From Chloroflexota bacterium (GTDB lineage: Bacteria > Chloroflexota > Anaerolineae > Anaerolineales > Anaerolineaceae): 64,000 nt of DNA. The notes below the pieces were generated by a model. It was not told the origin of the DNA. It did no database searches and was given only the letters and a program-made list of their open reading frames with translations. Position numbers and translations under genes: made by a program. Below are positions 1-64,000 of this stretch, piece after piece (within the stretch, counting starts at the first letter, position 1; every line of letters starts with the position of its first letter). Where the stretch lies: positions 1 to 64,000 of the forward strand of contig JAAYCN010000068.1 of NCBI GenBank assembly GCA_012729755.1. Reading direction: 5' to 3'.

Positions 1-251
1 ATGCATCTTGTCACTGCTTCTCCTGATTTAGATGCTAAAATCAGGTTCGTACCCCCTATCCTTCTGGATAATATCGCTGTCCAGCTCGGTGATTGGAGTG
101 GTTACCATCTGCTGGCTCAGCACCAAATTTCTGATTTCTGTGAGGATTTTCAAAATTCTGATTTTCAGAACATTAAATCTGGTTGGGTCAATTAAATAAA
201 CGGCGGAAGTTTTTAATGACTAATTGAATTAAAATCAGTATAATCTCGCGT

Positions 252-1454
252 ATGCTAACGGTTAAAACACTTGACGATACCCTCCAAATTATTCGAGAAC
301 GATTTGGAATGCTGCGGTCTGGCAAAGAAACTGTGCCGATCCGAGAAGCATTAGGGCGATTCCTGGCGGTTTCTGTTACCGCTGATGAGTTTGTGCCTGA
401 TTTCAACCGTTCCACTGTGGATGGTTTCGCGGTAAGAGCTGTGGATGTGCAGGGGAGCTCTGATTCGATTCCGGCGATCTTGACCTGTGTAGGGGAAGTC
501 CATATGGGGCAAGGCAGCTTTTTCAGGGTCGGCGACGACCAGTGCGCCAGTGTGCCAACAGGCGGTGAAGTGCCTGCCGGCGCTGATTCTGTGGTGATGA
601 TGGAATTCGTGGAAGCGATCGGCGGTGGTCAATATGCGTTTTATAAGCCGAGCCCGCCGGGAAGCAACATGATCATACGTGGTGAAGACGGCAAGCCGGG
701 TGATCTGCTTCTCTGGCAAGGCAAACGCTTGAATTCAGCTGATTTAGGAACGCTTTCAGCGTTGGGAAGCAGTGAGGTGAGTGTCTCAACCCGACCGAAA
801 GTGGGAATTATTTCGACCGGCGATGAATTGGTCAATCCGGGTGAACCTTTGGGCCCCGGTCAAATCAGAGATGTCAATCAAGTGCTCATGCGGTCGCTCG
901 TTGAAGAAAATGACGGAATCGCAAAGTTCTACGGCATCGTGATTGATGAAGTTTCCGCGCTGCGGACTCGGGTTGTTCAGGCAGTCGCTGAATGCGACCT
1001 GGTTTTGGTCAGCGGAGGTACCTCTGTCGGTGAGCGTGACGCGATGGCAAAGGTTTTGTCCCAACTTGGTGAAATTTTTGTGCATGGTATCGCGGTAAAA
1101 CCAGGAAAACCGACCTTGTTGGGGAAAATAGATGATAAACCGATCTTTGGCTTACCGGGCAACCCAGTGGCGTGTTTTTTCATTTTTAATGCGCTCGTAA
1201 AGCCGCTGTTGCTGTCATTGCAGGGGGCTGAAGAAACCCGCGTCAGTCTTCCAGCTAAATTAACCAGGGCGGTTTCATCAAACCACGGTCGAGCAGAATT
1301 CGTCTTAGTTGAGTTGAGCGGATCGCAGGCCGCGCCAATTCCGAGCAAATCAGGTTTGATCTCGACAGTCAGCAAAGCGAATGGCTATTTTGTCATTCAA
1401 CGCGACCAGGAGGGGCTGCCTGCCGGAGCGGATGTCGAGATTTATTTGTTCTAA
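252..1454 (+). CDS. moeA: Molybdopterin molybdenumtransferase MoeA
   Basis: 400-aa ORF; MoeA signatures FNRSTVDGFAVRA, GAD(S)VVMMEFVE, ISTGDELV, GGTSVGERD, KPGKPTLLG, GLPGNPVACFF. Confidence 0.93.
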   Translation: MLTVKTLDDTLQIIRERFGMLRSGKETVPIREALGRFLAVSVTADEFVPDFNRSTVDGFAVRAVDVQGSSDSIPAILTCVGEVHMGQGSFFRVGDDQCASVPTGGEVPAGADSVVMMEFVEAIGGGQYAFYKPSPPGSNMIIRGEDGKPGDLLLWQGKRLNSADLGTLSALGSSEVSVSTRPKVGIISTGDELVNPGEPLGPGQIRDVNQVLMRSLVEENDGIAKFYGIVIDEVSALRTRVVQAVAECDLVLVSGGTSVGERDAMAKVLSQLGEIFVHGIAVKPGKPTLLGKIDDKPIFGLPGNPVACFFIFNALVKPLLLSLQGAEETRVSLPAKLTRAVSSNHGRAEFVLVELSGSQAAPIPSKSGLISTVSKANGYFVIQRDQEGLPAGADVEIYLF

Positions 1455-1466
1455 CAGGAGGGTAAC

Positions 1467-3380
1467 ATGGCCTTTACTTATCTAACCAATATACCACTCG
1501 AGCAAGCGCGGGCTGATTACCTGGCTCGTTTGATCGAGCTCGGCCTGTCAGCAAAGGCTGAAACCATCGCTACGGTTGAAGCCAACCATCGCGTGACGGC
1601 CAAGGCTGTGTATGCCAGAATCAGCGCGCCGCATTACAACGCTTGCGCGATGGATGGGATCGCGTTGGATGCCTCGAAAACTTTTGGGGCTAATGAGGTT
1701 AATCCGGTGATTCTGGAAGAAGCGGATTTCACTTGGGTAAATACCGGTGATCCGCTGCCGAGCGGATGTGACAGCGTTGTGATGGTGGAAGATGTCATCC
1801 GGGAGGGCGATTCGGTGAAGCTGTTTGCGGCAGCTACTCCCTGGCAGCATGTGAGGCAGATTGGCGAGGATGTCGCGGCAGGGGATATGATTATTCCATC
1901 CTATGAAGAACTTACCCCACCAGCGCTGGGGGCTCTGCTGGCCGCGGGGGTGCTCGAGGTAGAGGTAATTCAGAAGCCACTGGTGGCTTTCATTCCAACC
2001 GGAAATGAGATTGTTTCCCCAAAAAAGCATCCCGAGCCTGGTGAAATTATCGAGTTCAATTCAACAATTTTCTGCGGCATGGTTGAGGATTGGGGATGTC
2101 GAAGCAAGGTATATCCGATCGTGCCGGACAATCAAATCGCGATTGAAGCGGCAATAAGACAAGCCTCAGCAGAATGCGATCTGGTGTTGCTTAATGCCGG
2201 CTCATCAGCCGGCGCCAGGGATTACGCGATTGAGGCGATAGGCAAAGTCGGAGAAGTCGTCTTGCATGGCATTGCCATCAAACCTGGCAAGCCAACAATC
2301 CTCGCAAATATGATGAAATGCGAGCAGGTGGTGCCGCTGATCGGCCTGCCGGGGTACCCGGTTTCAGGAATCCTGGTGATGGAAGAAATCATTAAAGAGG
2401 TGATTTCCCTGATGACAAAACGAGTTTACCCTGCTGATAAAACAGTGGAGGCGACCAGTTCGCGCCGGCTCAATTCAGGTTTGAAGTATTTGGAATTCAT
2501 TCGCGCGAGGGTCGGAAACGTTGCCGGCAAGCGCGTAGCTGTTGCGCTGAATCGCGGCGCGGGGGTGGTCAGTTCGTTTGTCAAGGCTGATGGTATTGTG
2601 AAAATCCCACAAGATCTGGAAGGTTATGAGGCGGGCGAACAAGTTGAGGTTCAATTATTGAAATCGCTGGAGGAAATAGATCGCACTCTGGTGATTACCG
2701 GCAGTCATGACCCATTGATTGATGAAGTAATTGACCTGATGAAGCATCGGTATCCGGCTGATCGTGTGGCATCTTCACACGTGGGCAGTTTGGGCGGGAT
2801 CCTGGCTGTCAAACGTGGCGAAGCTCATCTGGGGGGGGTACATTTATTGGACGAAGACAGTGGCGAATACAATTTAGGGTATATGCGCAAGTATTTTACA
2901 GAAGGTGGTGTCGTGCTGCTGTCTTGTGTCAAGCGTACGCAAGGGTTGATCGTTGAAAAGGGCAACCCAAGGGGAGTGAAAGGGATTGAGGATTTGCCGG
3001 GGCTTAATTATGTCAACCGCCAAAAAGGGAGCGGAACACGCATCCTGATCGATTATATGTGTAAGAAACACGGTATCGATACCACCGCGATCAAAGGATA
3101 CACCCGAGAGGAATTCACCCATACAGCTGTCGCGGCCGCGGTTGCCATGGGCACGGCAGATGTCGGCTTGGGTATCTATGCGGCGTCCCGAATCTATGAC
3201 CTCGACTTTATTCCTGTGGGTGAAGAGCAATATGATCTCCTGTTTTTAGAGTCGGCCTTAGAGCTCGCGCCGGCGCAACATTTTCTGGACGTGTTAAAAT
3301 CAACTGATCTGACCATCAGGCTGAAAGCCATGGGCGGATATGAGATGAACAACCCAGGAGCGGTGAGAAAATGGAATTGA
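1467..3380 (+). CDS. MoeA-like molybdopterin biosynthesis protein fused to a C-terminal periplasmic-binding-protein-like (PBP) domain
   Basis: N-terminal MoeA motifs ([50 protein letters not shown]); C-terminal part ([22 protein letters not shown]...[32 protein letters not shown]) resembles the substrate-binding-like domain known from MoeA-PBP fusions. Confidence 0.9.
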
Positions 3381-3853
3381 CCCATCTGGATGAAAAGGGC
3401 GCCGCCAGAATGGTGGATGTGAGCCAAAAACAGGCAACAGAGCGCATAGCCAAAGCCGAATCTCGCGTGAGAATGGCACCAGAAACTCTAAAGTTAATTT
3501 TGGCCGGCGAAGCAAAAAAAGGCGATGTTTTGGCGGTAGCGCGTGTGGCGGGGATTATGGCCGCCAAGAAAACATCTGAATTAATTCCCCTTTGTCACCA
3601 AATCCCAATCACGGGTGTAAGCATCGAATTTGAAGCTGTTGGAGAAACCGAGCTGGTAATCACCTCTTTTGTAAAAACTGTCAGTCAGACCGGTGTTGAG
3701 ATGGAAGCTTTGGTAGCGGCTTCTGTATCCGCGTTGACGGTTTATGATATGTTAAAGGCGGTTGACCGCGGCATGGTGATCGTGGAAACTTTGCTCGTGC
3801 TTAAGGACGGGGGTCGATCAGGTCGTTTTGAAAGAGGCACACGAAGGTTATGA
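3371..3853 (+). CDS. moaC: Cyclic pyranopterin monophosphate synthase MoaC
   Basis: 160 aa; [65 protein letters not shown]. Confidence 0.96.
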
Positions 3854-4791
3854 AAGACCAGTTTGGCAGAGAGATAAGTTACCTGCGGCTTTCGATCACA
3901 GAACGTTGCACATTGCGCTGCGTTTATTGCCGTTCCGAAGAAGGACTATGCCCGAAGGCCGCGGAACTAACTGCTGACCAATTGATAGAGGTCACTCGCG
4001 CGTGCGCTGAACTTGGGGTTAATAAAGTGCGCGTTACAGGCGGTGAGCCGCTCTTGCGTCGAGACCTGATTGAAATTGTCGCGGGGATTCGTGCCATCCC
4101 TGAAATCAAAGATGTTTCCCTGACGACGAACGCCCAGGATTTGGCGAATCAGGCAGCTGGTTTGAAAACTGCGGGTCTGGATCGGATAAATATCAGCATG
4201 GATTCGCTCGATCCAGATAAGTTCGAACGTATGACTAATGGAAATCTGATGAAGGTGCTGGAAGGCATTGAGAAAGCGATTGAAGTCGGTCTGGCACCGA
4301 TCAAGATTAATTGTGTGTTGATCAAAGGCACGAATGATGATGAGGTAAGGGATTTCATCGAGTTTACCCGCGATCACCCGATTGACGTGCGGTTTATTGA
4401 ATATATGCCAATCGGCAATGACAGCGAAAAAGTGGGCATTAACAATCAGGATATCCTGGCTGCCTTTCCGGAGCTGGAGCCTGTCCTGTCGCGTTACGCT
4501 GGTCAACCATCCCGGGACTATCAGATTAAAGGTTATCAGGGGCGGGTTGGGTTGATTAGCCCGATTTCCCGGCGCTTCTGTATCGACTGCAACCGCATTC
4601 GCATGATGAGCGATGGCACCCTGCGGGCTTGTCTGGGGCAGGAAAGCGAAGTTTGCCTGCGGCCAGCGCTCGACCAGGGGCATGAGGCGATTCGCGATCT
4701 GATTGAAAAAACAATATACAACAAGCCGCGCGGACACAATTTCGGAAGAGAGCATTTGAATCAGCGCAATATGAGCCGCATTGGAGGATGA
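3850..4791 (+). CDS. moaA: GTP 3',8-cyclase MoaA (radical SAM)
   Basis: [16 protein letters not shown] (CxxxCxxC), [14 protein letters not shown]-terminal FCIDCNRIR cluster and terminal GG (SRIGG*); ATGA overlap with moaC. Confidence 0.95.
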
Positions 4792-4792
4792 T

Positions 4793-5713
4793 TTGCCAAA
4801 AGTTTTAGCAGTCAGCATTAGTGATAAAAAGGGAATAATCAAGACGCCGATTGAGAAGGCGAGACTGATTGAAAATTTCGGCATCGAAGGCGACGCTCAT
4901 GCTGGCAATTGGCACCGTCAGGTGAGCTTGCTGGATCAGCGCAGCGTTGACAAGATGATTGCCAAAGGGGCGAAGGGTTTGCGCCCCGGTATTTTCGCTG
5001 AGAATATCACTACGGAAGGGATCGAGCTGTTCAGCCTGCCGATCGGCACCAAAATTGAGATTGGCGATGTGCTCTTGGAAGTGACGCAGATTGGCAAAGA
5101 ATGCCATCAGCATTGTCAGATCTATCAGCAGGTGGGCAGTTGTGTTATGCCGCTGGAAGGCATTTTCACCCGGGTTCTGAGAGGCGGCGAAATTCAGGCA
5201 GGGGATGAGATTACGGTCAAGCCAATCATCAAAGGCGCTGTTGTGACGCTTTCGGATAAAAGCTTTGAAGGGATTCGTGAAGATAAATCCGGACCAGCTA
5301 TCGTGCAGAGACTGCAAGGACTGGTTGAGATCCTGGAGGCGCGGATTTTAGCGGATGATCAGGGGCAAATTGAAAAAACTTTGATTGAGCTCGTCGATCG
5401 CGGGGATCTTGATCTGGTCTTCACGACTGGTGGAACAGGTTTAGCCCCGCGGGATGTAACCCCTGAGGCGACCAAAGCGGTCTGTACGCGCCTTGTGCCT
5501 GGAATTCCTGAAGCGATGCGTGCGGCCAGTGCCGAAATTACTGACAAGGCTATGCTCAGTCGAGCGGTGGCTGGCATTCGCGGCAAAACATTGATCATCA
5601 ATCTGCCCGGCAGCCCTAAGGCGGCGATTGAATGTCTCGAGGTTTTCCTGCCGGTGATGAACCATGCAATCGAAACATTACGGGGCGAGGCATTTGAGTG
5701 TGGCAGGAGTTAA
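4793..5713 (+). CDS. MOSC domain - MogA/MoaB (molybdopterin adenylyltransferase) fusion protein
   Basis: N-terminal MOSC (GDAHAGNWHRQVSLLDQRSVDK, LRPGIFAENITTEGIEL, GKECHQHC); C-terminal MogA (AVVTLSDKSFEGIREDKSGP, TTGGTGLAPRDVTPEA, INLPGSPKAAIECL). Start taken as TTG 4793 downstream of GGAGG; track ORF begins at 4781. Confidence 0.88.
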   Translation: MPKVLAVSISDKKGIIKTPIEKARLIENFGIEGDAHAGNWHRQVSLLDQRSVDKMIAKGAKGLRPGIFAENITTEGIELFSLPIGTKIEIGDVLLEVTQIGKECHQHCQIYQQVGSCVMPLEGIFTRVLRGGEIQAGDEITVKPIIKGAVVTLSDKSFEGIREDKSGPAIVQRLQGLVEILEARILADDQGQIEKTLIELVDRGDLDLVFTTGGTGLAPRDVTPEATKAVCTRLVPGIPEAMRAASAEITDKAMLSRAVAGIRGKTLIINLPGSPKAAIECLEVFLPVMNHAIETLRGEAFECGRS

Positions 5714-5774
5714 TCCTCCCGACAGGTGATATAATTCATGCACTTTTGTAATTCGACAAAAGTTTCTTCGACCT

Positions 5775-5894
5775 GCTCGACCTAATTGCCCACGCAGATG
5801 GTCCTGCAGGCGGAAGTCACAGTAAATCCAAAGCGCTGTGGCTCAAGGGTGTCTGGGGAAACCAAGACGCCTCCCGTTTGGAAAGGAGAAGTGT
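5775..5894 (+). promoter_or_regulatory. Moco/Tuco (molybdenum or tungsten cofactor) riboswitch-like leader upstream of tupA
   Basis: Hairpins GCAG(5794-5797)/CTGC(5804-5807); GTCACAG(5816-5822)/CTGTGGC(5836-5842); GGTGTCT(5848-5854)/AGACGCC(5865-5871) capped by a GAAA tetraloop; then GCCTCCCGTTTGGAAAGGAG, closely like the GCCUCCCGU..GGAAAGG end of the E. coli moaA Moco riboswitch as I recall it. A TATAAT box (5730-5735) lies upstream. Confidence 0.8.
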
Positions 5895-6710
5895 ATGAAG
5901 AAGTTGTTTTTGGTTTTAATCATGGGGGCAATGGTATTTAGTTTCGCGGCTTGTCAGAAAACCATTGAGAACCCGGTCATTCGCATGTCGACTACGACCT
6001 CGGTGAATGATTCAGGTTTAATGGGCTACTTGTTGCCTGAGTTCGAGAAAGCGACCGGATACAAGCTCGAAATTACTTCCGCGGGCACTGGTGCGGCGAT
6101 TGAGAAGGGTGTTAAAGGGGATGCGGATATCCTGCTGGTGCACTCAAAAAGCCAGGAAGAAAAGTTCATTGGAGAGGGCTTTGATGAGGTCAGGGTTCCA
6201 TTCATGTACAACTATTTCGTGATTGTTGGCCCTGCGTCAGATCCGGCAGGCGTGAAGAATTCAAAAACCGCGGCAGAAGCCTTCAAGCTGATCTTCGACA
6301 GCGGTTCACCATTCATCACGCGGGGTGACAAGAGCGGCACCAATACCAAAGAATTAGGGCTTTGGGAGGCTGCTGGGGTCAACCCCGAAGGTCAGCCCTG
6401 GTATGAAAATATAGGCAGTGGTATGGGCGCGGCATTGACCGCGGCGAACGAGAAACAGGCTTACACTCTGTCGGATAAGGCTACTTACCTGGCGCATGAA
6501 AATGATCTTGAGATCCTGTTGGAAACCGCTGACGATATGATGAACACCTATTCCATGATTGCCATCAGCCCGAAGCGTTTTGCCGACACGAACGCGGTTG
6601 GCGCCCAGGCTTTTATTGACTGGGTGAAAAGCGACGCTGCCCGCAAACTGATCGCTGAGTATGGCGTCAAAGAATACGGTCAGGCGTTATTCTACAATCT
6701 GGACAAGTAA
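5895..6710 (+). CDS. tupA: Tungstate ABC transporter substrate-binding lipoprotein TupA
   Basis: Lipoprotein signal MKKLFLVLIMGAMVFSFAAC; RMSTTTSVNDSGLMGYLLPEFE, SAGTGAAIEKGVKGDADILLVHS, YTLSDKATYLA; start at ATG 5895 inside track ORF 5838-6710. Confidence 0.9.
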   Translation: MKKLFLVLIMGAMVFSFAACQKTIENPVIRMSTTTSVNDSGLMGYLLPEFEKATGYKLEITSAGTGAAIEKGVKGDADILLVHSKSQEEKFIGEGFDEVRVPFMYNYFVIVGPASDPAGVKNSKTAAEAFKLIFDSGSPFITRGDKSGTNTKELGLWEAAGVNPEGQPWYENIGSGMGAALTAANEKQAYTLSDKATYLAHENDLEILLETADDMMNTYSMIAISPKRFADTNAVGAQAFIDWVKSDAARKLIAEYGVKEYGQALFYNLDK

Positions 6711-6719
6711 ATAGTTAAT

Positions 6720-6756
6720 AAAGGCTGAAAGCAGTGCTTTCAGCCTTTATTTTTTT
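6720..6756 (+). terminator. Rho-independent terminator/attenuator between tupA and tupB
   Basis: Perfect 13-bp stem AAAGGCTGAAAGC-AGT-GCTTTCAGCCTTT followed by ATTTTTTT. Confidence 0.85.
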
Positions 6757-6758
6757 AG

Positions 6759-7445
6759 ATGGAATTCATCCGTACTGCTTTAAACCTCCTGTTCGGGGCC
6801 AACCCTGAATTGCGCCAGATTATCGGCGTGACTCTGCGTATGTCGATGTTCAGCACGCTGATTTCAGCTTTGCTCGGCATTCCGATTGGGGTTTGGGTGG
6901 GAGGTAATGAGTTTAAACTCAAAGGTTGGGTGACCCGTCTGATGAACACACTGATGGGCATTCCGCCCGTGGTAGGCGGCCTGGTTGTCTATCTCTTACT
7001 GTCAAGGTCAGGCCCATTGGGCAGCTTAAAGCTTTTATATACCGTAACTGCCATGGTGATCGCGCAGGTAATATTGATTACGCCGATCATCGCCAGCATG
7101 ACCGCCAATGTCGTCTCAATTCGTGCTAATTCCATCCGCGAGACTTGTCATGGACTGGGGATTGGCAATCACCAGCGCATGCGTTTGATGCTGGCCGAGT
7201 TCAGGGTGCCATTTATCTCTATTGTTTTGGCTGGCTTTGGCCGAGCTATTGCCGAGGTGGGGGCGATCCAGATGGTAGGTGGCAACATCCAATTCAAAAC
7301 CCGTGTGATGACCACAGCGATCATGATGCAATCAAATATGGGTCATTTTGAGCTGGCAGTCGCGCTCGGTGTGGTGTTGTTGTTGATTTCATTCGCCATT
7401 AATTCTTTTGTTTACAGGCTGCAGAAAGGATGGCAGCGTGTATAG
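6759..7445 (+). CDS. tupB: Tungstate ABC transporter permease TupB
   Basis: 228-aa membrane permease; NTLMGIPPVVGGLVVYLLLSRSGPLG, AEFRVPFISIVLAGFGRAIAEVGAIQMVGGNI. Confidence 0.9.
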   Translation: MEFIRTALNLLFGANPELRQIIGVTLRMSMFSTLISALLGIPIGVWVGGNEFKLKGWVTRLMNTLMGIPPVVGGLVVYLLLSRSGPLGSLKLLYTVTAMVIAQVILITPIIASMTANVVSIRANSIRETCHGLGIGNHQRMRLMLAEFRVPFISIVLAGFGRAIAEVGAIQMVGGNIQFKTRVMTTAIMMQSNMGHFELAVALGVVLLLISFAINSFVYRLQKGWQRV

Positions 7446-8109
7446 CATCAAAGACGTTCGGGTTGTCTACGGCAGTCAATTGATCTTGTCAATTGATGAG
7501 CTATTATTTGAGAGCGCTAAAAAATATGGCATTATTGGTGAAAATGGAAGCGGCAAAACAACGTTGTTAAAAGTAATCAGCCAATGGCTTGTTCCAACGC
7601 ATGGGAATGTGACTGGTTTTAATAAGGTTGATGTTGGGTATATGCCACAGAAGCCGTTCATTTTCTCAATATCGGTACTGAACAACGTTCTGATTGCTTT
7701 GGAGGGGGTCAGCGACGCTGAACAGAGAGCTTTTTCCGCGCTGGAGAAAGTGGGTTTAAACGGTTTAGCGAAACGGCGTGCGGATCGCCTTTCAGGGGGG
7801 GAGATGCAGCGTCTGTCTCTGGCAAGGATGATTGCAAAGCCTCGCCAGGTACTGCTTCTCGATGAACCTTCCTCCGCGACTGACATCCGGGGTACTGATC
7901 AGATTGAAAAAATTTTGGACGCATATTGCGCGGAAACCAGGTGTACTTTGATCATGACCACCCATTCTCCTGCTCAAGCATTGAGAATGGTGGATGAAGT
8001 TATCTATCTGGAAGATGGTCAAATGGTCGAACATGGCCCGGCTGACCAGGTCATTCGTCATACTGACAACCCGAAAACTTTAGCTTTTCTGCAACATTGG
8101 CATATTTAG
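7438..8109 (+). CDS. tupC: Tungstate ABC transporter ATP-binding protein TupC
   Basis: Walker A GENGSGKTTLL, signature LSGGEMQRLSLARM, Walker B VLLLDEPSS; GTG start 7438 overlapping tupB. Confidence 0.9.
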   Translation: MYSIKDVRVVYGSQLILSIDELLFESAKKYGIIGENGSGKTTLLKVISQWLVPTHGNVTGFNKVDVGYMPQKPFIFSISVLNNVLIALEGVSDAEQRAFSALEKVGLNGLAKRRADRLSGGEMQRLSLARMIAKPRQVLLLDEPSSATDIRGTDQIEKILDAYCAETRCTLIMTTHSPAQALRMVDEVIYLEDGQMVEHGPADQVIRHTDNPKTLAFLQHWHI

Positions 8110-8431
8110 TTTCATTGCGTGAAAAATGGGGCGAATCGGAGCTATCACGCTTTTTCTCAGCGGAGACCTGTCTATCTTGTACCATGGAAGATTCGGCAAA
8201 AAACCTCCTATCGATGTATAATCAACATGGCGCAGGAGACGAGTGGACAGTGTCTTACCCGCCATGCCACGCGCAGCGATAACCTGTTTGATCACTCTCA
8301 CCTGGTCAAGCATGGTTTTATTTAAACAGTAATCATCAGGCTTGATATTCAAGCTTGTTAGGTTTTGTACGATCCCTGCCCAGACGGTTGCAGGTGAACC
8401 AATTTGAATTTAGTTTTTCAAAGGAGAATGT

Positions 8432-9475
8432 ATGCAACTTCCAATTCGAGTACTTCAATGGGGACTTGGTGCCATGGGCAGCGGTATGGCCAAGCTGATG
8501 CTGCAGAAGAGCGGGCTTCAGATCGTTGCCGCGGTGGATGCCAGGCCAGATTATGTCGGAAAAGATCTGGGTGAAATTCTGGACGTTGGGAAGAAAATGG
8601 GTGTAGTCGTAACCGATAAGCCTGAAACAGTTCTTGATAAAAACAAGGTTGACATTGTTGTTATTGCTACCACCTCATGGGCGGCTAAACAGGCGCCAGA
8701 TCTCAAGAAAATTATCAATGCTGGCATCAATGTGATCTCGATCGCTGAAGAAATGTCCGACGTCGAGGCGCAAAGCCCTAAGCTTGGCAAAGAGCTGGAC
8801 GATTTGGCCAAGAAAAACGGCGTAACTGTTTTAGGCACCGGGGTAAACCCTGGATTCGTGCTGGACCTGCTTGTAGTGATGCTGACCGCTGGCTGTCAAT
8901 CGGTAGAACACATTGAGGCTTCGCGCGTGAATGACCTCAGCCCATATGGCCCGACTGTCATGGAAACACAGGGCGTTGGCATGACGCCTGAGGCTTTCAG
9001 GGCAGGCGTCGCGAATGGTACTGTGGTTGGCCATGTTGGCTTCCCCGAATCGATCCACATGATCAGCTCAGCCCTGGGGCTGGGCGTGGATCGCATCGAA
9101 GAAACTCGTGAACCGATCATCAGTAAAGTTTATCGGGAGACACCCCATGTGAAGGTTGAACCTGGTATGGTGGCGGGATGCGCGCATATCGGGGTGGGAT
9201 ATCGCGGTGATAAAGAGGTAATTCGCTTAATTCATCCGCAACAGATTCATCCCCAGCTCGAACAGCAAGACACTGGCGATTACATCAATATTTACGGCTT
9301 GCCGGAAATTCACATGGCTATTAAGCCCGAAATCGCCGGTGGAAAAGCCACTATGGGCATTGCGGTCAATATGATCCCCCATGTCGTAGCTGCGACGCCA
9401 GGGTTGAAGAGAATGATTGACCTGCCGACACCTGCCGCCTTAATGGGTGAGAGTGCCTATTCAAGGAGAGTATGA
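8432..9475 (+). CDS. ord: 2,4-diaminopentanoate dehydrogenase
   Basis: Rossmann LQWGLGAMGSGMAKLM; DAP dehydrogenase-like LGTGVNPGFVLDLLVVMLT; first gene of ort/ora cluster; RBS AAAGGAG. Confidence 0.88.
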   Translation: MQLPIRVLQWGLGAMGSGMAKLMLQKSGLQIVAAVDARPDYVGKDLGEILDVGKKMGVVVTDKPETVLDKNKVDIVVIATTSWAAKQAPDLKKIINAGINVISIAEEMSDVEAQSPKLGKELDDLAKKNGVTVLGTGVNPGFVLDLLVVMLTAGCQSVEHIEASRVNDLSPYGPTVMETQGVGMTPEAFRAGVANGTVVGHVGFPESIHMISSALGLGVDRIEETREPIISKVYRETPHVKVEPGMVAGCAHIGVGYRGDKEVIRLIHPQQIHPQLEQQDTGDYINIYGLPEIHMAIKPEIAGGKATMGIAVNMIPHVVAATPGLKRMIDLPTPAALMGESAYSRRV

Positions 9476-9481
9476 GGTCAA

Positions 9482-9769
9482 ATGGCTAAGATTAAAGCAG
9501 GAACCTGGGTTGAGATAGAACGCGTTGTTCTCAACCCAGAACAGCGGGCTCCATCTCTTCCTGAAGACACCAAGCAGGCGCCATACATTATGCATGTCTC
9601 AGGATTTTTAACTGAAGAATCAGAATTAGGCAGAGTTGCGCGAATCCGGACAATAATTGGCCGCTGCCACGAAGGAAAAATCATTTGTGTGGAGCCCCAC
9701 TACTCGCATAGCTTTGGCAATTTGATGCTGGAAATACTGACTATCGGCACGGAGGAGGAGGCATTATGA
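9482..9769 (+). CDS. ortA: 2-amino-4-ketopentanoate thiolase alpha subunit
   Basis: 95-aa protein MAKIKAGTWVEIERVVLNPEQRAP..PEDTKQAPYIMHVSGFL; position between ord and ortB. Confidence 0.87.
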   Translation: MAKIKAGTWVEIERVVLNPEQRAPSLPEDTKQAPYIMHVSGFLTEESELGRVARIRTIIGRCHEGKIICVEPHYSHSFGNLMLEILTIGTEEEAL

Positions 9770-11175
9770 CCGACAACTCCTATGCCGCTGTAATTGCTCG
9801 AAAGAACGCGATCATGAAGATGTCTGTCGGGCTTGATTTCGATGATTATGTACACAGCCCGATTGCCTTTGATTATGAACGCATGATGGCGGACACCGGT
9901 TATGATATGGACGCAGTGCGTCAGATTCAGGCTGAAACTAAAGTCGGCAATACACCGATGTTTGAGCTGCACAACCTGACAGAAGCCGTCAGACGCATAT
10001 CTGAACCTGGCAAAGGCGCACGCATTTTTCTGAAAGATGAAGCTGCCAACGCGTCTGGCAGTTTTAAGGCTCGCAGGGCTGCGGTGAGCGCGTATGAAGC
10101 CAAACAAAAAGGCTATAAAGGCCTGGTGGCTGCTACCAGCGGAAATTATGGTGCGGCGGTGGCTTCGCAGGCGGTTCAGCGTGGCCTGAAATGTATCGTA
10201 ATTCAAGAGGTTTTTGACTCTCATTTTGTCGGTCAGCCTGAGATCGTTGAAAAAAGCCGCATCTGTGAAGCTTATGGAGCAGAAGTAATTCGCCTTTCGG
10301 TTGGGCCTGAACTGTTTTACATTCACCTGCTGACTCTTGAAGAAACTGGCTTTTTTAACGCCTCGCTATACACGCCGTTTGGGATCAAAGGCATTGAATC
10401 TCTCGGGTATGAGATCGGTACAGACATTAAACAAAAATTTGGCAAAGCCCCAGACGCGGTGGTAATCACACACGCGGGTGGAGGCAACCTGACGGGTACC
10501 GCGCGAGGTTTGTTGGAAGCTGGTTGTGAAAAGACGCGCATCGTCGCCTGTTCGGTTGATTTGAGCGGTCTGCATATGGCTTCTGACCACGATTTTAACA
10601 GAAAGTCTTTCACCACCGGCCATACTGGTTTCGGCATACCATTCGCGACCTGGCCAGATCGCGTAGACGTGCCCAGGAATGCCGCCAGGCCGTTGCGCTA
10701 TATGGATGAATATCAACTGGTAACGCAGGGCGAGGTGTTTTATATCACGGAGCTGTTAACGAAACTGGAAGGCATCGAGCGCGGGCCGGCTGGAAACACC
10801 AGTCTGACCGCGGCGGTGACACTTGCCAGACAAATGGATGAAGACCAAATCGTTGTGGTTCAGGAAACTGAATATACTGGCGCTGGCAAACACCATAACA
10901 GTCAGCTGAGTTTTGCCAGAGATAATGGGATTGATGTTAAACGGGGTGATCCGAGCGGAAATATTCCTGGAAAAACGATTGTGATCCCCGAACATATCAG
11001 CCAGGTAAGGGGAAAAGTGCAGGATATGGAACGCCTGCGCCATTCCTATCTGAAAAATGCTGCCAAACAAAAACCTGCTGCGGAATGGGACGAGGTTGAC
11101 ATTCAATTTTTGGCGGATGACATCAAAATGTGTCCAACTTGGGTGAAGAATCAACTATCCAAGTTGAGCAATTAA
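9766..11175 (+). CDS. ortB: 2-amino-4-ketopentanoate thiolase beta subunit (PLP fold)
   Basis: PLP-lyase fold motifs ANASGSFKARRAAVSAYEAK, AATSGNYGAAVASQA, HAGGGNLTGTARG; ATGA overlap with ortA. Confidence 0.9.
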   Translation: MTDNSYAAVIARKNAIMKMSVGLDFDDYVHSPIAFDYERMMADTGYDMDAVRQIQAETKVGNTPMFELHNLTEAVRRISEPGKGARIFLKDEAANASGSFKARRAAVSAYEAKQKGYKGLVAATSGNYGAAVASQAVQRGLKCIVIQEVFDSHFVGQPEIVEKSRICEAYGAEVIRLSVGPELFYIHLLTLEETGFFNASLYTPFGIKGIESLGYEIGTDIKQKFGKAPDAVVITHAGGGNLTGTARGLLEAGCEKTRIVACSVDLSGLHMASDHDFNRKSFTTGHTGFGIPFATWPDRVDVPRNAARPLRYMDEYQLVTQGEVFYITELLTKLEGIERGPAGNTSLTAAVTLARQMDEDQIVVVQETEYTGAGKHHNSQLSFARDNGIDVKRGDPSGNIPGKTIVIPEHISQVRGKVQDMERLRHSYLKNAAKQKPAAEWDEVDIQFLADDIKMCPTWVKNQLSKLSN

Positions 11176-11189
11176 ACAGAGGGAGAAGA

Positions 11190-11555
11190 ATGACAGACGA
11201 TAGATTTAAAAAATTTGAAGAGAGGCACGCGCGGCTGAAGGAGTTAAGTGACGCCGAATTAAAAGCGCGCTTCTGGGAATTATGTGACCAAGTGGTAACA
11301 CCGATCGCTGAACTGGCGCGCACCCACACTTCGCCATCAATCGAGCGCTCTGTGCTGCTGCGGATGGGTATTGACAGTCAATCCGCCTTGGGTGTGGTCA
11401 ATCACATTCATCAAGCCGGGCTCTTAGGCAAGGGAGCTGGTCATGTTCTGTTGAAGTTGGCTGACAAGCATCAGGTTGATGTGGTGAAAGCCGCCGCCAT
11501 GGTGCTCGAAGATAAAGAGGTTCTGCAAGGCTTATTTGGGGAGGTAGCGGCATGA
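11190..11555 (+). CDS. oraS: D-ornithine 4,5-aminomutase S subunit
   Basis: RMTDDRFKKFEERHARLKELSDAELKARFWELCDQVVTPIAELARTHTSPSIERSVLLRMGIDS; start ATG 11190 after GGGAGAAG. Confidence 0.9.
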   Translation: MTDDRFKKFEERHARLKELSDAELKARFWELCDQVVTPIAELARTHTSPSIERSVLLRMGIDSQSALGVVNHIHQAGLLGKGAGHVLLKLADKHQVDVVKAAAMVLEDKEVLQGLFGEVAA

Positions 11556-13762
11556 GCGATCAGAAGCATCTTGACCCCAACAAGAAACTTGATATTGAGG
11601 AGCTGCTGGAGAATCTCGAAGATTATCATCCAACGCGAAAAGGGTGGGTTTGGCGTAAAAAGCCCGCTGGTGGTGTGGACATGGGACCTTTCCACTACCG
11701 CAACATGTCCGAACCGCTCAAAAACAGCCTTGGTCTGCCCGCCGCAAAGTATTTCGACCATATCGACCCACAGCCAGAATGTGTGGTAACGACCGAAATC
11801 GCTTCTGGCCGATTTGAAGATGACATTCGGCGCATGCGCATGGCCGCCTGGCATGGGGCTGACCATATCATGGTTATTCGCCACACCGGCCAGAGCCATA
11901 TTGACGGCATGATGGAAGGCACTCCTGAAGGTGTGGGCGGCGTGCCAATCACGCGCAAGCAAATCCGCGCTTCGCGCAAGGCGCTTGATATGATCGAAGA
12001 GGAAGTTGGCCGTGAGATTAATTTTCACAGCTATGTTTCCGGTGTGGCAGGGCCAGAAGTTGCCGTCTTGTTTGCGGAGGAAGGTATCAATGGCGCCCAT
12101 CAGGACCCGCAATATAACGTGTTGTATCGCAATATCAACATGTATCGTTCTTTCGTGGACGCTGCGGAAGCCAAAAAGGTGATGACTTCGGCTGGGATCT
12201 TCCAGATTGATGGCGCGCACAACGCCAATGCTACGGCCAAAGCGGGTTGGCTGGTCATGCCCGAATTACTCGTTCAGCATGGTATTAACTGCGCCTATTC
12301 GCTTAAAGCTGGTATGCCCAAGGAGCTTATCGGTCTTTCGACCGTGCCGCCTAATTCACCGCCGGCCCCCAAGCTCTGGTACGACTTGCCATATGCGGTA
12401 GCGTTGCGCGATTTCTTCTCTGACTTTAAGATGCGTGCGCAACAGAATACACGCTATATTGAATCTGATATCGAAGAAGCGATTCGCACGCATACTATCG
12501 ACACGTTAATCTCAATGTTGACAAGCGCTGACCTGCAAAGCACGATTACGCCTGATGAAGGCCGCAACGTGCCCTGGCATTACAACAATATTCGCGGTGT
12601 TCAGACGGTCAAACAGGTTTGGTCCGGTCTGGACGGTATCAAGGAACTGGTCAGCCTCAAGATGGATGGCCCACTGGGTGAAATGTCCCGGGATATTCGC
12701 GAGCGCGCTGTGGCTTTTCTGGAAGAGATTATTGAGGTTGGCGGTTACTTTGCTGCGGTTGAAAAGGGCTTTTTCGTGGACAGCGCAAAATATCCGGAAC
12801 GTAATGGCGATGGTATCGCCCGCGATGGTCAAGGTGGTGTTGGTGCGGACAGTATCGTGCCGCGTGACCCTGATTATTACGCGCCAGTTTGCGCCCATTA
12901 TGGTGAAAACCATCTGCCTGAAGGTGTGGAACATGCCTGCGACCCAATCGGGGGCTGCACGCTCTGCCGACCTGAGAAGATCGCCTATATTGATGAGTTG
13001 GATACCGAGGACTCTGTTGCCAAACGGCTTGAAAAGACCTGGCCTTATCGTAAGGGCGATCTGATCAGGCCCGAAGTTGAATGGGCGGGCGATGGGACTA
13101 TTCTGTTGCAGATGATGATCCCTGAGAATGAGGATTACGCCCGTGAAGCTGCCTTACAGATGGCATTAAAGATGGGTTTATCCGATCCGCAGGTAATCAA
13201 TCTGATGGTTCTGCATCCAGCTGAAGGCTGTTTCGTGGAAGTGAAAGGCAATGTGACCTTCGACATTGACCGCAGGACCCTCAAAATTCCTGCCAAGGTG
13301 GAACTGTTGCCGGAAGATGAGATCCGTGAGATCGTCAAACGGATTGGTCTTAAAGTTGTCGCCGGAACGGTTGGCGAGGACGAGCACAGTGTTGGCCTCA
13401 GGGAAATTCTGGATATCAAACATGGCGGCATTGAAAAATATGGCGTTAAGTACACTTATCTTGGAACCTCGGTGCCGGTGAGCAAGCTGGTTGACGCTGC
13501 CATTGAAACAGGCGCGCACGCTATTTTGATTTCGACCATTATCAGCCACAACGATGTGCACCGCACTCAGATGCGCAAGTTGGCTGAGCTGACGCGTGAA
13601 AAAGGTATTCGGGATCGGGTAATCCTGATTGCTGGAGGCACTCAGGTAAACCCGGACATGGCCGCAGAGACCGGCATTGATGCTACCTTTGGCCGAGGAA
13701 CCAAAGGCATTCATGTTGTCGATGCGATTGTGAAGATACTGAAAGCTCGCGGGTTAGCTTAG
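11552..13762 (+). CDS. oraE: D-ornithine 4,5-aminomutase E subunit (AdoCbl/PLP)
   Basis: 736 aa; B12-binding DxHxxG present (VGEDEHSVGLREIL); ERNGDGIARDGQGGVGADSIVPRDPDYYAPVCAHYG; ATGA overlap with oraS. Confidence 0.93.
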   Translation: MSDQKHLDPNKKLDIEELLENLEDYHPTRKGWVWRKKPAGGVDMGPFHYRNMSEPLKNSLGLPAAKYFDHIDPQPECVVTTEIASGRFEDDIRRMRMAAWHGADHIMVIRHTGQSHIDGMMEGTPEGVGGVPITRKQIRASRKALDMIEEEVGREINFHSYVSGVAGPEVAVLFAEEGINGAHQDPQYNVLYRNINMYRSFVDAAEAKKVMTSAGIFQIDGAHNANATAKAGWLVMPELLVQHGINCAYSLKAGMPKELIGLSTVPPNSPPAPKLWYDLPYAVALRDFFSDFKMRAQQNTRYIESDIEEAIRTHTIDTLISMLTSADLQSTITPDEGRNVPWHYNNIRGVQTVKQVWSGLDGIKELVSLKMDGPLGEMSRDIRERAVAFLEEIIEVGGYFAAVEKGFFVDSAKYPERNGDGIARDGQGGVGADSIVPRDPDYYAPVCAHYGENHLPEGVEHACDPIGGCTLCRPEKIAYIDELDTEDSVAKRLEKTWPYRKGDLIRPEVEWAGDGTILLQMMIPENEDYAREAALQMALKMGLSDPQVINLMVLHPAEGCFVEVKGNVTFDIDRRTLKIPAKVELLPEDEIREIVKRIGLKVVAGTVGEDEHSVGLREILDIKHGGIEKYGVKYTYLGTSVPVSKLVDAAIETGAHAILISTIISHNDVHRTQMRKLAELTREKGIRDRVILIAGGTQVNPDMAAETGIDATFGRGTKGIHVVDAIVKILKARGLA

Positions 13763-13769
13763 GTTATTC

Positions 13770-15110
13770 ATGGATATCCTGACCATTGAAGTTGGCTCGA
13801 CGATTACCAAAGCCAATGCTTTTCGGCTGTTGGCGGAGGGAAGGTTTGAACCTTTCGCGCAAGGGTTTGCCACTACGACTGTTTCTGAAGGTGATGTGGC
13901 GGTTGGTGTGGAAAACGCTCTGAAGGACCTCGAAGCGCGGTCAGGAATAAAGTTAAACGATCCGGAAATTCATCTGAACAGTTCCGCTGCCGGCGGCTTG
14001 CGCATGACCGTGCATGGGCTGACATATAACATGACCGCCAGGGCTGCCCGCGAGGCAGCCCTGGGCGCTGGCGCGATTATCAAAAAAGTGACCGCGGGTG
14101 AGCTGGAAAAGTCTGATCTCGACGAAATCGGGCAAATTCACCCCAATATCATTTTGTTGGCGGGTGGCGTTGATTTTGGCGAAAAGCGGATCGTGCTGCA
14201 AAACGCTGAAAAACTCGCCGCGATGAGTTTGGGTACCCCTGTTATTTATGCTGGCAATTCTGCCTTACGCGCTCAGGTTCAGGAAATATTTTCTAAATGT
14301 TCGTCGCAAGTGCTGCTGGCTGACAATGTATTTCCGGATGTGGATGTGCTTAATATCGAGCCGGTGCGCTATCTGATCTATGAAGTGTTTAATCAGCATA
14401 TCGTTCATGCCCCTGGCATGGCCAGACTGAGTGAACTTACTCAGGCTCAAATTCTGCCCACCCCAGGAGCCGTTTTGAGAGCGGCTGAATTATTTGAAGA
14501 AGCGTTGGGGGATGTTTTGGTGATTGATGTGGGTGGCGCGACAACGGACGTGCATAGCGTAACTGAAGGCAGTAAAGAGTGGCTGATGAGGTTAGTTGAT
14601 CCGGAGCCGCACACCAAACGCACCGTAGAAGGCGACTTGGGCGTTTTTGTGAATGCTGCGAATATCATCGCTCTTTGTAAGGACAACGATTGGCGCGACC
14701 GCATGGAGAATTTGAGAGCGATGCCTGCCAATGAACAGGAAATCAGTCTGACCCATTATCTGGCCGAACGCGCTGTGGAAACAGCCATTCGACGGCACGC
14801 GGGTGTGATCACTGACCTCTATACGCCCTCTGGCAAACGTCAGATCGTCAAAGGCAAGGATTTAACCGCAGTCAAGTGGGTGGTCGGCACTGGCGGCGCG
14901 CTGACGCGCATTCCGGGCGGAAAACAGATTCTGCAATCGATTTGTAAGGGCGCCGGCAAATATTTATTGCCTTCGCCAGATGCTGAAATATTGATCGATC
15001 GCGACTATCGTTTCTCTGCGCTTGGAACCCTGGCGAGTACTTATCCGGATGAAGTTCGGCAGACAATGGCGCACATGGTAGCAAGCCGACAGTTCGACCA
15101 GGAGAAATGA
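13770..15110 (+). CDS. MutL/GlmL-family protein, probable reactivase for the B12-dependent aminomutase
   Basis: Actin-like ATPase motifs DILTIEVGSTITKANAF, VLVIDVGGATTDVHSV, WVVGTGGALTRIPGGKQIL; encoded next to oraE. Confidence 0.88.
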   Translation: MDILTIEVGSTITKANAFRLLAEGRFEPFAQGFATTTVSEGDVAVGVENALKDLEARSGIKLNDPEIHLNSSAAGGLRMTVHGLTYNMTARAAREAALGAGAIIKKVTAGELEKSDLDEIGQIHPNIILLAGGVDFGEKRIVLQNAEKLAAMSLGTPVIYAGNSALRAQVQEIFSKCSSQVLLADNVFPDVDVLNIEPVRYLIYEVFNQHIVHAPGMARLSELTQAQILPTPGAVLRAAELFEEALGDVLVIDVGGATTDVHSVTEGSKEWLMRLVDPEPHTKRTVEGDLGVFVNAANIIALCKDNDWRDRMENLRAMPANEQEISLTHYLAERAVETAIRRHAGVITDLYTPSGKRQIVKGKDLTAVKWVVGTGGALTRIPGGKQILQSICKGAGKYLLPSPDAEILIDRDYRFSALGTLASTYPDEVRQTMAHMVASRQFDQEK

Positions 15111-15111
15111 A

Positions 15112-16194
15112 ATGTATATCAACACACCAAGATTGGAGATTTACCCCGAACGAATCAGGCAAAACGCGCAGTCTGTGATCGGAATGTGCCGTGAACATGG
15201 CGCCCAGGTGGCGACAGTCTCAAAGGTTTTGTGCGCCGAGCCGGCTGTCGTGCAGGCTTTTATTGATGCCGGCGCGGATATGGTCGCTGATTCTCGAACT
15301 CAAAATTTACGAAAAGTAACCGCTTCACATCCGAGGATCCCAAGATTGCTCTTAAGGCTGCCGGCGTCTGGTCAGGCTGAGGATGTAGTCAACTTCTCTG
15401 ACTTATCGTTAAACTCCTCGGCGATCACGCTCAAGGCCATCAGTGAGGCTGCGACTAAGTTGAGCAAGATCCATAAAGTCATTTTGATGGTTGACCTGGG
15501 AGACTTGCGGGAGGGGGTTTGGCCTGACCGGATTGTTGACTTGGTCAGAGCCGCGGCTGAGATGGAAGGCCTTGAGGTGGTCGGGCTTGGAGCGAACCTG
15601 GCATGTTATGGCGGGGTTATCCCATCAGCCAAGAATATGGAACTGCTGATTAAGTGTCGGGATGCCTGCCGAAAAGCCAGTGGGTTGGCTCTGGATCTGA
15701 TTTCTGGCGGCAACAGCAGCAGCCTGCCGCTGCTGGCCAGCGGAAGAATGCCGAAAGAAATCAATCATTTTCGGATTGGTGAAGCCATTGTGCTTGGCCG
15801 CAATGTATTGGATCGCAGTCCCTGGCAGGGTACCCGTCAGGATACCTTGCGCATAGTCGCTGAAGTGATTGAACTGGAAGAGAAACCTTCGGTGCCGATT
15901 GGGGAGCGGGGACAGGATGCGTTTGGCAACGAACCGGAGTTTGTAGATCGCGGCATTCGCAAGCGGGCCATTCTCAATATTGGCCGTCAGGATGTGGTTG
16001 TTGAAGGGTTGGAACCCGTTGACCCTGGCATCATTGTGTTAGGTGGCAGCAGTGACCACCTGGTTTTGGATGTTAACGACGCCGCGACAGCCCTGAGAAT
16101 TGGTGACGAAGTTGCTTTTTATCCTGGTTATGGGGCGACCCTGGCCGCGGCTACTTCGTCTTTTGTAAACAAGGTTATCATCCCAAACTCATAG
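15112..16194 (+). CDS. orr: Ornithine racemase (PLP-dependent, alanine racemase fold)
   Basis: TPRLEIYPERIRQNAQSVIGMCREHGAQVATVSKVLCAEPAVVQAFIDAG; ISGGNSSSLPLL; position in ora/ort operon. Confidence 0.88.
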   Translation: MYINTPRLEIYPERIRQNAQSVIGMCREHGAQVATVSKVLCAEPAVVQAFIDAGADMVADSRTQNLRKVTASHPRIPRLLLRLPASGQAEDVVNFSDLSLNSSAITLKAISEAATKLSKIHKVILMVDLGDLREGVWPDRIVDLVRAAAEMEGLEVVGLGANLACYGGVIPSAKNMELLIKCRDACRKASGLALDLISGGNSSSLPLLASGRMPKEINHFRIGEAIVLGRNVLDRSPWQGTRQDTLRIVAEVIELEEKPSVPIGERGQDAFGNEPEFVDRGIRKRAILNIGRQDVVVEGLEPVDPGIIVLGGSSDHLVLDVNDAATALRIGDEVAFYPGYGATLAAATSSFVNKVIIPNS

Positions 16195-16208
16195 AAAAGC
16201 GTAAATAA

Positions 16209-17330
16209 ATGCTCTATTCAACACATGTAAAAGTACATCTCAGTCATATTCGCGACAATATGCTGGCGGTTCGCAAAGCGGTCGGCGCCGACCGCAAGAT
16301 TCTCGTCGCGGTTAAAGGCAACGGGTATGGTCATGGAGCGGTGAGAATCGGGAAACTGGCTGAGGAAAATGGGATCGACTGGCTGGGAGTTGCGACAGTG
16401 CCGGAAGGTATCCAGTTGCGCCAGGCTGGGATCGCTCTCCCGATTATGAAGTTCAGCCAGACTTTTCCGGAAGAGATGCTCGCTGCAGTGCAGCACCAAT
16501 TGACGCTGTCTGTCTATGAACAGAATAATGTAAATGTTCTGCAGGATATCTGTACCGCAACCGGTCAAATCGCCAATGTGCACCTCAAAGTGGATACTGG
16601 GATGGGACGGATTGGCGTCGCGCCCGCGGAAGCAGCGCTCTTCGCCGCTTATATCGAAGAAGAATGTCCCAACCTGCATCTGGAGGGCATGTTTACCCAC
16701 TTTCCGGTGAGCGACATCGCCGATCGCACATTTACTTTGCAGCAAATTGAGCTGTTTAAATCAACGATAAACCGTGTCGAGCAGGCTATTAAAAGAAAAA
16801 TTGACATCGTGCACAGCGCAAATTCCGGGGCGGTCTTAGCTTATCCGGAAGCATGGTTTGACATGGTAAGACCCGGGATCATGATATACGGTTATTATCC
16901 TGACGCTCAAACTCCTCATACCATTGATATCAAACCCGGAATAAGCTTCTATACCCGTGTGGGTTTTATGAAACACGTCAAAGCGGGAACGGCAATCAGT
17001 TATGGCCGAACCTGGACAGCGCCGCGGGACACCTGGATTGCCTCTTTGATGGTGGGTTATGCTGATGGTTTTAACAGGTTGTTCTCGAATCGTGGGAGGG
17101 TCTTGATCAAAGGAAAGTCTTATCCGGTTGTCGGTCGAGTTTGCATGGACCAGACAATGGTGGACCTTGGGCCTGAGACGGATGTGGAGATAGGCGATCA
17201 GGTCGTTTTAATAGGCCGCAGTGGTGATGAGGTGATCACCTGCGACGAATGGGCAGAAAAACTCGGCACGATCACTTATGAGGTAACCTGTCAGATTGCC
17301 CCGCGCGTACAGAGATATTACACAGATTGA
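16209..17330 (+). CDS. alr: Alanine racemase family protein
   Basis: PLP-lysine region ILVAVKGNGYGHGAVRIG, HLKVDTGMGRIGV, MVRPGIMIYGYYP, VCMDQTMVDLG. Confidence 0.88.
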   Translation: MLYSTHVKVHLSHIRDNMLAVRKAVGADRKILVAVKGNGYGHGAVRIGKLAEENGIDWLGVATVPEGIQLRQAGIALPIMKFSQTFPEEMLAAVQHQLTLSVYEQNNVNVLQDICTATGQIANVHLKVDTGMGRIGVAPAEAALFAAYIEEECPNLHLEGMFTHFPVSDIADRTFTLQQIELFKSTINRVEQAIKRKIDIVHSANSGAVLAYPEAWFDMVRPGIMIYGYYPDAQTPHTIDIKPGISFYTRVGFMKHVKAGTAISYGRTWTAPRDTWIASLMVGYADGFNRLFSNRGRVLIKGKSYPVVGRVCMDQTMVDLGPETDVEIGDQVVLIGRSGDEVITCDEWAEKLGTITYEVTCQIAPRVQRYYTD

Positions 17331-17349
17331 TAAATTTGCCCTGGAGAAA

Positions 17350-17379
17350 AAAGGAGCTGGTCGATCGACCAGCTCCTTT
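17350..17379 (+). terminator. Rho-independent terminator after alr
   Basis: Perfect palindrome AAAGGAGCTGGTCGA/TCGACCAGCTCCTTT followed by GAGTTTT. Confidence 0.8.
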
Positions 17380-17442
17380 GAGTTTTGAGAGAAAAAGTCG
17401 CGAGGGTTAATCGTCAACCTTTTCAATCACTTTCACGACCTT

Positions 17443-18807
17443 TTAGGCTTCCTTCTTCTTGATGTTGAGCAGGAGGTTCAGCAAAATGCCGAATATGGCT
17501 GCGGTCGCGAGCGCGGGCAGTTCGATGCCGAAGAACGGAATAACGCCGCCAAAGGCATAATGGCCGCCGAGGCCAATGACCATGATGGTGGCGATAACAG
17601 CGATATTCTTGGCTGAGAACATGTCAACACCCTTGTCGATCATGATGGCGATACCCTGGGCGGCGATAGCGCCGAACAGGTAGATTTCAAGACCACCGAT
17701 GACGGGCAGAGGGATGGCATAGATCGCTTTCACCAAGGGGGTGAAGCAGGCGATAATCATGGCGATGATTGCGGCCGCGATCAGCACAGGCACGGAGAAT
17801 ACCTTAGTGATTGCCATGGTGCTGATGTTCTCACCGTAGTTGGTGCCCGCGGGTCCACCCACGAAACCGGCAACAATGTCGCCGATACCGTCGCCGATCA
17901 GGTTGCTGCCCAAGCGATTGGCGATGTCGTATTTCTTTTCGGTGCCAATTTTCTTGGCGAGATCGTTGACATAGACATCCAGCTGATAGATATGGGCGGT
18001 TGATTCGGGGATGGTCGCGAGAGCCACAGGCATAATCGCGAAAGCCGCCGGCCAGTAAATTTTTGGAATGGTAAAGTGCGGCAGGGCGAACAAGCCTTGA
18101 TGGGCGACTGTCTCAGGCAGCTGGCGGAAGAGGTTGACTTTTGTGGTTGCCAAGATGATGCCGGCAACGAGAGCGCCAACCACCATACCCAGGAAGAGCG
18201 GCAACTGTGACCAGAAGCCCTTCAGATAAACCGAGAACAAAATGGTTGAAAGCAGGGTGGCCAGCGAGACGATCCAAGGCAGGTTATTTATGATGCCCGG
18301 GCCAGCTTCCGCGGGGGCTGCATCGGCGAGGGCGTTACCAGCCAGAGTGAGGCCGATGATCATGGCGATTGGGCCGGTAATGGTAGCAGGCAGGATTTTT
18401 TCGATTACCTCACGGCCAACCTTGTTTACGATCAAACCTGCGGCAATGGAGACCAAACCGGACATCACGATACCGAAGGTGGCGATTGAGATTTTCTCAT
18501 CCAGCGGCAGGTTGGCCAGACCTTCGGAGGCTAACAGGCCAAAAATCGCTGCGATATAAGAGAAGCTTGATCCGTAATACAGAGGGATTTTGCCTTTGGT
18601 GACCAGAATGAAACATAGAGTTGCAAAACCACTGGCGAAAATAGTTGTTGAAATATGAAAACCAGTAATTAATGCGACTGCGATAGTAGCAGGGAACATG
18701 ACGATAACCTGCTGGATGGCGTAAAGCAGCAGCTTCCAAAAGGGCGGTTGCTCGTCAGGAAGGTAGCCAATTTTGCTGTCAGTTTTTGTAAACCAAGCCA
18801 TTATCAA
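17443..18807 (-). CDS. NCS2-family nucleobase (uracil/xanthine) permease
   Basis: 454-aa polytopic; KIPLYYGSSFSYIAAI, GFVGGPAGTNYGENISTMAITKVFS, PLPVIGGLEIYLFGAIAAQGI. Confidence 0.9.
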   Translation of the reverse strand: MIMAWFTKTDSKIGYLPDEQPPFWKLLLYAIQQVIVMFPATIAVALITGFHISTTIFASGFATLCFILVTKGKIPLYYGSSFSYIAAIFGLLASEGLANLPLDEKISIATFGIVMSGLVSIAAGLIVNKVGREVIEKILPATITGPIAMIIGLTLAGNALADAAPAEAGPGIINNLPWIVSLATLLSTILFSVYLKGFWSQLPLFLGMVVGALVAGIILATTKVNLFRQLPETVAHQGLFALPHFTIPKIYWPAAFAIMPVALATIPESTAHIYQLDVYVNDLAKKIGTEKKYDIANRLGSNLIGDGIGDIVAGFVGGPAGTNYGENISTMAITKVFSVPVLIAAAIIAMIIACFTPLVKAIYAIPLPVIGGLEIYLFGAIAAQGIAIMIDKGVDMFSAKNIAVIATIMVIGLGGHYAFGGVIPFFGIELPALATAAIFGILLNLLLNIKKKEA

Positions 18808-18961
18808 TCTCCTTTTTAATTAATTTAATAATAGAGTTCGGCAAATAAAATATAACAAATTATCTTGAGTGATCCGCTCCTTTCCTCCCATCGCAAGTCA
18901 AACACCTGTTCTTGATGAGGGATACTGAGTTGCTATTCAGTTTTCTGGTTAGGTTCAAATG

Positions 18962-21370
18962 TCAATGACCAGGCAGGTTCTCGACATCAGTTCCCAAAAT
19001 TTCCTTCTTGCCGCTTAAGATACCAAGCATAATCGCTTCAGGCGAAAGTGGCAAGACGTGGAAATTAATTCCGAGTGCATCATAGATGGCATTTCCAATG
19101 GCGGAAGGCACCGAGATCATGGGATGCTCACCGACACCACGCGCGCCGAATGGACCATCATGTTGAGGGTTCTCGATATAAATCGGAACAATTTCCTTTG
19201 GCATATCCTTCATGGTCGGGATTTTGTTGTCAGTGAAGGACGGGTTCATTAATTGCACGTTTTTGTTGAACTTATAACCTTCAAGGATGGCAGACCCCAA
19301 ACCCTGGACGACGCCGCCGGTAATTTGACCGTAAACAAGTTTTTCGTTAATCACCTGACCGATGTCAAACGCGCTGGCGATCTTGAGGATCTCAATATTT
19401 CCGGTTTCGACATCCACTTCCAGTTCTACCGCGTGGGCGCCAAAGGTCCAATCGAGGGCGGGAAGGCCCTGACCAGTTTCGGGATGCAAGTTTGAGAGAC
19501 CGTCAGCAATGCTGCTGCCGCTGGAAATCACCGGCCCACCGATGCTGTTGCCGCCTGGGTACATGTACCCTAAAGCGATATCTTTATAGGAAAGCCTTCG
19601 TTCGGGGTTGTGTACATGGAAAACCTCACCGCCAGCGTGAGCAAGCATTTCGGGCTCAGTGCGCAACGCCTGTGCGGCGACTTCTTTGATCTTGCGCAGC
19701 ATTTCTTTGCTGGCTTTGATAACCGCGTTGCCGCCCATGAAAGTATATTTAGAAGCGACTGTATTCCAGTCGTAGGGATTAGCCCTGGTGTCAATTTCAG
19801 ACATTACTTCGATATGCTCGATCGGGATGTCGAGAATCTGGGCAGCGATTTGGGCCATGACCGTGTTGGCTCCCTGGCCGAAGTCGACAGCACCGATCAT
19901 CATCTTGACGTGGCCATCGCCGTTCATCTGCATAATTACTGATGAGGCGGTATTGGCAGGCATCGCCGGCGCTTTCTGAAGCATCGCAAAGCCTTTGCCG
20001 CGCACCTTGCCAGTCTTCCATTCACGCTGGCGTTCTTCTTCGGTTTTGCGGCCAGTCCAGCCAATTTCTTTCACAACCGCGGTCAGACAATCCTTAGGGC
20101 TGCCGCTGGATTCGGTGATCAATTCGCCGCTCATTGTGCGCGTTCCGGGTTCGAGCAGGTTTTTCATACGGAATTCGTATGGGTCGATGCCCAATTTCTG
20201 TGAGAGGATGTCGATCTGCCGTTCGATTGACCAGTGGGTCTCAAGGTGACCAAAACCGCGGTACGCTGTGCTGAACACTTTATTGGTATAGATGGTTTTT
20301 GAATCGATGCTGGCGTTCTCAACGGCATAGGGCCCGAGACCTGAATAAACCGCGGTCTTACCAACATTGACGCCGTAGTCAGCGTAGGCACCGCTGTCCC
20401 AATCGTAATTTACCCTGATGGCAGTGATTTTGCCGTCTTTGGTGACGCCGGATTTTATGCGGCCGCGCATTCCAGCGCGGGTGGGGAGGGTGTTAAATTC
20501 GGCTTCGCGAGTCGCACGCAACTTCACCGGCGCACCGCCCGCGGCACGGGAAAGCAATGTCGCGAGAGGTTCAAGGTGGATGCCGGCTTTTCCGCCGAAG
20601 CCACCGCCCACAAAGGGGATGTGGACTTCGACATCGGTCTCAGAGATGCCAAAACTGTCCGCCATAATCTGGCGAATAGCGAATGGCGACTGAGCAGATG
20701 ACCAGATGCGGATCTTTTTGGAGTAGGGATCTTCCTGAACAATGGCGACATGGGTCTCCATGGGTACGTGGGCGACCGCGGGCAGGGAGAACTCGTTTTC
20801 GACGACCAAGTCGGCTTCCGCGAAGGCTTTATCCAAATCGCCTTTGCGGCTCTTGTTCCAGCTGGCGATATTGGAATCTTTCTGGGGGAAGAAGACACCC
20901 TCAATGTGTTTGAGGTGATTAATGTCATCATGAACGAGGGTTTTGGCTTCCAGCGCTTCATCCACGTTGTGAACTGGCTCTAATGGTTCATATTTGACAT
21001 CGAGCAGGGAGATAGCGCGTTCCGCGGTGTCTTCATCCACAGCAGCTACAGCGGCGACAATATCACCATGATAGCGCGTCTCGCCTTTGGATAGCGCGCG
21101 TTTATCCTGCATATAGAGGCCGACCAAGATGTCAGAATCCTCGCCGGTTAGAACAGCACGCACACCGGGCAGCGCTTTGGCTTTGCTGGTGTCGATTGAG
21201 ACGATCTTGGCGCGAGCATATGGCGAGAAAAGGCATCTGGCATGCAGCATGCCCGGAAATTCGAGGTCGTATGTATATAATGCCTGGCCAGTGACTTTTT
21301 CCTGGGCGTCTTTGCGGTTATATCGCTGACCTACGCGCTTGTACTTTGATTCATATTGCTTGTCTGTCAT
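18962..21370 (-). CDS. Xanthine dehydrogenase-family molybdenum hydroxylase, Mo-binding catalytic subunit
   Basis: RYNRKDAQEKVTGQALYTYDL, VGGGFGGKAGIHLEP, AYRGFGHLETHWSIERQID, catalytic-Glu motif GARGVGEHPMIS. Confidence 0.92.
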   Translation of the reverse strand: MTDKQYESKYKRVGQRYNRKDAQEKVTGQALYTYDLEFPGMLHARCLFSPYARAKIVSIDTSKAKALPGVRAVLTGEDSDILVGLYMQDKRALSKGETRYHGDIVAAVAAVDEDTAERAISLLDVKYEPLEPVHNVDEALEAKTLVHDDINHLKHIEGVFFPQKDSNIASWNKSRKGDLDKAFAEADLVVENEFSLPAVAHVPMETHVAIVQEDPYSKKIRIWSSAQSPFAIRQIMADSFGISETDVEVHIPFVGGGFGGKAGIHLEPLATLLSRAAGGAPVKLRATREAEFNTLPTRAGMRGRIKSGVTKDGKITAIRVNYDWDSGAYADYGVNVGKTAVYSGLGPYAVENASIDSKTIYTNKVFSTAYRGFGHLETHWSIERQIDILSQKLGIDPYEFRMKNLLEPGTRTMSGELITESSGSPKDCLTAVVKEIGWTGRKTEEERQREWKTGKVRGKGFAMLQKAPAMPANTASSVIMQMNGDGHVKMMIGAVDFGQGANTVMAQIAAQILDIPIEHIEVMSEIDTRANPYDWNTVASKYTFMGGNAVIKASKEMLRKIKEVAAQALRTEPEMLAHAGGEVFHVHNPERRLSYKDIALGYMYPGGNSIGGPVISSGSSIADGLSNLHPETGQGLPALDWTFGAHAVELEVDVETGNIEILKIASAFDIGQVINEKLVYGQITGGVVQGLGSAILEGYKFNKNVQLMNPSFTDNKIPTMKDMPKEIVPIYIENPQHDGPFGARGVGEHPMISVPSAIGNAIYDALGINFHVLPLSPEAIMLGILSGKKEILGTDVENLPGH

Positions 21371-21903
21371 CGTCCCAACTCCTTTCGTTCGCGTTCCGCA
21401 GCGGTTTTAACCGCCCGTAAGATCGGAATGTATCCGGTGCAGCGGCAGAGGTTGCCGCTGAGAACTTCGATAATCTCTTCGTCTGAAGGATTCGGATTAT
21501 GATCGAGCAGCGCACGGCTCGACATGAGAAAACCCGGTGTGCAGAAGCCGCATTGCAGGGCGTCTTCAGCGATGAACTCTTCCTGAAGGATGGAGAGCTT
21601 GCCGTTCTTGGCTAAACCTTCGACTGTTTTGATCTCTGCGCCATCGGCTTCAACAGCCAAAACGATACAGGAGGTAACAGCTTTGCCATTCATGATCACC
21701 GTGCATGCACCGCATTCACCTTCACCGCAGGCTTCTTTCGTGCCAAATAATTTTTGATCATCACGCAAGAAGTGTAATAGCGACATGGTAGGGTCAATAT
21801 CGCGAACAACCTGATGACCATTGACCTTTAGTTGAATAGTGACCTTGCGTTTGCCAGATTCAACATGCTCGGTATACATTGAACAATCTTTTTCGTTGCT
21901 CAT
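21367..21903 (-). CDS. Xanthine dehydrogenase-family [2Fe-2S] subunit
   Basis: TKEACGEGECGACTVIMNGKAVTSC and LQCGFCTPGFLMSSRALL...LSGNLCRCTGY. Confidence 0.95.
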   Translation of the reverse strand: MSNEKDCSMYTEHVESGKRKVTIQLKVNGHQVVRDIDPTMSLLHFLRDDQKLFGTKEACGEGECGACTVIMNGKAVTSCIVLAVEADGAEIKTVEGLAKNGKLSILQEEFIAEDALQCGFCTPGFLMSSRALLDHNPNPSDEEIIEVLSGNLCRCTGYIPILRAVKTAAERERKELGR

Positions 21904-21904
21904 G

Positions 21905-22777
21905 TTAACCCTCCTTACCTAAGAGTTTAAGAAGCCCGCGTTTGAGTAGAACTGAAGCCATGTGCAAGCGATATGCAGCAGATGATCGCACGTCTGTGAT
22001 TGGGCGGATGTGATTTTTAATTTCTTGCGCAGCCCAAACCGCTGTTTCTTCGCTGAGGCCGCGTTGGCTGATTTGATCTTCGAGGGCGAAAAGACGCAGG
22101 GGAGTAGGCGCCACCGCGCAAATACCCAGGGCGACTTTGCCATCTGGTTTTAGCCTGCTGGCGACGCCGACGGTTGCCAGATCATGTCCTCTGAGCCTGG
22201 CCTGGCGCAAATAAGTGCTCTTTTCACCAGGTTCTGGTTCGGGAATGGTGATGGAGACAACCAATTCACCTGGCTGCAAAACCGTGCGCTTCACGCCGGT
22301 AAAGAATTCGTGCAGCTTAACTTGACGGCTGCCGTTGAGGCCAACAATGTTGACAACCGTGTCAAACACCAGTAAAGCGGGTGGAAGGTCAGCGCCGGGG
22401 GAGGCGTTGCAAATGTTGCCAACCACGGTAGCACGATTTCGCAGCTGGAAGGATGCCAAAGCCGCTGCCGCCTCGTTAAAGGCGGGGTATTTGGCTTTCA
22501 CCAACTCGGAATCTACGATCTTGTTGACCACAACTGAAGCGCCTATCGTTAAACCAGCGCCTTCAACAAACTCAAAAACCTGAGTTTCCGGAAGAGATTT
22601 AATGTCAAGAATGTGTCTGGCATCAATCAGGTTTCTGCGCAGCAGGATCATCAGGTCTGTACCACCGGCTAAGACGAAAGTTTTTTCATCCTTGACGAGA
22701 TACTGCATTGCTTCGTTGAGGTTGTGGGGCTTAAAATAATCAAATCTACTCAGCATAAAAGCCTCCTTTTTTTTCAA
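21905..22777 (-). CDS. Xanthine dehydrogenase-family FAD-binding subunit
   Basis: DEKTFVLAGGTDLMILLRRN, ATVVGNICNASPGADLPPALLVFD; likely start MLSRFDYFKPHNLNEA shortly inside. Confidence 0.93.
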   Translation of the reverse strand: MKKKEAFMLSRFDYFKPHNLNEAMQYLVKDEKTFVLAGGTDLMILLRRNLIDARHILDIKSLPETQVFEFVEGAGLTIGASVVVNKIVDSELVKAKYPAFNEAAAALASFQLRNRATVVGNICNASPGADLPPALLVFDTVVNIVGLNGSRQVKLHEFFTGVKRTVLQPGELVVSITIPEPEPGEKSTYLRQARLRGHDLATVGVASRLKPDGKVALGICAVAPTPLRLFALEDQISQRGLSEETAVWAAQEIKNHIRPITDVRSSAAYRLHMASVLLKRGLLKLLGKEG

Positions 22778-22942
22778 TGAACTCTGCGGTGACCATCTGA
22801 TTGCACGTGTGGGGTGAAATAGCGCTTTTAATCAGGCTCGCCCAGAGATAATTAAATAATATTCTAACATATTCAGATAAAAAATCCGATTTGTAGAAGG
22901 TCACAAACTTTGGCGACAGAAATTGCCTGGAATTGTGATTAA

Positions 22943-24337
22943 TTACAGCCAATTTTCCTCCACTGGAGGTTTTCGTTTAGCGTTGGCGGCTTCTATTTCG
23001 CGCCCCATAGCCAGCAGCTTTAAGTCGCCCTCAGGCAGACCCAATAACTCAAAACCAATCGGCACGCCAGTTGGGGCGTCAGGGCTCGGCGCGGAGAAAC
23101 CAGCCGGCATGCAGAGCGAAGGAAAGCCTGTAATCGACGCAAGGGCGCCATTGCGCTGTTGCTGACTTTGACCGGTACGGCAGACTAATTGCTGTTGGTG
23201 AGGGAAGATGATCGCATCCAGATTCTCTCTGGCGAAAACCTCCTGTACACGCTGCTGGAGTGCTTCACGGCGAGATAAGCGTTTCATATATTCATCGCGA
23301 TCACAGGCGACCTTTAGGGAGAACTCTAAATTATCTCGAATGCCAGGATGGTACTGGCCGCTCGAAAGTATCTCGGCAATGCTTTTGACGGGCGCGTTAT
23401 TCTGTACGAGATATGCGTTCAGATCGCGATTTAATTCGTATAGGTGCACGCTGACATTGCTGACAAGGTCGTTGATCTCAAAAGCGTCTTCGAGCTCGAC
23501 CATTTCGTACCCTGTTTTTTGCAGCTGGCTCAGTGTAACTGACATCACCCGATTGACTTCTGAATTTATTGCCTCGTTGCCAAAGAAAGATTTGAGTTTT
23601 CCAAGACGTTTGCTGAAGTTCGTTTCGGGTTTCAGTTTCTTTGTGCTGATGATATCGAAAACGGTCTTTACGTCTTCAACGCAGCGCGCCATTGGGCCAG
23701 CGGTGTCTTGTGTCAGAGAGTAGGGCACAATGCCATTATCGCTGACCAACCCGACAGTTGGGCGCAACCCCACCAGGTTATTGGCGCTCGATGGTGAGCG
23801 AATGGAATTGATTGTATCTGTACCAATGCCGACCAGGCCGAAATTAGCAGCCAGCGCAGCGCCAGTCCCCCCGCTCGATCCGCCAGGGGTGCGGGTCAGG
23901 TCATAGGGGTTGAGCGTTTGCCCGCGCATGGAACTAATTGACTCACCCCAAACCGCGAATTCGTGCAGGTTCGTTTTTGCCAGGATGACAGCTCCAGCTT
24001 CGCGCATCCGCCGAACCAGGTCGGCATCTTTGCTGGTGATAAAACTTTTCAGGCTTAAGCTGCCCGCGGTGGTAGCGATGTCTTTTACTTCGACATTATC
24101 TTTCACTAATATTGGAACACCATGCAGTGGACCGATGAACTGACCAGTTTGGGAAAAATATCGATCGGCATTCGCAGCTTCCTGCAATGCCTGCGGATTT
24201 ACGGTGATGACGCTGGCCAGAACAGAATCAAAGCGTTCAATTCGAGCGAGGTAAAATTTGACCAAATTGACACTGGAAGCTTCTCCAGCACATAAGGAAT
24301 GATGGAATTTATTGATACTCAGTTCAAGCAAGTTCAT
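22943..24337 (-). CDS. Amidase signature family protein
   Basis: GPLHGVPILVKDNVEVKDIATTAGSLSLKSF, RTPGGSSGGTGAALAANFGLVGIGTDTINSIRSPSSANNLVGLRPT (Ser-cisSer-Lys region). Confidence 0.92.
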   Translation of the reverse strand: MNLLELSINKFHHSLCAGEASSVNLVKFYLARIERFDSVLASVITVNPQALQEAANADRYFSQTGQFIGPLHGVPILVKDNVEVKDIATTAGSLSLKSFITSKDADLVRRMREAGAVILAKTNLHEFAVWGESISSMRGQTLNPYDLTRTPGGSSGGTGAALAANFGLVGIGTDTINSIRSPSSANNLVGLRPTVGLVSDNGIVPYSLTQDTAGPMARCVEDVKTVFDIISTKKLKPETNFSKRLGKLKSFFGNEAINSEVNRVMSVTLSQLQKTGYEMVELEDAFEINDLVSNVSVHLYELNRDLNAYLVQNNAPVKSIAEILSSGQYHPGIRDNLEFSLKVACDRDEYMKRLSRREALQQRVQEVFARENLDAIIFPHQQQLVCRTGQSQQQRNGALASITGFPSLCMPAGFSAPSPDAPTGVPIGFELLGLPEGDLKLLAMGREIEAANAKRKPPVEENWL

Positions 24338-24515
24338 TTTAGTAATTGATCCATGCGAACTATTCCTACTTTATAAATAATACAAGAATAATCATGGTTT
24401 TACATTGTATAATAAATACAAACTTTTTTAAGTTAACAAAAAGCTAATTGTATGTAAAACACAATGATATAAAAATCTAATTTGGGTACAATGATTTCAA
24501 AGTGAGAGGAACTTC

Positions 24516-26195
24516 ATGCAAAAGAATCTGAAAATTCGTTTGCAGGACATACTAAACGTTGACTTGCTGGCTGGGGCAGAGGTTTTGGCTGGCAGTGCGG
24601 GTATGGATCACGAAATTACCTCGGTAAATGTGATGGAAGTTCCTGATATTATCGACTGGGTTCGGCCTGGTGAATTTCTCTTAACCACAGCTTACACGTT
24701 TAGCAACAATATGGAGGCTTTTAACTCTTTGCTGCCGCTGTTATCTGAACGCGGCGTATGCGGCATTGGAATAAAGCTCAAGCGGTATATCGATGACCTG
24801 CCCGAATCCGTCAGGCAAACGGCCGAAGAGCTCAAGTTCCCGTTAATAAAGATCCCGATTGATGTCTCATACGGCGATCTGATGAAGCGGATTTTTACCT
24901 ATATCATCGGCGCGCAGACCAGATTGCTCGAACAGATCAACCAGATAAATAACAAGATCAAAGAAATCATGCTTCGGCACGGCGGGATTGAGAAATTCGC
25001 TGAATTAATTCATTCAGTGGTTCAATCTCCTTTATTGATCACTGACGATATTTACCGGTCTCATTATCTCTACTGTGAAGATCAAGACTGGTGTGAAAAA
25101 CTCGAGTCGCTTATTCCTCTTGTGATCAATAATGGTGATAATCAGAATGATTTGAACTGGTCAGAAACTCACAGTGATACGGATTCTTTCGATGGCTGTG
25201 AAGTTCCGCGTATCACCATCCCAATTTATTTTGAAGAGATTCTCTATGGGAATATAGTGATTTGGGATATCAATAATAAAATCGGCGCGAATGAGTTGTT
25301 TGTGATTGAATCTGCGGCTTCACTGATCGCCCTGCATTCGGTTACCCAAGTGACTTTGTCTGACCGCGAAAACGTCCATCGCACGAATTTTCTTGAATTG
25401 CTGCTTAGCGCAAGCTCTGAGTCACAATCTAAAGCGATGTTGGACGCGGAATATTTTGAATATAACACCTCAGCATATCATCAGTGCGTGGTAATGCGCA
25501 TCGACCAGGGAGATATGAGTTTTGCCCAGAACATAACCAGCCGTCGTGGGCGTGAGCTCAGATTGATTCTGCTGGCCATTGTTAACCAGCTTCAGAGGCG
25601 CTACCGCTCTCATTTTATTTCGGCCAGTAAGGGGAATGAGGCTTCCTTCCTGCTTGAATATGACCAGGTGACTACCGAAGAGACCCGCGTGAAGTTAGCC
25701 AGGGCTTTCACTCGTTTGCTGTTAGAAATTGCGCGGGCGGAGCAGGTTGAGCCCTATACTTTTGTTGGCATTGGGCAGTGCTATCTGGGGACGGAAAAGC
25801 TAAGCGCGAGTTTGCATGAGGCCAAGCAGGTCGTGCGCGTTTTGCAGGCTAAGAAAGACAAATCGGTCCATAGCGCTTTCTTCAGCGATCTGGGATTTCA
25901 AAAGTTATTCGGTAACCCAGACTTAAGGGATGACCTTCTGGCTTTTTCTGACGAAATGCTCAAATCATTGATTGAATATGACAACGGGCGCGATGGGGAA
26001 CTGCTTGAAACTGTGCGTGTCTATTTTGAAAACAGCGGAAACTTGCGCAAAATGTCTGAAGTCTTGTTTACGCATTACAACACGGTTATCTACCGCGTTA
26101 ATCGCATTCGAGATGTGTTCAAAATCGATCTTAAGGATCCCGAGACTGCCTTTAATTTGCAGCTGGCAATTAAAATCAGGGATATGCTGACATGA
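24516..26195 (+). CDS. PucR-family transcriptional regulator
   Basis: N-terminal purine-catabolism domain (LQDILNVDLLAGAEVLAGSAGMDHEITSVNVMEVPDIIDWVRPGEFLLTTAYTF); C-terminal HTH (ENSGNLRKMSEVLFTHYNTVIYRVNRIRDVFKIDL). Confidence 0.93.
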   Translation: MQKNLKIRLQDILNVDLLAGAEVLAGSAGMDHEITSVNVMEVPDIIDWVRPGEFLLTTAYTFSNNMEAFNSLLPLLSERGVCGIGIKLKRYIDDLPESVRQTAEELKFPLIKIPIDVSYGDLMKRIFTYIIGAQTRLLEQINQINNKIKEIMLRHGGIEKFAELIHSVVQSPLLITDDIYRSHYLYCEDQDWCEKLESLIPLVINNGDNQNDLNWSETHSDTDSFDGCEVPRITIPIYFEEILYGNIVIWDINNKIGANELFVIESAASLIALHSVTQVTLSDRENVHRTNFLELLLSASSESQSKAMLDAEYFEYNTSAYHQCVVMRIDQGDMSFAQNITSRRGRELRLILLAIVNQLQRRYRSHFISASKGNEASFLLEYDQVTTEETRVKLARAFTRLLLEIARAEQVEPYTFVGIGQCYLGTEKLSASLHEAKQVVRVLQAKKDKSVHSAFFSDLGFQKLFGNPDLRDDLLAFSDEMLKSLIEYDNGRDGELLETVRVYFENSGNLRKMSEVLFTHYNTVIYRVNRIRDVFKIDLKDPETAFNLQLAIKIRDMLT

Positions 26196-26211
26196 TCAGG
26201 GAGTTGGAAGT

Positions 26212-27213
26212 ATGATCTCGGCTGTTTTGATTGCTCAGGACCTGTTGGATTACCTCGAGAGGCGGGGTGAGGTTGACGCGAGGGTGCAAGCCGTTTATCG
26301 CACGGCGATTAATCTTCAGCTCGATACTGATCAATTGGTAACAATCGTGGATGAAACCCATGCTGGCATCCCAATGGGAGTTGTAATCAATGATGCGGTG
26401 AGCGCGGCGCGTTTAAGTATCGGCGATACTCTGATCCTTAGCGCAAAAGGGTTTAAGACCGCCGCCGGGGACGATTTGGCAGACTTTAATGACTGTCAAA
26501 TCTGGCAGCCTGGCGCTGTTCCTGACGCAGAACTCAGGGACGCTTCACAGGTTCAAGGGTTAAGGAACGATATTTTCAACTGGCTGTCAACGTTTGAACC
26601 GATTGGGTTGTTACCTCTGATCAATTATCAAGGCGCGCACAGCAAAGATGATAGATTCGAAATTTCGGATACATATTGTCGATTTATCGCGCGAGATCTG
26701 CTTGATTTTTCCGAGCGCCTGATTTCAGGAAATTTGCTTCAGGCTTTGAAAGTAAGTAAAAAACTGATCGGTTTTGGGATGGGTTCTACACCCTCTTGTG
26801 ACGACTATCTGGCAGCGGTACTATTAATTTTAGCCAGATGGCAATCAGCAAATCCCTTAAACTCCGCTGAGGTTGAGGAGTTTAGCAGTCAACTCATCGC
26901 GATAGCAGACGTGAATACGACGCTTGTAAGCGCGAACATGTTGAGGCTCGCCAGCTCTGGCAGGTCAAGTCAGGTGCATGAAGCACTCATTAACGCGCTT
27001 CTGTATAAAACTGAGAGCGATATTACTTATTTGATGAGTCAGGTAATAAAAACTGGCGCCAGTTCGGGCGCTGATTTTATGGCGGGTTTGCTGTGTGGGC
27101 TTGACTGGTACATAGTGCAGCAATCGCTTCAACCGATCGAAAGATGCCTGGAACAAGCCATGTCAGTGGCGTTTGTCCGGAAAGGATGCGATGATAATTC
27201 AAACAATTGTTAA
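26212..27213 (+). CDS. DUF2877 protein (YlbF/AllH-like; putative carbamoyltransferase complex component)
   Basis: IGFGMGSTPSCDDYLAAVLLIL motif; operonic with FdrA and DUF1116 genes as in E. coli ylbF-fdrA-ylbE. Confidence 0.82.
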   Translation: MISAVLIAQDLLDYLERRGEVDARVQAVYRTAINLQLDTDQLVTIVDETHAGIPMGVVINDAVSAARLSIGDTLILSAKGFKTAAGDDLADFNDCQIWQPGAVPDAELRDASQVQGLRNDIFNWLSTFEPIGLLPLINYQGAHSKDDRFEISDTYCRFIARDLLDFSERLISGNLLQALKVSKKLIGFGMGSTPSCDDYLAAVLLILARWQSANPLNSAEVEEFSSQLIAIADVNTTLVSANMLRLASSGRSSQVHEALINALLYKTESDITYLMSQVIKTGASSGADFMAGLLCGLDWYIVQQSLQPIERCLEQAMSVAFVRKGCDDNSNNC

Positions 27214-28756
27214 AAAGAATGCTTATTATGACTCAGTGACCTTAATGTTATTGTCGAGAGAGCTCAAGAAGCTTGAAGGCGTTGAGGAAATTTTGGTTGG
27301 AATGGGAACAGATCTGAATATCGAACTGGTTCAAAACCTGGGGCTGTTCTCGGGCGAACTTGAATCGATTACTTCCAATGACCTTTTCATTTCCGCAAAA
27401 TTTGATGAAACCAGGACTAATCTGGAGGCGATTGAAGCAGCTTTTGTTGAGCAGCTCAATAAGACCGATCAGAAGGAGGCAGATGATGATTATCAGCCGC
27501 CAACGCTCAAGTCTGCACTGCAGTACTTACCAGACGCGAATATGGTCGTTGTGTCAGTGCCAGGCCAGTCAGCGGCTGATGTTGTGGACGAGGCGCTTGA
27601 CAACGACCTGCACGTCATGCTGTTTTCAGATAATGTCTCGGTCGAAGACGAATTGCGTTTGAAACAAAAAGCGGTCAACAAAGGGCTATTGGTAATGGGC
27701 CCTGACTGTGGTACGGCCATCATTAATGGCGCGCCACTTTGTTTCGCCAACGCTGTCCGCCGCGGAAGAATTGGCGTGGTCGGCGCGTCCGGGACGGGCA
27801 CTCAGGAAGTTACCGTTCAAATCCACCAGATGGGAGGAGGACTGTCGCAGGTGATCGGCACGGGCGGGCGCGATCTTAAAGAAGAAATTGGCGGCTTAAT
27901 GATGATTCAGGGCTTCCAGGCATTGATCGATGACCCGGAAACCGACCTGATTGTTTTGATCTCAAAACCACCTGCGGCCAGTGTGGCAGAAAAAATCTAT
28001 AGGATCGCCAGACAAAGCGCCAAGCCTGTGGTAATTGATTTCATCGGCGGCGATCGAGCTGCGATTGAGGCGGTCGGCGCGATAGCTTGTATCAGCCTCG
28101 AAGATGCCGCGCGAAAAGCTATGGCTAAGCTGAATGGGCAGAAAGTCGCAGACTTTGTTGGTTTCAGCCTGCCTGAAGCTGAGATTGAACAGATTGTGGA
28201 CAAGGCAGTCGCCACGCTGAAACCTGATCAGACTGAATTGCGCGCCTTATTCACCGGTGGCACATTGGCTGATGAGGCGATGAAGCTGCTCGGTGGGCGA
28301 TACGCGATTTATTCCAATATTCCGCTCTCCCCTGAGATGGCGATTGAGAATATGCCTGACCAGAAAGGGCACCTCTGCCTTGACCTGGGGGAGGATCGGT
28401 TCACACGCGGACGTCCTCACCCGATGATTGATCCTCAAACGCGCACTGAGTTCTTCAGGTCTCATGTTGATGAGCAAACCGCGGTGATTCTGGTTGATGT
28501 CGTGCTCGGATTTGGTTCTCACGCAGATCCGGCAGGGGCTGTTGTGGACTCTGTCAGAGAGGTGCGCAAGCGGCTCGGTAAGGTTGGCAGAGAGGTTGTC
28601 GTGGTCGCCTCCGTTTGCGGCACAGACTTAGACAGTCAAAACCTGGAGCGGTCGGTGAGGGCTCTGGAGAGCGAAGGCGTGATTGTGATGCCTTCTAACG
28701 CTCAGGCGGTGCGTTTGACCGATCGAGTATTCCAGCGTCTCGAGAAAGGAAATTAA
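27173..28756 (+). CDS. fdrA: FdrA (AllF-like) acyl-CoA synthetase-fold protein
   Basis: Succinyl-CoA synthetase-like GVVGASGTGTQEVTVQIHQMGGGLSQVIGTGGRDLKEEIGGLMM, VMGPDCGTAIINGAPLCFAN, LFTGGTLADEA; true start may lie at a downstream ATG (27191). Confidence 0.88.
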   Translation: MSGKDAMIIQTIVKKNAYYDSVTLMLLSRELKKLEGVEEILVGMGTDLNIELVQNLGLFSGELESITSNDLFISAKFDETRTNLEAIEAAFVEQLNKTDQKEADDDYQPPTLKSALQYLPDANMVVVSVPGQSAADVVDEALDNDLHVMLFSDNVSVEDELRLKQKAVNKGLLVMGPDCGTAIINGAPLCFANAVRRGRIGVVGASGTGTQEVTVQIHQMGGGLSQVIGTGGRDLKEEIGGLMMIQGFQALIDDPETDLIVLISKPPAASVAEKIYRIARQSAKPVVIDFIGGDRAAIEAVGAIACISLEDAARKAMAKLNGQKVADFVGFSLPEAEIEQIVDKAVATLKPDQTELRALFTGGTLADEAMKLLGGRYAIYSNIPLSPEMAIENMPDQKGHLCLDLGEDRFTRGRPHPMIDPQTRTEFFRSHVDEQTAVILVDVVLGFGSHADPAGAVVDSVREVRKRLGKVGREVVVVASVCGTDLDSQNLERSVRALESEGVIVMPSNAQAVRLTDRVFQRLEKGN

Positions 28757-28933
28757 ATGTCAGTAAACGAACTTTTCAAAAAAGACCTTAAGGTTGTCAA
28801 TATCGGTCTAAAGTCGTTTTACAACGACCTTAAATCACAAAATCTTACGGCTGTTCATGTCAACTGGAAGCCTAAGGCGGGAGGAAAAACCCGCATGGTT
28901 TCTCTGCTCGACAAATTGAAAAAAATGAATTGA
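28757..28933 (+). CDS. Small ORF (58 aa) between FdrA and DUF1116 genes; candidate detached FdrA/DUF1116-associated module
   Basis: Not in ORF track; translation MSVNELFKKDLKVVNIGLKSFYNDLKSQNLTAVHVNWKPKAGGKTRMVSLLDKLKKMN*; upstream AAAGGA SD; directly abuts fdrA stop. Confidence 0.72.
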   Translation: MSVNELFKKDLKVVNIGLKSFYNDLKSQNLTAVHVNWKPKAGGKTRMVSLLDKLKKMN

Positions 28934-28957
28934 GTTATTTATCGAAAGGAGTTTAAT

Positions 28958-30220
28958 TTGGAAAATCTTATCGAAAAGGCCAATCAACAAGTTCTCGAGA
29001 TTATTCAGAATGCCCGTCCGACACTGATTGGATTAGGAATTGCCGGCGAAGTGATCCCTGGGATGGAAAAGAACCTGTTCCTGCACGCAGGTCCCCCGGT
29101 TACCTGGGAACGGATGTCTGGCCCGATGCGTGGCGCGGTCATGGCTGGATTAATCTACGAAGGTTTTGCCTCGACCCCGGAGGAGGCGGCTAAGGTCGCA
29201 GCTTCGGGTAAGATACGTTTTGAGCCTTGCCATCATCACCAGTCGGTTGGCCCGATGGCTGGTGTGGTGACCTCTTCGATGCCGGTCTGGATCATCGAAA
29301 ACACAACCTACGGAAACAAAGCCTTCTGCACGCTTAATGAAGGTTTGGGTAAAGTGCTGCGGTTTGGCGCATATGGCGAAGAGGTGATCACCCGGTTAAA
29401 GTGGATGGAAGCGGTGTTGTATCCGGTGCTGAAAGAAGCGATTGCCATTCACGGGCCAATTGACCTGAAAAACATGATCGCTCAGGGCGTTCAGATGGGC
29501 GACGAGGTTCACAACCGCAATAAGGCTTCAACCTCATTGCTGATCCGTGAAATTGCCAGCAGCATTGTGAAGACATCTTTTAGTGATGAGGATAAGGTGA
29601 AGGTCTTTGATTTTCTAAACAGCAATGACCACACCTATCTCAACCTCTCGATGCCCGCCGCGAAGGCTTCTCTTGATCCGGCTGGTGGGGTAAAGTATTC
29701 AACCATTGTTTACACGATGGCACGTAACGGCACTGATTTTGGCATCCGCGTCGCTGGGCTGGGTGACCGCTGGTTTACGGCTCCCGCCGAAATCATCAAT
29801 GGTCTGTACTTCCCTGGTTTCACGATGGATGACGCTAACCCGGATATCGGCGACTCGTGCATCACCGAAACATTAGGAATTGGCGGATTCTCGATGGCAA
29901 CTGCGCCAGCCATTGTCCAGTTTGTGGGCGGCACGCCAAAAGATGCCATGCGCTATACCACCAGCATGTATGAGATCACCACTGAAGAAAGCAAGGCGTA
30001 TAAATTGCCTCCACTTAATTTCAGAGGCGCGCCAACCGGCATCGACATCCGCAAGGTTGTGGAAACTCAGATATTACCGGTGATCAACACCGGAATCGCA
30101 CATAAAGACCCGGGCGTTGGGCAAGTCGGCGCGGGCATTGTCAATCCACCTATGGCTTGTTTTGAACAGGCCCTGGAAGCGTATGTTAAACTTCTCGAAG
30201 ACGAAGGTCTCGTGGAGTAA
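28958..30220 (+). CDS. DUF1116 protein (YlbE/AllG-like)
   Basis: LHAGPPVTWERMSGPMRGAVMAGLIYEG, FEPCHHHQSVGPMAGVVTSSMPVWIIEN, LNEGLGKVLRFGAYGEEV, MGDEVHNRNKASTSLLIRE; near-identical motif order to E. coli YlbE. Confidence 0.9.
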   Translation: MENLIEKANQQVLEIIQNARPTLIGLGIAGEVIPGMEKNLFLHAGPPVTWERMSGPMRGAVMAGLIYEGFASTPEEAAKVAASGKIRFEPCHHHQSVGPMAGVVTSSMPVWIIENTTYGNKAFCTLNEGLGKVLRFGAYGEEVITRLKWMEAVLYPVLKEAIAIHGPIDLKNMIAQGVQMGDEVHNRNKASTSLLIREIASSIVKTSFSDEDKVKVFDFLNSNDHTYLNLSMPAAKASLDPAGGVKYSTIVYTMARNGTDFGIRVAGLGDRWFTAPAEIINGLYFPGFTMDDANPDIGDSCITETLGIGGFSMATAPAIVQFVGGTPKDAMRYTTSMYEITTEESKAYKLPPLNFRGAPTGIDIRKVVETQILPVINTGIAHKDPGVGQVGAGIVNPPMACFEQALEAYVKLLEDEGLVE

Positions 30221-30240
30221 ATCAATCATTGGAGGAAAAA

Positions 30241-31038
30241 ATGTTACAAAATTGGGACAAGATTAAAGTTTACGATCTGACACAGAATACAAGCATTCTC
30301 ACACCACCCTGGCCGACCTACGAGCCATTGCAAGTTAAATTCTTCAAGCGACTGGCCCCAAATGGCGCCAACGGCATGTTTATTACGACTTCGAACCATG
30401 TCGGCACCCACCTCGACGGTCCACTGCACTTTGATACTTCTGGCCGCGACATCGCGTCACTTGAGATGGACAAACTGATTGGCCCCGGTGTTGTTGTTGA
30501 CCTCTCTGATATTGCTGAAGACTGGTCGATCTATACCCCACAAGACGTGATGGATCGCGTCGAAGTCAAAGAAGGGGACATTCTTTACATCAGCACCGGC
30601 TACCACCGCTATGGTTTTGACCAGCCCGAAGCTGATGAACGCCGCTATATGCTGCGCCATCCTGGCCCTTCATTGGATTTCATCGATTGGGTCAAAGAAA
30701 TGAAAATCAAGCACATCGCTGTTGACTGCGGTTCCGCTGACCACCCGATGAACACCAAAATCCGCGACTGGGAACCCCGCGAAGCTGAGGCCTGCGACGC
30801 TTACATGAAGAAGCGCTATGGCAAAGGCCTGGACGAAATCTACCACTGGCCGGATGTCTATCAGGCGATGCACATTAAACTCTTCCCAAAGCCGTGGGAA
30901 ATCATCCACGTCGAAAATATCGGCGGCGAAATTGATAAGGTCTTGAACAAGCGAATGATCCTGGCAACTTTGCCTTGGAAATTCAAAGATGGCGAAAGCG
31001 CGTTCTGCCGCTGTCTCGCTTTTGACGAAGTTGCCTGA
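30241..31038 (+). CDS. Cyclase family protein (kynurenine formamidase/isatin hydrolase-like metal-dependent hydrolase)
   Basis: TTSNHVGTHLDGPLHFD (HxGTHxDxPxH motif), GPGVVVDLS; RBS GGAGG before ATG 30241. Confidence 0.9.
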   Translation: MLQNWDKIKVYDLTQNTSILTPPWPTYEPLQVKFFKRLAPNGANGMFITTSNHVGTHLDGPLHFDTSGRDIASLEMDKLIGPGVVVDLSDIAEDWSIYTPQDVMDRVEVKEGDILYISTGYHRYGFDQPEADERRYMLRHPGPSLDFIDWVKEMKIKHIAVDCGSADHPMNTKIRDWEPREAEACDAYMKKRYGKGLDEIYHWPDVYQAMHIKLFPKPWEIIHVENIGGEIDKVLNKRMILATLPWKFKDGESAFCRCLAFDEVA

Positions 31039-31056
31039 TTTTTAAATAGATAGTTT

Positions 31057-31103
31057 ACAGAGTCCCAAATCGTTTGGGACTCTGTAATGTTTGCTTGTTT
31101 TTG
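31057..31103 (+). terminator. Hairpin with T-rich tail between cyclase and CoA-transferase genes
   Basis: 13-bp perfect stem ACAGAGTCCCAAA-TCG-TTTGGGACTCTGT followed by AATGTTTGCTTGTTTTT. Confidence 0.6.
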
Positions 31104-31121
31104 TCTTGAGGAGGATTTTTT

Positions 31122-32303
31122 ATGGGTGCATTAAGTGATGTTAAGGTGCTTGACCTGACCAGGGTTTTAGCTGGACCCTATGCGACGATGATGTTGGCGG
31201 ATCTGGGAGCGGAGATCATTAAGATTGAAATGCCTGGGAAAGGGGATGATTCGCGAGCCTATGGCCCTTATAGGAATGGTGAAAGCGCCTATTTCATGAG
31301 CATTAACCGCAACAAACAGAGCATGACACTCAACCTGAAAGCCCCTGAAGGCAAAGAAATCCTCAAGGAACTGATTCAGCACGTTGATGTTCTTGTTGAA
31401 AATTTCAGACCGGGGACGATGGAGCGGCTTGGGCTCGGTTTTGATGTGCTGCACGAATTGAACCCTCGTTTGATTTATGCCGCCTCGACAGGTTACGGCC
31501 AGACCGGGCCTTACAGTCAGCGGCCGGCTTACGATGCTGTGGTTCAGGCAATGGGCGGAATTATGAGCATCACTGGCTCCGAAAATGGTGTTCCTACCCG
31601 GGTTGGCTCTTCGATCGGCGATATTATTGCTGGTTTATTCTTAGCGTTTGGAATTTTGGCCGCTTTACATGAGCGCAGCCGTTCAGGCTTGGGTCAGTTG
31701 GTGGATGTGGCTATGTTGGATGGTCAGGTGGCTATTCTTGAGAATGCCATATCGCGTTTTGAGGTGACTGGTGTGGTTCCGAAACCCATCGGCAACCGTC
31801 ATCCTTCGATCGTGCCCTTTGAGCCTTTTGACACTTTAACAGATCCGATCATGGTAGCGGCAGGTAACGACAAGCTCTTTGAAAGCCTTTGTGAATTGCT
31901 GGAACTAAACTGTGCCTCTGATGAGCGGTTCGCCACCAATCCAGCGCGGCAAGCCAACTATGCGAAACTTCGTCCATTGCTCGCGGAGCGATTTAAGACG
32001 AAAACATGTGTGGAATGGCAGAAACTGTTTGATCAGGCGGGTATTCCGAATGGGCCGATCAACACGGTCGATAAAGTTGTTGTCAACGAACAGATTTTGG
32101 CGCGCAACATGATCGTAGAAGTCGACCATCCGGTCGCTGGTGTGACGCGAATACCCGGCATCCCGGTCAAATTAAGTCGTACACCCGGAGAGATTCGTTT
32201 TGCCGCGCCGCTGCTTGGCGCTGATACTGAGGCTTTGTTAAGCGGTGTGCTTGGCTATTCGGCGGAGAAAATTGCAGATTTGCGCGCTAAGCAGGTGATT
32301 TAG
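31122..32303 (+). CDS. CaiB/BaiF (family III) CoA-transferase
   Basis: DLTRVLAGPYATMMLADLGAEIIKIE, SINRNKQSMTLNLK, LVENFRPGTMERLG, YAASTGYGQTGPYSQRPAYDAVVQAMGG. Confidence 0.93.
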   Translation: MGALSDVKVLDLTRVLAGPYATMMLADLGAEIIKIEMPGKGDDSRAYGPYRNGESAYFMSINRNKQSMTLNLKAPEGKEILKELIQHVDVLVENFRPGTMERLGLGFDVLHELNPRLIYAASTGYGQTGPYSQRPAYDAVVQAMGGIMSITGSENGVPTRVGSSIGDIIAGLFLAFGILAALHERSRSGLGQLVDVAMLDGQVAILENAISRFEVTGVVPKPIGNRHPSIVPFEPFDTLTDPIMVAAGNDKLFESLCELLELNCASDERFATNPARQANYAKLRPLLAERFKTKTCVEWQKLFDQAGIPNGPINTVDKVVVNEQILARNMIVEVDHPVAGVTRIPGIPVKLSRTPGEIRFAAPLLGADTEALLSGVLGYSAEKIADLRAKQVI

Positions 32304-32334
32304 AACCTTATATTTATAACCAGATAATAATATT

Positions 32335-32359
32335 AGGCCCTTTGAAGAGGGCCTTTTTG
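32335..32359 (+). terminator. Rho-independent terminator after CoA-transferase
   Basis: AGGCCCT-TTGAAG-AGGGCCT followed by TTTTT. Confidence 0.82.
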
Positions 32360-32388
32360 TCATTCACTATTGCAGTGATAAAGAGAAG

Positions 32389-32461
32389 TGCGCCCAGAGA
32401 GATTCGAACTCCCAACCGACTGATTCGAAGTCAGGCACTCTGTCCATTGAGCTATGGGCGC
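32389..32461 (-). tRNA. tRNA-Arg (anticodon TCG)
   Basis: Reverse strand GCGCCCATAGCTCAATGGACAGAGTGCCTGACTTCGAATCAGTCGGTTGGGAGTTCGAATCTCTCTGGGCGCA; perfect 7-bp acceptor stem, TTCGAAT T-loop. Confidence 0.92.
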
Positions 32462-32540
32462 AGGAGCACTCAGATTATAATCACTCTCCCGATTCTTGAA
32501 AAGCGAACTGACGACTATCAACCTGTCAGATAGATTTAAC

Positions 32541-34022
32541 TCAATTGATATTGTAATAGTTATAAACCGCGCTTGAGAGGTTAGCGAAGAGCTCATTGAC
32601 CACCGGGAAAATAGCCTGAACAGGGTGGTACATGAAGATGCTCAGCACGTATTCAGCCGATGGCGTGTAGACGATCGCGGAATCAGCGATGGTGTGAATG
32701 TAGCCGTCCTGGTATTCGTAAGCCCAGCCATGTTTATGAGCGACGGTAGTCCCTTCGGGCACACCGGCTTGAATCAGCACACCGATTTTGTTTTTTGAGA
32801 GGTAATCGATCATCAAACGGCACTCAGCCTGAGTGACTGAGCCGCCAAAAACAATAGGGATCGATCCACCATAGTTCGTGGAGCAGTAGTAAATCTCCTC
32901 GAGCAACACCCCCATATCTTCGGGAGTGGTCTGCGCGTAGCGATCGGGGTCGGTAACGTAGTCTGCACGTTGATTGGCGGGGGTCCTGATGGTTTGCAGC
33001 AATGGCGCGCCTGGGGTGAAATAGCCAGACCAGAAAGTATTTACCAGACCCATCTTCTGAATATCTTCTGTCACAAGTAAAGGCCCGAGATTCCTTTCAA
33101 TAACCTGTTTCGTCAGGGCGTCAGTGGACTCGTTGCTTGATTGATCCATCATTTGCTCGATCAGCTTGAGTATCTCAGGAGAATAAGGTTCCTGCAGGCG
33201 ATCAAAGATTGAGATTAAAACAGGAATCTTAATTGTGCTCCAGGATGAATAGGCGACACCTACCGGAACAGGCTCTATGTCCAGTTTGGAATAGGTAAAG
33301 TTCATCACTTCACCAGTCTTTAAGTTCTTCATATAGAACTCAACTAAACCATCAAATTGGGAGGCATCAATGATGCCCTTTACCATGTAATCAAGCATGG
33401 CAAGCGATGGCCTTTGAGCTCTACTAGGGGTGATCTCGAGGCGGGCAGTGCGATTGGTGGCTGAATTTAGCGCGTCATTGATTCGCTGAATCGAAATCGC
33501 ATAGTCGATGTTCGTGCCAGGCGAGGCGGAATAAAAACCAGCTTCGCCAGGGATAGGCATTGGGGGACTGGCTGGCTCGTTATAGCGCGGGGCGATCTCG
33601 TTCTCCAGAAAACTCTTCACTCTGTCGTCATCCTTGATCGACTGCAGCGGTACTTCATGTTCAGAGATGGGTCGATTCCAAAGATATCGCCAGAATCCGT
33701 TCCAGAAAGGCTCGGCGGTGCGAAATCGATCAGCGAGCGCGAGCATATTATCCAGCTTAAGGTCATATCCAAGCACAGCAGGACGCACTTGAATAACCGC
33801 GTCGTTGTAGATCAAATTTATCGGCGAGAGGTAGACCTGAACAAGGCGATTAGCCGCAGCTTCATAGCTCAATCCTCCAACTGGAACGCCGGCAACTCGC
33901 AGCCCCCTGGGGAAGGCTGCCCGCACGCGTGAATAGCGGACAAGTTGGAAAATCGACAGAATGGCCGCCATTAAGAGCAGCGCCATCGCGACCCAACTAA
34001 GAATTGGCACTTTTCTTCGCAT
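32541..34022 (-). CDS. Membrane-anchored serine hydrolase / class A beta-lactamase-like protein
   Basis: N-terminal TM; GLRVAGVPVGGLSYEAA (peptidoglycan-binding-like); SSWSTIKIPVLISIFDR (SxxK-like) and MMDQSSNESTDAL; HKHGWAYEYQDGYIHTIADSAIVY. Confidence 0.75.
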   Translation of the reverse strand: MRRKVPILSWVAMALLLMAAILSIFQLVRYSRVRAAFPRGLRVAGVPVGGLSYEAAANRLVQVYLSPINLIYNDAVIQVRPAVLGYDLKLDNMLALADRFRTAEPFWNGFWRYLWNRPISEHEVPLQSIKDDDRVKSFLENEIAPRYNEPASPPMPIPGEAGFYSASPGTNIDYAISIQRINDALNSATNRTARLEITPSRAQRPSLAMLDYMVKGIIDASQFDGLVEFYMKNLKTGEVMNFTYSKLDIEPVPVGVAYSSWSTIKIPVLISIFDRLQEPYSPEILKLIEQMMDQSSNESTDALTKQVIERNLGPLLVTEDIQKMGLVNTFWSGYFTPGAPLLQTIRTPANQRADYVTDPDRYAQTTPEDMGVLLEEIYYCSTNYGGSIPIVFGGSVTQAECRLMIDYLSKNKIGVLIQAGVPEGTTVAHKHGWAYEYQDGYIHTIADSAIVYTPSAEYVLSIFMYHPVQAIFPVVNELFANLSSAVYNYYNIN

Positions 34023-34466
34023 GTTTCAATTATAAACCAGCTGAAAACATTTTCTTTTTTCGGAAGAAAGGGAGTAAGTTGTGCATGGTCAGTCAGGGTA
34101 ATCGCATCTTGTTTTCAGTGAAACAAGGCAATAGCTTTTTTTGGAGAGGGTCACCATTGCCGGGAAAGGGTCTGTTTTAGCCTTTTCTCAGATAAATGTT
34201 AAAGATGATCAGAGCTAATACGGACTTCAGCAACCACATCGAAGCACCTTAAAACACCCTCTTCAGTCTCGCTGCGCTCGCCAGCTTCCCCAAGAGGAAG
34301 CCTCGTTTAACTCTCCTAAATCAATCCGCACCCGTTTCACCGGGTTTCATCCGACATACATCTTTTAGGGGAAGCCTTGTATTATCCTGTGTGATTGTGT
34401 ATTACCCTGTTGTGATTGCCCTTGCATGGTCAGAAGAAATCAATGATATACTCTGTATAGGATGTA

Positions 34467-34489
34467 AACGCCCAAAGCGGCGTTTTTTT
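34467..34489 (+). terminator. Terminator-like hairpin immediately upstream of mtnA
   Basis: AACGCC-CAAAGC-GGCGTT followed by TTTTT (T-run 34483-34489), 12 nt before ATG 34502. Confidence 0.65.
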
Positions 34490-34501
34490 ATGGGAGTAAG
34501 T

Positions 34502-35551
34502 ATGCGAACGATTACTTGGGATGAACAAAAAGCGGTCGTTAAACTGATCGATCAATCCGTGTTGCCAATGAAGTTCCAATTTGTTGAACTGACAACGCAT
34601 GATGACGTTTATCATGCAATCAAGAATATGGTCGTGCGCGGCGCGCCGGCGATCGGCGTGGCGGCAATTTATGGCATGGCTCTGGCCGCGCGGGAATACA
34701 AAGGGCAAGACCTCAACGCGCTGAAAGCATCTTTGGCCGCCGCAGGAAAATACCTTAATCTCGCCCGGCCAACAGCGGTAAATCTTGAGTGGGGAATTCA
34801 GCGCACGATGAAAATGGTGGATGAATTCGAAGGCTCGGCTGATCAGTTGAAACAAAAAATTCTTGATCTGGCAAACCAGGCTGCTGATGAGGATGTGGCT
34901 ACTAACATGAGCATCTCACGGTTTGGCGCTGAACTGATTGCGGACGGTGATGCTATCGTGCACCACTGCAATACTGGCGCGCTGGCTACCGTGGATTATG
35001 GCACCGCGCTGGGTGTGATCCGCATGGCGCACGAACAGGGAAAGCGCGTCCATGTCTACGTTGACGAGACAAGGCCTCGTCTGCAGGGAGCGAGGCTGAC
35101 CGCCTGGGAACTCGAACAATATGGAATATCGTACGATATTATCACGGACTCAAGCTCGGGCTACCTGTTGCGCAGCGGAAAGGTTGACAAGGTTTTCTTT
35201 GGCGCTGATCGCGTCGCTGTAAATGGCGATGTTGTCAATAAGATCGGCAGTTATATGCTGGCTTTGGCAGCATATGACAACGCAGTTCCCGCCTATTCTG
35301 TTTTCCCGCTATCGACGGTTGACTTCAACTGTCCAAGCGGTGAAAATATTCCGATCGAGGAACGTCCCCAAGCCGAAGTGCTGAATCTGCAGTTCAATGG
35401 AGAAAATGTGATGCCTGAAGGCGCCAGCGCGCGCAATTTTGCTTTTGATGTGACACCTCATCGGCTGATTTCTGGTTTAATTACCGAACATGGTGTGTTA
35501 TATCCGCCTTTCTGTCGAAACCTTAGCTTACTAAAACCAAAGGGAGTCTGA
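34502..35551 (+). CDS. mtnA: S-methyl-5-thioribose-1-phosphate isomerase
   Basis: MVVRGAPAIGVAAIYGMALAA, HHCNTGALATVDYGTALGVI, VDETRPRLQGARLTAWEL, GADRVAVNGDVVNKIGSYMLAL; ATG 34502 after GGGAG. Confidence 0.95.
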   Translation: MRTITWDEQKAVVKLIDQSVLPMKFQFVELTTHDDVYHAIKNMVVRGAPAIGVAAIYGMALAAREYKGQDLNALKASLAAAGKYLNLARPTAVNLEWGIQRTMKMVDEFEGSADQLKQKILDLANQAADEDVATNMSISRFGAELIADGDAIVHHCNTGALATVDYGTALGVIRMAHEQGKRVHVYVDETRPRLQGARLTAWELEQYGISYDIITDSSSGYLLRSGKVDKVFFGADRVAVNGDVVNKIGSYMLALAAYDNAVPAYSVFPLSTVDFNCPSGENIPIEERPQAEVLNLQFNGENVMPEGASARNFAFDVTPHRLISGLITEHGVLYPPFCRNLSLLKPKGV

Positions 35552-35553
35552 TT

Positions 35554-36510
35554 ATGAAAGTAATTCTCACCGGTTCAATCGCTTTTGACTATTTAATGCG
35601 CTTCCCCGGCTATTTTAAGGAACACATCCTGCCTGAACACCTTGAGAAAGTCAGCTTATCTTTTTTGGTTGAAGACATGATCAGGCAATATGGCGGCGTG
35701 AGCGCCAATATCGGTTATAACATGGCCCTTCTGGGCGGAAAGGCGCTGGTTTACTCCGCGGCGGGACAGGACTTTCCGGAATATGCCCGTCACTTGCAGA
35801 CAGTGGGCGTGGATGTCAGCAGGGTGAAGGTCGTCCCAAACAAATTCACCGCTTCTTTCTTTGTCAATACAGATCTGGCGAATGCGCAAATCGCCTCATT
35901 CTACACTGGGGCGATGGCCGATTCGGTGGAGATGCTCCTCAGTGAATCGGGTTATGAAAAGGAAGATTTTGTGATGATTTCTCCGACCGACCCGCGAGCG
36001 ATGGCGAACTACATCGATGAGGCAAAAGCGCTTGGCATTCGTATGCTTTTTGATCCTGGACAACAGATCGTGCGCATGGATGGAGCGACGCTGCGGCGTG
36101 GAATTGAGAATGCGTTTGGGCTGTTCGTTAACGAATATGAGTTTGAGCTGCTTCAGAAGGCGACTGGTCTGACAGCAGGGGAGATTCTGAACAAACCTCA
36201 TTTCACGGTGGTTACTTTGGGTGGAGATGGTTCCAGAATTGTGAGTGAAGGCAAGGAGTTCTTCGTGCCTGCAATCAAAGATGTGGAAATTGTAGATCCC
36301 ACCGGTGTGGGTGATGCATATCGCGGCGGTTTTATGTGCGGTTATATGGCTGGCTTTGATCTGAAGCTTTGCGGAGAGATGGGCACGATTACCGCCGCAT
36401 TCTGTCTGGCACAAAATGGGACACAGCGCCATCATTTCACGCTGGAGAGTTATAAAGAGTTCTTTAGACGTTATTTTGACGATAAAGGTAAGTTAGAATT
36501 ACTCGGTTGA
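35554..36510 (+). CDS. PfkB-family carbohydrate kinase, probable adenosine kinase
   Basis: YGGVSANIGYNMALLGGKALVYSAAG; VDPTGVGDAYRGGFMCGYM; located between mtnA and ahcY. Confidence 0.85.
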   Translation: MKVILTGSIAFDYLMRFPGYFKEHILPEHLEKVSLSFLVEDMIRQYGGVSANIGYNMALLGGKALVYSAAGQDFPEYARHLQTVGVDVSRVKVVPNKFTASFFVNTDLANAQIASFYTGAMADSVEMLLSESGYEKEDFVMISPTDPRAMANYIDEAKALGIRMLFDPGQQIVRMDGATLRRGIENAFGLFVNEYEFELLQKATGLTAGEILNKPHFTVVTLGGDGSRIVSEGKEFFVPAIKDVEIVDPTGVGDAYRGGFMCGYMAGFDLKLCGEMGTITAAFCLAQNGTQRHHFTLESYKEFFRRYFDDKGKLELLG

Positions 36511-36537
36511 AGTAAGAAAAAGTAATGGAGAGCATGA

Positions 36538-37797
<1,260 letters not shown>

Positions 37798-37817
37798 ATC
37801 TCTCAACCGATAAGACA

Positions 37818-37845
37818 AAAAGGGTTCGGTTTACCGAGCCCTTTT
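37818..37845. terminator. Terminator between convergent ahcY and recA
   Basis: AAAAGGGTTCGG-TTTA-CCGAGCCCTTTT. Confidence 0.75.
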
Positions 37846-37868
37846 GAGTCTGAAAAATCGCAACGGAA

Positions 37869-38963
37869 TCAATAATCGCTGTCTTTGTCGTCATCGCCTG
37901 AGGTGTCAAAAGCGCCGGTGAATTGCTCGCTGCTGCCCAGATTCCTCACCGCCAGCTCAATTTCTTTCATCAATTCTGGATTCTGATTGAGATAAGTCTT
38001 GGACGCTTCACGCCCCTGACCCAGACGGCCTTCGTTATATGAATAGAACGAACCGCGTTTTTCGATGACCTCGAGCGTGGTTGCAAGGTCAAGAATGTCA
38101 CCAGCTTTTGAGATGCCCTCGTTATACATGATGTCAAATTCGGCAGCGCGGAAGGGAGCGGAGACTTTATTCTTGACCACGCGTACCCTGATGCGGTTGC
38201 CGACGATCTCCGCGCCGACCTTGATTGACTGCACCCGGCGCACGTCCAGACGAACCGACGCGTAAAATTTCAGCGCCATCCCGCCGGTGGTGGTTTCGGG
38301 GTTGCCGAACATGACGCCAATTTTCTGACGAAGCTGGTTGGTGAATACCACCGCGGTTTTGGTCTGGTTGATGGCGCCGCTTAGTTTGCGTAAAGCCTGC
38401 GACATCAGTCGGGCCTGGACGCCCATCGTCGGGTTCCCCATGTCACCCTCGATCTCAGTGCGGGGCACAAGCGCGGCAACTGAGTCGATAATGACCAGAT
38501 CAACTGCACCGGAACGAACCAGCGTGTCCGTGATCTCGAGCGCTTGTTCACCCGTATCGGGCTGAGAAATCAGCAGGTCATCGATGTTGACCCCACAGCG
38601 CGCGGCATAAACTGGGTCAAGGGCGTGTTCCATGTCGATGAAGGCAGCTGTACCGCCTTGAGCCTGACATTCAGCCACAATATGCTGGCAGAGGGTGGTC
38701 TTGCCGGATGATTCCGGGCCGTAAATTTCAGTGATGCGCCCTTTTGGGATACCCCCAACCCCCAGGGCGAGGTCTAAAGAAAGCGATCCGGTGGGGATCA
38801 CGTCGACCTGCATCTGGTGTGCTTCGCCAAGGCGCATGATGCTGCCTTCGCCATAACGTTTCACAATATCATGCAAAGCGCGGTCAAGGACGGCTTTTTT
38901 TGCCTCATTCATGTTCGCTTCGGCTTCTGAGTTGTCAGTGGGGGCGGCTTTTTTTGGGGTCAT
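37869..38963 (-). CDS. recA: Recombinase RecA
   Basis: [70 protein letters not shown]. Confidence 0.98.
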
Positions 38964-39034
38964 TGGTTTCTCCGTTTGGTTAGCTTGGGCATAAATATAG
39001 CACAACTGTTCGAGCAGTCAAGTAATATACTCAT

Positions 39035-40354
39035 TTACGGCACGATTTTCCGGCATTCCATGTAGAAGCGTTTGTCTTTGGCGTGTCCCATGGAAAAAGT
39101 CTTTCGGGGTAGAGCCCCATCGAGGATGATCGACCTGAAGAATGAATTCTTGGTAATGGCGGGCAAATAAAAGGCGACGTTACCCTGTTTGCGGCCCAAC
39201 TCATCAACAACATCATCTCCGTGAACATAATCGATTTTTACTTCAGGATTTTCTTTTAGAAAAGCGTCAAGATATGGCTGCAAGTTGCCTACCGGCAGGT
39301 TGTGGTGGGGTGTCAGCAGTTCGTAGACCTGGTAGCCTTCTGGGGTGATTACGCCAAAACGCTGATGTTGGGCTTGAATGTCATTGACTGCCGCGGCCAA
39401 CGCCGACAGGTCTGCGGCTGGCCAGACTTTGACTAATTCGCCCAAGGCTGGTTTCAGGCCTGTGAGCAGTTCTGAGGGGACGTTAAACAGGGCGCGGTGG
39501 ATGGCCTCGAATTGTAATGACGGGTCATGAAGATTGACCAGTTCGACCAGCGCGTAACGACTGGGGTGGTTCATACCGACGGTTGGTTTAATCTCTTCCC
39601 AGATCGCTTTAGCTGTGGCTAACGAATGGTTGCCATCGCCCATGGCGAACAATAGGGGGTTAGAGCCTTCAGGCAAGCTATATTTCTGCGCATAGGCGCT
39701 GGGCTCAATTAAATCTGTCAGGGCGTCCATAACTGAGGCAATCAGTTCTGGCTGGTTCACGAGGCGCCCGGTGATATGCCCGCTCCCTTCCATCAGATCG
39801 AGGTCATATTTCACCTGGAGCGATTCTTTCTGATTAAGCGTTTCTTTGAGCACCGTCCAGTTGGGGTCATCGTAAAGAACGAGAATATGCGGCAGTTCGA
39901 TAGGCGCGCCGCGGCGTACTTTCATGCGCGGGGGCAGGCGGTCGAGAATAGTACCCTCAGTTGCTCTGATCAATGTCGTTGAACCTTTGTTGTAGTCATA
40001 TGTTTCAAGATCAAGCGCGACAACAAGGCCAGTTTGAGTATGGTCGCCAACACTGCGTTCGACAAGCATGAAACCGGGATGAGTCTCAAAAATATGCTGG
40101 TCAAGATATTGGCGCATATATTTCTGAATCGAGTCGATGCGATCCTGCACATCCTCAGATTCGAGCCAAACCTCGGGGAGAATCATGTGAAAAGTTGATG
40201 GCGCATTTCCGACAAACTCGGCAACGCGTTCCCAGTATTCGGGCTGTGAGGTGAACTGGTCGCAGGCAATGACAGCCCACTTTTTTAAATCAGTGTCAGG
40301 TTTAGGCAGAAGCAGATCAGGGACAGCAACGCCAATTCTTGAAATTTCGGGCAT
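39035..40354 (-). CDS. DUF1015 family protein
   Basis: Gene-length 439-aa ORF; VIACDQFTSQPEYW, LLFAMGDGNHSLATAKAIWEE. Confidence 0.8.
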   Translation of the reverse strand: MPEISRIGVAVPDLLLPKPDTDLKKWAVIACDQFTSQPEYWERVAEFVGNAPSTFHMILPEVWLESEDVQDRIDSIQKYMRQYLDQHIFETHPGFMLVERSVGDHTQTGLVVALDLETYDYNKGSTTLIRATEGTILDRLPPRMKVRRGAPIELPHILVLYDDPNWTVLKETLNQKESLQVKYDLDLMEGSGHITGRLVNQPELIASVMDALTDLIEPSAYAQKYSLPEGSNPLLFAMGDGNHSLATAKAIWEEIKPTVGMNHPSRYALVELVNLHDPSLQFEAIHRALFNVPSELLTGLKPALGELVKVWPAADLSALAAAVNDIQAQHQRFGVITPEGYQVYELLTPHHNLPVGNLQPYLDAFLKENPEVKIDYVHGDDVVDELGRKQGNVAFYLPAITKNSFFRSIILDGALPRKTFSMGHAKDKRFYMECRKIVP

Positions 40355-40398
40355 GAGGAACCTCGCTTTTTGGTGAGTTTCCTCTATTGTATCAAAGC

Positions 40399-41250
40399 TT
40401 AAGCTTCAGTGAGCGACACAATACCGAGCGCACCGGGTCCAAGATGGACGCCAATCACTGGGCTGAGATCAGCCAACAAGTCGCGCTCAATGCGAAACCT
40501 TTTATGGGCTTCATTCAGCAGGTTTTGGGCGGGTTCGACAGCGTTGGAATGAGTAACACCGAGAAAAGACACCCGCGCTTTATGACCAACTTCTTTCTCG
40601 ATCAATTCAACCAGCCGGGTATGCGCTTTTTTTGTGGTGCGTACCCGTTCGATCGCTTCAATATAGCCATTGCGGATGGTCAGGATGGGTTTGAGATCGA
40701 GCGCGCTGCCAATAAATTTAGCTGCTGAGCCGATGCGGCCGCCTCGATGCAGATATTCGAGTGTGTCGACTGCGAAAAAGACGTTTACGCTCTTGCAAAG
40801 CTTCTCGGTGACGTGCTTTGCTTCGAGCAAACTCGCTCCGGCGTCCGCAGCCTCGGCGGCTTTCAAGGCTATCATCGCCTGGGGTAATGAACTTGATAAG
40901 GTGTCGATAACCTCTACTCTACCCCTGGGCAACCCCTTAGTCGCCTGCAAGGCTGAATCCCATGTGCCGGAAAGTTTTGAAGACATCGTGAGCACGAGCA
41001 CGTCAAAGCCTTTGCCGATGAGCTCTTTATAGATCTTTCTAAAGCTCTCAGCGCTTGGCTGAGAAGAAGTGGGCAGTCCGCGAGAAACTTCGAGCATTTG
41101 ATAAAATGTCGAAGGCGTAATGTCAATTCCATCCAGATAAGTTTTGCCCTCGAAATTAACCGAAAGAGGAACGCTTGTCAGGTTTAAATGAGGGTATTCA
41201 GAAGCTCTCAAGCAGGTGGTACTGTCGGTAACGATGGCAACTTTTCTCAT
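40399..41250 (-). CDS. DegV family (fatty-acid-binding) protein
   Basis: VAIVTDSTTCL, LPTSSQPSAESFRKIYKEL, YLHRGGRIGSAAKFIGSALDLKPILTI. Confidence 0.93.
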   Translation of the reverse strand: MRKVAIVTDSTTCLRASEYPHLNLTSVPLSVNFEGKTYLDGIDITPSTFYQMLEVSRGLPTSSQPSAESFRKIYKELIGKGFDVLVLTMSSKLSGTWDSALQATKGLPRGRVEVIDTLSSSLPQAMIALKAAEAADAGASLLEAKHVTEKLCKSVNVFFAVDTLEYLHRGGRIGSAAKFIGSALDLKPILTIRNGYIEAIERVRTTKKAHTRLVELIEKEVGHKARVSFLGVTHSNAVEPAQNLLNEAHKRFRIERDLLADLSPVIGVHLGPGALGIVSLTEA

Positions 41251-41408
41251 TCAGTCACTCCATGTTTTATTTTTAGAACACATGATGTTCGGATTGGTTT
41301 CATTAAATTGGCATGATGTAGAGAAGTCAGACACGCGTCCAATAGTTTATGGATGGAAAAGACGACCTTTTTCGATTATGATATGGGCGAATTTAAGGAA
41401 AAAGGCTT

Positions 41409-42734
41409 ATGTTTGAAAATTTAACCGACAAACTAACCCAGGTATTTGATAACCTTCGTCGGCGGGGAAAACTGACGGACAATGATGTCGAACTGGCAAT
41501 GCGTGAGGTCAAACTGGCATTGCTTGAGGCCGATGTTAATTATAAAGTTGTGCGTTCATTTACGGATCGGGTGAAAGAACGCGCAGTTGGCGCGGAAGTC
41601 TCGAAAGCGCTGAACCCTGCTCAGCAGGTAATTAAGATTGTCAATGAAGAGTTGATCGCCACGCTTGGTCAGGGCCAGCCGTTGTCGTTTAAGGGCGAAA
41701 AGCCTTATGTTTTGATGCTGGCGGGCTTGCAGGGGTCGGGGAAGACGACCGCAGCAGCCAAACTTGCCAAGCAATTGCGCGCCAAAGGGGAGCGAGTGAT
41801 GATGGTCGCGGCTGATATTTACCGTCCGGCCGCCATCAAACAGCTGCAACTGCTTGGCCAGCGGGTTGACGTGCCTGTGTTCACATTGGACGGCGCTAAA
41901 CCTGAACGAATTTCAAAAGAAGCCTATGACGCTGCCAAACGCGGCGGCTATTCAGTGGTCATTCTCGACACCGCAGGGCGTTCGCAATTGGATGACCAGC
42001 TAATGAATGAGTTGATTGCCATTCAAAAAGTTGTGCCGTGCAATGAGATTCTGCTGGTTGTCGACTCAATGATCGGTCAGGAAGCGCTGAATATCGCCGA
42101 AGGCTTTCGTAAAGCAATAGGCATCACCGGGTTGATTTTCACCAAGATTGATGGCGATGCCCGCGGCGGCGCGGCAATCTCGATCAGGGAAGTGACTGGG
42201 ATCCCGATTAAGTTTTTGGGTACCGGCGAGGGACTTGACGCGTTGGAAGTGTTTGACCCAAATCGTGTGGCAGGTCGAATCCTGGGAATGGGAGATGTGC
42301 TCGGTCTGATTGAAAAGGCAGAAGCCGCCTACGCGGGCCAGCATGACGTCAAAGAAGCTGAGCGCATGCTTACCGGCCAGTTTACACTCGAGGATTTCGC
42401 GAAACAGCTCAAGGCTATGAAAAAGATGGGGCCCCTTGGCCAGATTTTGGGGATGATGCCCGGACAATTTGGCGCGGTTGCCAAACAGGTTGACCCACAC
42501 GAAGCCGAAAATCAGCTCAAGGTTGTTGAGGCGATCATTAATTCAATGACCCCGGGCGAGCGGCGGGATCCGCGATTGTTGAACGCGAGTCGGCGCCGCA
42601 GGATTGCCAGGGGATGCGGCAAGGATGTTCAGGACGTAAACCGTTTGATGAAGCAATTCAGAGATATTCAAAACCTTCTCAGGCAATTCCAAAAAACGGG
42701 CGGGCGTGGTAACATTAGCAGGTTATTCGGTTAA
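41409..42734 (+). CDS. ffh: Signal recognition particle protein Ffh
   Basis: LAGLQGSGKTTAAAKLAKQL, LDTAGRSQLDDQLMNEL, M-domain MKKMGPLGQILGMMPG. Confidence 0.97.
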   Translation: MFENLTDKLTQVFDNLRRRGKLTDNDVELAMREVKLALLEADVNYKVVRSFTDRVKERAVGAEVSKALNPAQQVIKIVNEELIATLGQGQPLSFKGEKPYVLMLAGLQGSGKTTAAAKLAKQLRAKGERVMMVAADIYRPAAIKQLQLLGQRVDVPVFTLDGAKPERISKEAYDAAKRGGYSVVILDTAGRSQLDDQLMNELIAIQKVVPCNEILLVVDSMIGQEALNIAEGFRKAIGITGLIFTKIDGDARGGAAISIREVTGIPIKFLGTGEGLDALEVFDPNRVAGRILGMGDVLGLIEKAEAAYAGQHDVKEAERMLTGQFTLEDFAKQLKAMKKMGPLGQILGMMPGQFGAVAKQVDPHEAENQLKVVEAIINSMTPGERRDPRLLNASRRRRIARGCGKDVQDVNRLMKQFRDIQNLLRQFQKTGGRGNISRLFG

Positions 42735-42837
42735 CCCTGTAACGAAGAGAAGGATATGCCCCTTCAGCATTCTCTCAACCTTCAGCGCGGGCAAGGGTAC
42801 TGATCAATTAATTAGATATTTAGGAGTTAGAGATTAA

Positions 42838-43230
42838 ATGGTACGTATTCGTTTACGCAGGATTGGCTCTGTTCACCAGCCTCATTATCGTGTGATCATT
42901 GCCGATAAGGAAGCCCCTCGCGATGGCCGCTTCCTTGAGATTGTGGGTCAGTACAACCCAAAGACAAATCCCGGCACAATCGTCTTTGACGAAGAGAGAA
43001 TTTATTATTGGCTCGGTGTTGGCGCACAGCCGTCAGAATCGGTCGAAAAACTCTTCAAAGTCGTCAAACTGAACGAACGTTATGAACGACTGAAAAAGGG
43101 CGAAGACAAGGCAACTTTGTTAGCAGAAGCAGCAAAGCTGTATGAGACTCGGGTAAAGAGCCCTAAAACTACTCATCTACAAGCACCGGCTAAGAAAGCA
43201 GCCGCCAAGAAGGACAAGGACGAGGCCTAA
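42838..43230 (+). CDS. rpsP: 30S ribosomal protein S16
   Basis: MVRIRLRRIGSVHQPHYRVIIADKEAPRDGRFLEIVGQYNP. Confidence 0.97.
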   Translation: MVRIRLRRIGSVHQPHYRVIIADKEAPRDGRFLEIVGQYNPKTNPGTIVFDEERIYYWLGVGAQPSESVEKLFKVVKLNERYERLKKGEDKATLLAEAAKLYETRVKSPKTTHLQAPAKKAAAKKDKDEA

Positions 43231-43235
43231 ATCTG

Positions 43236-43487
43236 ATGAAATCAGATAATCTGGTCGGTTTGCTCGAATATCTGGCACAGAACCTTGTGGATTACCCAGA
43301 AGATGTTTTTGTGGACCGATATGAGAGTGGACGCACGGTGCACCTCGAATTGCAGGTCAGCCCTGATGACATCGGTCGGGTAATCGGCAAACAAGGCCGG
43401 GTGGCGAATGCCATGCGCAGTTTGCTGAGGGTCGTTGCCGCCCGCAACGGTACTCAGGTCGCGATGGACGTGATTGATTTCGATTAA
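43236..43487 (+). CDS. khpA: KH-domain RNA-binding protein (KhpA)
   Basis: 83 aa; VSPDDIGRVIGKQGRVANAMRSLLRVVAARNG. Confidence 0.93.
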   Translation: MKSDNLVGLLEYLAQNLVDYPEDVFVDRYESGRTVHLELQVSPDDIGRVIGKQGRVANAMRSLLRVVAARNGTQVAMDVIDFD

Positions 43488-43500
43488 TTTCGTTCCGGAA

Positions 43501-44040
43501 ATGTCAGAAGTGTCGATCAGTTCAGCAGGCTCAGCTCGAAAGCTTGAGCCTGCTTTTGTATTAGTCGGCTTGCTGCAAAAAGCGCATGGCGTTAAGGGCG
43601 AAATTGAGATGCGCATCCTTACTGATTTTCCCAAGCGTATGCGCCCGGGCCGCAAGCTTTACCTTGGAAATGAAAAAATCTTGTATGAGCTGAAATCTGC
43701 CCGACCCAAGCGCGATTTGCTCCTGCTCAGTTTTGTCGGGGTTGACTCGCGCGAAGCAGCTCAGCGGCTCACCAATAGTGATGTCTTCGTGGCAGTGAAA
43801 GAGTTGCCTGTTTTACCCCCGGGCGAGTATTATCACCACCAATTAATTGGCCTTCAAATTATGAATGAGGGGAGCCCCTTTGGGATCCTGCGCGAGGTGT
43901 TGGAAACCGGCGCCAACGATGTTTATGTGATTGATGACGTTGATGGCAATGAGCGTTTGCTGCCGGTCATCCCCAGCGTGGTTTTGTCAATTGACATTGA
44001 CAAGGGTATTATTGAGGTCAACGTCCCGGAGGGTTTGTGA
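43501..44040 (+). CDS. rimM: Ribosome maturation factor RimM
   Basis: VGLLQKAHGVKGEIEMRILTDFPKR, PPGEYYHHQLIGLQI, LLPVIPSVVLSIDIDKGIIEV. Confidence 0.92.
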   Translation: MSEVSISSAGSARKLEPAFVLVGLLQKAHGVKGEIEMRILTDFPKRMRPGRKLYLGNEKILYELKSARPKRDLLLLSFVGVDSREAAQRLTNSDVFVAVKELPVLPPGEYYHHQLIGLQIMNEGSPFGILREVLETGANDVYVIDDVDGNERLLPVIPSVVLSIDIDKGIIEVNVPEGL

Positions 44041-45137
44041 GCCTCTCTGAACGCGCATATTGGCTGGGGTTCAGTCAAATCAAAGGCGTTGGGTCGGTTC
44101 GCTTTCGCAAACTGACCTCCTTTTTCGGCAGCCTGAAACTGGCCTGGGAAGCGCCTCAATCGAGCCTTCTCTCAGCAGGTATTCCCGCGAGAATCGTTGA
44201 AGAAATAATAAAGTTCCGCAACAGTTTTGATTTAGCGGGTTATGAAGACAAGCTCAATCGCCAAGGTATCAGAACCCTCTTGTGGTCAGACGCGGCTTAT
44301 CCAAAATATCTGGCGCAGATCGAACAGCCTCCGCCGGTCCTTTATCTGTTTGGTGAGATCTTGCCCGCTGATGATTTGGCAATGGCAATTGTTGGCACGC
44401 GGAATGTGACCCAATATGGCCGGCAGGTTGCCTATGACACTGCTGCGTTTCTGGCAGCCAACAATGTGACAATTGTCAGTGGCCTTGCCCGGGGGGTTGA
44501 CGGAATCGCACATCAGGCTGCTTTGGACGTTGGAGGACGAACTATCGCTGTGCTTGGTTCGGGGGTTGATCTGATTTATCCCCCGGAACATCGCAAATTA
44601 GCTGAAAAAATAGTCAGGAACGGGGTTATGCTCAGTGACTATCCTCCTGGTACCAAGCCGGATGGTATTAACTTTCCGCCCCGAAACCGCATCATTTCCG
44701 GCTTATCGCGCGGGACGATCGTGATTGAGGCTGGTGAGCGGAGCGGGGCTCTGATTACCGCCAAATTCAGCGTTGAACAAAATCGTGAAGTCTTCGCTGT
44801 GCCCGGCTCAGTACTGGCGCCAATGAGCAAAGGCACTAATCGCCTGATTGTGGACGGGGCAACGCCGATGAATGATCCCAGACAGGTGCTGGAGTTCCTG
44901 CAGATCCAGGAACGACGGATGGATTATGGCGTTCAAAATGCGCAGCCAATTGAACCCCTGGAACAGCGCGTCCTGGACGCGCTTGGAAATGATACGCTGC
45001 ATATCGATGACCTCTGCAATCAATTGGATCTCTCGATGGAAAAGCTGTCCGCGAGTCTAACCATGATGGAACTGAAGGGTTTGGTGCAGCGCAATACCAA
45101 CATGGAATACACGAAAATACAATCCTGGAATTTTTAG
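44037..45137 (+). CDS. dprA: DNA processing protein DprA
   Basis: AIVGTRNVTQYGRQVAYD, IVSGLARGVDGIAHQAALD, FPPRNRIISGLSRGTIVIEAGERSGALITAKFSVEQNREVFAVPGS. Confidence 0.95.
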   Translation: MSLSERAYWLGFSQIKGVGSVRFRKLTSFFGSLKLAWEAPQSSLLSAGIPARIVEEIIKFRNSFDLAGYEDKLNRQGIRTLLWSDAAYPKYLAQIEQPPPVLYLFGEILPADDLAMAIVGTRNVTQYGRQVAYDTAAFLAANNVTIVSGLARGVDGIAHQAALDVGGRTIAVLGSGVDLIYPPEHRKLAEKIVRNGVMLSDYPPGTKPDGINFPPRNRIISGLSRGTIVIEAGERSGALITAKFSVEQNREVFAVPGSVLAPMSKGTNRLIVDGATPMNDPRQVLEFLQIQERRMDYGVQNAQPIEPLEQRVLDALGNDTLHIDDLCNQLDLSMEKLSASLTMMELKGLVQRNTNMEYTKIQSWNF

Positions 45138-45177
45138 ATCAACTGACTGATCTCGACCAGATGCTTGACCCCCTGAC

Positions 45178-45206
45178 TTGACACGATATTGAGTATGGTA
45201 TTATAG
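45178..45206 (+). promoter_or_regulatory. Predicted sigma70-type promoter for topA
   Basis: TTGACA (45178-45183), 17-nt spacer, TTATAG (45201-45206), topA ATG at 45234. Confidence 0.6.
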
Positions 45207-45233
45207 GCGCGATTATTTAGCTGGAGCCTTTTG

Positions 45234-47654
45234 ATGGAAGCATATTGTTTGAAATGTAAAGAAAAACGTGAAATGAATCAGCCTGCGGCTGGATTTACGA
45301 GCAACGGCCGACCAATCACTACTGGCAGTTGCGCAGTTTGCGGCACAAAGCTTTCTAAATTAGGTTCTACGCCCGCGCATGACGGTCTGGAAAAACCTGA
45401 AATTGTCCAGACTGTTAAAAAAACTGATCAAACGAAATCCACAAAAAATAAGAAGGGTTCTGTCAAGAGCAGTTCTTCGAGATCGACAAGCCGAGGCAAG
45501 CAAAGCAGCGGCACCTTAAAACCGGTTGTTGTCGGCAACGGGAAAGAATTGGTGATTGTGGAATCACCAGCCAAAGCGCGAACGATTGGCAAGTTTCTTG
45601 GCGATAAGTATCGAGTGATTGCGTCTGTGGGGCACGTGCGCGACCTGCTTAAATCACAGCTTTCGGTCGATGTCGAGAATGGGTTTACTCCCAAGTATCG
45701 TGTTGATAATGAAAAGAAAGCGATCGTCAAACAGATCAGCGAATATGCAGCGCGAAGTAAGAAAGTGTATCTGGCGACTGATCCCGACCGGGAAGGGGAA
45801 GCGATTGCCTGGCATGTGCTTGAGTCGGCTGAAATTGACCCAAAAAAGACCGAGCGGGTTGTTTTTCATGAAATCACTCGCGACGCAATCGCTGAGGCAT
45901 TCGCGCACACGCGGGAGATTGACATGTCCCTGGTTGATGCGCAGCAGGCCCGCCGCATTCTGGATCGCCTGGTCGGTTTCGGGATCAGCCCAATTTTGTG
46001 GGCTAAGGTGCGGGGGAGACTTTCGGCTGGCCGAGTGCAGAGCGTGGCTCTGCGGCTGGTTGTGGAGCGGGAAAGGGAAATTCAAAACTTTGTTCCTGTT
46101 GAATATTGGGTGGTTTGGGCTGACTTCATGCCCGAAGGCTGCGATACGGTTTATCGTGCCAGACTGGTTAAAATCAATCAGAAGAATCCTGATCTAAAGA
46201 ATGAAGCGCTGACGCTTGCCGCTGTAAATGATATGCGCGGGGCACAATTCGCCATCGATTCGATCAAAAAGACTGTCCGCAAAGCGAAACCGTCTGCGCC
46301 GTTTATTACCAGCACCTTACAGCAGGAAGCAGCCAGAAAATTAGGGTTTTTGACCCGTAAGACCATGGCTGTAGCCCAGCAGCTTTATGAAGGAATTGAT
46401 CTCGGAAATGGTGAAACGACGGGTTTGATAACCTATATGCGAACCGATTCCGTTCACCTGTCACCGCTGGCAGTCAATGAAGCAAGAAACTATATTCTGA
46501 ATAAATACGGAAAAGATTACTTGCCGACTACTCCGCCGGCCTATCGAACCCGAGCCGCGTCAGCCCAGGAAGCCCACGAAGCGATACGACCTACCAGCGT
46601 ATTCCAGGAACCTGAAGCGATAAAACGCTTTCTTACCCCAGACCAATATCGCCTTTATCGGTTGATTTGGCAGCGGTTCGTCGCCTGTCAGATGGAAACG
46701 GCAAGCATAGAAACCGTCACGGTTGACGTTGACGGGAAGGGAGCTCAAGATCATTACATCTTCCGGGCGCAATCTTCGCATACGCTGTTCGCGGGTTATC
46801 GCGCGGTTTATGAGGAAAGCCATGATGACGAAAGTGGGGCTGAGAATGGCTTTGTTGACCTGCCCATCAATGAAATGAAACAAGGGCAGACACAGATCGC
46901 CAAAGACTTTGGAACTCAACAAAAATTTACTCAGCCTCCGGCGAGATACAGTGAAGCTTCGCTGATCCAGGCGCTCGAGGAAAACAAAATTGGCCGCCCT
47001 TCGACCTATTCACCAATCATTACGACAATCCAAACGCGCGGGTATGTCGTGCGGGAAGAGAAAAAACTGATGCCTACCGAGATTGGCTTCATCGTTAATG
47101 ATCTGGTGGTTGAATTCTTCCCTTCGGTGGTTGATATTGGCTTTACATCGGATCTTGAAGATGATCTGGATAAGATCGCTGACGGTAAAACAAAGTGGAC
47201 TGAGGTGATGAATGACTTTTATAAGCCGTTTAGGCAGAGCCTTGATCATGCTAAGTCCCACATGCCTAAAACTAAGATCGAGCCCGAAAAGGCGGGAAGG
47301 GAATGCCCTAACTGTGGCGGTGACCTGGTCCTGCGTACGGGCCGGTTTGGAAAATTCATCAGCTGTGGCAACTTCCCGAAATGCCGCTATACAGAACCGC
47401 TGGTTGTGAACACCGGCGTGACCTGCCCTAAATGCGGAAAAGGTGAATTGGTCGAGAAGCGTTCAAAGAAAGGCCGTCTGTTTTATGGCTGCAATCGTTA
47501 TCCCGAATGCGACTATCTCACCAACAACAAACCGGTTGCTGAGGCTTGCCCGGATTGTGGCGGTTTAATGACTCTCATGGGCAAGGACAAGGTGAAATGT
47601 GTTGATTGCGGCAATGTAGTTCTTATCGATAAAACTAGCGATACTGCGGACTGA
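45234..47654 (+). CDS. topA: DNA topoisomerase I with N-terminal zinc ribbon (DUF5679-like) extension
   Basis: N-term MEAYCLKCKEKREM..CAVCGTKL; Toprim IVESPAKARTIGKFLG, ATDPDREGEAIAWHV; active site GLITYMRTDSVHLS; three C-terminal zinc fingers. Confidence 0.96.
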   Translation: MEAYCLKCKEKREMNQPAAGFTSNGRPITTGSCAVCGTKLSKLGSTPAHDGLEKPEIVQTVKKTDQTKSTKNKKGSVKSSSSRSTSRGKQSSGTLKPVVVGNGKELVIVESPAKARTIGKFLGDKYRVIASVGHVRDLLKSQLSVDVENGFTPKYRVDNEKKAIVKQISEYAARSKKVYLATDPDREGEAIAWHVLESAEIDPKKTERVVFHEITRDAIAEAFAHTREIDMSLVDAQQARRILDRLVGFGISPILWAKVRGRLSAGRVQSVALRLVVEREREIQNFVPVEYWVVWADFMPEGCDTVYRARLVKINQKNPDLKNEALTLAAVNDMRGAQFAIDSIKKTVRKAKPSAPFITSTLQQEAARKLGFLTRKTMAVAQQLYEGIDLGNGETTGLITYMRTDSVHLSPLAVNEARNYILNKYGKDYLPTTPPAYRTRAASAQEAHEAIRPTSVFQEPEAIKRFLTPDQYRLYRLIWQRFVACQMETASIETVTVDVDGKGAQDHYIFRAQSSHTLFAGYRAVYEESHDDESGAENGFVDLPINEMKQGQTQIAKDFGTQQKFTQPPARYSEASLIQALEENKIGRPSTYSPIITTIQTRGYVVREEKKLMPTEIGFIVNDLVVEFFPSVVDIGFTSDLEDDLDKIADGKTKWTEVMNDFYKPFRQSLDHAKSHMPKTKIEPEKAGRECPNCGGDLVLRTGRFGKFISCGNFPKCRYTEPLVVNTGVTCPKCGKGELVEKRSKKGRLFYGCNRYPECDYLTNNKPVAEACPDCGGLMTLMGKDKVKCVDCGNVVLIDKTSDTAD

Positions 47655-47712
47655 TTGGTACAAAACCTGCAACGTTAGGGTTAAGATTTTTAGATCGTGA
47701 AGAGGTGCAGGC

Positions 47713-48897
47713 ATGGAAAGTATCTTAGAGACCATCAAAGAAAAGCTCAAACAGCCGACACATATGATTATTGCAGCCCTGATCGTCGGGCTTATCTTAG
47801 GCTTGATCATCGGCTGGGGGATCTGGCCTGTCAAATGGACCAATACCACGGCTGAATCCATGCGTGAAGACCTGAGAGTGAATTACCTGCGCAACGCGGT
47901 CACTGTTTATGCCCTGCGCTCCAAACCTGAAGAAGCGCAGGAAGTTTATGCCAGCCTGGGAAGCAAAGCTGAAGAAACGTTGAAGAAGCTTAGTGAAGAC
48001 CCTGGATTCGCGAACGCAGAGATGATCGCGCTTTTCAGACAGGCCGTTACTGGTCAGTCGACCGTCGCCATTCAACCTGACCAAGTCAATACTAATCTTA
48101 ATCTTGACGGCACAACTCCGATTGTGCCTGGACCGGCGGTTGAGCCTGCTGGTTCATCCGGTAAGGGGCTGAAAACTCTTGGACTGGCGCTGTTGGCGAT
48201 TTTGGCGATCGGCGCCGCGCTGGTTTATTTCTTTTTTTACCGCAACAGACGGCAAAACCAAAATGAGCCTCTGCCTGATGTCGCGCAAGTTCCAGGTTCT
48301 CGGGTTGTTCCGATTCGACCCGCTGCTCAACCGGTTCAGCGTTATTCTGAACCTCAACCGATGGCCCGGGCCATGGCGCAACCCATGCAATCCGCTAATG
48401 TAAATCAGCAGCCTGAGGGGAGTGTCTTGCCGCTATTTGCCAAGAAACCGGCTAACGGTAATGGTGGGCAGAAACAAATCGCGCAATTTATGACAACCTA
48501 CTTGTTCGGTGATGACCTTTATGATGAGTCCTTCACTTTTGACGCACCGAATGGCGAGTTTCTCGGTGAATGCGGAGTGAGCATTTCGGATATCATCGGC
48601 GTTGGTGAACCTAAAAAGATTTCAGCTTTTGAGGTATGGCTGTTTGACAAGAACGATGTTCAAACTGTAACGAATGTTTTGATGAGTCAGCACGTTTACA
48701 ATGATCCAAATTTGCGTCAACGCCTTGAGATGAAAGGTGAGCCAGTGCTCTCAGAACCCGGCCGGCAATTCACGCTTGAGACGGCTACGCTGAGATTGGA
48801 AGCCAAGATCGTGGACACAGTTTATGGCGAAATTCCGCTGCCCGAGAAGAGTTATTTTCAGCGCTCGACGGTGGAGCTAACTGTCTTCAAAAAATAA
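47713..48897 (+). CDS. Uncharacterised membrane protein with two predicted TM segments and soluble C-terminal domain
   Basis: TM1 MIIAALIVGLILGLIIGW; TM2 TLGLALLAILAIGAALVYFFFY; conserved-looking C-term QFMTTYLFGDDLYDESFTFDAPNGEFLGECGVSISDIIG. Confidence 0.75.
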   Translation: MESILETIKEKLKQPTHMIIAALIVGLILGLIIGWGIWPVKWTNTTAESMREDLRVNYLRNAVTVYALRSKPEEAQEVYASLGSKAEETLKKLSEDPGFANAEMIALFRQAVTGQSTVAIQPDQVNTNLNLDGTTPIVPGPAVEPAGSSGKGLKTLGLALLAILAIGAALVYFFFYRNRRQNQNEPLPDVAQVPGSRVVPIRPAAQPVQRYSEPQPMARAMAQPMQSANVNQQPEGSVLPLFAKKPANGNGGQKQIAQFMTTYLFGDDLYDESFTFDAPNGEFLGECGVSISDIIGVGEPKKISAFEVWLFDKNDVQTVTNVLMSQHVYNDPNLRQRLEMKGEPVLSEPGRQFTLETATLRLEAKIVDTVYGEIPLPEKSYFQRSTVELTVFKK

Positions 48898-48918
48898 ACT
48901 GTTTGACAATATGACTCT

Positions 48919-48942
48919 GACCGGCTCACGCCGGTCTTTTTT
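48919..48942. terminator. Terminator between convergent genes
   Basis: GACCGGC-TCAC-GCCGGTC followed by TTTTTT. Confidence 0.82.
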
Positions 48943-49411
48943 ATTCGAAACTGACGATCGTCAATATAATTACCTGCCCATTTGGCAGCTTAACCTCAAC
49001 TTTATCGCCTTTTTTATGCCCAAGGAGGGCTGCGCCAATTGGTGATTCGTATGATATCTTATGCTGCCGCGCATTGGATTCTGTGGCGCCAACGAGTTCG
49101 TAGGTTTCTTCCGGTTCGTCACCTTCTTTGAAAGTGACAATATTACCGATCTGAATGCGTTTATTGTCCGCATCAGGCTCATCGACGATGATGGCATCGA
49201 AGAGGATATTCTCGAGCTCCTGGATGCGGCCCTCAAGAAAGCCCTGATCTTCCTTAGCAGCTTTGTAGTCAGCATTCTCTGAGAGATCACCCATTTCGAT
49301 GGCGTTTTTCAAGCGTATGGATAGTTCGGTGCGCTTTGGACCGGTCAATTCAGCGAGTTCGGCTTCGAGGGCGGCTTTGCCTTTTGCAGTCAGGTATGTT
49401 GGTGTGTTCAT
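48941..49411 (-). CDS. greA: Transcription elongation factor GreA
   Basis: YLTAKGKAALEAELAEL, AIEMGDLSENADYKAAKEDQGFLEGRIQELE. Confidence 0.95.
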   Translation of the reverse strand: MNTPTYLTAKGKAALEAELAELTGPKRTELSIRLKNAIEMGDLSENADYKAAKEDQGFLEGRIQELENILFDAIIVDEPDADNKRIQIGNIVTFKEGDEPEETYELVGATESNARQHKISYESPIGAALLGHKKGDKVEVKLPNGQVIILTIVSFE

Positions 49412-49419
49412 TTTACTTC

Positions 49420-50574
49420 CTATGGCAGTATGTCTGGCGAGAACATACGGTTGTATTCATCGACTGCGTAACGGTCTGTCATGCCGGCGATATAATCGCA
49501 AATGGTGCGTTCGAGTCCGCGCTCAGCTATTAGACCTTGATAATAAGGTGGCATGACCGCTGGTGTGGAATGGTAGACATTGAATAGTTCGCTTACCACA
49601 CGTTCAGCTTTGGTTGACATGCGCACAACCCGGTAGTGACGATATAGGTTGGCGAACAAAAAGTCTTTAAGTTCGCGGTTGCGGCGGTACATATCCTCGC
49701 TGAAACCAACGACATTATAGGGCAGTTTTTGAAGCTCGAGGGCTGATTTGACACCGCTCTTGCGCAAGTAGCGGTCAATTGATTGGATCAGATCTGTAGT
49801 TTCGAAGTCAATCAGACGGCGAATGATCTGATGGCGAGTCAGGTCGTCGAGCGTTTCGGTCTTGCGCAAGCCAATGCTTTCATTGACGATTTCCCAGATG
49901 GCAATGCCGTCGAGTTGACCGGGTGTGATCATCCCCGAGCGCAAGCCATCATCGAGATCATGAGCGGTATAGGCTAATTCGTCAGCGACATTGGCAATTT
50001 GCGCCTCGAGGTGGCCGCGTAATTCGGGGTCAAATTCATTAGCTTCAGAGATGTCATAATCTGTTTCGTGTTTGACCATGCCCTCAAGGGTCTCCCAGGT
50101 CAGATTCAGCCCGGGAAAATCAGGGTAACGCCGTTCGAGCTCGGTGACGATGCGCAAAGACTGAGTATTGTGGTTGAAACCTCCATGGTCAGTCATCAGG
50201 CGCGAAAGCGCTGCCTCGCCAGAGTGCCCAAAGGGAGGGTGGCCAAGGTCGTGGGCAAGGCAGATCGTTTCCACAAGGTCTTCGTTGGCTCCCAGTGTGC
50301 GGGCGAGGGAACGTCCGATTTGAGCGACTTCGAGGGAGTGGGTGAGGCGGGTTCGATAATAATCGCCTTCCTGGTTAATAAAGACCTGTGTTTTATACTC
50401 TAAGCGGCGAAAAGCGGTAGTGTGTAAGACACGTTCACGGTCGCGCTGAAAACGCGTGCGGAAATCAGCTTCTTCCTCCGGAAACTTACGCCCTTTTGAA
50501 TTCTTGCTGCGGATGCCATAAGGCGCGAGTTGCTGATCTTCAAAATCTTCGAGTTGTTGGCGGGTGTAGATCAT
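49420..50574 (-). CDS. dgt: Deoxyguanosinetriphosphate triphosphohydrolase-like protein
   Basis: HD-domain motifs: FRRLEYKTQVF, RTRLTHSLEVAQIGRSLAR, ETICLAHDLGHPPFGHSGEAAL. Confidence 0.93.
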   Translation of the reverse strand: MIYTRQQLEDFEDQQLAPYGIRSKNSKGRKFPEEEADFRTRFQRDRERVLHTTAFRRLEYKTQVFINQEGDYYRTRLTHSLEVAQIGRSLARTLGANEDLVETICLAHDLGHPPFGHSGEAALSRLMTDHGGFNHNTQSLRIVTELERRYPDFPGLNLTWETLEGMVKHETDYDISEANEFDPELRGHLEAQIANVADELAYTAHDLDDGLRSGMITPGQLDGIAIWEIVNESIGLRKTETLDDLTRHQIIRRLIDFETTDLIQSIDRYLRKSGVKSALELQKLPYNVVGFSEDMYRRNRELKDFLFANLYRHYRVVRMSTKAERVVSELFNVYHSTPAVMPPYYQGLIAERGLERTICDYIAGMTDRYAVDEYNRMFSPDILP

Positions 50575-50613
50575 GTTTTTCCTCGGAGGTCATTCTACTT
50601 CAACGAGTGAGAA

Positions 50614-51408
50614 TTAGCTAATCTTTGTTCCTATTGAGTGCCCAGCTAAAATTTTAGCGAAATTTTCAGGCTCCATGCCGCTAAAAATGTAGGCTTTCAT
50701 GCCCGGGTTGGCCTGGCAGGCGGACTGAAGGAGTTTTACCTTGGCGAGCATGCCGCCTGTTACATCCGGTGCGGAGGCGCCTCGCAGGGACAGATTGTGA
50801 AGATTATCGTATTTTGAGAGGTTAACGGCTATTTCGGAATTAGCAGGGTAGTCGCTGTAAACGCCGGCTTCGATGCCGCTGATGAGCATGGCAGATGGTT
50901 TGAAGGTGGCAGCGAGATAGACAAATAACTCTTCTGTTGACAGAATCGTACCGCCCAGCTCCGTATCAATCACCGCGTCCCCATAGATCAAAGGAACGCC
51001 GCCTTTGTCCAGTGTCATTTTGATGCCCGCGGTGTCCCAGCGGATGATCTGGTGGTTCTGCGCCAGCACCAGAGCGGAAGGTCGGTGCACGATCACTGGC
51101 ATGCCCACCGAGATGGCCATATTGGTTACCAACTCATTGAGTTCGCGCGCTTTCTGAGCGACCTCGGCGAATCCCAGCCAGTCCGCTGAAGTTTTTACCC
51201 CATCCTGTGTGTGATGGCGTTTGGCCGCGGCATGGCCAAACGAGCCGGAGCCGTGCCCAAGCAGGATCTGGAGCTCAGGGCGCGTCTCTCGCAGGGTTTG
51301 AAGCGCTTCCATCAGGCTGTGAATTACCCTTGGTCTGGCTGTATCCGGCTGATCTTTGTCAGTGATCAGCGAACCGCCCAGTTTGATGAAGATTAAATTC
51401 TCATTCAT
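50614..51408 (-). CDS. Isopentenyl phosphate kinase
   Basis: AAK fold with IPK signature FIKLGGSLITDKD, GHGSGSFGHAAAKRH, DVTGGMLAKV. Confidence 0.9.
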   Translation of the reverse strand: MNENLIFIKLGGSLITDKDQPDTARPRVIHSLMEALQTLRETRPELQILLGHGSGSFGHAAAKRHHTQDGVKTSADWLGFAEVAQKARELNELVTNMAISVGMPVIVHRPSALVLAQNHQIIRWDTAGIKMTLDKGGVPLIYGDAVIDTELGGTILSTEELFVYLAATFKPSAMLISGIEAGVYSDYPANSEIAVNLSKYDNLHNLSLRGASAPDVTGGMLAKVKLLQSACQANPGMKAYIFSGMEPENFAKILAGHSIGTKIS

Positions 51409-52381
51409 GCGAATCACCTTCCGGGTTCGTCAAAACAGGTACGTCGATGACCTGCTGCGCGCCGGCTTCAATCAGAGCCTTTTTAAATGGTACGGTTTCT
51501 GCCGTCGGGGAGAGCGCGACCATGAATCCGCCCAAGCCTCCTCCGGTCAATTTTGCGCCAAGCGCTCCAGATTTGAGCGCGGCGGCATTTAATCGGTCAA
51601 GTTCCGGGCATGACAAGCCTAATTTCGCTAATTGCTCCTGGTTTTCATTCATCAGCTCCCCAAAACGTTGAATTTCTCCGCTCTGAAAAGCCTGACGGCC
51701 GAGTCTGGTGAGGCCAGCGATCTTTTTGAAGCATTCATCGATGAAAGTTGAGTCTTCGTCGTGCCGTCTGGCGAGTTCACCTACTGACGCCGCGGTGGAT
51801 TTTTTAATGCCGCTGTCGGCGATCAAAAAGTGAAAGTCCGCGCCTGGTTGCAGTGGCGTTGGCTGAGCGCCTTTAATAAACCAAATCGGCTGGTTATAGC
51901 TGACGACGCTGTTATCCACGCCCGAAGGGGTGCCATGCGCGGAAGTTTCAACTTGATAGGCGAGCGTGTTCAATTCCGGGTTCGTGATTGAGTGACCGAG
52001 AAAAGCTGAAAAGACACGAATGACAGCGACAGCCAGCGAAGCGCTTGACCCAAGCCCGGATGAGAAAGGAAAATTGGCCTGGATGTTTAAATTCGCCGAG
52101 GGTAATCGTTGAATCCCCAGATGCCGCAGGGTGACAATAACAGCTGCTTTGATCGGGTGAAGCTCAGGCAGCGCTTCAAAAGGACATTCGATATCTAATT
52201 GGGGAGCACTGACAGTCAAGCCTGAGTTCGCCGGTTTGATGCGCGCCTGCATCGTTGCTCTGAGCCAGCGCGAGGCAACCGGCACAGCCAAAGCCGGGTA
52301 GCCATAGACGACAGCATGTTCTCCAAGCAGAATTAATTTAGCAGGCGCTTTAGCGGTTAAGGCGGGCATGATATCAGACAA
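51401..52381 (-). CDS. mvk: Mevalonate kinase (GHMP family)
   Basis: APAKLILLGEHAVVYGYPALAVP, FPFSSGLGSSASLAVA, GALGAKLTGGGLGGFMVAL. Confidence 0.92.
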   Translation of the reverse strand: MSDIMPALTAKAPAKLILLGEHAVVYGYPALAVPVASRWLRATMQARIKPANSGLTVSAPQLDIECPFEALPELHPIKAAVIVTLRHLGIQRLPSANLNIQANFPFSSGLGSSASLAVAVIRVFSAFLGHSITNPELNTLAYQVETSAHGTPSGVDNSVVSYNQPIWFIKGAQPTPLQPGADFHFLIADSGIKKSTAASVGELARRHDEDSTFIDECFKKIAGLTRLGRQAFQSGEIQRFGELMNENQEQLAKLGLSCPELDRLNAAALKSGALGAKLTGGGLGGFMVALSPTAETVPFKKALIEAGAQQVIDVPVLTNPEGDSHE

Positions 52382-53246
52382 GTAAGTACAGGTTTAATAA
52401 GATCAAAATGCCCCAAAGCAGAATAGTAAACTGCAGTGGCCGGTCATGGAGCAGAACCTCTTCTGGTGAGCCGGCCGCTGTGCTGGTCTGTATGATGAAC
52501 GTATACCTGAAGATGCCGTAGAGCACGAACGGAATGGTGGCCATGCTCACATATTGGTTCTGATTAAGATGGGCATTAAAGGTATAAAGCACATAGGTGA
52601 TTAAAATCGCGCTGGTAATCACAACCAAAAACTGGTTGAGCAGCTCGACTGTATATCCTTCCAATACTTTTCGGTGTTCGCCGGCTGACTGTTGGAGCAG
52701 CTTCAGTTCAGATAGTCGTTTGCCAAAGCCAAGATAAAGCGCCAGAAATGTGGTTAGAATCAGCAGCCATGGCGAGAAGAATTTGACGGTGATCACGCTG
52801 ATCCCGGCTACCACGCGAATCACAAAACCGATGGCAATCACCAGAACATCTACCAGCATGATGTGTTTAAGCCATTTCGAGTACGCGAGCATTAAAAGTG
52901 TATAACTTACACAGATGAGCCCGAAGAGCGGCTTGAGCAGAAAAGCGCATGGGAACGCGATCAGGGATAACAGGATGGCTGTGATTACAGCAACGTTAAT
53001 CGGCAGGCGCCCTGACGCTATCGGGCTCAGCTTCTTGATCGGGTGCGCGCGGTCAGATCGTAAGTCCATCAGGTCATTGATGGTATAAGTGATTCCGCTA
53101 ACCAGACAGAAGAGTAAAAAAGCTGCGAAAACAGTCAAAAGCGGCTTGCGAACCAGGAGCTGTCCATCAAAAATCAAACCAGCAAAGATTACCAGATTTT
53201 TAATCCATTGTTTGGGGCGCAAAGTTTCGATGAAGGCTCTGACCAT
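52374..53246 (-). CDS. UbiA prenyltransferase family, decaprenyl-phosphate phosphoribosyltransferase-like
   Basis: LRPKQWIKNLVIFAGLIF, YTINDLMDLRSDRAHPIKKLSPIASGRLP, YLGFGKRLSEL. Confidence 0.88.
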   Translation of the reverse strand: MVRAFIETLRPKQWIKNLVIFAGLIFDGQLLVRKPLLTVFAAFLLFCLVSGITYTINDLMDLRSDRAHPIKKLSPIASGRLPINVAVITAILLSLIAFPCAFLLKPLFGLICVSYTLLMLAYSKWLKHIMLVDVLVIAIGFVIRVVAGISVITVKFFSPWLLILTTFLALYLGFGKRLSELKLLQQSAGEHRKVLEGYTVELLNQFLVVITSAILITYVLYTFNAHLNQNQYVSMATIPFVLYGIFRYTFIIQTSTAAGSPEEVLLHDRPLQFTILLWGILILLNLYLLV

Positions 53247-53354
53247 AGTTGAATCTTATCATATCTGACGAGGTGAGTCTCAGCTTGAGTGGGCAGTAGA
53301 CACGCTTTTTAATGAACCAAGAGTTGGGAAAAACCGATTATACTCAACAGGATT

Positions 53355-55148
53355 ATGGACCGAATTCGCAATTTTTGTATTATCGCTCATGTTGATCACG
53401 GCAAATCAACCCTGGCTGATCGCATGCTGCAAATGACCGGTACGATCTCGGATCGGGAAATGACTGACCAAGTGCTTGATTCAATGGATCTGGAACGAGA
53501 AAAAGGCGTCACGATTAAAGCGTCAGCGGTTCGGATGGTTTATAACGCCAAAGACGGACTGGACTATGAGTTCAACCTGATTGATACCCCCGGGCATGTC
53601 GACTTTAACTATGAAGTAAGCCGGGCATTATATGCCTGCGAAGGGGCGGTTCTGGTTGTTGACGCTACCCAGGGCATTGAGGCCCAGACACTGGCTAATC
53701 TTTACCTTGCCCTGGACGCTAATCTGGTGATTATTCCGGTAATCAATAAGGTGGACCTGCCTTCGGCGCAGGTGGATGCTGTGAAAAAAGACCTCGCGGC
53801 TCTTTTAGGCGCTGATGAAGATGAGATTGTTTCGATCAGTGCGAAGACTGGCCTCAATGTTGACCAGGTATTGGAAGCGATTGCTACGAAAGTGCCGTCG
53901 CCAGTGCGGGAGGTTGAAAAGCCATTACGCGGGCTGATTTTTGATTCACATTATGACTCCTATAAGGGCGTTATCTCGTATATTCGCGTTTTCGATGGCA
54001 CGATAAATCATGGTGACAAGATCATGATGATGGCCAACGGCATAAAGGTTACCCCGGTTGAGATCGGGATATTCGCGCCGACTCTGACTCCTGTTCAGCG
54101 CCTTGAGGCGGGTGATGTGGGTTATATTGCCACCGGATTGAAGACTGTCTCACAGAGTCGGGTTGGTGACACGATCACGACAGCGAACCATCCCGCCGAA
54201 ACCCCGTTGCCAGGGTATAAAAAAGCCAAACCAATGGTTTACGCTGGCGTCTACCCGACTGAAGGCGAGGATTATCCAATGCTGAAGGACGCGCTCGAAA
54301 AGCTGCAGCTGAATGACGCCTCACTGGTTTATGAGCCTGAATCTTCTGAGGCGCTTAACTTTGGTTTCAGATGTGGTTTTCTGGGCCTTTTTCACATGGA
54401 AATCATTCAGGAACGTCTGGAGAGAGAATACAACCTCGATGTGGTTTTTACCGCGCCATCAGTTGAATATCAGGTTGATATGAAGAATGGGGAAAGGATC
54501 ATCATTGATTCACCGGCTGATCTGCCTGATGAAGGTGAAATTGAAGAAATCTATGAACCCTGGATGTCTCTTGAAATCTTTACCCCGACAGACTATTATG
54601 GCGTGATTATGGAACTGGTGAAGAAGAAGCGGGGAGTTTACATCAGCCAGGAGTATCCAGCAGCTAATCGTGTGCAGCTGAATTATGAGATACCGCTTTC
54701 TGAGATCATAATCGACTTTTTCGACCTGCTCAAATCCAGCACGCGCGGTTATGCTTCTATGGATTATCAATTCCTCGAATATCGTGCGGGGGAACTGGTA
54801 AAGCTTGAGATCCTGCTGAATGAAGAGCCTGTGGACGCATTAACTGCTATCGTGCACAAAGACGATGCTTATCATAAGGGCCAGTCATTGGTGAGTAAGC
54901 TGAAGGAAATTATCCCTCAACAGTTATTTGTCATCCCTATTCAGGCATACGCTCAGGGGCGGGTAATTTCACGAGCCAATGTCAAGGCGCTGCGCAAGGA
55001 TGTGCTGGCCAAGTGCTATGGCGGCGATATTACACGCAAGAAAAAGCTGCTCGAGAAACAGAAAAAAGGCAAGAAACGCATGAAAATGGTCGGAAGTGTG
55101 GAAATTCCACAGGAAGCTTTTATGGCGATTTTGCGCCTGGAGAATTGA
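53355..55148 (+). CDS. lepA: Elongation factor 4 (LepA)
   Basis: [57 protein letters not shown]-terminal [16 protein letters not shown]. Confidence 0.98.
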
Positions 55149-56191
55149 TGACTTCAACAGACTCTCGGCATATTAACGCCAAACATATTATTCGCTGGGT
55201 AGTGCCTCTCTTAGTGACAGGGCTGGCATTTTACTTCATTATCCGCCAGGTCAGACTCGAAGACCTTAGAACCGCTTTTGGTACACTGAAAGGGCATACC
55301 TGGCAGGTGATGGGGCTCCTGCTTTTGGTCTATATTGTTGGGCAGCTGCTTAGAGCGCTTTCAATCAAGCTGATTTTGGGCGAAAATTTTGACTTCGCAA
55401 CCGCGTATTTTTCAATGAATGCCGGGTATCTGTTGAATAACTTTCTACCGTTCAGGCTGGGCGAGATTGGCCGGGCGTTGTTGCTGACTGGTGAGGGCAA
55501 GAATAAGGCCCCATTCTATAAGGTTTTCGCCTCGGTGGTGACCGAACGCATTCTTGACATTTTTATTTCTGCTTCGCTGTTTCTTCTGACCTTAAGTCTG
55601 GCAGTAACCTCCAAAAACCTGAAATTGATGGCGTGGATAGCCTGGTTTTTAATGCTGGCATTGATGACCGTGATGATGATCCTCTCTCGCCACAAGTTTG
55701 CGTTTTATCGCTGGTATGAGAAGATTTTCGGCAAAAGACAATTTTGGATGTCAAAGGTGCTGCCCAAACTGGCAAGCTTTTTGGAAGGTTTTGAAAAGTT
55801 GGCTGAACCGAAACAATTGGCCGCTATTTTAGGCGCGTTGACGTTATCGTGGGCTACCTCGATGGGCGAGATATATTTAATGCATAAGACGCTGCTGGTT
55901 GACCCGCAATGGTGGTGGCCGGCCTTTCTCATTTCAGCCTCCGCTTTTGCCGCTGCGCTGCCTTCCGCTCCTGGCAGTTTGGGTGTGTTTGAGGCAGCGA
56001 TGGTCAGCGCCCATCTGCTCCTGGGTGTCAATCAGGCCTCCGCTTTGGCGATCGCCATCATCTTGCATGTTTATCAATTTGTTGTCTCCAGCCTGCTTGG
56101 CCTGATCGGTTTGGAACGTTTGGGCGAAAACATTAGCTCAATCACCCTAAAATCCTCTCAACGGCAAAAGTCAGAAGCGAATCAATCATGA
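55148..56191 (+). CDS. Lysylphosphatidylglycerol synthase TM-region / UPF0104 flippase-like membrane protein
   Basis: Polytopic; NNFLPFRLGEIGRALLLTGEGK, AAALPSAPGSLGVFEAAMV; start ATG 55148 overlapping lepA stop. Confidence 0.88.
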   Translation: MTSTDSRHINAKHIIRWVVPLLVTGLAFYFIIRQVRLEDLRTAFGTLKGHTWQVMGLLLLVYIVGQLLRALSIKLILGENFDFATAYFSMNAGYLLNNFLPFRLGEIGRALLLTGEGKNKAPFYKVFASVVTERILDIFISASLFLLTLSLAVTSKNLKLMAWIAWFLMLALMTVMMILSRHKFAFYRWYEKIFGKRQFWMSKVLPKLASFLEGFEKLAEPKQLAAILGALTLSWATSMGEIYLMHKTLLVDPQWWWPAFLISASAFAAALPSAPGSLGVFEAAMVSAHLLLGVNQASALAIAIILHVYQFVVSSLLGLIGLERLGENISSITLKSSQRQKSEANQS

Positions 56192-57348
56192 AAGTGTTGA
56201 TTTCGGCGACTTATTTTGAGCCTTATCATTCGGGTTTAAGCACTTATGCCTACCGTTTGGCAAAAGGCCTGACGCAGCGGGGACATGAGGTGGTTGTGTT
56301 GACCTCCGCATATGCCTCCGCGTTAAAGCTCGAGGAATGGAAAGATGACATTCATATTGTGCGTGTTCCGGTGAGTTTTCGGCTTTCAAAAGGTGTCGTC
56401 ATGCTGGGCTTGTCAAAAGCAGCGTGGCAGTGGATTGGCTGGGCTGATGTGGTCAATTTACATTTGCCGCAGTTCGAGTCATTTTATCTCGCTCGTCTGG
56501 TTAAATGTTCGCGAAAGCCGCTTGTTGTCACCTGGCATTGCGACCTCGAAATGAGCGGCGGCGTCTTCGGGCAGTTCGCGGGGTGGGTGACAAACCACCT
56601 GGGGAGAGCTGCGGCAAGACTCTCAAACAGAATTGTTCAAAACTCAATGGATTATGCACGTACTTCCCGACATATTCGTCAGTTCATTGACAAGGTTGAG
56701 GAAGTGTGTACCCCCATAGAAGTTGAAGCGGCTCAATCGGAGATTGTCGAAGACTTGCGCCAGCGAATTGACTTTAAACCCGGACAGAAAATTATTGGTT
56801 TGGCGGGGCGTGTGGCGCGCGAAAAAGGCTATGAATATCTGGTTGAGGCTTTGCCGGGTATTTTGGCGGAATTTCCAACTGCCAGAGTTGTGCATGCCGG
56901 CATGTGGGCTGGTGTGGTAGGCGAGCAGGACTATCAGGCTGAAATTGAAAAGCTGATCGCTCCGTTTGGCGAGCGGTGGGTTTCGTTAGGCTTTCTTTCG
57001 GACGCAGCGTTTCGCGCATTTTTTGCCATGATTGACGTGCTGGCTTTTTCGAGCCTCAACCGTACCGAATCGTTCGGGATTGTGCAGATAGAAGCGATGG
57101 CGCAAGGTACACCGATTGCGGCGAGTGACCTGCCGGGGGTGCGCCAGCCTGTCCTGCGGACAGGGATGGGTGAAATCGTACCGCTAAGAGATGCCAGAGC
57201 GCTTGCCGGAGCGATTAAGAAGGTGTTAACCATGGGAAAGCCCGCAGAAAAACCAGAAGCTTATTTGGCCAGTTTTGGGGTTGACGCTGTGGCGAAGCGA
57301 TATGAGGAAATTTACGCGGAGGTGTTGGGAAATGCGGCCGCTGACTGA
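56188..57348 (+). CDS. GT4-family glycosyltransferase
   Basis: FEPYHSGLSTYAYRLAKGLTQRGHEVVVLTS, GLAGRVAREKGYEYLVEALP, NRTESFGIVQIEAMAQGTPIAASDLPGVRQPV. Confidence 0.93.
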   Translation: MKVLISATYFEPYHSGLSTYAYRLAKGLTQRGHEVVVLTSAYASALKLEEWKDDIHIVRVPVSFRLSKGVVMLGLSKAAWQWIGWADVVNLHLPQFESFYLARLVKCSRKPLVVTWHCDLEMSGGVFGQFAGWVTNHLGRAAARLSNRIVQNSMDYARTSRHIRQFIDKVEEVCTPIEVEAAQSEIVEDLRQRIDFKPGQKIIGLAGRVAREKGYEYLVEALPGILAEFPTARVVHAGMWAGVVGEQDYQAEIEKLIAPFGERWVSLGFLSDAAFRAFFAMIDVLAFSSLNRTESFGIVQIEAMAQGTPIAASDLPGVRQPVLRTGMGEIVPLRDARALAGAIKKVLTMGKPAEKPEAYLASFGVDAVAKRYEEIYAEVLGNAAAD

Positions 57349-58147
57349 AAAAGAAATGGAAAGGATTCTGGCTGATCAGCTATTTCAGCTGCCATATTTT
57401 AGAGCGATGCTGAGAGGTGTTGAGGAGAGTTTTTACCTGCGGACCGAGCTGGCTGAACCGATTTTGGATGTCGGGGCAGGCGATGGGCAATTTGCTCAAG
57501 TTGTGTTCAAGGGGAGACAGATTGTCGGTATTGATCCTTGGTGGGAACCGCTGACGGAAGCCAGCGAAAGGCGCGTTTATCCTTTGCTCTCACAGGCTAA
57601 GGGCGATAAATTGCCATTCAAAGAGAACAGTTTTCCAACGGCTGTCAGCAATTCAGTCCTGGAGCATATCCCTGACGTTCAACCGGTTTTAAACGAAATT
57701 GCCCGAAAACTTAAACCCGGCGGCCAATTTATATTTACCGTTCCAAACCAGCGATTCAAGACCGAGCTATGGGGTCAGGCTCTGTTTAACTCACTTCATC
57801 TCAAAGTGTTGGCGGAGAAGTATTCAGCTTTTTTTAATAAAATCGCGCGACATTACAATCTTGATCAGCCTGAGATTTGGACGAAACGACTGAAAGACGC
57901 TGGTTTTGAAAAAGTAGCGCATTTTAATTATTTTCCCCGTTGGGCGCTGCATAAATTGGAGCGGGGTCACTTATGGGGGCTGCCGAACTTATTGTGGAAG
58001 AAATTATTCGGGCGATGGATATTGTTCCCGAGTCGTCGAAATCCATTCATACCATATCAGATGGCCAGGCGACTGCTGGCTGACGCTGTTTGCGAAGACG
58101 GAACATGCTCGTTCTTCATCGCAGTAAAGGGGTTGGATGAAGCTTAG
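57332..58147 (+). CDS. SAM-dependent class I methyltransferase
   Basis: ILDVGAGDGQFAQVVF, SNSVLEHIPDVQPVLNEIARKLKPGGQFIFTVPN. Confidence 0.9.
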   Translation: MRPLTEKEMERILADQLFQLPYFRAMLRGVEESFYLRTELAEPILDVGAGDGQFAQVVFKGRQIVGIDPWWEPLTEASERRVYPLLSQAKGDKLPFKENSFPTAVSNSVLEHIPDVQPVLNEIARKLKPGGQFIFTVPNQRFKTELWGQALFNSLHLKVLAEKYSAFFNKIARHYNLDQPEIWTKRLKDAGFEKVAHFNYFPRWALHKLERGHLWGLPNLLWKKLFGRWILFPSRRNPFIPYQMARRLLADAVCEDGTCSFFIAVKGLDEA

Positions 58148-58934
58148 CAAGTATACATATTACCTGAAATCGATTTTCACGCTAATTCTTGGCGTTCGGA
58201 ATCCACTGAAAGTCATCGGTCTTTTTTTGCGTTCAAAAGCAAAAGATTTGGTCAGAATTGATCTGCGAGCCAGAAAAATAAGTATGTGGGTGAGAGGGCG
58301 CGTTGACGCTTGGTCGGTAAAAGAGGCGATCCTGGACGATTTTTATGAGATGTATGGTGAGCTGATTGAACCGGATTGGACTGTGGTTGATATTGGCGCG
58401 GCGATTGGTGAGTTCACTGTTTTAGCCGCCAAAAAGGCTTTGAGAGGCAAAGTTTATGCCTTTGAGCCCAACCCCACTTCGGTTGAGATCCTTCAAAAGA
58501 ACCTGAAGCAAAACCAGATTAAGAATGTGGAAGTGATTCGAAAAGGTGTGTGGTCCTCAACAACACGATTGAGCCTGAACCTGAAAAATGATGAACCGCT
58601 TCAAGCGGTCAGCAGTCCAGTGGCTGATGTTAATGCTGAGATTATTGAGTTTGAAACGACAACCCTGCAAGAGTATCTAAAAGAGGCTGGCATTGAGGAA
58701 ATTGATCTGCTCAAATCTGATTCTGAAGGGGCAGAGTATGAAGTGTTCTTCTCAATGCCGGCGAGTGTTCTTCGAAAAATAAAACGTATTGTGATGGAAT
58801 ATCACGACCTGGACGACCAGAAAACTCACCAGTCTCTGGTGAAATATTTTGAAGAAAATGGTTATTTGACCCGCCTCACTAAGAACCAGGTTCATGACGA
58901 TATTGGTTATCTCTATGCTGAGCGCAGCGGCTGA
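58137..58934 (+). CDS. FkbM-family methyltransferase
   Basis: WTVVDIGAAIGEFTVLAAKKALRGKVYAFEPNPTSVEILQKNLKQN, IDLLKSDSEGAEYEVF. Confidence 0.92.
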   Translation: MKLSKYTYYLKSIFTLILGVRNPLKVIGLFLRSKAKDLVRIDLRARKISMWVRGRVDAWSVKEAILDDFYEMYGELIEPDWTVVDIGAAIGEFTVLAAKKALRGKVYAFEPNPTSVEILQKNLKQNQIKNVEVIRKGVWSSTTRLSLNLKNDEPLQAVSSPVADVNAEIIEFETTTLQEYLKEAGIEEIDLLKSDSEGAEYEVFFSMPASVLRKIKRIVMEYHDLDDQKTHQSLVKYFEENGYLTRLTKNQVHDDIGYLYAERSG

Positions 58935-58983
58935 GATAACAGCAATATTCAGTCAGTGTTAAAATTCAGACAAACACGAAAAG

Positions 58984-61900
58984 ATGGAAACGACTGGAAT
59001 GCAGCCTAAATCGATTGGCCACCGAACCCGCCAAACGCACACAGTTTGGCAAAAGGTGTTGATATGTCTGTTCCTTGTCTTGATCATGATGGGGGGTGTG
59101 TTTCTGCGCACCTACAATATTGATTGGGACCAAGGCAAGCACCTGCACCCAGATGAACGTTTTTTGTCAGATGTATTAAGTCGAATTGAACCGGTTCAGG
59201 CTGATGTCAGTTATTTTGATACCAGCCAATCTAACCTGAATCCGGGCAATAAAGGGCTTGATTTCTTTGTTTATGGTACGGCTCCAATCTTCATTATCCG
59301 TTATCTCGGTGAGTTGACCGGTCAGGTCGGCTATGACCGTATCACTTATCTGGGGCGTGCGCTTTCGGCTCTGGCAGATTCAATAACTATTTTGCTGGTC
59401 TTTTTGATCGCTCAGCGCTTGTACAACTGGAAAGTTGGATTGTTGGCAGCGGCGTTTTACGCCTGCGCGGTATTACCCATTCAGCAAGCCCACTTTATGA
59501 CAGTTGACACATTTACATCCACGTTCGGCATGCTGACGGTCTATGCCGCGGTGTTAATTGCGCAGCTTAAATGGGCGGAAAACTGGCGAATACCTAACCA
59601 CTCAAAATGGAAGGTGGTCTGGCCATATCTTCTCTTTGGTGTCGGCCTCGGTCTGGCTACCGCTTCGAAGATTAACGCCATCAGTCTGGCGCTGCTTCTG
59701 CCGATTATCGAGATTATTCGCTCCCAAAAAGCAGCGGATGATGAAAAAGGAACAATTCTTTTATGGGGAGTTGGCTATTGTCTGCTCGCAGCAGTGGCCA
59801 GTTTTTTGGTTTTTCGGGTTGCCCAGCCGTATGCTTTTAACGGGCCCGGCTTTATCAATGTGAGCATCAACCCCAAATGGCTGGCAGCGATGCAGTCTTT
59901 GAGGGCTCAGAGCAGCGGGAACGTTGATTTTCCGCCCGCTCTGCAGTGGGCGCGACGTAACTGGTGGTTCTCAATAAAGAACCTGGCTTTGTGGGGAATT
60001 GGTTTGCCATTCGCGCTTGCCGCTCTGGCAGGATTCGCGCTGATGGCGAGAGGCATGATCAAGTATAGGCAGTGGGAACACTTGCCGCTCTGGCTGTGGA
60101 CTTTATTCTATTTCCTGTGGCAGTCAACCGCGTGGGTCAAGAGCATGCGCTACTTCCTGTTGATTTACCCGTTGTTGGCGATTTTGGCAGCCTGGGGAAT
60201 CTTCCGACTGGTTGACCGATCAAATGATTTCCGGCAGAAGAAGTTGAGGCTGTCGGTTGGGCTGCTGAAAAAAGCTGGGATCGTCTTGGGGGTTTTGGCC
60301 ATTCTCGGCAGCGCGGCATGGGCATTCAGCTTCACGCGCATTTACAGCCGCCAACATACCCGTGTGGACGCCAGCGAATGGATTTATGCCAACATTCCCG
60401 GCCCAATCAATCTGATTAGCAGTCAGGGTGGCAACCAGCAGAGCCAGCCATTGCCGGTGAGGATCTTTGATCAAGTCCACCCGGGCGAAATTTATTACTT
60501 CCCGTTCACTGTTGATTATTCAGGGCGATTGCAGTCGTTTATGATCCCAAAAGTGTGGACGACAGAGAGGATCACTGCGCCTGTCAACTTCAGCGCGGAA
60601 GTGTTCGACGGCGTGAACAGTATTTCAGGGCGGGTATCGGCGAAATATGTTCAACCTGATGACGGCTCGATGGTCACTGCCGTTTCTTTCATTTTTGAGA
60701 TGCCTGTGACGGTTAACCCGGGCCGGCAGTATTCGCTACACCTGATAAATGAAAGCCCCGATCTGCCGGTATTAATGCGAGAAGCGCCGCAGATTACGCT
60801 CATCCGGGATGACAACAATATGAGCGCGGTTAAAGTGCTCAATAAGATTGTTGAAACGATCCGTTCCGGAAAGCCGGTTCACCTGCAATATTACCTTGAG
60901 ACAGCGCAGGTGATCGAAAAAATGCGGCTGCCTTTTGTCGCCGACTTATCGCAGACGCCTGGCCTGAAGACTTTGAAGATCAGTCTCATCTTAGGCGAAT
61001 CAGTCGCTGTCGCAGAAGCCCAGTCTGAATTTTTAAACCTGGGTGATGGACGGGGCGAGGCGCTTGAGATAAGTTTTAATCAACCACTGGTGGTCAGTCA
61101 ACCCGGCGTACTCAGCATTGATCTTGAACTTGTCGCCGGCGACGGTCAGCTGGCAATCTTTCAATACGCTCCTGCACATGAGTCGACCTGGGATGACGCG
61201 TTGCCTTTGATCTTGTCTGGGCTGTCGGCTTACAACTCAGATAGTGGTTTATTGCGCGATGACCTCAACCTGGAACTTTATTGGCCGGATGATGATTCAA
61301 AACTTCAGCGTTTGCTCAACACACTCGATAATGCGGACTATGTGTTTATCAGTTCTAACCGCCAGTGGGGAACGACGACCCGGGTGCCTGAACGTTACCC
61401 GCTGACGACAGCTTATTACCAGGGTCTGATGGGGTGTCCGGCTCAGGTTGATGTGGTGACATGCTATAACAACGCCATTCCGGGAATGTACACGGGTCGT
61501 TTTGGTTTTGAATTGATCAAGACGCAGACTTCTTACCCGACATTTATGGGATGGAGTTTTAATGACCAATTCGCCGAAGAAGCGTTTTCGGTCTACGATC
61601 ATCCTAAAGTGCTGATCTTCAAAAAAACCGCTGATTATGATCGAAAGACCGTGGAAGACTTTCTCAGCCAGGTAGACCTGACAAAGGTTGTATTCTTAAC
61701 GCCAAAGCAGGCGGATACTTACAAACCAGAATCGGGAAACTCGGCTGACCTGCTATCGCTCAGCCCTGAACGCTGGGCTAAGGAAAGAGAGACCGGAACC
61801 TGGACTGAACTTTTTAACCGGGATTCATTGCTTAACCAAAATCCAATCCTGAGCGTGGCGGTTTTTTACCTTTTTGCCAGCTTATTAGGTTTGATCGCCT

Positions 61901-64000
61901 TTCCGCTTGTTTTTCTGGGGATGTCTGGCCTAAAGGATCGGGGCTATGGTTTCGCAAGACTGGCCGGAATCCTGCTGTTTGGTTTTGTTGCTTTTAATCT
62001 TGGCTCTGCGGGCTTTGCTGTTACAAGAAATCTGTTGTTGATGATTTTGGTTGGTCTGGCGCTGTTGAGCCTGGTTTTGTATTTTCTGAATTGGCAGAAA
62101 ATCATCCAGTTTATTAAGCACAACTGGAAGCGCTTGTTGGTTATTGAGCTGGTTGCGCTGATCTGTTTTGGGTTCTTCCTGTGGATAAGAACGCAGAACC
62201 CTGATCTCTGGCATCCGTCCAAGGGCGGCGAGAAACCCATGGATTTTTCATACCTTAACGCGATCATTAAAAGTGAGAATTTTCCGCCATATGATCCTTG
62301 GTATGCCGGCGGGTATATTAATTATTACTATTACGGGCTGTTGCTTGTCGCCATGCCGGTGAAGCTGTTTGGGATCATTCCGGCGAGCGCTTACAACATC
62401 ATTTTGCCGTTATGGTACGCGATTACGATGGTTGGGGCATACAGCATTGGATACAACCTGTATGCTTCCATTGCTCAGACGAGAAATCTTCAGAAACGAA
62501 CCGGGATGTGGAGCACGGTTTCAGGGGTCATCACAGCTGTTTTCCTTGGCTTCTTGGGAAACCTGGGGGAAGTGAAGCTGCTTTCAGAAGTATTCAGAGG
62601 GCTGGGCGGGGGGCCGCTTTTTAATCCTGACGCGTCTTTTGTTCAGCAGGCGATCTGGTTCTTCAGGGGAATTGGCCAATATCTGAAAAAAGTTCCATAT
62701 CCGATGGACCCTGGGGCCTGGTATTGGAATCCGAGCCGGGCAATTCCGGGCGATGTGATCACTGAATTTCCATATTTCACTTTTATTTACGCTGATTTGC
62801 ATGCTCACCTGATCGCGATGCCGATTGTTATTTTCGTGGTGGGTTGGACGCTGTCCTTCTTGTTGTCAAAGGGAAGATGGGGCGAGAATCGCCGCGAGAA
62901 CTTGTGTGGTTTGCTGATCAGTTTGCTGCTTGGTGGTCTGGTTATTGGTGCAATCAAACCGACCAATACCTGGGATTTCTATACATTTTTGATTCTCGGC
63001 TGTGCAGTTATCGCGTTCGTGGGGTGGAAGTATGGGTTGTCGGTTTTGCCGCGAATCAAACGTATGTCTCCGCAGCTTTCTAAACTGATGCAGATCGGGA
63101 TGACCATATTCGTGTTCATTTTTCTGAGTTACGCGCTTTATCAACCTTTTAATAGTCAATTTCATCCTGGTTTCAGCAAGGTTGGTATGTGGAGCGGGGA
63201 AAAAACTCCGATCAAATCCTATCTGACGCATTGGGGGGTGATTTTGTTCACCATTGTCAGCTGGTTTGTTTGGGAAAGCTATCGCTGGATGGCGCGCACA
63301 CCGGTCAGCTTCTTTAAAAAATTGAAACGATATCGCCAAACCGTCACAATAGTCGGAGTCGTTTTCAGTTTGGCGTTCTTGCTGCTGCTTGTCTTAAAAG
63401 TCAAAATTGCCCTGATCGCCGTCCCGTTGTGTGTTTGGGCATTGCTGCTGCTGTTGATCCCTCAGCAGAGTGATGTTAAACGGTTCATGCTTTTCATCGT
63501 GGGCACTGGTCTGTTGTTGACTTTAATGGTGGAAGTGGTCTATCTCGAAGGCGAGATTGGGCGCATGAACACGGTCTTTAAGTTTTATCTGCAGGCATGG
63601 CTGCTATTAACGCTGGTAAGCGGAGCGGCTATTGTCAGCTTATTGCGCGCGCATTCACGCTGGAAATTGCATGAACAACTATTATTCCAGGTTCCGCTGA
63701 TGATTCTGGTTGCTGGCGCGCTGCTCTTTCCCATGTTGGGCACGATTTCGAAGGTGAAAGATCGTATTGTTCCTGATGCCTCGCAGGGGATTGACGGAAT
63801 GGGATATATGCAGACAGCCTGGAATTTTGACATGGGTGTAAACATGGACCTGTCACAGGATTATCGCGCAATTCTCTGGCTGCAGGACAATGTAAGCGGC
63901 TCTCCGGTGATTTTGGAGGGTTTCAGAGGCTATGAATATCGTTGGAATAACCGGATGACCATCTATACTGGCCTGCCTGGCGTGGTTGGATGGAATTATC
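58984..64000 (+). CDS. Giant membrane protein (N-terminal PMT/ArnT-like glycosyltransferase fused to DUF2298), truncated by window end
   Basis: Frame from ATG 58984 read at multiple points with no stop to 64000 (about 1672 codons); N-term HLHPDERFLSDVLSRI; later YDPWYAGGYINYYYYGLL and MTIYTGLPGVVGWNY typical of DUF2298; not in ORF track because it has no stop in the window. Confidence 0.87.
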   Translation, partial: METTGMQPKSIGHRTRQTHTVWQKVLICLFLVLIMMGGVFLRTYNIDWDQGKHLHPDERFLSDVLSRIEPVQADVSYFDTSQSNLNPGNKGLDFFVYGTAPIFIIRYLGELTGQVGYDRITYLGRALSALADSITILLVFLIAQRLYNWKVGLLAAAFYACAVLPIQQAHFMTVDTFTSTFGMLTVYAAVLIAQLKWAENWRIPNHSKWKVVWPYLLFGVGLGLATASKINAISLALLLPIIEIIRSQKAADDEKGTILLWGVGYCLLAAVASFLVFRVAQPYAFNGPGFINVSINPKWLAAMQSLRAQSSGNVDFPPALQWARRNWWFSIKNLALWGIGLPFALAALAGFALMARGMIKYRQWEHLPLWLWTLFYFLWQSTAWVKSMRYFLLIYPLLAILAAWGIFRLVDRSNDFRQKKLRLSVGLLKKAGIVLGVLAILGSAAWAFSFTRIYSRQHTRVDASEWIYANIPGPINLISSQGGNQQSQPLPVRIFDQVHPGEIYYFPFTVDYSGRLQSFMIPKVWTTERITAPVNFSAEVFDGVNSISGRVSAKYVQPDDGSMVTAVSFIFEMPVTVNPGRQYSLHLINESPDLPVLMREAPQITLIRDDNNMSAVKVLNKIVETIRSGKPVHLQYYLETAQVIEKMRLPFVADLSQTPGLKTLKISLILGESVAVAEAQSEFLNLGDGRGEALEISFNQPLVVSQPGVLSIDLELVAGDGQLAIFQYAPAHESTWDDALPLILSGLSAYNSDSGLLRDDLNLELYWPDDDSKLQRLLNTLDNADYVFISSNRQWGTTTRVPERYPLTTAYYQGLMGCPAQVDVVTCYNNAIPGMYTGRFGFELIKTQTSYPTFMGWSFNDQFAEEAFSVYDHPKVLIFKKTADYDRKTVEDFLSQVDLTKVVFLTPKQADTYKPESGNSADLLSLSPERWAKERETGTWTELFNRDSLLNQNPILSVAVFYLFASLLGLIAFPLVFLGMSGLKDRGYGFARLAGILLFGFVAFNLGSAGFAVTRNLLLMILVGLALLSLVLYFLNWQKIIQFIKHNWKRLLVIELVALICFGFFLWIRTQNPDLWHPSKGGEKPMDFSYLNAIIKSENFPPYDPWYAGGYINYYYYGLLLVAMPVKLFGIIPASAYNIILPLWYAITMVGAYSIGYNLYASIAQTRNLQKRTGMWSTVSGVITAVFLGFLGNLGEVKLLSEVFRGLGGGPLFNPDASFVQQAIWFFRGIGQYLKKVPYPMDPGAWYWNPSRAIPGDVITEFPYFTFIYADLHAHLIAMPIVIFVVGWTLSFLLSKGRWGENRRENLCGLLISLLLGGLVIGAIKPTNTWDFYTFLILGCAVIAFVGWKYGLSVLPRIKRMSPQLSKLMQIGMTIFVFIFLSYALYQPFNSQFHPGFSKVGMWSGEKTPIKSYLTHWGVILFTIVSWFVWESYRWMARTPVSFFKKLKRYRQTVTIVGVVFSLAFLLLLVLKVKIALIAVPLCVWALLLLLIPQQSDVKRFMLFIVGTGLLLTLMVEVVYLEGEIGRMNTVFKFYLQAWLLLTLVSGAAIVSLLRAHSRWKLHEQLLFQVPLMILVAGALLFPMLGTISKVKDRIVPDASQGIDGMGYMQTAWNFDMGVNMDLSQDYRAILWLQDNVSGSPVILEGFRGYEYRWNNRMTIYTGLPGVVGWNY

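Follow-up and report, generated by a model that had tools for sequence, protein, structure and literature searches.

By sequence and predicted structure, the leader between a mog-type gene (ending at 5713) and tupA (ATG at 5895) of a Chloroflexota bacterium is a genuine, well-supported new member of the RF01055 riboswitch family, named in Rfam the "Molybdenum/Tungsten riboswitch aptamer (Moco RNA motif)." We consider it likely, with a probability of roughly four in five, that this P3-containing RNA controls the translation of tupABC, the cofactor-bound P1 helix hiding the tupA Shine-Dalgarno (SD) sequence. The leader is also an exception to the published P3 rule, in that it contains P3 yet precedes a predicted tungstate-type tupABC operon. 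Coordinates refer to the window, i.e., the whole 64-kb stretch of DNA analyzed, which belongs to a 2.2-Mb draft genome (95% complete, 2.3% contaminated).

Anatomy of the tupA leader

The leader is a full-length match to the Rfam covariance model (5754-5904, + strand; model positions 1-135), scoring 73.1 bits (E 9.7e-16) where the gathering score is 36. This match was the only regulatory RNA found across the window. The scan, which the initial annotation had asked for, bears out its proposal of a Moco riboswitch. The span proposed there, 5775-5894, falls short at the 5' end: the element begins ~10 nt earlier, and the 5' strand of P1 (5764-5769) had been excluded. The features of the leader and its operon are as follows.

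4781..5713, + strand: MOSC-MogA/MoaB fusion, last gene of a moeA-moeA-moaC-moaA-mog cluster (family match)
5727..5735, + strand: putative extended -10 promoter-like TGATATAAT, with no good -35 (sequence inspection)
5742..5763, + strand: 5' hairpin ACTTTTGT/ACAAAAGT, just upstream of P1 and near the inferred transcript start (sequence; free-fold prediction)
5754..5904, + strand: RF01055 aptamer match (Rfam covariance model, 73.1 bits)
5764..5769, + strand: P1 5' strand TTCTTC (RF01055 alignment; P1 has 97% of cells paired in 26 relatives, a percentage biased in the structure's favor because the structure came from the window sequence and Rfam)
5772..5782, + strand: P2 5' strand CCTGCTCGACC (RF01055 alignment, covariation)
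5786..5797, + strand: inner P2 hairpin TTGC/GCAG, strands 5786-5789/5794-5797 (RF01055 alignment; pair probabilities)
5800..5810, + strand: P2 3' strand GGTCCTGCAGG (RF01055 alignment, covariation)
5815..5843, + strand: P3 stem AGTCACAGT (5815-5823)/GCTGTGGCT (5835-5843), 9 pairs, 11-nt loop (pair probabilities, covariation, linker-length class)
5848..5871, + strand: P4 hairpin, strands 5848-5857/5862-5871, GAAA tetraloop 5858-5861 (RF01055 alignment, covariation)
5873..5881, + strand: P5, a CC/GG two-pair helix (Rfam consensus structure)
5885..5890, + strand: P1 3' strand GGAGAA, overlapping the SD AAGGAG at 5883-5888 (RF01055 alignment, covariation, pair probabilities)
5895..6710, + strand: tupA, tungstate-type periplasmic binding protein, 271 aa (structure matches, TupA family, pocket residues)
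6759..7445, + strand: tupB permease (NF041773, 163 bits, below its cut-off)
7438..8109, + strand: tupC ATPase (family match)

Judged in this way, the conserved aptamer is complete, comprising P1, P2 with its tetraloop receptor, P3, P4 with GAAA, and P5. The P2 5' strand plus TAA forms one side of the receptor (CCUAA...AUGG, 5781-5785/5798-5801). The GAAA tetraloop closing P4 and the conserved 3' segment, GCCTCCCGTTTGGAAAGG at 5869-5886, had both been recognized earlier and were confirmed; the several hairpins described alongside them are real, but rather than three nested hairpins, P2, P3, and P4 are arranged inside P1. As with Moco RNAs that regulate molybdenum/tungsten cofactor, transport, or enzyme genes, tupABC lies directly downstream. 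A consensus scan of the leader for a full sigma-70 promoter returned none. The upstream moeA-moeA/PBP-moaC-moaA-MOSC/mog cluster (252-5713) lacks its own Moco RNA, whereas many of its relatives have one.

Covariation was assessed in an alignment of 26 P3-containing RNAs of the same class (the window sequence and its relatives). Two-sided changes occur in 28 of 39 pairs across P1, P2, P3, and P4, and the covariation score of 0.435 compares with 0.173 for shuffled alignments (0 of 500 shuffles, which leave the relatedness among sequences in place, reach 0.435) and ≤0.147 for slid ones. Covarying P1, P2, and P4, as expected of a Moco RNA, are thus present in these relatives, and P3 shows two-sided changes in 8 of the 8 pairs tested; a score below the gathering threshold together with a lack of covariation among homologous tupA leaders had been set as grounds for refuting the candidate. 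In six sequences—the host paralogues and two genus-mates—pairs 1 to 4 of P3 are standard throughout, with exchanges of G-C/A-T, T-G/C-G, and C-G/A-T, and the inner pairs vary.

In the free RNA, P3 pairs have a probability of 0.8 to 1.0, as calculated from unconstrained pair probabilities. The initial annotation had taken GCAG/CTGC for a short P3-like hairpin and had reasoned that an RNA with no full P3 would be of the tungsten cofactor (Tuco) type. Both segments belong to P2, with GCAG (5794-5797) supplying the 3' side of the inner helix and CTGC (5804-5807) falling within the P2 3' strand; pairing between the two has a predicted probability of <0.01. Since a 9-pair P3 is present and covarying, the argument from a missing P3 is unsupported, and the published criterion would assign the RNA to the Moco type. 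The RNA may still sense tungsten, on grounds other than those first given.

Predicted control of tupABC translation

TupA is closest to solved TupA structures (3LR1, E 5.5e-65; 5MY5, E 5.3e-52). NCBIfam model NF041772 is its best family by far (205 bits, E 1.3e-60), at a score below the equivalog cut-off of 400; seven further TupA proteins of the class also reach just 200 to 220 bits, so this cut-off appears tight for the clade. The tungstate site of Desulfovibrio alaskensis TupA comprises T9-T11, S12, H59, R118, T124, and D170 (PMC5517513), and all of these residues are conserved in the window protein (T33-T35, S36, H83, R143, T149, and D194). Together with the structural matches, the pocket supports the assignment of TupABC as a predicted tungstate-type transporter, in agreement with the initial annotation.

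The SD lies 6 nt before the tupA ATG and within the 3' strand of P1, an anatomy that agrees with the earlier suggestion that the end of the aptamer doubles as the SD and would exert translational control. Binding of a molybdopterin-metal cofactor would stabilize P1, and the stabilized helix would hide the SD, so that tungstate uptake would be shut down when cofactor is plentiful (a feedback OFF switch). Without ligand, P1 would rarely form and tupA would be translated; unconstrained pair probabilities give P1 a probability of 0.05 to 0.08 in the free RNA, in which the SD is modeled as only partly accessible. A transcriptional platform with an intrinsic terminator was considered and rejected, as a + strand scan between aptamer and tupA was empty and P1 stops 4 nt before the ATG.

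We infer the OFF-switch mechanism from this anatomy plus the precedent of the Escherichia coli moaA leader, in which the RBS is within P1 and the element is OFF with Moco (PMC2408646). The two leaders share P1 to P5 (including P3), the GAAA tetraloop with its receptor, and the predicted translational OFF switch; the E. coli element precedes molybdopterin (MPT)/Moco synthesis genes, whereas the window RNA precedes a tungstate-type transporter. In the literature found, there were no tested RF01055 RNAs from this clade. The layout with the SD in P1 recurs in genus-mates G399 and G405, both of which retain a P3-containing RNA before tupA, and in tupA leaders of rumen Clostridia.

P3 state and downstream genes

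P3-lacking RNAs have been proposed to sense Tuco, whereas P3-containing RNAs were described as occurring exclusively with MPT/Moco genes and as Moco specific; the E. coli P3-containing RNA ignores tungsten, and the P3 criterion rests on gene association in 176 sequences (PMC2408646). Like the window RNA, P3-lacking RNAs often precede tupA, wtpA, or aldehyde oxidoreductase-type (AOR) genes. They differ in the P2-P4 linker, which is 5 to 6 nt (CGATAG) in P3-lacking RNAs and 37 nt with a full 9-pair stem in the window. The window RNA therefore combines the association with tungsten genes expected of a Tuco variant (tupABC, and AORs in the host) with a P3 that such a variant lacks.

We surveyed 396 genomes drawn from one class, 148 of which had an RF01055 match above the cut-off. 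Among the matches listed, we realigned 144 RNAs with our own model and classified 143 (63 with P3, 80 without); because the matches listed are the stronger ones, weak RNAs are undersampled in these counts. The linker is bimodal, at either 5 to 6 nt (mostly CGATAG) or 19 to 55 nt with a hairpin, and approximately nine misaligned rows were moved to the P3-lacking set by their CGATAG-type end. Downstream genes were assigned by tblastn (E ≤1e-5) or by inspection (AOR and fused ECF components). Ratios of P3-containing to P3-lacking RNAs among the matches listed were 12:0 for mog-moeA, 5:0 for other moa genes, 3:9 for moaA-first operons, 2:18 for wtp/mod, 0:3 for AOR, and 6:15 for ECF genes; Fisher values for this split ignore the relatedness of the genomes and serve as description only. 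For tup genes the ratio was about equal (10:9 among the matches listed), and the expectation that tup genes go with P3-lacking RNAs was rejected for the class sample. Some genes show the published tendency, but tup operons do not follow it. In two genomes (G068 and G091), tup lies behind a P3-containing RNA though the same genome has P3-lacking RNAs elsewhere.

To look beyond the class, we scanned 80 TupA loci of GTDB genomes, of which more than 25 carry an upstream Moco RNA. P3-lacking tupA leaders occur in Dehalococcoidia, Syntrophomonas, Thermoanaerobacter, and others; P3-containing ones occur in rumen/gut Clostridia, Ruminococcaceae, one further Bacillota locus, and one Spirochaetes locus. 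The window TupA groups with those of rumen Clostridia and one Coriobacteriaceae (99/96 support), apart from other Chloroflexota TupAs, which suggests that tup was acquired by lateral transfer, possibly along with its leader. Within this clade, the rumen/gut Clostridia proteins (L148-L151, L153) are 53 to 56% identical to the window TupA, and their leaders likewise contain P3 and place the SD at the 3' end of the RNA directly before tupA; unlike the window leader, they have other P2/P4 sequences and a CUUCC...GAAAAGG variant of the 3' core, and belong to other phyla. On a tree of the 38 TupAs with an RNA, P3 state switches six or more times, and a single P3-containing clade was rejected (AU p 4e-52). 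L155, whose RNA matches weakly (E 0.006), was excluded from the second tree. A DmsB/NrfC-like family offers a second, weakly supported case of turnover (3 changes on 8 rows).

Turnover extends to the genus. Genus-mates G334, G396, and G400 have an orthologous tupA with apparently the same mog end upstream and no Moco RNA. Upstream of tupA in these three (L230, L231, and L232), a shared palindrome, CTCAATNATTGAG, runs into a -10-like box; it is absent from the window leader, its sole near match in the window (1 mismatch) lying inside tupC. It looks as though RNA control has been replaced by a putative DNA/protein operator in this genus, or the reverse.

Several other arrangements were observed. 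A P3-containing and a P3-lacking Moco RNA stand in tandem before one wtpA operon in L022 (1515-1610 and 1778-1908, - strand), an arrangement that would form a natural leader with two inputs if the two types sense different cofactors; tandem pairs of P3-lacking RNAs precede wtpA operons in L015, L027, L077, L081, and L085. In the opposite direction, the P3 rule may also be broken by P3-lacking RNAs in L024 (1517-1615), L019, and L031, which precede genes named by inspection as a molybdenum hydroxylase of xanthine-oxidase type and as formate dehydrogenase-like. A P5 variant with a covarying C-G to G-C core change (CCUCCC...UUGGAAAGG to CCUGCC...UUGCAAAGG) often precedes iron-sulfur/molybdoenzyme-type operons (L012, L029, L032, L053, L054, L057, L061, L080, L083, L097, and L129). 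Another variant, often near moaA, carries a pair of hairpins in the P2-P4 interval and reaches P4 through a GUG junction (L047, L052, L069, L095, L109, L110, L112, L114, L117, and L132). Finally, Moco RNAs precede ECF-type transporters in which extracytoplasmic domains similar to PF00174, a molybdopterin-binding oxidoreductase domain, are either fused to the membrane S-like component (PF09819) or encoded alongside it (L006 2909-7509 on host contig C113, L026 1511-3052, L009, L025, L059, L064, L086-L091, L096, L102, and L133). We found no description of this system in a literature search; it is a candidate for uptake of molybdopterin, Moco/Tuco, or molybdenum/tungsten.

Molybdenum or tungsten cofactor as possible ligand

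The host genome has four Moco RNAs, all with P3 (short in the fourth). One precedes tupABC, another a lipoprotein-wtpA-wtpB operon (WtpA passes TIGR03730), a third an ECF-transporter operon, and the last, a weak match (51 bits), an open reading frame with a peptidase-M55-like match; the contigs carrying wtpAB and the ECF operon are short fragments (16 and 10 kb) of the draft genome. In genus-mate G405, a homologue of the wtp lipoprotein lies behind the same P3-containing RNA. The RF01055 scan found no Moco RNA at the host modABC, which adjoins putative selenium-hydroxylase-type accessory genes. Among oxyanion transporters of the host, Moco RNAs thus mark only the tungstate-type ones (tupABC and wtpAB, with modABC lacking one), which is the best indirect argument for sensing of the tungsten cofactor or of both cofactors. 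Because the host RNAs precede tupABC and wtpAB and not modABC, the RNA probably responds to the tungsten cofactor or to both cofactors, and not to Moco alone. The published P3 rule runs against this and predicts that the ligand should be Moco.

We put at a little under even odds the reading that P3 does not decide metal specificity and that P3-containing RNAs such as that of the window would sense the tungsten cofactor or either cofactor. Held with the same reserve, the P3 criterion would reflect a tendency of lineages and break down for tup operons. A less probable account is that the RNA senses Moco only, in which case Moco sufficiency would lower tungstate uptake, or TupABC would also carry molybdate. 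It draws on the presence of P3, the indifference of the E. coli P3-containing RNA to tungsten (PMC2408646), the class ratios for mog-moeA and AOR among the matches listed, and the four MoCoBD_1 (xanthine-oxidase-type) molybdenum hydroxylases of the host. Set against these are the tungstate-type pocket of TupA, a molybdate route (modABC) that carries no Moco RNA, and the fact that all four host RNAs contain P3 despite the tungstate transporters and three AFOR_N (AOR, tungsten-type) proteins, one of which was checked in full.

That the aptamer is a relic, inherited with the operon after regulation was lost, would fit the three genus-mates with the palindrome next to the -10 box in place of an RNA; we regard this as improbable given the fully conserved core, the compensatory P3 changes among genus copies, and the four copies in one genome. 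More improbable still is the P3-lacking Tuco-type variant of the initial annotation: the regulated gene is indeed of tungstate type, but the hairpin invoked is P2, and the structure and covariation of the 37-nt linker with its P3 refute it.

The finding bears on how Moco-family RNAs discriminate molybdenum from tungsten, a question open since 2008 in the literature found, for which P3 is the sole criterion offered. Counter-examples to that criterion recur: besides the window leader, they include those of its genus-mates and of rumen Clostridia, as well as several further tup operons of the class. Orthologous genes that switch between P3-containing and P3-lacking leaders provide matched pairs for a direct test, and the host is a clean case, having separate molybdenum and tungsten uptake systems of which only the tungsten-type ones carry Moco RNAs.
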